Positions 1-39,633 of a stretch of 39,633 nt of DNA are shown one piece after another. Made by a program: the position numbers and the translations under genes. The stretch comes from Clostridia bacterium (GTDB taxonomy: Bacteria > Bacillota > Clostridia > Oscillospirales > Acutalibacteraceae), in contig JAGAPJ010000003.1 in assembly GCA_017623315.1 (NCBI GenBank), positions 1-39,633 on the forward strand, in the 5' to 3' direction. The notes beneath the pieces are model-generated. The model was not told the DNA's origin and ran no database searches. It worked only from the letters and a program-made list of their open reading frames with translations. Numbering within the stretch: the first letter of the stretch is position 1; every line of letters begins with the position of its first letter.

Positions 1-510
1 ACAGTCGCCGAAAAGCGCCGAGCCTGTGTTCCAAATTTCCATTGCAAAGTTACCCTTTTGGGTTTCAAAATATTTTGCGCTGGTTTGGCTCCAATGCGGG
101 TGGGCAAGAATTGTTAAATTATTCTTTTCGTGAATTTCATCCAAAAAGGGCTGATATGCTTCTGCATTAGGCGCAGTGCCCCATTTAAACTTTTGGTCGT
201 GTTCAAAGCCGTTGCCATCCTCTTTAGTGGGGCCAAGGCAAACGGTATGATAGCACCTGAAGCCGTGCCCTTTAACAAGGTCGTTACCGTATTCCATACC
301 CGGAATAGTTATAACCTCTGTTTCAGTAGCATATTGCTTTAAAGTATAAACCTGATGGTCGGTAATTGCCATAAAATCATAACCTTGAGTTTTAGCGTAC
401 TGCATAACCTCTTCAGGTGTTAATTTACCGTCGGAACGGGTTGTATGGCAATGAAGACCGCCCTTTAAAAACCTTTTTTCTTTATCGATAAAGGCTTGCT
501 GAATTTTCAT
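1..510 (-). CDS. PHP-domain metallohydrolase (CehA/McbA-like), 3' part missing at window edge
   Basis: Partial gene: 170 codons run off the left edge with no stop. PHP domains are metal-dependent phosphoesterases, and stand-alone forms act on diverse phosphoesters. Visible metal-ligand motifs are HCHTTRSDG near residue 20, AITDH near residue 50 and LAHPHW near residue 145, all typical of the family. No signal peptide is present, so the product is probably cytoplasmic. The ATG at 510 follows AGGTGA, which overlaps the stop of the upstream GH30-like gene; this makes it the last visible gene of the long sugar operon. The substrate is unknown. The family call is firm, the cellular role is not. 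Confidence 0.88.
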   Translation of the reverse strand, partial: MKIQQAFIDKEKRFLKGGLHCHTTRSDGKLTPEEVMQYAKTQGYDFMAITDHQVYTLKQYATETEVITIPGMEYGNDLVKGHGFRCYHTVCLGPTKEDGNGFEHDQKFKWGTAPNAEAYQPFLDEIHEKNNLTILAHPHWSQTSAKYFETQKGNFAMEIWNTGSALFGDC

Positions 511-519
511 AAAATCACC

Positions 520-1359
520 TTAAAACACAAGTGTAATTATTGAATGTGGTTTCATAACCATTCTAGTACAACCATTATATCGTAAATTAGCCGATATTTT
601 TTTATCGGCTGCATTTATAACAACACAAACCTTGCTGCCGTCTGGATTTTCAAAGCCACAGGTGTATAAATTGCGGTTATGCTTTGTGGTTGCTACCCTT
701 TTAGCGCCACGCTGAACGTACTTTGAAAAATGACCCATATAATAGTAAATAGGTGTTACAACAAGCTCGTTCTTTTCGGTGTTATAAATAATAGGAGCAT
801 AGCAGCCGTCCTCTTTGTTTTCGAAAAGCTCACCTTCGGTTTTAGCGGTACGGCAATGATAAGGGCCGCCGTTTTGGTCTAAAAGCAAGTTCCAGTCGCA
901 AAGTGCGGTTTCATAGTTATTAAAGTTTTCACAAATTTCAATGCCGTAGTTTTCAGCAAGAGTATTTACGTCTTCGGTAATAGGGCCGCAGAATTCACCA
1001 CAAACCACAGGCTTTTTAAGCTGTTCGTAAACAAGGCTTAATGCGTCAAAATGGTCGCCCGAATACCAATGGTGCGCAACCGCCCAAACGCGTTCGTTAA
1101 CACGTTCATTCGATAAAATCTTCTTTGCGCGGTCATATACACATTCTTTGTTATGGTCCCAAATTAAAATTTTAATATCTTGTAGACCTTCTTCATCGAG
1201 TGCATCAATTAAGTAACCGGTAGCAATCTCACCATTCCAAACGTCAAGCTCGGTTGCGTCGGCATTTGCCACTACAGCAAGGCTTGTCGCAAACGACGAA
1301 AAAACAACTAATGTTGCAATTAAAAGCGCTAGGGATTTTTTAGAAAATATATTCTTCAT
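520..1359 (-). CDS. Signal peptide fused to the C-terminal half of a GH30 glycosidase
   Basis: 279 aa. Residues 1-33 are a clear Sec signal peptide. From about residue 50 the sequence matches the second half of GH30 (glucosylceramidase/beta-glycosidase) enzymes: DIKILIWDHNKE, VWAVAHHWYSGD, a glutamate at E122 in VVCGEFCG where the GH30 nucleophile lies, DWNLLLDQNGGP, YYYMGHFSKYV, then the C-terminal beta-sandwich. GH30 enzymes are usually about 450-500 aa. The N-terminal half of the TIM barrel, with the acid/base Asn-Glu-Pro motif, is absent. Residues 36-49 (ELDVWNGEIATGY) resemble the N-terminus of other clostridial secreted proteins rather than GH30, so the gene looks like an in-frame deletion chimera. 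The reading frame is intact and the gene sits 21 nt after the binding-protein gene. Enzymatic activity is doubtful. Confidence 0.8.
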   Translation of the reverse strand: MKNIFSKKSLALLIATLVVFSSFATSLAVVANADATELDVWNGEIATGYLIDALDEEGLQDIKILIWDHNKECVYDRAKKILSNERVNERVWAVAHHWYSGDHFDALSLVYEQLKKPVVCGEFCGPITEDVNTLAENYGIEICENFNNYETALCDWNLLLDQNGGPYHCRTAKTEGELFENKEDGCYAPIIYNTEKNELVVTPIYYYMGHFSKYVQRGAKRVATTKHNRNLYTCGFENPDGSKVCVVINAADKKISANLRYNGCTRMVMKPHSIITLVF

Positions 1360-1380
1360 ATTAAATTCTCCCTTTAAAAA

Positions 1381-2751
1381 TTACTTTGCAACAGCCAACA
1401 TATCGTTAGCCTTTTTAATAGCCGCATTTACAGTATTCTTAACCTTGTCTAAATTAGCTTTAATCTGGCTGGGGTCAGAGGTTCTAACATATTTATCAAA
1501 GGTTTGGCCTGTAACATCTTGTAAAGAGTCATCCCAATATACTGAGTTGAGTGTATATGGAGTATTAACAATTTCTTTTGCAAAAGCAGTAAATTCAGCA
1601 GACTTATAAATCTTGTTGGTATCGTAATTATCCATATTCAAATAATACTTCAAGAATTCGCCTGCACCCAAAGGATTCTTAGCGCCCTTAGCAATACCGT
1701 ATGCAGTAAGGAAGCCGCCACGGGGATAATTCTTATCGGTTTTATTTCTCTTAGGTAAATAGGTTACGCCAAGGTCAGAATTCTTCATAGCACTGAAGTA
1801 ACCAGTCTTTTTAAGACCGTAAGTATCGGTAACGCACATACCTGCCTGACCTTCAACAAACTGTGACTTAGCACCAAGGTCAAATAAGCCTGACTTAACA
1901 CCTGTTTGTAAGAATCTCCAAACGTCTGTTAAAACTGTTTCATCCACACCGCTGTAAAACTCACCCTGCTTATACTTAACAAAGCCTGCTCCGTACGAGC
2001 AATTAAACACACCTACGTCAAATACGCAACCAAGCTTAATACCTGCAGCGTTTTTAATATCGTTCGCAGCTTTATTAAAGGTTTCCCAAGTCCAGTTGTT
2101 TTGCTTTACATACTGTTCGGGTGTAGTAATACCATTGTTAGCAAAAAGCTTTTTGTTGTAATACAAAAGACCACTGGTTTGGAAGGATGCCTGCTTAGAT
2201 GAAACAAGATAAGTCTTACCCTTAAGTGTTGACATTTCGGTAATAATAGGATTCCATATTGCATCCTTGGGGTTGATACCTGCAACTGTTACAGGCTGTG
2301 TGATACCAACTGTACGCGGGAATTCAGAGTTATCGTTAATAACGTCAGGTGCGTTACCTGCAGCGATATAACCGGTTAATTTTGTAATGTATTCGTGCTG
2401 TGGCACGTTAACGATTTTAACCTTTATACCTGTTTCCTTGGTAAACGCCTGAATAACAGGACCGTATTCGGTTTTTGCTACGTCAATCCATGTAGCAAAT
2501 TTAACGGTTGTGCCGCGAAGTGTTGTGGGCTTTGTTGTAGAAGAGTTGCCTGTTGAGTTATCGGCATTGGGAGTGTCAGAATTGGTGTTGTCATTAGTGC
2601 TGCCGCCGTTGTTGTCAACGTCGGTGCTATCCCCTGCACCACCAGGTACGCTTGAGGGATTTGAAGTTGTATCCTTGTCGGAATTACAACCTGTTGCAAC
2701 TACAACTAACATTGCCACGGTAAGTAAAAGCGCCAATATTTTTTTAGTCAT
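1381..2751 (-). CDS. Extracellular solute-binding lipoprotein, family 1 (sugar ABC transporter)
   Basis: 456 aa. The lipoprotein signal ends at Cys22 (VVVATGC). A low-complexity Ser/Thr/Asn/Asp linker follows to about residue 78, then a family 1 periplasmic-binding fold beginning TTVKFATWIDVAK. Features such as FTKETGIKVKIVNVP, YIAAGNAPDVI and the LLYYNKKLF segment are typical of oligosaccharide-binding proteins. The lipid anchor would hold it on the outer face of the membrane beside the permeases encoded just upstream (2773-4645). AGGAGG precedes the ATG. Ligand specificity cannot be read from sequence; the neighbouring glycosidase-like genes suggest an oligosaccharide. Confidence 0.93.
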   Translation of the reverse strand: MTKKILALLLTVAMLVVVATGCNSDKDTTSNPSSVPGGAGDSTDVDNNGGSTNDNTNSDTPNADNSTGNSSTTKPTTLRGTTVKFATWIDVAKTEYGPVIQAFTKETGIKVKIVNVPQHEYITKLTGYIAAGNAPDVINDNSEFPRTVGITQPVTVAGINPKDAIWNPIITEMSTLKGKTYLVSSKQASFQTSGLLYYNKKLFANNGITTPEQYVKQNNWTWETFNKAANDIKNAAGIKLGCVFDVGVFNCSYGAGFVKYKQGEFYSGVDETVLTDVWRFLQTGVKSGLFDLGAKSQFVEGQAGMCVTDTYGLKKTGYFSAMKNSDLGVTYLPKRNKTDKNYPRGGFLTAYGIAKGAKNPLGAGEFLKYYLNMDNYDTNKIYKSAEFTAFAKEIVNTPYTLNSVYWDDSLQDVTGQTFDKYVRTSDPSQIKANLDKVKNTVNAAIKKANDMLAVAK

Positions 2752-2772
2752 AATATTTTTCCTCCTTAAAAT

Positions 2773-3735
2773 TTATCCTGTAATACCTACACGGTCGATA
2801 CTCTTTACAAACAAACGCTGCAAGAAGAGATATGCAACAAGGATAGGAATTACAAACAAAACACACCCTGCCATTACACCGAGCGTATTTCTTATATCAC
2901 CAGGCCAAATTCCTATAAGCGAAAGTCTTTGCGGTAACGATGCCAAAGACACAGCCAACGGGAAATTATCACTGGTATACATAACAGCCAAGTAATAATC
3001 GTTCCAATGCCATACACACGACAATACCAAAACTGTTATAATGGCCACACTTGATGACGGTAATGCAATTTGTAAAAATGTACGGGGCGGCGCAGAACCG
3101 TCTATCCACGCTGCTTCCTCAAGTTCTTTCGGAAGTCCTGCAAAAAACTGATGATAAATGAATATACATATACCCGAACGAAGACCTACACTTAATAGCG
3201 ACGGCAAATAAAAACAAGCCGCAGTATCAAGGATATTCGGTCTTAATTCCTTACCGATAATGCCGCCTATTAACTTTAAAATGCCCAAAAAGTCAAGCTG
3301 AGAGAAGTTAATAGTCATTGGTACAATTATCATTTGTGAAGGAACCATTATAAGTAATATAAGCATTAGCATTAAAAGCTTTTTGCCGGGGAATTTAAAC
3401 CTTGCCAAACCGTAAGCTGTAACAGCACAGGTAGCAGTTTCAATTAATGCGCTTATCATCTCAAATTTAAGTGTTGAGAAAAGCGATTCCTTGAAATTCA
3501 TAGCTTCCATTGCTTTTTTAAAGTTTTCACCTGTGAAAACCTTAGGAATCCACAAAACGCTGGGGTCCTGAAACGCTGAAGCAGTTTTTAATGCTGAGCT
3601 CACCATATAAAGCAAGGGGTATATGATTATATAACTTATTGCCAACAAAATTACCAAACGGAAAATACCGTATAAAATAGGTTGGATTTTTTGGGCAGTT
3701 TGCTTTATTTTGCGTCCTTTTGCTAAATCAGTCAT
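2773..3735 (-). CDS. Carbohydrate ABC transporter permease, MalG type
   Basis: 320 aa inner-membrane subunit of a CUT1-family importer. About six hydrophobic segments are visible; the first follows a short basic N-terminus. The cytoplasmic EAA loop that docks to the ATPase is present as LEEAAWIDGSAPPRTF about 100 residues from the C-terminus, and the C-terminal SIDRVGITG resembles the MalG tail. GGAGGG lies 8 nt before the ATG. It pairs with the MalF-type permease just upstream, 13 nt away, and with the solute-binding lipoprotein downstream. No ATPase gene lies in the operon. The 77-residue stretch before the EAA loop includes an insert between membrane segments (IGGIIGKELRPNIL) longer than in many MalG proteins. 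Confidence 0.94.
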   Translation of the reverse strand: MTDLAKGRKIKQTAQKIQPILYGIFRLVILLAISYIIIYPLLYMVSSALKTASAFQDPSVLWIPKVFTGENFKKAMEAMNFKESLFSTLKFEMISALIETATCAVTAYGLARFKFPGKKLLMLMLILLIMVPSQMIIVPMTINFSQLDFLGILKLIGGIIGKELRPNILDTAACFYLPSLLSVGLRSGICIFIYHQFFAGLPKELEEAAWIDGSAPPRTFLQIALPSSSVAIITVLVLSCVWHWNDYYLAVMYTSDNFPLAVSLASLPQRLSLIGIWPGDIRNTLGVMAGCVLFVIPILVAYLFLQRLFVKSIDRVGITG

Positions 3736-3748
3736 AACACTTGCCCTC

Positions 3749-4645
3749 CTATTCCCAACGCTTTAAGTAATATTTGTTAAACGGTATATAAATTAATGAA
3801 ACCACTATACCAACTATAAGGAAGTAAATCCAAAGCATTGCCGTGCTTTCGTGATAGTTTGTAGATTGCATCATTGTATATGCGCTTGAAACAACCCTGT
3901 CGGTTTTGGAGGTAAACAATTCCACAACCGTAAACGCCGAAACCAAAACCAAAATTTTGGAAAGCATTGGAAAGGTTACAAACCAGAATTCTTCCCATTT
4001 AGTTGCACCCTCTACCTTGGAAACCTCATACAATTGGTCAGGTATTGCCTGCAAACCCGAAATAAACAAAAGTGTTTGTATACCGCTGTTCCAAATAACC
4101 GTCATAATACTTTCAAGCACAACCTGAAAATATTGCGAAATTTGCGACGGCAAGCCCAAAACTGTCAATATACTTTCAACGTTTATCATATCCTCCATAA
4201 TAGAGGCTTCGGTACCTGCTGACGTAATGTCAGCTCCCTGATACCTTAAAACAAATTCAATAACAACACCGCTGGCAATAATAACCGTCATAAAGCTTAT
4301 ACCGCGGAAGAATATGCGTCCTTTGAAATTTTGAACAAGGATAAGAGCCATTACCAAGCTTACTACTATAATCAAAGGAAATGAATATGCAAAGGTTGAA
4401 AAGCCTTTAACCACATTATTGATAAAGTAGGGATCTTCAAAAAGAACATATTTAATGTTTTTAAGTCCCGTAAAGGTAATTACGGTATTACCTGGTTCAA
4501 AACGTATATCGCTGAAAGCATACATAAGGGAGTTTATAAGGGGAACCACGAAAAATAGAATGAGTCCCACAATAAATGGTGTTACAAACATTAAACCGTA
4601 ACGGCTTTTTAGTCTTTCAACACCGGCAGGTCTTTTCTTTTTCAC
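3749..4645 (-). CDS. Carbohydrate ABC transporter permease, MalF type (GTG start)
   Basis: 298 aa, six predicted membrane segments. The basic N-terminus MKKKRPAGVERLKSRYG precedes the first helix. The EAA loop reads YEVSKVEGATKWEEFW. The start is GTG, overlapping the DUF5696 stop as GTGA and preceded by GGGGAG, so the two are probably translationally coupled. It partners with the MalG-type subunit that follows. A 40-residue hydrophilic insert (YQGADITSAGTEASIMEDM and onward) lies between membrane segments and probably faces outward. Family assignment is secure; the sugar is unknown. Confidence 0.93.
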   Translation of the reverse strand: MKKKRPAGVERLKSRYGLMFVTPFIVGLILFFVVPLINSLMYAFSDIRFEPGNTVITFTGLKNIKYVLFEDPYFINNVVKGFSTFAYSFPLIIVVSLVMALILVQNFKGRIFFRGISFMTVIIASGVVIEFVLRYQGADITSAGTEASIMEDMINVESILTVLGLPSQISQYFQVVLESIMTVIWNSGIQTLLFISGLQAIPDQLYEVSKVEGATKWEEFWFVTFPMLSKILVLVSAFTVVELFTSKTDRVVSSAYTMMQSTNYHESTAMLWIYFLIVGIVVSLIYIPFNKYYLKRWE

Positions 4646-6882
4646 TGGGCATTCTCCCCTTTCACTAATTTATAGCTGAGTGCTTCAACGCTTACGCCGT
4701 CAACAGCTTCACGCTTGTCACCATAATTTACATAAACGCTGTAGCCGTTATCGAAAACAGTTTTACGAAGTCCGTTTTCATAAATTATATGGTCCTTAAT
4801 GGTGGCACCGTTTATTTTGTTATAATAATCCTTATTTTGTGAAACGGCATCTTCAATATATGGCTTAATATCGCTGTATGCCGAGCCATAGAAAGATGAT
4901 TCGGCTGTTGCTAAAAGCTTCGGGTCATAGTTGTTAATTAGTGTATAACCCAAACCACAACCTGTTTCAACAGCCTTAAGCATTATTTCCTTTTCATTTG
5001 CAGAAAGATTGACCGAAGGTGTTGACATTGAAACATAACCCTTAAAAACAATTTCATAAAAAGGTACGTCACAGTCAAACAAATTGTGACCGGTTGACTG
5101 CAAAGGCACGTCGTAAATTTGTGTTGCGAACACAGCCGCATAATCGTTTGCATTATTAATTGCAAGGTTTGTATTATTCTTTTTAAGGTCACCTAAAATT
5201 TTAACTACGTCCTTTGCCATATTGCCTTTAACAAAGCTTTTAACACTGCTATAATCTGAATAACAGTAATTCGACAAAGTATTAAGACCAACACCTGTAA
5301 GTTTAAATTTGTTAGTAGTTTTAATAAGCTCTTCCGCTACATCAAAAAGCTTTGCGCGCGCCACTAACGAATAATTTTCCAGATCATAATCACGGGTTCT
5401 TGACCAGATATTGTAGTTATAACAATTTACAACTTGACCGTTAACGGTAACCGCCTTATCGGACAAAGTATTAAGACCTGCGCCATTTTTGTTAAAGCGA
5501 ACTAAATCAAAATCCATAAACGAGGTAATACCGTTTTGCTTGCAGTAGGTAATGAATTTTTCTAAATCGGATGTATTGCCCAAATCGGAATCCAGCTTGA
5601 ATCCGCCTGCAACTTTTCCGACATCTACCCCACCTTGAGTAAATCCAACCAAATTAACCGCCATTTTTTCGCCAATAGTTTTATATAATTCAGTTACTAT
5701 ATTTGTAGCATCGTTAAGAGTTGTGGCAGTATAGAAATCGTCATACGGAATACCCAGGAAGCTGTTTTTAACACTGCTACCACCAATAACCTTAAGCGCT
5801 AATATGTTTTCCTCTTTGGTTTTTTCAAGGTTATACTTTTCTATTAGATAGTTTCTGTAAACCTTCGCCATACCAACGTAATTAGCGTCATCATTATATA
5901 AAGGATAGAACGAAACTGAACATTTATTTTTAGTAACGCTTTCGCTAAATAGCTTTTGATATCCCTTTTTAACCTTTACCCATTGATAGCCACGTACTTC
6001 AAAGGAGGCGCTAACACCTGTTGAGCCTATATTAGAAGCGCCTGCCGAAACTTCGATAGAAGCCGATTCCGCACCATCAGTAATAATTGCACACAAAGCC
6101 TTTTTGCCCATCTTTGCGCCATAGACAGGTAACCTAATTTCATTTTGTATAGTGGCTTGTTCCTCAAATTCCAAATTGCGTCCAGAATCCGTACCATATA
6201 CTTCTTGTGAATATGTAAGCGCAACATTGCTTTCCTGCTTCTTATAAACTAAAGCACCGCTGCCTGATGGAACAAACAAATAAGCATTATCGTTGTTATT
6301 TGCAAATGAACACATAAAGGGTGCGACCTTTATCTTCCAAAGCATATAGGTTTTTTCCTGTATGTTTTCGGTATCAATTGCAATATTAACGCCATTTTCT
6401 AAAAGTGTATATTCAACAGGTACAGATATTTCAGCATCAGGGAAATAATAGGTTGCTTTAATACCGTTTTCTATTTCTTCCACTGAAACAGTATCGTTCA
6501 TTATTGAAGCGACACTTGCGGTCAATAACGAAATTTCTTGTGTTTCGGGGTCAATATACTCAATAACTATTGGTGAGGTAACCTGTGGATGTACATTTTT
6601 GGGATAACCTAATTCATCTAACCCCGGATTTAAACCCTGCTCGGGTGTTGTGCTCCAGCAAACCCCGTTTGACTTATCCACCAATACAATCCGTTTTGAC
6701 TCATCATCCCAGTCAAGCCTGAAATTGTTATTTTCAGTTACGGTTGTACCCGAATAAGCTTTAATTTCAAAATCATCTTTATACAGCTTAGCCTTTTGAA
6801 CTGCTACACCGCAACCACTGCAGGATACTATCACCAAAAGACAAAGCATTAATATAACCAGTTGTTTAATTGGCCTGTTCAT
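4642..6882 (-). CDS. DUF5696 lipoprotein, probably a glycosidase-like surface protein
   Basis: 746 aa. The N-terminal hydrophobic segment ends in VSCSGCG, so Cys21 or Cys24 is a likely lipidation site. Residues 40-80 carry the DUF5696 hallmark NNNFRLDWDDESKRI plus CWSTTPE. An N-terminal beta-sandwich is followed from about residue 350 by an alternating alpha/beta region (LVGFTQGG, GITSFMDFDLVRFN, GVGLNTLS) that reads like a TIM barrel, then a small beta-domain (TVFDNGYSVYVNYGDK). Catalytic residues are not assignable. The family is known from Bacillota next to sugar ABC transporters; a role in handling the glycan outside the cell is my inference. AGGAGG lies just before the ATG. The gene separates the two transporter sets. 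Confidence 0.85.
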   Translation of the reverse strand: MNRPIKQLVILMLCLLVIVSCSGCGVAVQKAKLYKDDFEIKAYSGTTVTENNNFRLDWDDESKRIVLVDKSNGVCWSTTPEQGLNPGLDELGYPKNVHPQVTSPIVIEYIDPETQEISLLTASVASIMNDTVSVEEIENGIKATYYFPDAEISVPVEYTLLENGVNIAIDTENIQEKTYMLWKIKVAPFMCSFANNNDNAYLFVPSGSGALVYKKQESNVALTYSQEVYGTDSGRNLEFEEQATIQNEIRLPVYGAKMGKKALCAIITDGAESASIEVSAGASNIGSTGVSASFEVRGYQWVKVKKGYQKLFSESVTKNKCSVSFYPLYNDDANYVGMAKVYRNYLIEKYNLEKTKEENILALKVIGGSSVKNSFLGIPYDDFYTATTLNDATNIVTELYKTIGEKMAVNLVGFTQGGVDVGKVAGGFKLDSDLGNTSDLEKFITYCKQNGITSFMDFDLVRFNKNGAGLNTLSDKAVTVNGQVVNCYNYNIWSRTRDYDLENYSLVARAKLFDVAEELIKTTNKFKLTGVGLNTLSNYCYSDYSSVKSFVKGNMAKDVVKILGDLKKNNTNLAINNANDYAAVFATQIYDVPLQSTGHNLFDCDVPFYEIVFKGYVSMSTPSVNLSANEKEIMLKAVETGCGLGYTLINNYDPKLLATAESSFYGSAYSDIKPYIEDAVSQNKDYYNKINGATIKDHIIYENGLRKTVFDNGYSVYVNYGDKREAVDGVSVEALSYKLVKGENAQ

Positions 6883-6927
6883 TGTTTCCTCCTGACCGAA
6901 TATTAGTCACACACATATATGGATTTG

Positions 6928-9042
6928 TCACCTGTACGCAACTTCCATAATGATTGTAAGAACAAATGCTCCCAATTGTTGAACCAAAATAATTATAAGA
7001 ACAATTAAGCACAAAACTATTGCCATACCCACTATCGACATAATGGTGGTGATTATAAATTTACCAAATTCGTAATCGTGCACCTTCATAATTCCTATAA
7101 TAAGCATAAATGCCGCATAAATTGTAAGCGCATTAATAAGCACCGACAAGAAACCTGCTTCAGCAGGAAGCATTACATTGGTTAAAATAACGTAAACAAT
7201 ATTTCCAAAAATTATTGGCATAAGGCTGTAACAGGTAACGATAAATATTTCCTTAAGCTTACCAATACCGCCCTGTAATGCACAAACGCCCCAGTTACAA
7301 ACTGACCACAATGCAACCAAACCGAATGTTCTTACAATTATATATAAGGAGTTAAACTCAGCGGCGTTATAGTTGGAATATAAGTAACCACTGCATGTCG
7401 TTTTTAAAATTGTGGTAATGTAGAAAATTGTTAAAAGTATAAATGCAAGCCCTACCGAGCCTAATTGGTTATATTTGACCTTTGCAAACGAATCAAACGG
7501 GTGAGCAATACTTGAGAACATTACGTTTACCTTTGGGTTTTCAATTAACTTAACCTTGCGTTTTGTAAGATAAATTAAAACACCGCAAAGCGCACCTAAA
7601 GCAGCAACTGCAATTAAGAATATCCATAAGAAATTATCCTTAATATAATCACGGCGTACCCACTTGAATGCCTGACCGTAAGTTTCCTTATCAATACCTA
7701 ATCTTGCATATTCCATTGCAAGCTCGTAATCGCCTTCAACGTACAAGGCTTTCGCCAGACCGTTGTATGCAAGCTGGCTGTTTTTATCAAGTGCTAAAAC
7801 CTCTTGCCAAAGCGCCTTTGATTCTTCGTAATCACCGTTTCTGGTCATTTCGCGTGCAGACTTTACAAGCTTGCCGTAATCAGTAATTTTAAAAACAGTA
7901 ACGTTATTATTTATACTGTCGCAAACCAAAACGTCCTGTCCCTTTGTTTCAATGGCACAAGGAAGTGCGAATGCACCTAACTGTTCGCCTCTACCCATAC
8001 CTGAACCAAAAACAGAAAGAAGCTTATAGTCCTTATCATATAAGAAAATGCGTCCGTAAGCAGAATCTAAAGCATAAATATAGTCTTGGTCGTCTAAAGC
8101 TATGCCCAACAAGTCCTGACTTAAATTCTTACCCTTAATAGTACCAAGTGAAACGTCAGCAAAGTTAATACCACTTGTGTCCTTAGTCATAATGCCACCT
8201 GGGCTAAAACGCCTGATTTGACCCGACTGTGTTTGCTGAGTTTCGGTTCTGCCTGTAGTGGTATAAACGAAATTTTCGCTATCCATATACAAGTCTGTGA
8301 TTTGGAACGGAAGCTTACTTTCGCTTTGCGACAACTTTGCATTGGTCATGAAAATTTTATCAAAAATAATTTCAAACGCCTGTAAAATACCGCCTTTGGT
8401 GGCATTTGCGCCATAAAAGCCCAAGAATTCATTTTCGGGTGAATAAAGAATCGCACCGTAATATGAGCCGTCGCATAAAATATATAAATAACCTCGCGAG
8501 TCAATAGCGGTTTTTATTGGACGGTACTGAAACCCGTCAGGAATTAAGCTTGATTTGGGCACTAAAAACTGATCAATATACTTTCCGTCTTGGTCTACTT
8601 TAAGTACCCTTGCATTTTCGGTGTCAGAAATATAGATATAGCCATTTGCCGAAAAAATACCCATTGCACCTGTGAAGGATAAAGCCTCATCCTGCTTTTT
8701 AATACTTTCAATGGATTTAATAAATTTATAATCTTTATCAAGTATAAAAATTTTAGAGGCACCGCCGTCTAAAATGTATATGTTGCCGTTTTGGTCTGAA
8801 CATACATCAGTAAGCTTTGTAAATGAATTAAGCTTCATATAATTTGCGTCTATTGCAAAATCAGGCTGATACATCGGCTTTGAATAAACGGCCTTTTTAG
8901 TTGTTCCCGAATAGTTTTCCCAATATGTATAGCTTTCATATGGTACTTCATTAGGACTGCTTGCAAAAACAGGAAGGCCGGAAAGTAAAACAATAAAAAT
9001 TAGCACAAAGGCTATTTTAGGTAACAATAATTTACGTTTCAT
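6928..9042 (-). CDS. Membrane protein: extracellular NHL-repeat propeller, TPR-like helices, YIP1 domain
   Basis: 704 aa. Signal peptide 1-28. Residues about 45-400 contain NHL-type repeats (LTDVCSDQNGNIYILDGGA, NGYIYISDTENARVLKVD, LDDQDYIYALDSAYGRIFLYD, DVLVCDSINNNVTVF), which should form a beta-propeller outside the membrane. TPR-like helices follow at about 405-465 (GDYEESKALWQEVLALDKNS, GDYELAMEYARLGI). A membrane segment lies at about 477-497, and a YIP1 domain with five hydrophobic helices runs to the C-terminus. AGGAGG precedes the ATG. The architecture is known next to DUF5696 and sugar permeases in Bacillota, but no function is established. A membrane scaffold or sensor for polysaccharide uptake is an inference. 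Confidence 0.85.
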   Translation of the reverse strand: MKRKLLLPKIAFVLIFIVLLSGLPVFASSPNEVPYESYTYWENYSGTTKKAVYSKPMYQPDFAIDANYMKLNSFTKLTDVCSDQNGNIYILDGGASKIFILDKDYKFIKSIESIKKQDEALSFTGAMGIFSANGYIYISDTENARVLKVDQDGKYIDQFLVPKSSLIPDGFQYRPIKTAIDSRGYLYILCDGSYYGAILYSPENEFLGFYGANATKGGILQAFEIIFDKIFMTNAKLSQSESKLPFQITDLYMDSENFVYTTTGRTETQQTQSGQIRRFSPGGIMTKDTSGINFADVSLGTIKGKNLSQDLLGIALDDQDYIYALDSAYGRIFLYDKDYKLLSVFGSGMGRGEQLGAFALPCAIETKGQDVLVCDSINNNVTVFKITDYGKLVKSAREMTRNGDYEESKALWQEVLALDKNSQLAYNGLAKALYVEGDYELAMEYARLGIDKETYGQAFKWVRRDYIKDNFLWIFLIAVAALGALCGVLIYLTKRKVKLIENPKVNVMFSSIAHPFDSFAKVKYNQLGSVGLAFILLTIFYITTILKTTCSGYLYSNYNAAEFNSLYIIVRTFGLVALWSVCNWGVCALQGGIGKLKEIFIVTCYSLMPIIFGNIVYVILTNVMLPAEAGFLSVLINALTIYAAFMLIIGIMKVHDYEFGKFIITTIMSIVGMAIVLCLIVLIIILVQQLGAFVLTIIMEVAYR

Positions 9043-9053
9043 ACCGCCGCCTC

Positions 9054-9968
9054 CTATTCTTTAATACCCGCACTGCTCATTGCTTCCACAACATTGCTTT
9101 GCGAAATCATATATACTAAAATAGGCGGAATCATCATAATAACAGTAACTGCCATTGCACTACCCGAACGGGCAATACCGCCTGCAGTGACCTGCGCCAT
9201 AACCTGAGGCAAATTCTTAAGCTGTTCGCTGAAAATTGTACCCTGAGGCACCGCAGACCAAACGTCACGGAAACCAAACAATGTAAGTGTCAAAAGACAC
9301 GGCTTTACTATGGGTATAATAATTTGGAAGAAAATGCGGAAATACCCTGCGCCGTCAATTTCGGCGGCTTCCATTAACGCGTTTGGAACGTATCCGTCTA
9401 TGTATTGCTTCATAAGGAATACACCCATTGTTGAAGCAAGATACGGTAAAATATAAACACCGTATGTGTCAATTAAATTTAATTTAGAAAATACCAAATA
9501 CTGCGGCACAGCCAAGGTATAGGAAGTATACAAAAGTGCAAACTGTACAATTAAGAATATTACTTTACTACCCTTAAGTTTGCCCTTTGCCAACACAAAA
9601 GCGGCCATTGCAGAAACAAAAACATATAGTGCAGTGGTTATAACACTTACAAACACACTGTTTGTAATATATCTTGAAAGCGGTATTTTTAAATTTGAAA
9701 GTAAATTAGGCAACGAAAGATAATTTTCAAATGTAGGACGCAACACCAAAATAAGCCGTGGAGGGAAAATCATAATTTCATCCAAAGGCTTGAAGGATGA
9801 CGTAACACAATAAATAAGCGGCAAAACCGAAAACAAACCAAACGCGCCTAAGAACAAAAAGTAAAATACATTGCCAACCTTTGAACGTGTAAAACGTTTT
9901 ACCGCACTTGCTTCGCGCTGATATTTTACTTTGTCTCTTTTAAAGAATCTCTTAAGTAGACTTTTCAT
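9054..9968 (-). CDS. Carbohydrate ABC transporter permease, MalG type (second set)
   Basis: 304 aa with six hydrophobic segments and a basic cytoplasmic N-terminus. The EAA loop is LMEAAEIDGAGYFRIFF, and the C-terminal SSAGIKE matches MalG/LplC-type tails. It differs enough from the permease at 2773-3735 (different loops and tail) that it is not a recent duplicate. AAGGAG is 6 nt before the ATG. It follows the MalF-type partner by 16 nt and is itself followed 11 nt later by the NHL/YIP1 gene. With the 967-aa binding protein it forms the first transporter set transcribed. Confidence 0.94.
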   Translation of the reverse strand: MKSLLKRFFKRDKVKYQREASAVKRFTRSKVGNVFYFLFLGAFGLFSVLPLIYCVTSSFKPLDEIMIFPPRLILVLRPTFENYLSLPNLLSNLKIPLSRYITNSVFVSVITTALYVFVSAMAAFVLAKGKLKGSKVIFLIVQFALLYTSYTLAVPQYLVFSKLNLIDTYGVYILPYLASTMGVFLMKQYIDGYVPNALMEAAEIDGAGYFRIFFQIIIPIVKPCLLTLTLFGFRDVWSAVPQGTIFSEQLKNLPQVMAQVTAGGIARSGSAMAVTVIMMIPPILVYMISQSNVVEAMSSAGIKE

Positions 9969-9984
9969 CGCTTACTCCTTCTTA

Positions 9985-10896
9985 TTACTTACCTATCATG
10001 TCAAGCAATTTGCCAATAACAATTCGTGCGATTGCCATCATTCCAAACAAGAATACAGCAATAGCCGACGCATAGCCCATTTCATATCTAACGGTACCAA
10101 CGTCCATCATATGTGCAACTATTGTATCTGCCGCGTGGTTTACGCTTGGGAAGCCCGCTAATTCTACCGCAACAGTACCTGCCGCAAAGCTTGCCTGTAT
10201 TTGCATAACCGCACTAAATAGTAATATGTTTTTCATTGATGGGAAGGTAATGTACCATAATTCTTGCCAACGGTTGCGAATACCGTCGATAGAACCAGCT
10301 TCATACAATTCGCCGTTAATGTTTTGAAGACCTGAAATATTAGCCAAGAAGGAAACACCCATACTTTGCCAAAGCTGAACAATAACGATAATTGTCATAA
10401 TATAGGATGCATCTTTAAGCCAAATTATCGGTTCGGTAATAAGGCCAAGTGAAAGTAAAAAGCTATTAATATAACCGTAGCTGTCGCCTGAAAAAATAAT
10501 TTTCCAAATAAAGTAGGCGTTACCCACCAAGGCAGGAGCATAAAACAAGAATGATAAAAATGTTCTTACCTTGGGAGAAAATTCATTAATAAACCACGCC
10601 AACACAAAGGACAGCATAAAGCCTAATGGGCCGGTTACAATTGCAAATAATAATGTGTTTTTAAATGCTATGGGGAAAACGTCGTCGTCCATAATCATTC
10701 TGAAATAGTTATCCAAGCCGATAAAATCGAACTTGCCAACCATATCATAAGAAAAGAAGCTTAAGATAATGGAAGAAAAAATCGGAATAACAGTAAAAAC
10801 ACAAAATGCAATCAAAAATGGAGCTATCATTATATATAATGGCAGCTTACGTGTGAATTCACTTTTGGACAATTTAGAATTAAGCTTTTTATCCAT
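9985..10896 (-). CDS. Carbohydrate ABC transporter permease, MalF/LplB type (second set)
   Basis: 303 aa from the chosen start MDKKLNSKLSK. An ATG five codons upstream (10911) overlaps the preceding stop, but GAGG sits 9 nt before the ATG at 10896, which fits better. About six membrane segments are visible. The EAA loop is YEAGSIDGIRNRWQELW. The protein resembles permeases that partner large solute-binding proteins for oligosaccharides or rhamnogalacturonan fragments, but the substrate cannot be set from sequence. It lies directly after the 967-aa binding protein and before its MalG-type partner. Confidence 0.92.
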   Translation of the reverse strand: MDKKLNSKLSKSEFTRKLPLYIMIAPFLIAFCVFTVIPIFSSIILSFFSYDMVGKFDFIGLDNYFRMIMDDDVFPIAFKNTLLFAIVTGPLGFMLSFVLAWFINEFSPKVRTFLSFLFYAPALVGNAYFIWKIIFSGDSYGYINSFLLSLGLITEPIIWLKDASYIMTIIVIVQLWQSMGVSFLANISGLQNINGELYEAGSIDGIRNRWQELWYITFPSMKNILLFSAVMQIQASFAAGTVAVELAGFPSVNHAADTIVAHMMDVGTVRYEMGYASAIAVFLFGMMAIARIVIGKLLDMIGK

Positions 10897-10907
10897 TATA
10901 ACTAACC

Positions 10908-13811
10908 TCATTTCTTTTCATTTTGTTTTGTGCCGTATTCTTCAATCTTACGTTTAATTTCATTGTCGGCTACCATACTCCATTCCAAAATGGCGTCCTT
11001 AGCATTCGACGAACCGTTTGTAACATTCCAAAACGCCTGGTCGAGCGACCTAGTCAAATAATAACCACCGGGAATTTCTTTAACTTCAACAACCTGTTCC
11101 CACTGATTCATTAATATGTCCATATCCTTCTTCGACCAAGAAAGTCTTGAAAATGCTTCAATGTTAGGTGTTTCGATACGTCCGACAGGACCTAAGATGG
11201 ATTCGAGGTTGCTTGAATAACGTACCTGAATATCAGCCGAAGTCCACCATTTAAGGAATTCCCAAGAAAGTTTTTCTTTGCCTGTGCCCTTAATAATAAC
11301 GTTGCCTGTGCCCGAACCTGTACTTGCGTTATTAATTGTACCGTCTTCACCCGCAACACCGGGAAGTGGGGCTATCTTCCAACGTCCCTTGATTTCGGGC
11401 GCGGCGGAATTTAAGGTTTGATAAAGTGAATAGGTTTCTACACCCAAAGGCATAGTACCAACTCTGAAACGGGTAAGGAAACTTGCTTCTTTTGGAAGCT
11501 TATATTCGGTATAGAAATCAGTCCATTCATTAAATACTGAAATTGATTCCTTGGTATTTAAGCTACAACCATTAAATTCCTCATTATATAACGACAAGCC
11601 ATTTTGCGCCATAAGGGTTGGGAAAATACTTAAACCGCCAATACCAATATTAACCGTAGTTGTTGCTTGAATTTGCGTATAAGGCAACCAAACCTGCATT
11701 TTATTTCTTTGAATGGTTACTGCGCATTCTTTAAACTCTTCCCAAGTCGTAGGTGCTTTAAGACCTAACTGATTAAGAATATCCTCGCGGTAATACATAA
11801 TATAAAAGCCCTGTGTTGCAGGTAATGCATAAACCCCGCCTTCATATTGGTAGGGATATAACGCTGTTTTTTGGAAACGCTGTGATACTTCTTCAAAATC
11901 CTCAAAAGTTGAAAGGTCGTATGTAACACCACGCATCGCAAGGTTTACAGGCTCGGTTCTTGACATATTAAGCTCGATATCCGGTGGGTTACCTGAAAGC
12001 AAGCCCTTAATAACCGTTGCGTTTACCGCTTGGAAATTAACCTTAATACCTGTTTTAGGCGTAAAGTCATCACGGATAAGCATTTGCATAATTTGTGCTT
12101 GGTCACGACCTGTGTTTACCCAAACCTTAATTGTATTGTCATCGGACGCTACTGAAATATCAGCATAGTCTAAAGCGTAGGAATACAAATATCTTAAAAT
12201 GCCAAATATAAAGGATTTAAAAATATTAACCTTTTCAGATTTGGTGTTATAGTCAGGTGCCGTAAGCAAAATTTGGTCAACGCTAAGCGGCATTGACTTC
12301 ATTTCATAAAGCCAAGAGCTTAAGCTTGTATAGTTGGTATAATAGTCGGACTTATATTTGTGCGAGGTGTAAGGATTATCATACATCGACTTAAGCACAC
12401 GTGACATATTACCGATTGCCGCAATTACCGAGTTACTTCTTTTACCCGACTGTTTCTTCATATCGTCCGAAAGTTTATCAAGACCCTCATAAAGTTCCTT
12501 TAAGGTATCGTTAAATCCGGGAATTTGTTTAAATAGGTCATAGTTGCGGTTCGCGTCAGGTGTTTCACCTGTAATCATATTAATTTTAATGTAAAGGTCA
12601 CCGATGGTTGTAACCATTTCCTTTAATCTACTGTAAAACTCAGCCGTTTCAGCCAAGGTTACATCAAAGGAAATTTCGTGGGGACCTTCAGTTAAATAAA
12701 TTAAGTAAGGATTGTTGTCCTTATCGGCAAAGTCCATAATTTGCCAGTTAGTCTTATAACCAAAAGCAATTGCTTCAGCTTCAGTAAATGGTGTTTTTCC
12801 ATCAATTTTCATTGAACGGTAAGAAATACCGTTCACCAAATCACTTTGCTTGAATTTAAACGCCAACTTATAAAGACCGGTTTTTTCAACATTAATTTTC
12901 CATGTTAATACCTGACCTACACTGCTCCAGTTTTTAGCACCGATATAGTTAATCATCAAATTACGAGGATTGGATGGTGTAACCGAAACGCTATTATCGG
13001 ATTTAGGAATAAGTGAATTTGAGGTTTTAATGTTAGCAGCTTCACCTTCAATTACAATAGGCTTACCACTATAATTATCATATTTGCCGTAGTTCGCCGA
13101 AACAACCTTATAGCTTTCTGTTTTTTCAGGTACTGTTAATGCAACACTCGCTAAAACAAAAGCCTCTTCCTGCATTTCAATCGTAATGGTATGCTTGCCC
13201 TTAGTGAAAGCAAATTCATACGGTTTAACCGCAACACCTTCCTTATCAGTTAAAGGCTGTGTGGTATAAATAGACAATTCGGTTTGTTCAGGGGCAATTT
13301 GATCGCCTTTGTCATCCTCTCTTACTTCGCCCTTATTTGTCCAAAGGCGCGGAAGGAACAAACCTTCCATACCGTCAAAAAGATATTCACCGTCAATTTT
13401 AACGCCTATTTGAATATCCTTAGCCAAACAAGGCAATTGCATATAAGTAAGGCTTAGGTTATATATTGCGTCCTCTGGTACATTTACCTGATATGTAACA
13501 CTACCTTCTTGACTGTCCCATTTAATAACGTTTTTCTTACCTTCATATTCCGATAGTTTAGTTACCCCACTATCTTTTTCAAGGAGATAATCAGCGCCAG
13601 AAATTGTAATATCACTGTTAGCATACTTGAAATTTAAATTTTTGTTTTTGTATTCAAAGTAATCTTTAGTTGATAGATTGTTATTTTCGGTTGTTGAAGA
13701 AGTGCCAATAATTTGCTCGGCTTTCACATTAAAGGGTACGCCAACTTGCAAAGTAATTAGCAAACACATCACCATAACAAACGCCAAAACACGTTTAATT
13801 GCATTACTCAT
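10908..13811 (-). CDS. Very large extracellular solute-binding protein with N-terminal beta-sandwich domains
   Basis: 967 aa, twice the size of a normal family 1 binding protein. Residues 1-32 form a signal peptide ending in VKAEQ; there is no lipobox cysteine, so anchoring is unclear. Two galactose-binding-like beta-sandwich segments are suggested at about 45-225 and 245-400 (GSVTYQVNVPEDAIYNLSLT; VLTWKINVEKTGLYKLAFKF; each ends in a glycine/His/Ile strand such as EGPHEISFDV). A helical linker follows to about 555. The binding fold starts at NTIKVWVNTGRDQAQ and includes LSGNPPDIELNMS and YALPATQGFYIMYYREDIL. AAGGAG lies 14 nt before the ATG, wider than usual. As first gene of the operon it probably captures a polymeric glycan. 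Confidence 0.9.
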   Translation of the reverse strand: MSNAIKRVLAFVMVMCLLITLQVGVPFNVKAEQIIGTSSTTENNNLSTKDYFEYKNKNLNFKYANSDITISGADYLLEKDSGVTKLSEYEGKKNVIKWDSQEGSVTYQVNVPEDAIYNLSLTYMQLPCLAKDIQIGVKIDGEYLFDGMEGLFLPRLWTNKGEVREDDKGDQIAPEQTELSIYTTQPLTDKEGVAVKPYEFAFTKGKHTITIEMQEEAFVLASVALTVPEKTESYKVVSANYGKYDNYSGKPIVIEGEAANIKTSNSLIPKSDNSVSVTPSNPRNLMINYIGAKNWSSVGQVLTWKINVEKTGLYKLAFKFKQSDLVNGISYRSMKIDGKTPFTEAEAIAFGYKTNWQIMDFADKDNNPYLIYLTEGPHEISFDVTLAETAEFYSRLKEMVTTIGDLYIKINMITGETPDANRNYDLFKQIPGFNDTLKELYEGLDKLSDDMKKQSGKRSNSVIAAIGNMSRVLKSMYDNPYTSHKYKSDYYTNYTSLSSWLYEMKSMPLSVDQILLTAPDYNTKSEKVNIFKSFIFGILRYLYSYALDYADISVASDDNTIKVWVNTGRDQAQIMQMLIRDDFTPKTGIKVNFQAVNATVIKGLLSGNPPDIELNMSRTEPVNLAMRGVTYDLSTFEDFEEVSQRFQKTALYPYQYEGGVYALPATQGFYIMYYREDILNQLGLKAPTTWEEFKECAVTIQRNKMQVWLPYTQIQATTTVNIGIGGLSIFPTLMAQNGLSLYNEEFNGCSLNTKESISVFNEWTDFYTEYKLPKEASFLTRFRVGTMPLGVETYSLYQTLNSAAPEIKGRWKIAPLPGVAGEDGTINNASTGSGTGNVIIKGTGKEKLSWEFLKWWTSADIQVRYSSNLESILGPVGRIETPNIEAFSRLSWSKKDMDILMNQWEQVVEVKEIPGGYYLTRSLDQAFWNVTNGSSNAKDAILEWSMVADNEIKRKIEEYGTKQNEKK

Positions 13812-14012
13812 AATACAAATCTCATCTCCTTAAAACTAATGTCATATTGATTTTTTACATTTAAGTATCAGTTAAAATAAACTGATTTTTCCCGATTTTT
13901 GAGGCTTTGCAAATTTTAAGTTATAATTTTTTGCCTTTTTACACTAAACAAACCAACAAAAAAACAACAAACACGGGAGAGCGCAAAGCCCAATAAAACC
14001 ATAAGCGTTAAT

Positions 14013-14037
14013 TTGTTATTTTTTACCAAAATAACAA
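14013..14037. promoter_or_regulatory. Perfect 10-bp inverted repeat, candidate operator
   Basis: TTGTTATTTT, a 5-nt spacer TTACC, then AAAATAACAA: a perfect dyad between the two divergent genes, 8 nt from the cre-like box. AraC-family proteins usually bind direct repeats, so a dyad could serve another regulator. AT-richness makes chance dyads commoner, hence moderate confidence. Confidence 0.45.
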
Positions 14038-14044
14038 GTTTTTT

Positions 14045-14058
14045 TAAAAACGATTACA
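14045..14058 (-). promoter_or_regulatory. cre-like site (CcpA catabolite repression)
   Basis: On the minus strand the sequence reads TGTAATCGTTTTTA, which matches 13 of 14 positions of the Bacillota cre consensus TGWAANCGNTNWCA. It lies upstream of both divergent genes and just outside the -35 of araC, so carbon catabolite repression of the sugar operon, the regulator, or both is plausible. Confidence 0.6.
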
Positions 14059-14064
14059 TATTTA

Positions 14065-14093
14065 TTGCATTTTGACCAATTATATGATACCAT
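14065..14093 (+). promoter_or_regulatory. Promoter of araC (extended -10)
   Basis: TTGCAT (14065-14070), 17-nt spacer, TACCAT (14088-14093) with an extended TG at 14085-14086. The expected start near 14100 leaves a leader of about 65 nt that includes the GAGG ribosome site at 14156-14159. The 11-mer TATGATACCAT covering the -10 recurs at the alpha-galactosidase promoter. Confidence 0.6.
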
Positions 14094-14166
14094 AAACAAA
14101 ATAAATGCAAAATAATTATTTTGACATACACTTGTAATTTTTTGCCCTATAATGTGAGGTTAATAT

Positions 14167-15015
14167 ATGCAATTTGTAAATAAACACGAAATCAAACCTA
14201 TTGTTTACGGTAATTTTCCCGTTAAAATACTACACGACTTTGAAATTCGTCCAAACGAATTGGCGTTCCCCCTACATTGGCACGATAGATTTGAACTTTT
14301 ACTCATAAAACAGGGTAGCCTTGACTACTACTGTTCTACCGAACATGTAATTTTCAAAGAAGGTGATGTAGCAATTATTTCACCCAAATCACTTCATAGT
14401 GCTTTCGCCGGGGCTGACGGTGTTGTTTATGACGTTATTATGTTTAATCTTGACCATTTTATAAATGGAACAATAGCTTCTAAAAACTTTTTAACGCCCC
14501 TCAATGATGGGAATTTGATTTTTGAAACCAAAACCACCAACTCCGAAATTGTCAACCAACTTCAAGCCATAATTAATGCTGATTTGCATCGTAATTCTTA
14601 TCAACCATTAATGGTTTTAGGTTGCGTTTATAACTTAATGGGGTTATTGTATGAACACTGCGTTACTATTGAAAATACAACCACCAATATTGAAGAAAAA
14701 TTCGGCAAAGTAATAAACTATATAAACAAACACTTTGCTGAAGATATATCTTCTTCATTTCTTAGTTCAAAATTCGGATATGAGGAAGCGTATTTTTGCC
14801 GAAAATTCAAAAAGAATACCGGTATAACTGTAATGAAATATATACAGGTGCTTCGTTTAGAAGAGGCAAAAAAACTAATAACAAAATCCGATTTTTCAAT
14901 TAAAGATATCGCTTTAACCTGTGGATTTTCAGATGTCGCTTATTTTACAAACTGTTTTAAAAAGCTTTATCAAATGACGCCTACACAAATGCGTGAACAA
15001 AAAATTCAAAAATAA
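14167..15015 (+). CDS. AraC-family transcriptional regulator with cupin sensor domain
   Basis: 282 aa. Residues 1-140 form a cupin-type ligand-binding domain (LAFPLHWHDRFELLLIKQGS, FKEGDVAIISPKSLHSAF). The C-terminal 100 residues carry the two helix-turn-helix motifs of AraC proteins (ISSSFLSSKFGYEEAYFCRK and SIKDIALTCGFSDVAYFTN) with the family signature ending in YQMTPTQMR. It is divergent from the 13.8-kb sugar operon and convergent with the GH36 gene, so it is likely the activator of one or both, responding to an imported sugar. GAGG precedes the ATG by 7 nt. The inducer is not identifiable from sequence. Confidence 0.94.
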   Translation: MQFVNKHEIKPIVYGNFPVKILHDFEIRPNELAFPLHWHDRFELLLIKQGSLDYYCSTEHVIFKEGDVAIISPKSLHSAFAGADGVVYDVIMFNLDHFINGTIASKNFLTPLNDGNLIFETKTTNSEIVNQLQAIINADLHRNSYQPLMVLGCVYNLMGLLYEHCVTIENTTTNIEEKFGKVINYINKHFAEDISSSFLSSKFGYEEAYFCRKFKKNTGITVMKYIQVLRLEEAKKLITKSDFSIKDIALTCGFSDVAYFTNCFKKLYQMTPTQMREQKIQK

Positions 15016-15024
15016 ACTCAACTT

Positions 15025-15066
15025 AAAACAGCGTCCGAAAAGTGTGTACTTTTCGGACGCTGTTTT
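15025..15066. terminator. Bidirectional intrinsic terminator between araC and the GH36 gene
   Basis: A perfect 19-bp stem (15025-15043 with 15048-15066) around a GTGT loop, with AAAA at the 5' edge and TTTT at the 3' edge, so it can stop transcription from both sides. It lies exactly between the convergent stops of araC and the alpha-galactosidase. Confidence 0.93.
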
Positions 15067-15074
15067 AATCATTT

Positions 15075-17243
15075 TCAGCACTTATTAAATATGTATCTAT
15101 TGCTAATATGTTCAGAATTATTTTTAAAAAGTATACCAATATTCATAAGGTAATCGCCACCATAAATTTCACCATCTAGCGAATATAAAGCGGTTTTATC
15201 TAACCCTGCTAAACGTATGAACTCTTCAGGAGAATTTGGTGTAGCTTTTTTACAGTCAACACAAACCACCACAGTATTTTCGTCCTCAGAAATAAATTCT
15301 ATTGCCGATAAATTGGTTTCAAAAGGCGATCTTAAACGATAGCAATTGCCGTTATGGAACACTCTTTGTAGTTCGCGATAATCCCTAACAGCCTGCTTTG
15401 CAATTTCAAGTTCCTTTTCACTGCACTTATTCAAATCAAGTTCAAAACCAAACTGACCCGGCATCGCCACATTGCAACGCATTTTAAAGGGGGTTGTTCT
15501 TCCAACCTGATGGTTCGGGCAAGTTGAAACGTGCGCACCCATTGAGGAGTATGGATAAACTATGCTTGTACCGTACTGTATCATTAAACGTTCTTCAGCA
15601 TCGCTGTCATCACTTGTCCAAGTTTGCGGCATATAATATAACATACCGGGATCAAAACGACCGCCACCGCTCGCACAGCTTTCAAAAAGAACATCCGGGA
15701 AACGGGATGTTATTGTTTCAAGAACATAATATAAGCCAAGCATATAGCGGTGCATTACCTCACCCTGTCTGTCATTTGGAAGAAGCGCAGAACCAACTTC
15801 GGTCATATACCTATTCATATCCCATTTAACATATTCAATATTAGCCTTTTGAAGTACGCTACATACCGATTCTATAATATAATCGCACACATCTTTTCGG
15901 GATAAATCAAGTGTTAATTGATATCTTGTTTCAAAAGATTCCCTACCCTTTGTGTGTAAAACCCAGTCGGGATGCTTTCTATAAAGTTCACTATCAGGGT
16001 TTACCATTTCAGGCTCGAACCATAGACCGAAATGCATACCCAAATCATTGATTTTATTAGCAAGAGAATTTAAACCGTTAGGCAACCTATCAGGATTTTC
16101 ATACCAATCTCCAAGACCTGCCCTATCATCATTTCTTGCACCAAACCACCCATCGTCAAGCACCATTGTATCAACGCCGATTTGGGACGCCTTTTTGGCA
16201 ATAGCAACTAATTTTTCTTCGCTGAAATCAAAATAGGTTGCTTCCCAGTTGTTTATTAAAACGAACCTATCTGCATCCCTAAATTTACCTCTACAAAGAC
16301 GTGTACGATAAAGCTTATGATATATTCTTGACATTTCACCAAAACCGTTTGATGAATAAACCAATACTGCTTCGGGTGTTTGGAATTCTTCTTTATTTTC
16401 CAAAACATAATTAAACCCAAAGGGATTTATGCCAATATATGTCCTTAAACAATTATATGGATCAAGTTCCGCGCCTGCAGTAAAGTTGCCACTGTATACA
16501 AGGCTAAAACCGTAAACCTCTCCATTTCTTTCATCAGCGCCTTTGCTGCAAATTGCCATAAAGGGATTATGTATTGCACTAGAAGCACCGTAACGGCTTT
16601 CAACATTCTGGTTGCCGTGAACAACGTTACGCCTTGTAATATTGCGCTCCCTGCACCAATGACCATCAAGCTGTAAAAATTCGCAATCTCCCATACCGAA
16701 ATAATCAACAGTAGCGCTCATAGCAGTATTAAGCACAAGACGTTCACCATTATTTACTATTCTTGCACTTCTTGTAATGGCATTAAAGTCCTCAAAAACG
16801 GTATATGATAAATAAACGTCTACATTCTTTAAATCATCATGCAAACGAATTGTAAGGGTTTCGACATTATCGTTAGCTTCGCAATATGTAGCAGGCAAGC
16901 CCTGCAAAGCGGGTTTACCGTTAGTAATAGTATAGTCGGCATAAACAAGTCTCGTTATGCGGCTTCCGTCCGCATAAACGGCATCAAAAGCGGGCAAACG
17001 CATATCCACGCTGCCAAAGGTGGAATATTCAAGCGGAAAATCATTAGTTGAATATTCGCCATAATCCCTTGCGGAAAGCGGCCTTCTTTTCATAGTGGAT
17101 ATTATACTTGTATTAAAAGGATTTAAAAGTTTTTCACCCCAATAAAGATGCAGCAAAACCTTGTTTTCAAAAACCCCCATTACATAGCTTGTTGTTTTTG
17201 TATCAAGATAAAAAAGGTTGTTTTCGTTATCAAATCTAATCAT
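15075..17243 (-). CDS. Alpha-galactosidase, glycoside hydrolase family 36
   Basis: 722 aa, the usual length for bacterial GH36 (about 730). It hydrolyses terminal alpha-1,6-galactosides such as melibiose and raffinose. The N-terminal beta-supersandwich (to about 330) is followed by the TIM barrel. The nucleophile is D475 in YVKWDMNRY and the acid/base is D545 in WTSDDSDAEER; the 70-residue spacing fits the family. Also present are VLDDGWFGARNDD, GLWFEPEMVNPDS and FESCASGGGRFDPGML. There is no signal peptide, so it is cytoplasmic and acts on imported oligosaccharide. AAAGGACGG precedes the ATG. It is monocistronic, with its own promoter upstream and a shared terminator downstream. Confidence 0.96.
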   Translation of the reverse strand: MIRFDNENNLFYLDTKTTSYVMGVFENKVLLHLYWGEKLLNPFNTSIISTMKRRPLSARDYGEYSTNDFPLEYSTFGSVDMRLPAFDAVYADGSRITRLVYADYTITNGKPALQGLPATYCEANDNVETLTIRLHDDLKNVDVYLSYTVFEDFNAITRSARIVNNGERLVLNTAMSATVDYFGMGDCEFLQLDGHWCRERNITRRNVVHGNQNVESRYGASSAIHNPFMAICSKGADERNGEVYGFSLVYSGNFTAGAELDPYNCLRTYIGINPFGFNYVLENKEEFQTPEAVLVYSSNGFGEMSRIYHKLYRTRLCRGKFRDADRFVLINNWEATYFDFSEEKLVAIAKKASQIGVDTMVLDDGWFGARNDDRAGLGDWYENPDRLPNGLNSLANKINDLGMHFGLWFEPEMVNPDSELYRKHPDWVLHTKGRESFETRYQLTLDLSRKDVCDYIIESVCSVLQKANIEYVKWDMNRYMTEVGSALLPNDRQGEVMHRYMLGLYYVLETITSRFPDVLFESCASGGGRFDPGMLYYMPQTWTSDDSDAEERLMIQYGTSIVYPYSSMGAHVSTCPNHQVGRTTPFKMRCNVAMPGQFGFELDLNKCSEKELEIAKQAVRDYRELQRVFHNGNCYRLRSPFETNLSAIEFISEDENTVVVCVDCKKATPNSPEEFIRLAGLDKTALYSLDGEIYGGDYLMNIGILFKNNSEHISNRYIFNKC

Positions 17244-17391
17244 ATTAAGCCGTCCTTTATCGAATTTATTTCATTATATCATCGACACATTACCTTGTCT
17301 AATAATATATAAACTTTCGGCAAACCAGCACAAAACAAAGACAAAATATTACAAAACATTACTTGTACAAAGCCTTTTTTCTCATATTGTG

Positions 17392-17421
17392 ATGGTATCA
17401 TATTTTTATAATTTTTGATAA
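17392..17421 (-). promoter_or_regulatory. Candidate promoter of the GH36 gene
   Basis: On the minus strand TTATCA (17421-17416), 18 nt, TACCAT (17397-17392) with an upstream TG, giving a leader of about 140 nt. The -35 is weak, as expected for an activator-dependent promoter. The 11-mer TATGATACCAT is identical to the -10 region of araC. Confidence 0.45.
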
Positions 17422-17858
17422 AATTTCAACCGTCTTACATTGTGAAACAAACTTATCAGTATTGCTTAATTTTTACAAACTCCAGTAACCCAAAATGTAC
17501 AGTATTAATTTTTTTCGGTTTTTAATAATTACTTTGGTATTTTATTGCGATAACCAGCTTAGCGTTTATAAAACAGTTCAATGAACGACTGACTAGCTGA
17601 ACCAAAATTATATAATAAATTACTGTTGAAATATATCACCACGCGTTCATAATGTTTTCCGTGTTCAACAACGCAATGATATAATTCCGACGGCTTTTAA
17701 AACCGCCTTTTTATTTTCATCCATACTTGCCATTTCTTGAGGATTATCAGGATTTTAGGGGAGTCCCCCCTAATACCCCGTTTAGATGATTTTAATATTT
17801 TAAAAATTTTAAACAAAAAGCTGTTTATAAAACTTTTTCACATAAATTAAAAAAGTTC
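17422..17858. other. Gene-free AT-rich stretch, possibly with decayed remnants
   Basis: I find no convincing gene. Two very short minus-strand frames (about 17560-17690 and 17650-17740) are open for 30-45 codons but lack starts or matches I recognise. A TTAGGGG/CCCCTAA hairpin lies at 17755-17773, inside a C-rich patch that stands out from the AT-rich surroundings. Given the recombinase stump downstream, this may be debris of a lost mobile element, but that is inference. Confidence 0.4.
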
Positions 17859-17886
17859 TTGCATTTCTTTGAAAAATATGTATAAT
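17859..17886 (+). promoter_or_regulatory. Strong promoter ahead of the structured RNA
   Basis: TTGCAT (17859-17864), 16-nt spacer, perfect TATAAT (17881-17886). The expected start is near 17893, inside the LexA-like box, so transcription would produce the RNA that follows and stop at the terminator ending at 18090. Confidence 0.75.
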
Positions 17887-17890
17887 GGTT

Positions 17891-17908
17891 TTAGAACAAA
17901 TGTTCTAA
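17891..17908. promoter_or_regulatory. LexA (SOS) box overlapping the transcription start
   Basis: A perfect dyad TTAGAACA-AA-TGTTCTAA. The core GAAC-AAAT-GTTC fits the Gram-positive LexA/DinR consensus (GAAC-N4-GTTC). It starts 5 nt after the -10, over the predicted start site, which is an ideal position for repression. The transcript downstream would therefore be induced by DNA damage. Confidence 0.7.
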
Positions 17909-18090
17909 TTTAAAATTGAATAGGTGTCATGACGGGATGGTTGAGATGAAACAGGCTACATAATTCCATCGCCAGGTCAGATGCTTTGGACAACCGGTTA
18001 GGTTAAGCCAGACTTGCTTTATGCAGACATGAGAGGTCGCCGGCAAGATAGCGCTCAGAAATGAGGGCTTTCTTGCTGGTGGCCTTTTTT
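17893..18090 (+). ncRNA. Structured non-coding RNA of about 200 nt (raiA-like candidate)
   Basis: No gene occupies this stretch, yet it has a strong promoter, higher GC than its flanks and extensive pairing. A helix GG-GATGG (17934-17940) pairs with CCATC-g-CC (17966-17973) with one bulge; TCATG (17927-17931) can pair with CATGA (18028-18032); and GGTTG (17939-17943) could alternatively meet CAACC (17991-17995). The transcript ends in a long terminator hairpin. Length, terminator ending and clostridial setting recall the raiA-motif RNA, and the segment GAGATGAAACAGGCT looks like a conserved single-stranded core, but I cannot confirm the family without a covariance search. It is not a T-box, tmRNA, RNase P or typical 6S RNA by visible motifs. 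Confidence 0.7.
18035..18090 (+). terminator. Intrinsic terminator closing the structured RNA
   Basis: A 14-bp outer stem (18035-18048 with 18071-18084, including G-U pairs), an inner stem AGCGCTCA/TGAGGGCT with one mismatch capped by a GAAA tetraloop, then TTTTTT at 18085-18090. The wobble pairs in one strand only fit a plus-strand RNA. Confidence 0.88.
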
Positions 18091-18162
18091 GTTTCTTTGA
18101 TTTTTTCATTTAAAGAGGAGGTTAAGAATTTGGTATAGCTAAATACTTGTCTCACACTTTAG

Positions 18163-18810
18163 CAAGCATTTTTCTTTTGCTCGGCATACCGCAAGAATTC
18201 CGACGAATGTTCCGCCCACTATATCCGAGAAAAGGTAATAATGGAAACGGTGTTGGAAAGTATGCGGCGAATCTTGATAAACGTGCAAGCCTTTGAGAAA
18301 GAATTTGCCCGTAAACAGATGGAGTGCTATAGCGAGGATAAGAAAAGAGAACTTGCAAAGAAACGCCGGGAACTTAACAATGCAAAGAAGCGTATTTCCG
18401 AGATTGACAACTTAATCCAAAAACTTTACGAGGATAACGCTATCGGTAAAATACCCGATGAACGCTATGCAACTATGGCTTTGTCATATGAGGAAGAACA
18501 GCAAGAATTAAAGAACGCTCTTCCCAAAATGCAAAAAAATCTTGAAACCGAAATGGACAAAACCGAAAGTTTGCAGAAATTTATTGATAAGGTCAAGCGC
18601 ATAACTCCAATCAAGGAACTGACACCTGAGCTCGTACATGAGTTTATTGATAAAATCATAGTATACGCTCCAAGATACCTTGACGGCAAGCGAGTTCAGT
18701 TGATGGATATTTATTATAACGGCGTTGGCATACTTCGAGAACTCACTCCCGAAGAAATGGAAGAAGCATTCCAAAAACATTTGGCAAAACAAAAAGAAAA
18801 AACGGCATAG
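18163..18810 (+). pseudogene. C-terminal remnant of a large serine recombinase (DUF4368 type)
   Basis: The open frame begins after a stop at 18160-18162. From 18178 it encodes the end of a recombinase zinc ribbon (CSAYRKNSDECSAHYIRE), then the coiled-coil (AKKRRELNNAKKRISEIDNL) and the DUF4368-like tail (LVHEFIDKIIVYAPRYLDGK, GILRELTPEE). Large serine recombinases are about 500-550 aa; the catalytic resolvase domain, the recombinase domain and the first half of the zinc ribbon are missing, leaving about 210 residues. An ATG at 18241 exists without a ribosome site. An orphan AGGAGG at 18116-18121 is followed by TTG GTA TAG, so translation from it would abort. This is the stump of a departed or deleted integrative element. 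No partner genes remain. Confidence 0.85.
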
Positions 18811-18894
18811 CCAAAGGCTACACCGTATAACAAAATCAATTATTCAGTTTAAATACAAGAGCCTTCTAGGGCACCTTCCTTACGGAGGGTACCC
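18802..18894. other. Two hairpins between the recombinase stump and yebC
   Basis: The first (18802-18826) is ACGG-CA-TAGCC around AAA with its complement, overlapping the recombinase stop. The second (18869-18879 with 18884-18894) has 10 of 11 paired positions; on the minus strand its loop is GTAA, a GNRA tetraloop. GCACCT/AGGTGC (18871-18876, 18899-18904) offers an alternative pairing. Neither has a T-run, so termination after yebC is possible but unproven; they could also mark the right end of the old element. Confidence 0.5.
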
Positions 18895-18912
18895 CACAGA
18901 GGTGCTTTTGCT

Positions 18913-19644
18913 TTATTCTTCTGTCATTTCCCAGTTGTGCCAAACTGCCTGAACATCGTCGTTTTCTTCAAGCATATCAATAAGCTTTTCCATTTTAACA
19001 ACCATTTCTTCGTCGTCAATGGTGCTCATAGTTTGGGGAACATATGAAACTTCAGCTGATAAGAATTTATAGCCTTTTTCTTCAAGCGCATCGCGAACTG
19101 TACCTAAATCATTAGGTGCGGTTGAAATTTCAAAAATTTCACCGTCGAATTCAAAGTCCTCAGCACCTGCTTCCAAAGCGTCTTCCATAACGGTGTCTTC
19201 ACTAAGACCTTCGCCTTCAATCACAATAATACCCTTGCGGTCGAACATAAACATAACCGAGCCTGACTGACCGAGATTACCGCCGCACTTATCAAAATAG
19301 TGACGCATCTCACCTGCTGTGCGGTTACGGTTGTCGGTAAGTGTTTCAACAACAACTGCTACACCGCAGGGACCGTATCCTTCGTAAATAAGCTCTTCAT
19401 AGTTTGCGCCGTCACCTTCGCCTGCAGCCTTTTTAATAATTCTTTCAATATTTTCGTTAGGAACGTTTGCGGCCTTTGCCTTTGCAATAGCGTCCTTTAA
19501 TTTGCTGTTTTCAGCGGGATTAGCACCGCCCTGCTTAACAATAACTGCAATTTCACGACCAATTTTGGTAAAAACCTTAGCCTTTGCGGCATCAGTTTTT
19601 TCCTTTTTGCGTTTAATATTACTCCATTTAGAATGTCCTGACAT
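18913..19644 (-). CDS. yebC: YebC/PmpR (TACO1) family protein
   Basis: 243 aa, full length for the family (about 240-250). The N-terminal signature MSGHSKWSNIKRKKEKTDAA is present, as are ENSKLKDAIAKAKAANVPNE, YEGYGPCGVAVVVE and DNRNRTAGEMRHYFDK. Members act either as DNA-binding regulators or, as shown more recently for several YebC proteins, as translation factors that help ribosomes through proline stretches; sequence alone does not separate these roles. The ATG is preceded by AAAGGATG. Its own promoter lies in the end of dus, giving a leader of about 20 nt. Confidence 0.96.
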   Translation of the reverse strand: MSGHSKWSNIKRKKEKTDAAKAKVFTKIGREIAVIVKQGGANPAENSKLKDAIAKAKAANVPNENIERIIKKAAGEGDGANYEELIYEGYGPCGVAVVVETLTDNRNRTAGEMRHYFDKCGGNLGQSGSVMFMFDRKGIIVIEGEGLSEDTVMEDALEAGAEDFEFDGEIFEISTAPNDLGTVRDALEEKGYKFLSAEVSYVPQTMSTIDDEEMVVKMEKLIDMLEENDDVQAVWHNWEMTEE

Positions 19645-19669
19645 TACTTATCATCCTTTCAACCTTATG

Positions 19670-19698
19670 ATAATATCACATATCTTTGTTTTGTTCAA
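19670..19698 (-). promoter_or_regulatory. Promoter of yebC, embedded in the end of dus
   Basis: On the minus strand TTGAAC (19698-19693), 17 nt, TATTAT (19675-19670). The -35 lies within the last codons of dus, so yebC can be expressed independently of it. Confidence 0.7.
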
Positions 19699-20644
19699 GG
19701 GCTAAGTTAATAATTTTTTCAATATCCGAAATACTACTAATTTCACCGCACATACGGCGAAGATTTGCGGCGCCCTTAAGCCCTGTCATATACCATGCCG
19801 TATGCTTTCGTGATTCTAAAATTGCATTATGCGGGTCTTTGTACTTAAGCATTAAATTCACTTGTTCAAGTAATACTTCAAAGCGTTTTTCAAGGGTTGG
19901 CGATGTGTAGCTTTCACCCTTTAAATAGGCGTTAATTTCAGAAAAAACAAAGGGGTTTCCCTGTGCGGCGCGACCCACCATTAAATAGTCACAACCCGTT
20001 ATATTAAGCATATTTTCAGCCGATTTCCCGTCGCATATGTCACCGTTTGCAACCACGGGAATTTTAACCGAATTTTTAACCGCCTTTATGGTTTCAAAAT
20101 CAATACCGGGGGCATACATTTGCACCCTTGTCCTGCCGTGAACGGTAAGCATTGAAGCCCCTGCATTTTCGCACCTTTTTGCCAATTCTACAGAGGTTAA
20201 ATTGTCGCTGTCCCACCCTGTCCTCATCTTAACTGTTACAGGAATGTCCACAGCATTAACAACCGCTTTTACAATTTTTTCAGCTAAAACAGGGTCGCGC
20301 ATTAAAGCACTTCCGCCACCATTTCCCGCAACCTTGGGTGCGGGACAGCCCATATTTATATCAATAAAATCAGGCTTAAAATCAAGTGCTTTTTGTGCCG
20401 CATCTGCCATTGTTTCGGGGTCGCACCCGAAAAGCTGTGACGCGGTGGGGCGCTCCTTGTCAGAGCAAGTCAAAAGTGAGAAGGATTTTTGGTCCCCAAG
20501 TGACACGCCCTTCGAACTTGTAAGCTCACCCACGGTAAACCCAGCACCGTATTTTACACATATTTCCCTCATTGCTCTATCCGCGACACCCGCCATAGGC
20601 GCAAGGGCAGCAAAACCATTAATTTCAATGTTTTTAATCTTCAT
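19676..20644 (-). CDS. dusB: tRNA-dihydrouridine synthase, DusB type
   Basis: 322 aa from MKIKNIEINGFAALAPMAGV, the normal family start. The frame is open 12 codons further up to 20680, but those codons overlap the promoter. The flavoenzyme reduces uridines in the tRNA D-loop. Motifs: FMN-barrel start LAPMAGVADRAMR, catalytic cysteine in INMGCPAPKVAGNGGGSALM, VKMRTGWD, LTVHGRTR, VVANGDICDG, LMVGRAAQGNPF. It precedes yebC by 31 nt on the same strand. No ribosome site is visible, and the promoter places the start of transcription at or next to the ATG, suggesting a leaderless message. Confidence 0.94.
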   Translation of the reverse strand: MKIKNIEINGFAALAPMAGVADRAMREICVKYGAGFTVGELTSSKGVSLGDQKSFSLLTCSDKERPTASQLFGCDPETMADAAQKALDFKPDFIDINMGCPAPKVAGNGGGSALMRDPVLAEKIVKAVVNAVDIPVTVKMRTGWDSDNLTSVELAKRCENAGASMLTVHGRTRVQMYAPGIDFETIKAVKNSVKIPVVANGDICDGKSAENMLNITGCDYLMVGRAAQGNPFVFSEINAYLKGESYTSPTLEKRFEVLLEQVNLMLKYKDPHNAILESRKHTAWYMTGLKGAANLRRMCGEISSISDIEKIINLALEQNKDM

Positions 20645-20651
20645 AAACACG

Positions 20652-20680
20652 ATTATAACCAAAAATATAAAAAGTGTCAA
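20652..20680 (-). promoter_or_regulatory. Consensus promoter of dus
   Basis: On the minus strand a perfect TTGACA (20680-20675), exactly 17 nt, perfect TATAAT (20657-20652). Seven nucleotides separate the -10 from the ATG at 20644, so transcription should begin at or one base before the start codon. Confidence 0.88.
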
Positions 20681-20698
20681 TTTTTTTGTAAAAATATC

Positions 20699-20727
20699 GT
20701 GACATATTAATATAAAAGTGTTATAAT
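20699..20727 (+). promoter_or_regulatory. Promoter of polA and the downstream gene series
   Basis: GTGACA (20699-20704), 17 nt, perfect TATAAT (20722-20727) with an upstream TG. The predicted start near 20734 gives a short leader containing AGAGG ahead of the polA ATG. The region back-to-back with the dus promoter is only about 20 nt. Confidence 0.82.
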
Positions 20728-20762
20728 TTAAATATATATGTCTATTTAAAAGAGGTACTGAA

Positions 20763-23285
20763 ATGAAGTTACTTGCAATTGACGGTAACAGTTTAATAAA
20801 CCGAGCATTTTACGGCATAAAAATGCTGACCACTAAAAACGGTCAGTACACTAATGCTATATACGGTTTTATAAATATTTTGCACCGTTTGGAAGAATTA
20901 GAAAGCCCCGACGGTGTCGTTGTTGCGTTTGACCTTAAAGCCCCCACCTTCCGCCATTTAAAGTATGACGCTTACAAGGCAGGGCGCAAGGGTATGCCAG
21001 AGGAACTTCGCCAACAAATGCCCCTTTTAAAAGAATGGCTTGACTTGGCAGGCTACGTTAGGCTTGAATGTGAGGGCTATGAAGCCGACGATATTTTGGG
21101 AACGGTTGCAAGACTTTGTGAAGAAAGCGGTAATGAATGTGTAATTTCAACAGGCGACCGTGATTCACTTCAGCTTATTTCCGACAAAACCCGTGTGCTT
21201 CTTGCCACCACAAAAATGGGCAAGCCCGAAATTGTTAATTACACAGTTGACAAATTAGATTTAAAATACGGCTTAACCGCTAATGAAATGATTGAGCTTA
21301 AAGCACTTATGGGTGACAGCTCGGACAATATACCAGGTGTTGCAGGTGTTGGTGAAAAAACCGCTAACGATTTAATTTCGCGTTTTCACAGCATTGACTA
21401 TATTTATGAAAACCTTGAAAGCCTTGACATTAAGGCAGGTGTTAAAGCTAAGCTGGAAGCCGATAAGGAAAACGCCTTTTTGAGCCGAGAGCTTGGTACA
21501 ATTTGCAAAACCGCACCTATTAATGCTAATCTTGAGGATTATAAATACAAACCGCAGGATACCCAAAATCTTGCCCGTTTTATGATAGAGCTTGAGCTTT
21601 TTAAAATTATGGAAAAAATGGGGCTTCACACTGACAGCACCCCCGCCCCTAAAGCTTCAAATGTTGCTAAAACCATTTCGCTTGGCGGTTTACCGTTAGT
21701 TAATAATACCGCTACCATTTACTGTCAAAAGGGCGAATGGGCAGTTATTAGCGACGGAAACGCATTTTTGTGTGACGAAGGCTTTATTGCCGACGTCCTA
21801 AAGGATAAAACTGTAGAAAAGCGTGTTTACGATTATAAAAACCTTTATAAACAGTTTAAGCAAACCGAAAATGTCACCTTTGACGCTTTACTTGCTGCAT
21901 ATATTTGCAACCCGTCAGCCTCTAGCTATGACATCGACCGCCTTTGCCAAGAATATGGCGCAGTAATGCCAGGCTTTGACGGTGAGGCGGAGGAAATTAT
22001 TAAAAAAGCCGCATTGTTTGATGATTGCTGTGACAAGCTTTTAGACGAGCTTAACCGCAGCGGTCAAACCGATTTGTTTTTAACTATTGAAATGCCGCTT
22101 GCAAAGGTGCTTGGCGATATGGAACTTGTGGGCTTTTCGGTTGACGTAAACGGTCTTAAAGAAATGTCGCAGGAGCTTAGCGAAAGAATTGCCGTTATTG
22201 AAAAAGAAATTTACAATGCAGTTGGTTACGAATTTAACCTTAATTCACCAAAGCAGTTAGGTGTTGCCCTTTTTGAAAAATTGGGTCTTCCCGCTAAAAA
22301 GAAAACCAAAAGCGGTTACAGCACAAATGCCGAGGTTTTGGAGGAATTAAAGCATTTACACCCCGCTGTCTCGCTTTTACTTGAATACCGCACTCTTGCA
22401 AAATTAAAATCAACCTATACCGACGGTTTACAGGAATGTGTACAGGCTGACGGCAAAATTCACACCACATTTAATCAAACCGAAACCCGCACAGGCCGTA
22501 TTAGTTCGTTAGAGCCGAATTTACAAAATATTCCTGTTAGAACTAACGAAGGTAAGCGTTTGCGTGAGTTCTTTGTGGCAGGCGAAGGTAAAGTTTTGGT
22601 CGATGCCGACTATTCACAAATTGAGCTTCGCGTACTGGCAAGTATGTCAGGCGACGAGAATATGATAAACGCGTTTAACAGTGGTGCTGACATTCATACC
22701 GCTACCGCAGCACAGGTTTTCGGTTTACCGTTAGAAATGGTCACCCCCACCCTTAGAAGCCGTGCAAAAGCAGTAAACTTTGGCATTGTTTACGGCATTG
22801 GCGCATTTTCACTTGCAAAGGATATCGGCGTTACCCGAAAGGAAGCCGATGAATATATTAAATCATATTTAGCAACCTACCCCAAGGTTGCCGCTTATAT
22901 GGAAAATACCATTAACGAAGCCAAGCAAAACGGCTTTGTTACCACCTTGTTTGGCAGAAAACGTTATTTACCCGAGCTGCAAAACAGTAACGGTATGATA
23001 CGTGCCTTTGGTGAACGTGTTGCACGCAATGCCCCAATTCAAGGCACGGCGGCTGATGTTATTAAGCTTGCAATGGTTAGGGTATTTAACCGTTTGGAAA
23101 AGGAAATACCTACCGCAAAGCTTATTTTACAGGTACACGACGAGCTTATTGTTGAATGTTTGGAGCAGGACGCACAAAAGGTTTGCGACATTTTAAAATA
23201 TGAAATGGAAAATGCCGCACAAATGGCTGTTACTTTAACAGCTGACGCAGCATTTGGCAAAACATGGCTTGGGAGCAAAATTTAA
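20763..23285 (+). CDS. polA: DNA polymerase I
   Basis: 840 aa. It fills gaps and removes primers in repair and Okazaki-fragment processing. Residues 1-290 are the 5' nuclease (LLAIDGNSLINRAFYG, YEADDILGTVA, STGDRDSLQLIS, GDSSDNIPGVAGVGEKTA). Residues about 310-450 occupy the place of the 3'-5' exonuclease but lack its Asp-x-Glu and other metal ligands, so proofreading is probably absent, as in several Bacillota PolA proteins. The polymerase domain has motif A VDADYSQIELRVLAS (catalytic D616), motif B RSRAKAVNFGIVYGIGAF and motif C QVHDELIVE (catalytic D793). AGAGG precedes the ATG. The stop overlaps the start of the next gene as TAATG. Confidence 0.97.
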   Translation: MKLLAIDGNSLINRAFYGIKMLTTKNGQYTNAIYGFINILHRLEELESPDGVVVAFDLKAPTFRHLKYDAYKAGRKGMPEELRQQMPLLKEWLDLAGYVRLECEGYEADDILGTVARLCEESGNECVISTGDRDSLQLISDKTRVLLATTKMGKPEIVNYTVDKLDLKYGLTANEMIELKALMGDSSDNIPGVAGVGEKTANDLISRFHSIDYIYENLESLDIKAGVKAKLEADKENAFLSRELGTICKTAPINANLEDYKYKPQDTQNLARFMIELELFKIMEKMGLHTDSTPAPKASNVAKTISLGGLPLVNNTATIYCQKGEWAVISDGNAFLCDEGFIADVLKDKTVEKRVYDYKNLYKQFKQTENVTFDALLAAYICNPSASSYDIDRLCQEYGAVMPGFDGEAEEIIKKAALFDDCCDKLLDELNRSGQTDLFLTIEMPLAKVLGDMELVGFSVDVNGLKEMSQELSERIAVIEKEIYNAVGYEFNLNSPKQLGVALFEKLGLPAKKKTKSGYSTNAEVLEELKHLHPAVSLLLEYRTLAKLKSTYTDGLQECVQADGKIHTTFNQTETRTGRISSLEPNLQNIPVRTNEGKRLREFFVAGEGKVLVDADYSQIELRVLASMSGDENMINAFNSGADIHTATAAQVFGLPLEMVTPTLRSRAKAVNFGIVYGIGAFSLAKDIGVTRKEADEYIKSYLATYPKVAAYMENTINEAKQNGFVTTLFGRKRYLPELQNSNGMIRAFGERVARNAPIQGTAADVIKLAMVRVFNRLEKEIPTAKLILQVHDELIVECLEQDAQKVCDILKYEMENAAQMAVTLTADAAFGKTWLGSKI

Positions 23286-24091
23286 TGAAAATATTATTTG
23301 TTTGCACAGGTAATACCTGCCGAAGCCCTATGGCAGAGGGTTATTTAAAAGCTATGGGTTTTGACTGTGAAAGCCGCGGCCTTGCGGCTGACGGCAGTAA
23401 GGTAAGCGAAAATTCCGCCAAAGCTATGGCTGAAATTGATATTGATATAAGTAGCCATATTTCAAAGCCGCTTACAAAAGCGGACGTCGATAATTTTGAC
23501 ACTATTATTTGTATGTCGAAAAGCTACTGTGATTATTTACATTCACTTGGCATTGAATGTGAGGTTTTGGGCGACGGTATAAGCGACCCTTATGGCTGTG
23601 ACCTTGACACCTATAAGGCTTGCCGTGATGAAATTATAAAAGCGCTTTATAAACGCTTTGGCAGGGTTTTATGTATGGACAACAACCATATTGACGACAT
23701 TGTTGAAATTGAAAACACCTGCTTTTCACACCCATGGACAAGGGAAGGCATAATTGAAGCTAAAAACAACCGCACAAGGTTTTACGTTTTCGAAAAAAAC
23801 GGCAAGGTGCTTGGCTACGTTGGTGTTTCGGTTATTTTTGATGAGGGCTATATAACAAATATAGCCACCCTTCCCGAATATAGAAATCAAGGTGTTGCCA
23901 CCGCCCTTTTAACCAAGCTTGACGGTTTGGCAAGGCTTAAAAACTTAAGCTTTATTTCGTTAGAGGTTAGAACCTCTAATCAAAATGCAATTTCGCTTTA
24001 TGAAAAGTTCGGCTATAAAACCGAAGGGGTGCGTAAAAACTTTTACGACGACCCTAAAGAAGACGCATTTATTATGACAAAAAGGTTTTGA
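23285..24091 (+). CDS. Fusion: low-molecular-weight protein-tyrosine phosphatase + RimI-type N-acetyltransferase
   Basis: 268 aa from MKILFVCTGNTC. The codons upstream lie inside polA and are not used. Residues 1-125 are an LMW-PTP domain with the P-loop C7-TGNTC-R13-S14 and an SDPYG segment holding the likely general acid. Residues about 132-268 are a GNAT domain of RimI type (DDIVEIENTCFSHPWT, ITNIATLPEYRNQGVATALL, NAISLYEKFGYKTEGVRKNF). RimI acetylates the N-terminus of ribosomal protein S18. RimI commonly neighbours tsaD, the next gene 4 nt on, which supports that assignment. Both domains are slightly compact but complete in their motifs. The start overlaps the polA stop, so translation is probably coupled. 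Confidence 0.88.
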   Translation: MKILFVCTGNTCRSPMAEGYLKAMGFDCESRGLAADGSKVSENSAKAMAEIDIDISSHISKPLTKADVDNFDTIICMSKSYCDYLHSLGIECEVLGDGISDPYGCDLDTYKACRDEIIKALYKRFGRVLCMDNNHIDDIVEIENTCFSHPWTREGIIEAKNNRTRFYVFEKNGKVLGYVGVSVIFDEGYITNIATLPEYRNQGVATALLTKLDGLARLKNLSFISLEVRTSNQNAISLYEKFGYKTEGVRKNFYDDPKEDAFIMTKRF

Positions 24092-24095
24092 TATT

Positions 24096-25103
24096 TTGAA
24101 AATTTTAGCCATTGAAAGCTCGTGCGATGAAACCTCGGTTGCAATTGTTGAGGACCGCACGGTACTTTCAAATATTGTTTCAACCCAAATTGAAGAACAT
24201 AAAATATACGGCGGTGTAGTACCCGAAATTGCATCCCGCCGACATACCGAAGCCATTTCGGCAGTATGCGACGAAGCCTTAAAGGAAGCAGGGCTTACCT
24301 ATAATGACATTGAAGCGGTTGCAGTAACCTTTGCTCCTGGTCTAATCGGTGCATTACTTGTGGGTGTGAACTTTGCAAAGGGCTTGGCATTATCGCTTGG
24401 CGTACCGCTTATACCGGTTCACCATTTAAGGTCACATATTGCGGCAAATTACCTTGCCCACCCCGACTTAAAGCCCCCGTTTTTATGTTTATTAGTTTCG
24501 GGCGGTAATACAGTAATTGCCAAGGTTGAGGATTATACCAAATTTGAAATTATAGGTCAAACCCGTGACGATGCCGCAGGCGAATGCTTTGATAAGGTGG
24601 CACGTCAAATGGGGCTTTCCTACCCCGGCGGTGTAACCCTTGACAAAATTGCAACCACACCCGACCACCAAAAGTATCCCTTACCTCACCCCAAGGTTAC
24701 AGGCGGTGAGCTTGACTTTAGCTTTTCGGGGCTTAAAACAGCGGTTATTAATTTAGTGCATAATTCAAGTCAAAAAAACGTAGAAATTGACGTGCCTGTT
24801 TTGTGTGCAACTGTCCGTGAACGCGTTTGTGACTTGCTTATAAAAAACACAATGGCGGCGGCCGAAAAAACCGGCTATACAAAAATCGCCGTTGCGGGCG
24901 GGGTTTCAGCCAATAGCGAGCTTCGCCGAAGATTAGATGAGGAGTGCAACAAAAAAGGTTATTCCCTTTACTACCCACCGCTTAAATACTGCGGTGACAA
25001 TGCGGCAATGGTAGGAGCACAGGCAATTCACGAATACCAAGACGGCAACGTTTCGGATACTTCCCTTAACGCGACCGCCACATTACCAATTGATTACAGG
25101 TGA
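24096..25103 (+). CDS. tsaD: tRNA N6-threonylcarbamoyladenosine synthase catalytic subunit TsaD (TTG start)
   Basis: 335 aa, usual length. It transfers the threonylcarbamoyl group to A37 of ANN-decoding tRNAs together with TsaB and TsaE, which are not in this window. Motifs: ILAIESSCDETSVAIVED, GGVVPEIASRRHTE, the metal site HHLRSHIAA, LVSGGNT, RDDAAGECFDKVAR, YPGG, FSGLKTAV, VAGGVSANSELRRRL, YCGDNAAMVG. The start is TTG at 24096, 4 nt after the preceding stop, with AAAGG about 10 nt upstream; no ATG lies near the conserved N-terminus. Confidence 0.97.
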   Translation: MKILAIESSCDETSVAIVEDRTVLSNIVSTQIEEHKIYGGVVPEIASRRHTEAISAVCDEALKEAGLTYNDIEAVAVTFAPGLIGALLVGVNFAKGLALSLGVPLIPVHHLRSHIAANYLAHPDLKPPFLCLLVSGGNTVIAKVEDYTKFEIIGQTRDDAAGECFDKVARQMGLSYPGGVTLDKIATTPDHQKYPLPHPKVTGGELDFSFSGLKTAVINLVHNSSQKNVEIDVPVLCATVRERVCDLLIKNTMAAAEKTGYTKIAVAGGVSANSELRRRLDEECNKKGYSLYYPPLKYCGDNAAMVGAQAIHEYQDGNVSDTSLNATATLPIDYR

Positions 25104-25108
25104 TAAAA

Positions 25109-26008
25109 ATGGAAAACAAAAAATTACTGCTCATTGTAAACCCTTGCTCTGGCAGAGCAAAAATGTATACCGAACTTTTAAAGGTTGTTGAGGTTTTTTC
25201 CTATGCCGATTATCTCGTTTCGGTTTATCCCACCAAGGCAAGAGGCGACGCAACCCAATACGTTGAAAATCTAAACCACGACGATTTTGACCTTATTGTT
25301 GTTTGCGGTGGCGACGGCACCTTAAACGAGGTTATTGAAGGTATTATGAAATCCAAAAACGAAATTTCCCTTGGATATATTCCTTCGGGCACCTTAAACG
25401 AATGGTCAAGCGGTCTCAACATATCCAGAAATATTGAAACAGCTGCAAAAGACATTTTAAACGGCAAAAAAATCAGGCTGGATATTGGTCGCTTTAACGA
25501 TAAATATTTTTCATACACCGCTTCCTTCGGTGCGTTTACAGGCGCATCCTATTCTACCCCGCAGGAAGTTAAAAATGTGCTTGGTCAAAGCGCATATTTC
25601 TTTGAAGGTATTAAAAGCCTTAGCGCTATAAAACCTATTCATATGAAAATCACCACCGAAGACCGTGTTGTTGAAGGCGACTATTTATTCGGCGCTATTT
25701 CAAATTCACTTTCGGTTGGCGGCATTGTTAAGTACGATAAAACCCCCGTTGGCTTAAACGACGGTATTTTTGAAATTATTTTAATAAAAAACCCCGACAA
25801 CATTGTTAAGCTTCAGCCCCTTGTTGACGGCATTTTAAAGCACGAATTCGACCGCGAGGGCATTGAATTTTTCCGCAGTGAAAAATTTGTTATTGAAACC
25901 AATGAAGAGGTTGCTTGGACACTTGACGGCGAATACGCTAAAAGTAACGGCACACTTACCGTTGAAAATATTCATGGTGCAATTACCTTTATAGTCCCCG
26001 AAATTTAA
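25109..26008 (+). CDS. YegS/DagK-family lipid kinase
   Basis: 299 aa from MENKKLLLIVNPCSGR. A GTG at 25100 overlaps the tsaD stop, but AGGTGA at 25098-25103 points to the ATG at 25109. The family phosphorylates diacylglycerol or related lipids to recycle them in phospholipid and lipoteichoic-acid metabolism. The diacylglycerol-kinase catalytic motif VCGGDGTLNEV is at about residues 65-75, with GYIPSGTLNEWSSGL, DIGRFNDKYFSYTASFGAFT and LDGEYA further on. The usual glycine-Thr-Ala-Asn-Asp element reads SGTLNEW, a small departure. It is co-directional with tsaD and mreB. Confidence 0.9.
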   Translation: MENKKLLLIVNPCSGRAKMYTELLKVVEVFSYADYLVSVYPTKARGDATQYVENLNHDDFDLIVVCGGDGTLNEVIEGIMKSKNEISLGYIPSGTLNEWSSGLNISRNIETAAKDILNGKKIRLDIGRFNDKYFSYTASFGAFTGASYSTPQEVKNVLGQSAYFFEGIKSLSAIKPIHMKITTEDRVVEGDYLFGAISNSLSVGGIVKYDKTPVGLNDGIFEIILIKNPDNIVKLQPLVDGILKHEFDREGIEFFRSEKFVIETNEEVAWTLDGEYAKSNGTLTVENIHGAITFIVPEI

Positions 26009-26024
26009 TTGATTGGAGAAAATT

Positions 26025-27044
26025 ATGTTTACAACTGATATAGGTGTTGACCTTGGCACCGCAAATACCCTTGTTTGCCATAAGGGCAAAGGAATTATTA
26101 TGAGAGAGCCGTCAGTAGTGGCTTACGATATAAGAAATGACGCAGTACGTGCTGTTGGTCAGGAAGCAAAGGATATGATTGGCCGTACCCCCGGCTCAAT
26201 AGTTGCAGTACGTCCCCTTAAAAACGGCGTTATCGCCAACTTTGACGTTACTGCCGCAATGCTTAAGCGCTTCGTTAAAATTGCCCTTAAAGGCTCGTTC
26301 TTTAACAGGGTTAGAATGGTTATATGTGTACCCTCTGGCGTAACGGAGGTTGAAAGCCGTGCAGTTTACGATGCCGCAAAGCAGGCAGGCGCAACCGAGG
26401 TTGATTTGGTTGAAGAACCAATGGCAGCGGCTGTAGGCGCAGGTCTTCCCGTTTGGGAAGCAACAGGAAATATGGTAGTAGATATCGGCGGTGGCACAAG
26501 TGAGGTTGCCGTTATATCTCTTGGCGATATTGTTACCGCACAGTCTATCCGTGTTGCAGGCGACGATTTGGACGAAGCCATTATTACCTACATCCGTAAA
26601 AAGCACAACCTTTTAATTGGTGAACGCACAGCCGAACAAATTAAAATTGAAATTGGCTCGGCAAAGCCCTATGATGATGAGACAAGCATTGAAATTAAGG
26701 GTAGAAACCAAGTAGACGGTTTACCTAAAAACGTTATTATTTCTTCCGAAGAAGTACGCGAGGCCATGGCGGACACTATAACCCAAATTATTGACGTTAT
26801 ACGTTCTACCTTAGAAAAAACCCCGCCTGAGCTTTCGGCTGATATTATCGACCGCGGTATTACCTTAACAGGCGGTGGCGCATTGCTTCGCGGCCTTGCC
26901 GAGCTTATTGCCGAGGAAACAGGTATGCCCGTAACAGTTGCCGCAAACCCCATTGACTGTGTGGTTATGGGTACTGCAAAACGCCTTGAGGGCAGTGGTG
27001 GCTTTGAAAATTACGTTTTCCGCCGCGGCAAACATTTCAGATAA
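26025..27044 (+). CDS. mreB: Rod shape-determining protein MreB
   Basis: 339 aa from [16 protein letters not shown], with GGAGAA just upstream; a TTG at 26013 is in frame but inside that ribosome site. MreB is the bacterial actin that positions the elongation machinery under the membrane. Phosphate-1 [12 protein letters not shown], connect-1, [17 protein letters not shown] (phosphate-2) and [10 protein letters not shown] (adenosine) motifs are all intact, and MFTTD gives a short hydrophobic membrane-contacting N-terminus. It starts the mreBCD–PBP set, 16 nt after the lipid kinase. Confidence 0.97.
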
Positions 27045-27062
27045 TTATTCGGAGGAATTAAA

Positions 27063-27923
27063 ATGCGATTTTTCTTTCGCAGCAGGCAATTTAAAGTCAT
27101 TTTATCGGTTTTAATTGCCTTAATAGCGGTTTCGGTTATTTTTTCCCTTATCGGAAGCCAAATTTCACCACAGGCTAATATTGTAGGTATGCTTACCGCA
27201 CCCTTCCGTTCTGCAGTTAACGGTATTTATAACGGAATTGAGGATTTTATATCTGCCTATAAGGATGGCAATAAACTTATGCTTGAAAACGCCGAGCTTG
27301 AAAGTGAGGTTAATGACCTTCGTGAACAACTTGCCGATTATCAGGAGATACAGGCCGAAAACGAATTTTATAAAAAATATTTAAAAATTGCTGAAAATCA
27401 TCCTGATTTTAAGTTTACCGCCGCAACCCTTATTTCGCGCGATAACGACGACCCTTACCAAAGCTTTGTAATAAACAAAGGCTCGCTAAACGGTGTTTCA
27501 GCTTATGACCCTGTTATAACCGATGCGGGACTTGTTGGCTTCATTTCACAGGTTGGGCTTACCACCGCCAAAGTAACAACAGTTTTAAGCCCCGAATTAT
27601 CGATTGGTGCGCTTGATAGCCGCACTAACGATTCGGGCGTGGTTTCGGGTGATTTAGAAATTGCAAAAAACGGCAAAACCAAGTTTTATAATTTGGCGCG
27701 TTCTTGCAGTGTTGCCATTGGTGACTATGTTGCAACCTCAGGTGAGGGTATTTTCCCAAAAGGCTTGCTTATCGGCAAAATTGAAACTATCGGTACCGAT
27801 AAATACAACACTTCAATTTATGCAACCGTTACCCCCTTTGCAAATATTGAAGAATTGCGTCAAGTAATGGTTATAACCGAATTTGACGGTCAGGGCAGTG
27901 TACTTGGTAAGGTTGGTGGTTGA
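27063..27923 (+). CDS. mreC: Rod shape-determining protein MreC
   Basis: 286 aa. One N-terminal membrane helix (about 11-33), a coiled coil (about 65-100, NAELESEVNDLREQLADYQ), then the extracellular double beta-barrel (VINKGSLNGVSAYDPVITDAGLVGFI, GVVSGDLE, DYVATSGEGIFPKGLLIG). MreC links MreB and MreD to PBP2. GGAGGAATTAAA precedes the ATG. It overlaps the start region of mreD. Confidence 0.96.
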   Translation: MRFFFRSRQFKVILSVLIALIAVSVIFSLIGSQISPQANIVGMLTAPFRSAVNGIYNGIEDFISAYKDGNKLMLENAELESEVNDLREQLADYQEIQAENEFYKKYLKIAENHPDFKFTAATLISRDNDDPYQSFVINKGSLNGVSAYDPVITDAGLVGFISQVGLTTAKVTTVLSPELSIGALDSRTNDSGVVSGDLEIAKNGKTKFYNLARSCSVAIGDYVATSGEGIFPKGLLIGKIETIGTDKYNTSIYATVTPFANIEELRQVMVITEFDGQGSVLGKVGG

Positions 27924-27925
27924 TT

Positions 27926-28435
27926 ATGACTAAAAGCCTTAAAAAGTTTTTACTTGTAGCCTTTAACGTAATGATTTTCTTTGTATTTTCGTTACTTCAC
28001 TATTCTAACGTTTTTAATTTCAAAATTTTTGGTGCGGGAACTACTATTTTAATTCCTATTTTGGTTGCATTTTCACTTTGGCATTCACCCATAGCATCCG
28101 CTATGGCAGGTATGCTTTCGGGAATAATTATGGATTCCTCCGCCCAAGGTACCTATTGCTTTAACGCCATTATTTTACTTATTATAGGTGTTTTTGTGTC
28201 GGTTACCTCTAACACACTATTTAATAAAAATTTGCCGTCAGCAATTGTTATTTCGTTTATATGCTCGGTGGTTTATTACCTTATGCAATGGGCGATTTTT
28301 CACACCTTTTCAGAGGGGGTTAACCACAGCCTTACCTTTTTGCTTGAAATCTCACTACCGTCGGCAATTTTAACAGCACTTTTCATTTTCCCTTTTTATT
28401 ACCTTTATAAATACGTTGAAAAACTTAAACCATAA
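27926..28435 (+). CDS. mreD: Rod shape-determining protein MreD
   Basis: 169 aa from MTKSLKKFLL. A TTG two codons earlier overlaps the mreC stop; GGTGG before the ATG favours 27926. The product is almost entirely hydrophobic, with five or six membrane helices, and has the usual short length of MreD. Assignment rests on size, topology, the ASAMAGMLSGIIMD segment and position between mreC and PBP2. Confidence 0.9.
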   Translation: MTKSLKKFLLVAFNVMIFFVFSLLHYSNVFNFKIFGAGTTILIPILVAFSLWHSPIASAMAGMLSGIIMDSSAQGTYCFNAIILLIIGVFVSVTSNTLFNKNLPSAIVISFICSVVYYLMQWAIFHTFSEGVNHSLTFLLEISLPSAILTALFIFPFYYLYKYVEKLKP

Positions 28436-28452
28436 AGAAAGGAAATTTCATC

Positions 28453-30432
28453 TTGCCTTTTAAGAAAAAAAGCCAAATTGAAATTAACGTGTTATCCCTT
28501 TTCATTATAGCCGCTATTGTTTTATTTTCGGCAAGGGTATATTTTTTGCAAATTACCGCCGCAGGCGAATTCAAAAAAACCTTACCATACGGTGCGGTAA
28601 GCTCGCACAAGGCGGTTATTAAGGCGCCACGCGGTGAAATACTTGACTGCTACGGCAGGCAAATTGCCGTTAACCGCGACGGTTATAACATAATTTTTAA
28701 CAAAGCTTATGTTGGGGATAACCTAAATACAATAATTTTAACCCTTACAAATCTTGCAGCAAAATATGGAGCTGAATGGGTAGACAAGCTACCTATTACA
28801 GCTTCGTCACCATATAAATATATTGAGGGCGAAAAAACCGACAAGCTTTTAAAAACACTTGATTTAGCAAATTACGCCACAGCGCAAAACTGCTTTGACG
28901 AAATGGTTAAACGCTATAAACTTGAAGGCTTTTCCAACACCGAACAACGCAAAATTATGGGTGTTAGGTACAGTATGGAAATTTTAGACTTTTCAATTTC
29001 CTACCCATACACCTTTGCAGAGGATATTCCAACCGAGCTTATGCGCAAGGTTTCGGAATCGGTATTTATGCTTCAAGGCGTTTCGATCGATGTTGTACCC
29101 TTTCGCGAATACGTTGATACCACACTTGCCGTAAACCTTATAGGCGCCGTTGGTCCTATTTATGAAGAGGACTGGGAATATTATAAGGAACGCGGTTATT
29201 CCTATAACGACAAGGTTGGTAAAAGCGGTATTGAAAAATGGGGCGAGGAATATCTCCGTGGCATTGACGGCGAAATCACCTATTACCTTGACGCTAAGGG
29301 CAGTATAATTAAAAGTGAAATCACTAAAGAGCCTATTGCAGGTAAAACCATTATGTTGTCACTTGACAAGAATATTCAGCGTCTTGCACAGGATTCACTT
29401 GCTAAGAAAGTACAGGATATGCGTTCAAAGGGTAGTAGCTGTAAAGCCGCTACCGCCGTTGCCATTGATATAGAAACGGGTAAGGTTTTAGCGGCGGCAA
29501 ATTACCCCACCTATGATTCGGCAACAATGAACAAGGAATATAACAAGCTTGTAGCTGACCCAGCAAAGCCCCTTATGGATCGCGCTTTTCAGGGTATTTA
29601 CCCCATTGGCTCAACAATAAAGCCGGGTGTTTCGGTAGCAGCACTTGAAGCAGGTGTTTACCGTAACGGTGAAACCGTAAAATGCGTACAAACCTATAGC
29701 TATTTTAACGACTATAAACCAAGGTGTTTACATTACCATGGTACTATTAACCTTAAAACCGCTATTTCAAAAAGCTGTAACTACTTCTTTTTTGAAATGG
29801 GTAGACGCATTGGCGCCACCACACTTACCGATTACTTTAAACAGTTTGGCTTAGGGGTTAAAACAGGGGTTGAGGTTAACGATAGCGCAGGGCTTTTATT
29901 ACAGCCCGATTCTGACAAGGTTGGCGGTACTACACTTCAAATTTCAATTGGCCAGCTTAACGCATTTACACCGCTTCAGCTTGCAAATTATACTGCAACC
30001 CTTGCAAACGGTGGCGACCATTATAAAGTAAGTCTTATTAACCAAATTGTAAGCTATGATATGTCGGCAACCATTAAAACAGTTAAACCCGAAATTTTAA
30101 ATACCGTTAAAATAAGTACAGCAACACACAAAGCCGTAAAGGACGGTATGCTTTCGGTTACCGAAGAAGGTACAGGTCGTCAAGCGCTTAGCGATTATCC
30201 CATTAAGGTTGGCGGTAAAACAGGTACGTCACAGGTTAACAACGCTGAAGATAACGGTGTTTTTGTTGCCTTTGCACCGTTTGATAACCCCCAAATTGCA
30301 ATTGCGGTTTTACTTGAAAACGGCGGTCACGGCTCTAATGCGGGTCCCGTTGTACGCGATATTCTTGATGCTTACTTCTTCTCAAAGGAAAGTGCCGACG
30401 AATACGACCTTCCTTTTACTGTTTTAGATTAA
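28453..30432 (+). CDS. mrdA: Class B penicillin-binding protein (PBP2/MrdA-type transpeptidase), TTG start
   Basis: 659 aa. One N-terminal membrane helix (about 11-32), a pedestal/dimerisation domain to about 290 (APRGEILDCYGRQIAVNRDG; GKSGIEKWGEEYLRGIDG), then the transpeptidase. Active-site motifs: S387-TIK in YPIGSTIKPG, S441-C-N443, and K589-T-G in GGKTGTSQVN. It cross-links peptidoglycan during elongation with MreBCD. The TTG follows AAAGGA by about 9 nt, and no ATG lies nearby. RodA, its usual glycosyltransferase partner, is not in this window. Confidence 0.94.
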   Translation: MPFKKKSQIEINVLSLFIIAAIVLFSARVYFLQITAAGEFKKTLPYGAVSSHKAVIKAPRGEILDCYGRQIAVNRDGYNIIFNKAYVGDNLNTIILTLTNLAAKYGAEWVDKLPITASSPYKYIEGEKTDKLLKTLDLANYATAQNCFDEMVKRYKLEGFSNTEQRKIMGVRYSMEILDFSISYPYTFAEDIPTELMRKVSESVFMLQGVSIDVVPFREYVDTTLAVNLIGAVGPIYEEDWEYYKERGYSYNDKVGKSGIEKWGEEYLRGIDGEITYYLDAKGSIIKSEITKEPIAGKTIMLSLDKNIQRLAQDSLAKKVQDMRSKGSSCKAATAVAIDIETGKVLAAANYPTYDSATMNKEYNKLVADPAKPLMDRAFQGIYPIGSTIKPGVSVAALEAGVYRNGETVKCVQTYSYFNDYKPRCLHYHGTINLKTAISKSCNYFFFEMGRRIGATTLTDYFKQFGLGVKTGVEVNDSAGLLLQPDSDKVGGTTLQISIGQLNAFTPLQLANYTATLANGGDHYKVSLINQIVSYDMSATIKTVKPEILNTVKISTATHKAVKDGMLSVTEEGTGRQALSDYPIKVGGKTGTSQVNNAEDNGVFVAFAPFDNPQIAIAVLLENGGHGSNAGPVVRDILDAYFFSKESADEYDLPFTVLD

Positions 30433-30437
30433 GCTAA

Positions 30438-30466
30438 TTGACAAAAAATAACAGTTATGTTAAAAT
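30438..30466 (+). promoter_or_regulatory. Promoter of minD and downstream genes
   Basis: Perfect TTGACA (30438-30443), 17 nt, TAAAAT (30461-30466). It begins 5 nt after the PBP stop and gives a leader of about 18 nt including the GAGGTGA ribosome site, so minD onward is a separate transcription unit. Confidence 0.85.
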
Positions 30467-30490
30467 ATTATCTAATTATGAGGTGACAAA

Positions 30491-31216
30491 ATGGGTAAGG
30501 TTTTTGCAATAACCTCAGGCAAGGGCGGCGTTGGAAAATCCACAGTTTCAGCAGGGCTTTCATTAGCGTTTTCAAGCCTTGGCAAAAAGGTGTTGCTTGT
30601 CGATATGGACGAAGGGCTTCGCTGTCTTGATTTAATGCTTGGTATAAGCAATGAAGTCGTTTTAGACCTTTCGGATATTTTAGGCGGACGCGATATAAAT
30701 GATGCCACCTATAATGTAAAGGAAAATTTATTCCTTGTGCCTGCGCCCTTAAAAACGGGCTTAATTGACGCCTTTTCACTTGCGAATTTTGCAAATCAGG
30801 CCGAGGGTATGTACGACATTGTTATATTTGACTTCCCTGCAGGGATTGACTTTTCGCTTTATTCGTCATTACCCGAAAGCACCCTGTTTTTAACAGTTGC
30901 ATTTCCCGATTCGGTCACCATACGTGATGCCACAGTCGTAAGCGGTCTTTTGGCTGAAAATGGCTTTAAATCACGCCTTATTATAAACCGTTTTGATTAT
31001 AAGCTTTCAAAACGTAAATATTATAAAGACATTGACGCTATAATTGATGAATCACAGCTCCAGCTCATAGGGATTGTACCAACGAGTGAAAAATTACAGC
31101 TTCTTTCGGTTGGGCAAAATTTGAAGTCTAAAGATAAATCAATAAAAGCCTTAACTAGAATTTCCAAACGTCTTATGGGTGAGCATATTTTGCTTCCTAA
31201 AATAAAAAAAATATGA
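30491..31216 (+). CDS. minD: MinD/ParA-family ATPase (septum-site determination)
   Basis: 241 aa. Deviant Walker A GKGGVGKST (residues 10-18) after VFAITS, switch I VDMDEGLRCLDLMLG, Walker B region IVIFDFPAGID. MinD activates the division inhibitor MinC at the membrane. The protein is about 25 residues shorter than typical MinD, and the C-terminal amphipathic membrane anchor is reduced to HILLPKIKKI, so membrane binding may be weaker. The position after mreBCD–PBP2 matches clostridial minCD loci, but minC and minE are absent here. GAGGTGA precedes the ATG by 4-5 nt. Confidence 0.85.
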   Translation: MGKVFAITSGKGGVGKSTVSAGLSLAFSSLGKKVLLVDMDEGLRCLDLMLGISNEVVLDLSDILGGRDINDATYNVKENLFLVPAPLKTGLIDAFSLANFANQAEGMYDIVIFDFPAGIDFSLYSSLPESTLFLTVAFPDSVTIRDATVVSGLLAENGFKSRLIINRFDYKLSKRKYYKDIDAIIDESQLQLIGIVPTSEKLQLLSVGQNLKSKDKSIKALTRISKRLMGEHILLPKIKKI

Positions 31217-31230
31217 GAGGATAATGAAAA

Positions 31231-31635
31231 ATGACTATTGCACTTATCGCACACGACGCAAAAAAAGAACTTATGGTACAGTTTTGCATTGCTTATTGCG
31301 GCATTTTAAGCCGATATAACCTTGTTGCTACAGGTGGCACAGGCAAAATTGTTACCGATGCGACAGGTCTTGAGATAACTTCATTCTTAAGCGGTTCACA
31401 GGGCGGCTCACAGCAAATTGCTTCACGTATTGGCTGTGATGAAATTGACCTTTTACTCTTGTTCCGCGATCCTCTCAACCCCAAGCCTAACGAGCCTGAC
31501 GAGCGCTCACTTTTACGCCTTTGCGACGTTCATAATATTCCCGTTGCTACAAACATTGCAACCGCTGAAATGCTTATCCACGGCTTAGAACGCGGTGACC
31601 TTGATTGGCGCAATATAGTAAAAACTAACCACTAA
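31231..31635 (+). CDS. mgsA: Methylglyoxal synthase homologue with altered active site
   Basis: 134 aa, normal family length. Methylglyoxal synthase converts dihydroxyacetone phosphate to methylglyoxal and phosphate. The fold is clear: IALIAHDAKK, LVATGGTGK, LLFRDPLNPKPNEPDERSLLRLCD, IPVATNIATAEMLI. The catalytic base of E. coli MgsA, Asp71 in GGDQQ, is serine here (GGSQQ, S60), and the phosphate-site TGTTG reads TGGTG. The second acidic residue (Asp101 equivalent, in EPDE) and the RDPL aspartate are kept. Activity is therefore uncertain. The gene follows minD by 14 nt with GAGAGGA upstream, a conserved clostridial neighbourhood. Confidence 0.88.
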   Translation: MTIALIAHDAKKELMVQFCIAYCGILSRYNLVATGGTGKIVTDATGLEITSFLSGSQGGSQQIASRIGCDEIDLLLLFRDPLNPKPNEPDERSLLRLCDVHNIPVATNIATAEMLIHGLERGDLDWRNIVKTNH

Positions 31636-31652
31636 TTCGGAGTAATAAAATC

Positions 31653-32960
31653 ATGAGTGAAATTAACCGTGCCATAAAAGGCACTAATGACATTTTGCCT
31701 GCTGACAGCCAAAAATGGCAGTTTGTTGAGGGCAAGATGCTTGAAACTGCGCGTATGTACGGCTTTGAAGAAATCCGTGTTCCTGTTTTCGAGCATACCG
31801 AAGTTTTCAAAAGAAGCGTTGGCGACACAACCGATGTTGTTCAAAAAGAAATGTACACCTTTGACGATAAGGGTGGCCGTTCCATAACCCTCCGACCCGA
31901 GCTTACCGCAGGCGTGGTACGCTGTGCAATTGAAAAGGGCTTGGTACAAGGCGCATTACCCTTAAAGGTTTGTTATATAGGCGGTTGCTACCGTTATGAG
32001 AAACCGCAGGCAGGCAGGCTTCGTGAATTCCACCAGTTCGGTGTGGAATGCTTTGGTGCCGCATCCCCTAACGCCGATGCTGAAGTTATTATGCTTGCCA
32101 AACAGGTGCTTGACAGCGTAGGTATTGAAAAAATATCGCTTGAAATTAATTCAATCGGCTGCCCCGAATGCCGCAAGAATTATCAAGCCGCATTAAAGCA
32201 ATATTTTAATGACAATATTGATACCCTTTGCGGCACCTGCAAGGAACGTCTTGACCGCAACCCAATGCGTATTTTGGACTGTAAGTCACCCGTATGTTCC
32301 GACCTTGCTAAAAACTCACCCGTTGTTATCGATTACCTTTGTGACGACTGTAAGGCACACTTTGAGGGTGTTAAAAAGCATCTAGATGCCGCAGGTGTTA
32401 AATATACCGTTAACCCGCATATTGTACGCGGTCTTGATTATTACACCCGCACCGTTTTTGAATTTGTTTCAGGCGATATTGGCGCACAAAGCACTGTTTG
32501 CGGCGGTGGCCGTTATGACGGTCTTGTAAACCAAATGGGCGGCCCCAACGTTGCAGCCCTTGGCTTTGGTATGGGTATTGAAAGGTTAATGCTTGTACTT
32601 GAAGCACAAAAGACCGAGCTTCCCAAAATCAACACCTGTGACCTTTATATTGCCACAATGGGCGAAGCCGCAGCCCTTAAAGCAAGTGAGCTTTGCACTG
32701 TTTTACGAAACGACGGCTTTAAGGTTCAAACCGACATTACTTCACGCGGCTTAAAGGCACAAATGAAATTCGCCGACAAAATCGGAGCCACCTTTACAGT
32801 TGTGTTGGGCGACAGCGAAATTGAAAGCGACAACGCTAAACTTAAAAATATGCAAAGCGGTAAAGAAACCGCAATTTGCCTTGCTAATATAAGTGATGAA
32901 TTGTTTGCGGCAATAACAGATGCTGCACTTGAACAGCTTGAAGATGCAATTACAGAATAG
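31653..32960 (+). CDS. hisS: Histidine–tRNA ligase
   Basis: 435 aa, class II synthetase of normal length. Motifs: IKGTNDILPADSQKW at the N-terminus, motif 2 CYRYEKPQAGRLREFHQFGVE, the histidine loop VRGLDYYTRTVFEF, motif 3 AALGFGMGIERLML, then the anticodon-binding domain from about residue 330. A four-cysteine patch CPECRKNYQ and CGTCKERLDRNP in the insertion domain matches many bacterial HisRS proteins. GGAGT precedes the ATG. aspS follows at once, the usual hisS–aspS pair of Bacillota. Confidence 0.97.
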   Translation: MSEINRAIKGTNDILPADSQKWQFVEGKMLETARMYGFEEIRVPVFEHTEVFKRSVGDTTDVVQKEMYTFDDKGGRSITLRPELTAGVVRCAIEKGLVQGALPLKVCYIGGCYRYEKPQAGRLREFHQFGVECFGAASPNADAEVIMLAKQVLDSVGIEKISLEINSIGCPECRKNYQAALKQYFNDNIDTLCGTCKERLDRNPMRILDCKSPVCSDLAKNSPVVIDYLCDDCKAHFEGVKKHLDAAGVKYTVNPHIVRGLDYYTRTVFEFVSGDIGAQSTVCGGGRYDGLVNQMGGPNVAALGFGMGIERLMLVLEAQKTELPKINTCDLYIATMGEAAALKASELCTVLRNDGFKVQTDITSRGLKAQMKFADKIGATFTVVLGDSEIESDNAKLKNMQSGKETAICLANISDELFAAITDAALEQLEDAITE

Positions 32961-32971
32961 GAGTGTTTTTC

Positions 32972-34756
32972 TTGCAACTTGATAAAATGGACGGATTAAG
33001 ACGCACCCACTATTGCGGTGTGCTTCGTAAAGAGGATTTAGACAAAAATGTTGTTGTTTGCGGTTGGGTACAACGTCAGCGTGACCTTGGCGGTCTTATA
33101 TTTATTGATTTAAGGGATAGAACAGGTATTGTTCAGCTGGCCTTTGACGACAACACCGACAAGGCAATTTTTGAAAAAGCATCCGCTATTAGAAGCGAAT
33201 ATGTGCTTATGGTTGAGGGTAAAGTTAGAATGCGCTCCTCTATCAACCACGATATCCCCACAGGCGATATTGAAATTGAGGCTACTACCCTTAAGGTTAT
33301 TGGCGCAAGTGAAACCACTCCCTTTGAGATTTTGGATAAATGCCTTGCAAATGAAGAACTTCGCCTTAAATACCGTTATCTTGATTTAAGACGTCCCGTT
33401 ATTCAAAAGAACATTTTAATGCGACACAAAATTGCAAAGGTTACACGTGACTATTTTGATGAAAACGGCTTTATCGAAATTGAAACCCCCACCTTTATTA
33501 AATCTACACCCGAAGGCGCACGTGACTATCTTGTTCCTTCTCGTGTTCATAAGGGTAGCTTCTTCGCCCTTCCCCAGTCACCTCAGCTTTATAAACAGCT
33601 CTTAATGCTTTCAGGCTTTGACCGTTATATGCAGCTTGCACGTTGCTATCGTGACGAGGATTTACGTGCTGACCGTCAGCCCGAATTTACCCAAATTGAC
33701 CTTGAAATGTCCTTTGTAGAAATGGAAGATATTTTCCAAATTGCTGAAGGCTATATCAGCCGTTTGTTTAAAGAAGTATTAAACGTTGAAATCCCCACAC
33801 CGCTTCCCCGCCTTACCTTTACCGAGGCTATGAACGATTACGGCAGCGACAAGCCCGACACCCGCTTTGAAATGAAGATTAAGGATTTGACGGATATTGT
33901 AGAAAACTGCGGCTTTGGTGTATTTGCCGACACAGTTAAAAACGGCGGTACTGTACGCGCTATTACAGCTAAGAATGCGGCAAGCGTTTATACAAGAAAA
34001 GAAATTGATAAGCTAACCGAAGATGCTAAGGGTATTGGCGCAAAGGGTCTTGCCTTTATCCGTTGGGTTGAGGATACACCCACCTGTTCCTTCTCAAAAT
34101 TTATGACTGAAGAAGAGATGGCGAATATTATTGAACGCACAGGCGCCCAAAAGGGCGACGTTGTGCTTATCGTTGCCGATAAAAAGAATATTTGCCTTTC
34201 AGTTTTAGGTGCTCTTCGTTTAACCGTTGCAAAGCGTCTTGACATCATTCCCGAAGGCTTCAACTTCCTTTGGATTACCGAATTCCCCTTCTTCGAATAC
34301 AACGAAGAAACAGGTAATTGGGACGCTATGCACCATCCCTTTACTTCACCTTTAGATGAGTGCTTACAATATCTTGACACCGCACCCGAAAAGGTGTTTG
34401 CAAAGGCTTATGACCTTGTGCTTAACGGTACTGAATTATCAAGCGGATCTATCCGTATTTCCGATCCCGAGCTTCAGAAAAAGATGTTTGCAGCCCTTGG
34501 CCTTTCGGACGAAGAAGCAGCCGAAAAATTTGGCTTCTTAGTTGATGCTTACCGTTACGGCGCACCCACCCACGGCGGTATGGGTATCGGTCTTGACCGT
34601 TTAACAATGATTATGTGCGGTTGCGATTCACTTCGTGACGTTATCGCCTTCCCCAAGGTTTCTAACACAGGCGAATTAATGTCTGGCGCACCATCGAGAG
34701 TTGATGTAAAACAGCTTGAAGACCTTGCAATCGGCATTATTGAAAGTGACAAATAA
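32972..34756 (+). CDS. aspS: Aspartate–tRNA ligase (TTG start)
   Basis: 594 aa from the TTG at 32972, which has AGGAG 8 nt upstream; a GTG at 32963 lies inside that ribosome site and the ATG at 32987 has none. N-terminal OB-fold (VVVCGWVQRQRDLGGLIFID), class II catalytic domain (FIEIETPTFIKSTPEGARDY; QLYKQLLMLSGFDRYMQLAR; CYRDEDLRADRQPEFTQID), bacterial GAD insert (about 285-420) and motif 3 GMGIGLDRLTMIM. Length and domains are normal for bacterial AspRS. It is the last gene of the run, followed by a terminator. Confidence 0.97.
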   Translation: MQLDKMDGLRRTHYCGVLRKEDLDKNVVVCGWVQRQRDLGGLIFIDLRDRTGIVQLAFDDNTDKAIFEKASAIRSEYVLMVEGKVRMRSSINHDIPTGDIEIEATTLKVIGASETTPFEILDKCLANEELRLKYRYLDLRRPVIQKNILMRHKIAKVTRDYFDENGFIEIETPTFIKSTPEGARDYLVPSRVHKGSFFALPQSPQLYKQLLMLSGFDRYMQLARCYRDEDLRADRQPEFTQIDLEMSFVEMEDIFQIAEGYISRLFKEVLNVEIPTPLPRLTFTEAMNDYGSDKPDTRFEMKIKDLTDIVENCGFGVFADTVKNGGTVRAITAKNAASVYTRKEIDKLTEDAKGIGAKGLAFIRWVEDTPTCSFSKFMTEEEMANIIERTGAQKGDVVLIVADKKNICLSVLGALRLTVAKRLDIIPEGFNFLWITEFPFFEYNEETGNWDAMHHPFTSPLDECLQYLDTAPEKVFAKAYDLVLNGTELSSGSIRISDPELQKKMFAALGLSDEEAAEKFGFLVDAYRYGAPTHGGMGIGLDRLTMIMCGCDSLRDVIAFPKVSNTGELMSGAPSRVDVKQLEDLAIGIIESDK

Positions 34757-34760
34757 TTTT

Positions 34761-34790
34761 AAGGCGGTAGAAATTTCTACCGCCTTTTTT
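34761..34790. terminator. Intrinsic terminator after aspS
   Basis: A perfect 13-bp self-complementary stem centred on AAATTT (34761-34786) with TTTTTT at its 3' side and a short A-run on the other, 5 nt after the aspS stop. It may also serve capA from the opposite side. Confidence 0.9.
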
Positions 34791-34841
34791 CTATAGCATT
34801 TTCAAATTTTAGTTTGTCGGTGAGGTTGGATTGGTTGCACA

Positions 34842-34914
34842 TCGTAGGGGCGAACTGTGTTCGCCCGTAAATGAATGTAGTTTGCTAGCGGGCGAACACA
34901 GTTCGCCCCTACGA
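34842..34914. repeat. 26-bp inverted-repeat intergenic element with nested hairpins
   Basis: Two perfect arms (34842-34867 and 34889-34914) flank a 21-nt centre. Each arm also folds on itself: GGGCGAAC-TGT-GTTCGCCC. The GC-rich arms contrast with the AT-rich flanks. Elements beginning GTAGGGGCG and ending CGCCCCTAC recur in many clostridial genomes; whether this is a non-autonomous mobile element or an RNA-level structure is not known to me. There is no coding capacity. Confidence 0.85.
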
Positions 34915-34939
34915 AAATATAATTTAAATTGTTCGTTAA

Positions 34940-34967
34940 TTCCGAATTATGCATTACAAATTACGCA
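34940..34967 (-). repeat. Decayed array of four heptamers (TTACGMA family)
   Basis: Consecutive units TTCCGAA, TTATGCA, TTACAAA, TTACGCA. They match, with drift, the array at 39571-39598 in the same orientation, but no gene of the four-helix type lies beside this one. It sits between the inverted-repeat element and the end of capA. Confidence 0.6.
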
Positions 34968-34991
34968 TTTCGCGTAAGCGTTACCCCAAAT

Positions 34992-36317
34992 TTATTCAGC
35001 GGATGTTGGAAAGGTAACCTCGCAACCGATTTTTTCTTGTGCTTCGGTTAAGCCCTTACCCATAATTTCTTTTGTGCGGAGATATGATTCGTTAAGTTTT
35101 GATGCGATATTAGGATATTTTACTTTGGCTTCTTCGAGGTTTTCCATTGGGTAAATGGTGTATTTATGCTTACCGCCAACAAGATATCTGTCAACCCAGG
35201 TGGGAATTGCTTCAAAATCAACAAGTGTTACCGTGCCGTCGCCTGTCTTTTTAAGGGTATAGCTTACCATTAAGCCGTCTTCGGTGTGGCCTTTGGGAGC
35301 ATTAGTCTGCATAAGGCTGCGGCGCTGATTTGAAACCGCGTTACCAAGTGAATAAACACAAACTGTTTCGGTCTGACCGTCTTCGGAATAAATGTATTCA
35401 ATAGGCTGAACAACGTGTGGGTGACCGCCGATAATCATATTTACGCCCATATTTGAAAGCTTTTGCGCCAAGGTCTTTTGCCAAGTGTTTTGGGTGCGCT
35501 GATATTCGTTGCCCCAATGCATATAAAAGGTGATATATTCAGCGCCGTCGTTTTTCATAGCAGTTATAATTTCCTGTGCTTCGGTATAAAACTGGTCAAT
35601 TTTACCATAGCAAAAGCTGTTAACAAGCGGACCTGCTTCGTCACTTAAACGAAGACCGTTTAAATATTTGTTGGTTTGTGTTGCAGATGTGGTTTCGTAG
35701 GTATAGCTTACCATACCAACCTTTATACCGTTAAGATCTTTAACAATATATTTTGGCTCGGTTTCATCCTTGCGGCTTCCGTTAGTCTCGATACCAAGAT
35801 TTCTAACAACGTCAAGTGTACGCTTCATACCGAAAAAGCCCGTGTCATAGGTGTGGTTGTTGGCGGTCATTAAAAGGTTGATACCGCTGTCGGCAATTGC
35901 ATTTGCCAATTGGTCGGGTGTGTTAAAGGTGGGAAAACCGCGCCATGCACCTGATTCGGTACCGCCGAAGGTAAGCTCCAAATTACCAACCGCTAAATCG
36001 GCAGATTTAAAGTAGGGTGAAAGCTCCTTAAAAAAGTGCGAAAAATCGTACCCGTCGGCAGTTTTTGCGCCGTTATATTGGGTTGAATGGCACATAATGT
36101 CGCCGACCGAAACTATGGTCGCATATTTATCGGGAATGGGCTTGGGCTTCTGGGTACTGTTATTTCCACTTGAGGAATTACCACCGTTATCACCCTTTAA
36201 TGCTGAGCCGATTACAAATGATAATAATACGATAGCGGTAACGAGTACAACCGATATGCACGCTATAAAAATTCGTCTTTTTAAGATTGCCTGTTGTCTT
36301 TTTGTTCTTTTAGCCAT
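34992..36317 (-). CDS. CapA/PGA_cap-family metallophosphatase-like membrane-anchored protein
   Basis: 441 aa. Basic N-terminus, one membrane helix at about 15-38, a Gly/Ser/Asn linker, then the CapA domain outside the cell. Metallophosphatase-type motifs: IVSVGDIMCH, DLAVGNLELTFGG, LLMTANNHTYDTGFFG, ITFYMHWGNEYQ, IIGGHPHVVQPIEY. Family members are linked to poly-gamma-glutamate capsule synthesis, but most homologues outside cap operons have no proven role, and no capBC partners are visible. AAGGAG precedes the ATG. It follows the DUF554 gene by 9 nt and is probably co-transcribed with it. Confidence 0.92.
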   Translation of the reverse strand: MAKRTKRQQAILKRRIFIACISVVLVTAIVLLSFVIGSALKGDNGGNSSSGNNSTQKPKPIPDKYATIVSVGDIMCHSTQYNGAKTADGYDFSHFFKELSPYFKSADLAVGNLELTFGGTESGAWRGFPTFNTPDQLANAIADSGINLLMTANNHTYDTGFFGMKRTLDVVRNLGIETNGSRKDETEPKYIVKDLNGIKVGMVSYTYETTSATQTNKYLNGLRLSDEAGPLVNSFCYGKIDQFYTEAQEIITAMKNDGAEYITFYMHWGNEYQRTQNTWQKTLAQKLSNMGVNMIIGGHPHVVQPIEYIYSEDGQTETVCVYSLGNAVSNQRRSLMQTNAPKGHTEDGLMVSYTLKKTGDGTVTLVDFEAIPTWVDRYLVGGKHKYTIYPMENLEEAKVKYPNIASKLNESYLRTKEIMGKGLTEAQEKIGCEVTFPTSAE

Positions 36318-36326
36318 AATTTCTCC

Positions 36327-37058
36327 TTAAAATAAACACAAAATAAGTGGCAATAAAATTGCAGGTACAAAGTTCATAACTTTAATTTTTGTAATGCCTA
36401 GCATATTAAATGAAAGCGCAACAATTAAAAGTGACCCGATAATCGACATTTGTGAAATAATATATTCGGTTGAAATTGGGGAAACTACCGTTGCGAGTAG
36501 GGTTAAACCGCCTTCGATAAAAAGTACCGAAAGGGAAGCGAATATAACCCCAAAGCCAAGGCTTGAAGTAAGCGCCATTGCGGCAACACAGTCAATAACC
36601 GATTTTGAATAAAGGGTGGCATTGTCACCGTTTACACCGCTGTCAATTGAGCCGACAATGGTCATAGCGCCCACACAAAATAGCAAGGTTGCCGAAACAA
36701 AGCCTTTAGCAATACTTAAATTACCGCCGTTTTTGTTAAAACGGTTTTCAATGCCTTGCCCAATTTTATTAACAAGCTTGTCCAAATCAATTATTTCGCC
36801 AATGACGGCGCCAACCGCCATACAGCCGATTATTACAAGAATGTTTGCGTTCTTGTCAAAAATACCTGTAACACCAATGTAAAAAACGCAAAATGCCATA
36901 CCTGTCATTAAAACATTTTGAATTTTTTCGGGCAGGCCCTTTTTAAATAAAAGACCTAAAACCGTGCCCAAAATTACAAGAAAAAAATTTACAACTGCAC
37001 CGCTTAACAAAACTGTGCCGACGGGTGTTGTCATAAACTGTTTTATAATTTCCATCAT
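36327..37058 (-). CDS. DUF554 family membrane protein
   Basis: 243-244 aa from MMEIIKQFMTTP. AGAGG precedes two adjacent ATGs (37058, 37055); the frame is open further up to 37142 but those codons overlap the promoter. Seven or so hydrophobic segments. Family-typical stretches include GAVVNFFLVILGTVLGLLFKKG, VIGCMAVGAVIGEIIDLD, CVGAMTIVGSIDSGVNGD and MALTSSLGFGVIFASLSVL. Function is unknown; a transporter role has been proposed for related proteins on topology only. It leads a two-gene unit with capA. Confidence 0.9.
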   Translation of the reverse strand: MMEIIKQFMTTPVGTVLLSGAVVNFFLVILGTVLGLLFKKGLPEKIQNVLMTGMAFCVFYIGVTGIFDKNANILVIIGCMAVGAVIGEIIDLDKLVNKIGQGIENRFNKNGGNLSIAKGFVSATLLFCVGAMTIVGSIDSGVNGDNATLYSKSVIDCVAAMALTSSLGFGVIFASLSVLFIEGGLTLLATVVSPISTEYIISQMSIIGSLLIVALSFNMLGITKIKVMNFVPAILLPLILCLF

Positions 37059-37077
37059 TGACACCTCTATTATGGAT

Positions 37078-37106
37078 ATAATAAAACATAATTTTGGAAA
37101 AATCAA
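37078..37106 (-). promoter_or_regulatory. Promoter of the DUF554–capA unit
   Basis: On the minus strand TTGATT (37106-37101), 17 nt, TATTAT (37083-37078), about 20 nt ahead of the ATG. Confidence 0.65.
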
Positions 37107-37127
37107 TAGATATTTGTGGTTTTTCGC

Positions 37128-37157
37128 TTGACGAAAATACAAAATATAGTATATAAT
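37128..37157 (+). promoter_or_regulatory. Promoter of parE
   Basis: TTGACG (37128-37133), 18 nt, perfect TATAAT (37152-37157). It is back-to-back with the DUF554 promoter. The leader is about 30 nt. Confidence 0.75.
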
Positions 37158-37192
37158 ATATAAGTTAAAATTTATAATGAGGTATTGTGTCT

Positions 37193-39175
37193 ATGGCAAA
37201 AACCAAGCAAGAATACGGTAACGACAGTATTAAACAGCTTAAGGGTCCTGACCAGGTGCGCCTTCGCCCTGCGGTTATTTTCGGGTCTGACGGGCTTGAC
37301 GGCTGTCAGCATTCTGTATTTGAAATAATTTCAAACTCAATAGACGAGGCGCGCGAGGGACACGGTAATAAAATTATTATTACCAAATATACTGACGGCT
37401 CAATAGAAGTGCAGGACTTTGGCCGCGGCGCTCCTGTTGACTATAACCAAAAGGAAGAGCAGTATAACTATGTTTTGCTGTTTGAAAGTTTGTATGCCGG
37501 CGGCAAGTATGACACCAACAGCGGCGGTGATTATGAATTTTCAATAGGTCTTAATGGTTTGGGTTTGGCATCAACTCAGTTTTCTTCGGAATATATGGAC
37601 GTTGAAATCAAGCGTGACGGTTATAAATATAATCTGTATTTTGAAAAGGGTTATAATATCGGCGGACTTAAAAAGGAAGAATATTCAGGTCGTGACACAG
37701 GTACTAAAATCCGTTGGAAGCCTGACTTGGCCGTTTTTACCGATATTGATATTCCCGTTGAGTATTTTTTAGATACCTTAAAAAGACAGGCTATTGTTAA
37801 TAACGGGCTTGTGTTTGTTTTCCGCGAACAACAGGGAAGCCGCTTTATTCAGCAGGAAATTGTTTATAACGACGGCATTAAGGACTATGTAAACGAAATT
37901 GTCGGCGAAGACAAAATGGCTAATGTTCAGTTCTGGCAAACCGAAAGAAAGGGACGCGACCGCGAGGACAAGCCCGAATACAAGGTAAAAATAAACGTTG
38001 CGATGAGCTTTTCCAACAAAACGCCCATTCGTGAATACTACCACAATTCCAGCTGGCTTGAACACGGCGGTGTGCCCGAAAAGGCAACAAAAAGCGCATT
38101 TTTAAGTATGCTTGATAATTATATTAAGCAGTCGGGCAAGTATAAAACGGGCGAAAGTAAAATTACTTTTTCTGATATTGAGGAATGCTTGGTTTTAGTT
38201 ATTTCTTCATTCTCGACCATGACTTCTTACGAAAACCAAACCAAAAAGTCAATTACCAATAAGTTTATTTATGAAGCAATGGTTGACTTTCTCAGGCACC
38301 AGTTAGAAGTTTACTTTATTGAAAACAAGGCAGAAGCCGACAAAATTGCTGATCAGGTGCTTGTTAATAAGCGCAGCCGTGAGCGAAGCGAAAAGGAAAG
38401 AATTAACCTTAAAAAGACACTTGCTACAAGTAACTCAATGGTTGACCGCGTTCAAAAGTTTGTTGACTGTAGAAGTCGCGATGTTTCAGAACGCGAACTT
38501 TACATTGTAGAAGGTGACTCGGCTTTAGGTTCTTGTAAACTTGCGCGTGATGCCGCTTTCCAAGCCATTATGCCTGTGCGCGGTAAAATTCTCAACTGTC
38601 TTAAAGCCGAATACGACAAAATTTTCAAAAGCGAAATTATTACCGATTTACTAAAAGTGCTCGGTTGTGGTGTTGAAGTTAAATCAAAAGCCAATAAGGG
38701 TCTTTCAACCTTTGATCTTAACAATTTGCGTTGGAATAAGATTATCATCTGTACCGATGCCGACGTTGACGGCTTCCATATTCGCACCCTTATTTTAACA
38801 ATGATTTACCGCTTAATGCCCACCCTTATAAGTGAGGGTAAGGTGTATATTGCGGAAACTCCGCTTTATGAAATTAATACCAAAAAAATGACCTATTTCG
38901 CTTATGATGAAAACGAAAAACGTGAAATTTTGGAAAAAATCGGGGATGAAAAGTACGATTTGCAGCGTTCTAAGGGTCTTGGCGAAAACCAACCCGATAT
39001 GATGAACTTAACTACAATGAACCCCGACACTCGCCGACTTATAAAGGTACTCCCTGAGGATGCCGAAAGAACAAGCGAAATGTTTGATTTGCTGCTTGGC
39101 GATAACTTGCAGGGCAGAAAGGATTATATTTCAGAAAACGGCTATCTTTACATTGATGAGGCAGATATTTCTTAA
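37193..39175 (+). CDS. parE: Type IIA topoisomerase ATPase subunit (ParE, topoisomerase IV subunit B)
   Basis: 660 aa from MAKTKQEYGNDSIK. GAGG lies 10 nt before this ATG; the GTG at 37187 is only 4 nt from it. The GHKL ATPase shows EIISNSIDEAR, VQDFGRGAPVD, YAGGKYD and GLNGLGLASTQF. The transducer domain follows, then TOPRIM with IVEGDSALGSCKLAR and ICTDADVDGFHI. It separates linked daughter chromosomes together with ParC, whose start is visible at the right edge. ParE rather than GyrB is chosen for this direct pairing and the divergent sequence (KYTDGSIEVQDFGRG); a second GyrB-like role cannot be excluded. Confidence 0.92.
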   Translation: MAKTKQEYGNDSIKQLKGPDQVRLRPAVIFGSDGLDGCQHSVFEIISNSIDEAREGHGNKIIITKYTDGSIEVQDFGRGAPVDYNQKEEQYNYVLLFESLYAGGKYDTNSGGDYEFSIGLNGLGLASTQFSSEYMDVEIKRDGYKYNLYFEKGYNIGGLKKEEYSGRDTGTKIRWKPDLAVFTDIDIPVEYFLDTLKRQAIVNNGLVFVFREQQGSRFIQQEIVYNDGIKDYVNEIVGEDKMANVQFWQTERKGRDREDKPEYKVKINVAMSFSNKTPIREYYHNSSWLEHGGVPEKATKSAFLSMLDNYIKQSGKYKTGESKITFSDIEECLVLVISSFSTMTSYENQTKKSITNKFIYEAMVDFLRHQLEVYFIENKAEADKIADQVLVNKRSRERSEKERINLKKTLATSNSMVDRVQKFVDCRSRDVSERELYIVEGDSALGSCKLARDAAFQAIMPVRGKILNCLKAEYDKIFKSEIITDLLKVLGCGVEVKSKANKGLSTFDLNNLRWNKIIICTDADVDGFHIRTLILTMIYRLMPTLISEGKVYIAETPLYEINTKKMTYFAYDENEKREILEKIGDEKYDLQRSKGLGENQPDMMNLTTMNPDTRRLIKVLPEDAERTSEMFDLLLGDNLQGRKDYISENGYLYIDEADIS

Positions 39176-39203
39176 TGCGTAATGCGTAATTCGTAATGCG
39201 TAA
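39176..39203 (+). repeat. Left array: four tandem heptamers TKCGTAA
   Basis: TGCGTAA, TGCGTAA, TTCGTAA, TGCGTAA, starting at the base after the parE stop codon. The array is followed by TTAAAGGACGG, which supplies the ribosome site of the four-helix gene. It is the reverse complement, in unit sequence, of the array after that gene. Confidence 0.9.
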
Positions 39204-39219
39204 TTAAAGGACGGTAAAA

Positions 39220-39570
39220 ATGCAGAATATTATAGTTGTGAAAAGTAAGGATTTTGCAATAAGGATTGTGAAGTTATACAAATACCTGAATGAAAATAAA
39301 AAAGAATATGTTTTGTCAAAGCAACTATTAAAAAGCGGTACTAGTATAGGCGCTAACGTAAAAGAGGCTATAAGAGGTCAAAGCAAACCCGATTTTTATG
39401 CAAAGATGAATATAGCACTTAAAGAAGCAAGCGAAACAGAATATTGGTTGGAGATACTTAAAGAAACTGAGTATATAGATGATGTTTCATTTGAAAATAT
39501 TTATGCTGATTGTCAAGAAATATTAAAAATCTTAATGTCGATAACTAAAACTCAAAAGAGTGATGTGTAA
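39220..39570 (+). CDS. Four-helix-bundle protein, S23/IVP family
   Basis: 116 aa. The family hallmark is plain: LSKQLLKSGTSIGANVKEAI, then SKPDFYAKMNIALKEASETE and YWLEILKETEYI, with four predicted amphipathic helices. Relatives are encoded by intervening sequences of 23S rRNA genes and serve as the Avd accessory protein in diversity-generating retroelements; stand-alone copies have no known function. No reverse transcriptase or rRNA is here. The gene lies between parE and parC and is flanked by inverted heptamer arrays abutting both the parE stop and its own stop. AAAGGACGG precedes the ATG. It looks like an inserted cassette. Confidence 0.92.
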   Translation: MQNIIVVKSKDFAIRIVKLYKYLNENKKEYVLSKQLLKSGTSIGANVKEAIRGQSKPDFYAKMNIALKEASETEYWLEILKETEYIDDVSFENIYADCQEILKILMSITKTQKSDV

Positions 39571-39598
39571 TTACGAATTACGAATTACGCATTACGAA
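39571..39598 (-). repeat. Right array: four tandem heptamers TTACGMA
   Basis: TTACGAA, TTACGAA, TTACGCA, TTACGAA, starting at the base after the stop codon of the four-helix gene. These are the complement of the TKCGTAA units of the left array, so the gene is framed by imperfect inverted repeats. TTCAAAGGA follows, giving the ribosome site of the next gene. Confidence 0.9.
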
Positions 39599-39614
39599 TT
39601 CAAAGGATGAGAAT

Positions 39615-39633
39615 ATGGCACCGAGAAAGAAGA
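39615..39633 (+). CDS. parC: Start of the probable ParC gene, cut by the window edge
   Basis: Only six codons and one base are visible (MAPRKK). AAAGGATGA precedes the ATG. The identity as ParC/GyrA-type subunit rests on its place directly after parE and on the basic N-terminus common in clostridial ParC; the sequence itself is too short to prove it. Confidence 0.6.

Follow-up and report, generated by a model that had tools for sequence, protein, structure and literature searches.

The window analysed here, a 39,633-nt stretch of a Clostridia bacterium genome (contig JAGAPJ010000003.1), carries on its + strand, at 17859-18090, a unit that reads from its sequence as promoter, dyad, RNA and terminator, with a recombinase stump behind it. 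What is this RNA, and how is it connected to DNA damage and to the recombinase? A first-pass annotation took it for an abundant, free-standing non-coding RNA released by DNA damage, possibly of the raiA class. We suggest, on balance, that in an integrative mobile element it is the SOS-induced leader, or attenuator, in front of the operon for recombination and mobilisation, and that the copy in the window was left in a decayed element. The features of the locus are listed below (L numbers denote loci).

17768-17779, + strand: CCCTAATACCCC motif, common, among the fetched loci, only to L009 and L026/L063
17859-17886, + strand: promoter, TTGCAT (17859-17864), 16-nt spacer and TATAAT (17881-17886), read from the sequence
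17891-17908, no strand assigned: putative LexA-type operator TTAGAACAAATGTTCTAA over the start site, from the sequence and from genome and family comparison
17893-18090, + strand: structured RNA, likely start ~17893, model part 17919-18090, from the fold, a 39-member family and covariation
17923-17985, + strand: 5' hairpin P1 with conserved apical loop GGTTGAGATGAAACAGGCTACATAAT, candidate receptor domain, from covariation
17994-18004, + strand: putative antiterminator segment (CCGGTTAGGTT) that can pair with the terminator 5' arm, from family evidence, weak in the window copy
18031-18090, + strand: intrinsic terminator, long stem, GAAA loop, then T6, from sequence, fold and covariation
18139-18810, + strand: large serine recombinase remnant with an ORF at 18241-18810 (189 aa, DUF4368), from a domain match and homology

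A promoter, a structured RNA and a terminator

The TTGCAT/TATAAT promoter, the perfect 8-bp dyad over the start site and the GAAA-capped terminator with T6 that the first-pass annotation described are all present in the sequence, at 17859-17886, 17891-17908 and 18031-18090, respectively. Slightly altered versions of the promoter are found at the second copy of the RNA in this genome and at L063/L026; the window promoter has a poor -35 box (three of the six positions of TTGACA). The terminator stem occupies 18031-18083 and the T run 18085-18090. A generic consensus scan for promoters and terminators listed neither the window promoter nor the window terminator, we think because of the poor -35 box and because the stem is too long and bulged for such a scan. 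The RNA start at ~17893 is taken from the -10 box, and the folded sequence amounts to ~170 nt.

The stretch 17894-18090 folds at -72.1 kcal/mol (z -5.45; none of 200 shuffles matched it), against -46.6 kcal/mol (z -2.10) for the minus strand of the same stretch, and its full-length minimum-energy fold is the terminator form. The GC content of the RNA is 0.48, in line with the earlier description of the segment as relatively GC-rich. A tRNA/tmRNA search of the window found none.

The raiA motif RNA (ModT) is a structured RNA of about 200 nt from Bacillota, and the present RNA shares with it the structure, a similar length and the phylum. Rfam has a raiA model; when the window was searched against Rfam 15, no family reached its gathering score, and the eight matches listed to E 10 include neither raiA nor 6S, and none of them makes sense. 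Since no Rfam family reaches its threshold, the RNA is neither raiA, the class proposed at first, nor 6S, which had been named for the same check. The riboswitch models of Rfam gave no match to the window either, though a ligand outside these known classes is conceivable. Seven fetched relatives were searched against Rfam by E-value only, and the best sub-threshold matches, sau-19 (34.7 bits, L012), MIR6024 (28.6 bits, L012) and frnS (21.7 bits, window), were rejected.

The operator is a predicted LexA site

The LexA box of Bacillota is GAACN4GTTC. The dyad in the window consists of the 8-bp arms TTAGAACA and TGTTCTAA separated by AA, and it overlaps the expected transcription start. The mere presence of GAACN4GTTC in the window is not significant, as there is one occurrence against 0.31 expected and 28 of 100 shuffles contain the motif too. 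The source genome (1.67 Mb, 87% complete) contains 13 occurrences, of which five are at promoters, namely those of both RNA copies, of two Y-family DNA polymerase genes (both matching Pfam IMS) and of one small ORF; the remaining eight, as judged by eye, fall within ORFs, next to them or in an apparent tRNA. The exact 12-mer GAACAAATGTTC occurs four times, at the two RNAs, one Y-family polymerase gene and the small ORF. The LexA of this genome is identified by TIGR00498 (158.7 bits, above the cut-off) and LexA_DNA_bind, and its gene has a one-mismatch operator, CGAATAAATGTTCG, just after an apparent -10 box (by eye).

By this evidence from its own genome, the operator at 17891-17908 is a predicted LexA site, and its GAACN4GTTC overlaps a promoter as in members of the SOS regulon. 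The earlier identification of a LexA-type operator is thus strengthened by the same 12-mer before a Y-family polymerase gene and the one-mismatch form before lexA.

The promoter of the small ORF (L077 1500-1697, G000:C119) has TTGACA/TATAAT boxes with CGAACAAATGTTCG over the start, and the ORF is 56 aa long. Its N-terminal half appears hydrophobic by eye, and it could encode an SOS-controlled small membrane protein.

An RNA family with covarying helices

The second copy in the source genome (G000:C30, L009) is 90% identical over window positions 17848-18098, from promoter to terminator, and its flanks are unrelated. A first covariance model, built from these two copies, matched 7 of 149 related genomes at E <= 0.01, the source genome included. 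An exact loop-pattern scan of genome contigs returned 32 loci, 31 of which fit a second model (R2) built from nine members. At E <= 1e-5, R2 found a match in 7 of 394 genomes of the order, the source genome among them, and in 2 of 398 genomes of the phylum, these being the source genome and one false terminator match. These counts show a family with few members spread over a wide range of genomes, which is what one would expect of mobile DNA. Where the pattern loci have a named host, it belongs to Clostridia, except for Faecalibacillus faecis (L052), one of the Erysipelotrichia; its lineage and three others were checked, and the rest are taken from record titles. Faecalibacterium sp. An121 and Diplocloster agilis are named isolates with a family member. 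One plasmid record (OY725878, L089) contains a family member, and a phage-collection clone (MT838509), 97.7% identical to L033, is an unverified 5-kb faecal clone.

Several candidates were discarded: the viral pattern match L010 is a chance match inside other sequence, L039 fits the loop pattern and not the covariance model, L088 is a terminator-only match, and L004-L007 are short matches unsupported by the covariance model. A second pattern and a degenerate pattern had no matches in viral contigs, and a blastn search for phage or plasmid copies of the window RNA returned none.

The clean alignment (A5), made with the covariance model, holds 39 members, 38 of them distinct, after minus-strand or partial terminator matches were dropped from the 59 matches of A4. 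It contains near-duplicates, and dereplicated members were used for the switch-pairing tests described below. Across the 38 distinct homologues, 93.8% of cells are paired and two-sided changes occur in 28 of 43 base pairs, compared with 15.3 such pairs in shuffles and 6-11 in slid versions; two-sided cells number 151, against 53 in shuffles. We note that the count leans towards itself, because we drew the structure from the related model and from RNAalifold on nine kin members; the slid controls fall far under the observed value despite this expected lean. Within P1, 10 of 16 pairs have two-sided changes, and both apical AG/CU pairs also covary. The conservation of the loops is partly built in, since 31 loci (the 32 minus one chance match) came from one exact loop pattern and form a non-random sample. 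The G-U pairs and the strand difference in folding place selection on the + strand RNA.

Covariation in homologues, which the first-pass annotation had set as a test of its structured non-coding RNA, is therefore strong, and together with the folding z-score it bears out that part of the annotation. The RNA apparently represents an undescribed family, mainly of gut Clostridia.

A leader peptide was considered and rejected. The loop reads AUG AAA CAG GCU GCG UAA in many members, but the frame is not kept: CUG replaces AUG in L028/L080, UAG replaces CAG in L032, L047, L079 and others, and the changes hit synonymous and non-synonymous positions alike (by eye).

Damage-type regulation and recombinases around the RNA

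Gene context was compared in 34 rows, with genes named via cluster representatives. The duplicates L036, L051, L053, L062 and L063 and the later loci L079, L080, L082, L083, L089 and L090 were left out, and the rows still include close kin (L055/L059/L061 and L030/L037/L040). Where a row extends 3 kb or more downstream, as 22 rows do, that side invariably has a recombinase, tyrosine or serine, on the strand of the RNA; for the window this is the remnant.

Six rows, which we call type A, have their own dyad-promoter: the window, L009, L026, L034, L035 and L047, with the dyad 25-26 nt before the RNA. The N4 of these dyads is AAAT in four, ATCT in L034 and GAAC in L047, and only two other GAACN4GTTC sites occur in the 34 rows, both just before LexA-like genes (L057, L060). 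Conservation of the dyad, the other test set by the first-pass annotation, thus holds in part, as it is found at the same place in 6 of the 34 rows and is absent beside the RNA in the other 28. Downstream of the RNA, L009, L026 and L047 have a ParB-like protein and a serine recombinase, and L009 and L026 have a NikA-like protein as well; L034 and L035 end too soon to show downstream genes. The L009 recombinase matches the CcrB and XisF models, below their cut-offs. The next genes of type A begin about 400-900 nt past the RNA, a distance at which they could have an unseen promoter of their own.

The 28 dyad-less rows, type B, are arranged differently. A Cys-rich ORF (cluster c4) is called upstream in 15 of them, and further upstream there is a LexA-like repressor (S24), a Y-family polymerase or an XRE/ImmA pair. 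Downstream there are, variously, a sigma-70-region-4 protein, a PemK-like protein, Xis and a tyrosine integrase, or else a serine recombinase. Upstream sequence of 2 kb or more is available for 23 dyad-less rows. It contains a Y-family polymerase or LexA-like gene in 15 of them and an XRE/ImmA pair in four more, so that damage-type regulators lie upstream in 19 of 23; in the remaining four (L030, L037, L040 and L043), no damage regulator was found upstream. LexA-like dyads with at most one mismatch stand between -35 and -10 of the LexA-like gene in five of the eight rows with such a gene. In dyad-less rows the SOS link, where there is one, would run through these upstream genes. Taken together, the counts of upstream regulators, dyads and recombinases suggest that damage-type regulation is what mostly feeds the RNA, whichever kind of recombinase the element has.

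Four further observations concern these neighbourhoods. In L015, the PemK-like gene that follows the RNA is preceded by an Rfam pemK RNA motif at 2517-2574 (66.7 bits, gathering score 34.8). The promoters ahead of the Y-family polymerase gene in L055, L059, L061 and L033 carry, by eye, dyads of the type CACGAC...GTCGTG, which are not LexA boxes and are perhaps operators of the divergent XRE repressor. An 864-aa NACHT-domain protein, possibly defence cargo, is encoded beside the second RNA copy (L009 5969-8563). Between the RNA and the NikA-like gene, at about 4900-5010 in L009 and about 7840-7960 in L026, there are two direct repeats of TCTTCGCAAGCATCG.GTTTTGATA.CCAC.GCATATTG, perhaps binding sites for the ParB-like protein.

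The gene context also bears on the free-standing reading, in which a trans-acting SOS small RNA is made upon damage, stops at its terminator and works elsewhere, through base pairing or a bound protein, its neighbours being incidental. Such an RNA would be expected to have what is seen here, that is, its own promoter, operator and strong terminator and conserved loops; the two copies in one genome share only the segment from promoter to terminator in the compared stretch, and the window copy is now without an intact recombinase downstream. However, 28 of 34 rows have no dyad beside the RNA, the Cys-rich ORF called upstream in 15 of those 28 suggests co-transcription, the recombinase is constantly downstream (22 of 22), and a covarying helix is mutually exclusive with the terminator. 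We therefore consider a trans-acting RNA unlikely. The relatives place the RNA between damage-type promoters or genes and a recombination operon and carry a terminator-excluding alternative helix, and for these reasons "abundant, free-standing" is not its best description.

A candidate switch helix

Directly upstream of the conserved GTTAnnCCAGA, family members carry a switch segment of 4-5 nt (UCGGU, CCGG, CCAGU, CCGAU, UCGAU and others) that is complementary to the terminator 5' arm just after the conserved GAGAGG. Because the same 5' arm builds the terminator stem, the switch helix and the terminator exclude each other. The pairing tests leave out L035 (cut by a contig end) and L088, and the duplex-energy version also leaves out L083. 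With the best of three registers, 26 dereplicated members form 124 of 130 pairs with their own partners, compared with 113.8 +- 1.9 for shuffled partners (p <= 5e-5), and with a fixed register 107 of 130, compared with 97.7 +- 2.3 (p 3.5e-4). For 11 distant members (0.80 dereplication), the fixed register gives 42 of 55 against 37.4 +- 2.5 (p = 0.096) and the best of three gives p 2e-4. The duplex-energy version of the test gives p 5e-4 to 9e-3. Among 348 segment pairs, the switch register ties for the highest z and, with the adjoining stretch of the same helix, for the top paired fraction (both 107/130). Covariation z reaches 4.2 also where under half of the cells pair, which indicates that kinship inflates z; the case for the switch therefore rests on pairing and variation together.

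When the RNA is folded without the terminator 3' arm, at least three expected switch pairs form in 19 of 26 members, and in the other seven the switch helix is not predicted in the nascent RNA. The expected number of switch pairs is 0.8 in the window copy, 3.4 in its sister L009 and 0.0 in L034, and the switch is therefore the weakest link in type-A copies, the window included. The exclusive, covarying antiterminator helix of an attenuator is accordingly a property supported for the family and weak in the window copy, and the intrinsic terminator at the end of the leader is present.

A different way past the terminator would be processive antitermination of the put/EAR/canT kind, in which the RNA binds RNA polymerase and carries it through the present terminator and later ones. 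Tn916 is reported to need such a cis-acting antiterminator RNA, canT (PMC11658703), and some dyad-less copies have a second hairpin and T run after the RNA terminator (L079, L080; by eye). On the other hand, the present RNA has a strong terminator of its own, its switch helix is of the ordinary attenuator kind, and full-length model matches reach at most 14.6 bits in a Tn916-type element. We consider this mechanism rather improbable by itself, and it could be combined with the attenuator reading. A plain insulating terminator, a stable hairpin without a switch whose upstream pairing is a by-product of repeated sequence, would agree with the minimum-energy fold and with the weak switch helix in the window copy but would leave superfluous the 63-nt upstream hairpin with its ten two-sided covarying pairs and conserved loops, and is very improbable.

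The window copy and its apparently decayed element

The recombinase stump of the first-pass annotation is confirmed by the DUF4368 match of the 189-aa ORF, and the homology extends 5' of the ORF's ATG to about 18139, ~50 nt past the T run. The window lacks the NikA-like and ParB-like parts and the front of the recombinase that L026 has. The element has decayed to the RNA and the recombinase remnant, and because only this remnant is left, the window copy may by now be no more than an orphan SOS transcript.

The RNA was also considered as a native neighbour of yebC, and this was rejected, as in each of 11 relatives the homology around yebC breaks off between 18894 and 18914. The recombinase remnant is likewise absent from the yebC flank in all 11, where up to about 1.5 kb beside the gene was compared. 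All 61 genomes matched somewhere in the yebC-region search, but G003 and G036 did so solely through the repeat that precedes the gene; 11 relatives were compared. After the remnant, window positions 18820-18922 have partial copies, 78-96% identical, elsewhere in the source genome and in several relatives of the genus, and so look like a dispersed repeat.

The CCCTAATACCCC motif recurs at L009 4876-4887 and L026 7966-7977 and, among 102 loci, is found only in copies of the three related type-A places. It lies upstream of the RNA in the window and downstream in L009 and L026. It is possibly an element end, a transfer origin or a transfer site.

A proposed model of SOS-fed attenuation

From the leader/attenuator reading, we infer how the trigger, the read-through and the effect on excision might be connected. 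DNA damage would inactivate LexA, or else a repressor that the element itself carries (LexA-like or XRE/ImmA), and transcription would enter the RNA. By default, it would stop at the RNA's terminator. A second signal at the 5' hairpin, which could be a factor, a ligand or RNA polymerase itself, would stabilise the upstream pairing, so that the terminator could not form and transcription would read through into the mobilisation and recombination genes, either those for NikA-like and ParB-like proteins and a serine recombinase or those for sigma-like and PemK-like proteins, Xis and integrase. In this scheme the RNA would be the second lock of an AND gate, with damage and a second condition both needed before excision. 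More tentatively, and as something we hold possible rather than probable, these RNAs may form a switch family new in Clostridia mobile elements, serving as this second lock, sensing the second signal with the conserved 5' hairpin, and adopted by both serine-recombinase and Tn916-like tyrosine-integrase elements.

The SOS-induced exit of integrative elements has mostly been told through protein repressors (LexA, CI/ImmR). With a conserved RNA between a damage promoter and recombination genes, horizontal transfer in gut Clostridia would also have to pass a checkpoint made of RNA. The leader, 170 nt long and with two helices predicted to be its on and off states, makes a compact test object. The literature on SOS-controlled RNAs, attenuators and antiterminators in mobile elements describes, among the matches listed, other systems only. 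Judged by these matches and by Rfam 15, there appears to be no precedent for the RNA family, for its SOS input or for its occurrence in elements of both recombinase kinds. We know of no SOS operator for put, EAR or conAn2.

Comparison with known systems

The 3' half of L012 is weakly similar to sau-19 (RF02386), at 34.7 bits against a gathering score of 80; the similarity is confined to L012 among the seven loci searched and is absent from the window's match list. sau-19 is reported with ArcR/Rex motifs in S. aureus (PMC5826253).

RNAs that overcome terminators include put, EAR and conAn2, the last in a conjugative plasmid, as cited in PMC11658703; they stand beside the present RNA by description and not by sequence. 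Closer in setting is canT of Tn916, described there as a processive, cis-acting antiterminator RNA with active forms of 341-452 nt that works after excision on the conjugation operon. Both are structured RNAs of Gram-positive mobile elements, conjugative in the case of canT, that govern, or in the present case would govern, read-through past terminators in cis. canT differs in acting processively, after excision and on the conjugation operon, and the available part of its account (PMC11658703) mentions no LexA link. Searched with R2, filters off, one Tn916-type element (L104) contained no copy of the present RNA, the best full-length match scoring 14.6 bits; canT itself was not located in this record.

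Tn916 also uses attenuation upstream of its own genes, as the present elements would. Attenuation of its tet(M) and excision genes is reported to be relieved by tetracycline and other translation inhibitors (PMC9632896). The two differ in their input: the Tn916-type record has an annotated leader peptide, whereas the present RNA has an SOS promoter, and its short AUG-AAA loop frame is not kept (CUG in L028/L080, early UAG elsewhere). The likeness extends to gene order, which runs Cys-rich ORF, HTH (other strand), sigma-like, HTH, Xis and Int. Between the Tn916-type and the present elements, the Cys-rich and sigma-like proteins are marginally alike and the integrases are clearly related.
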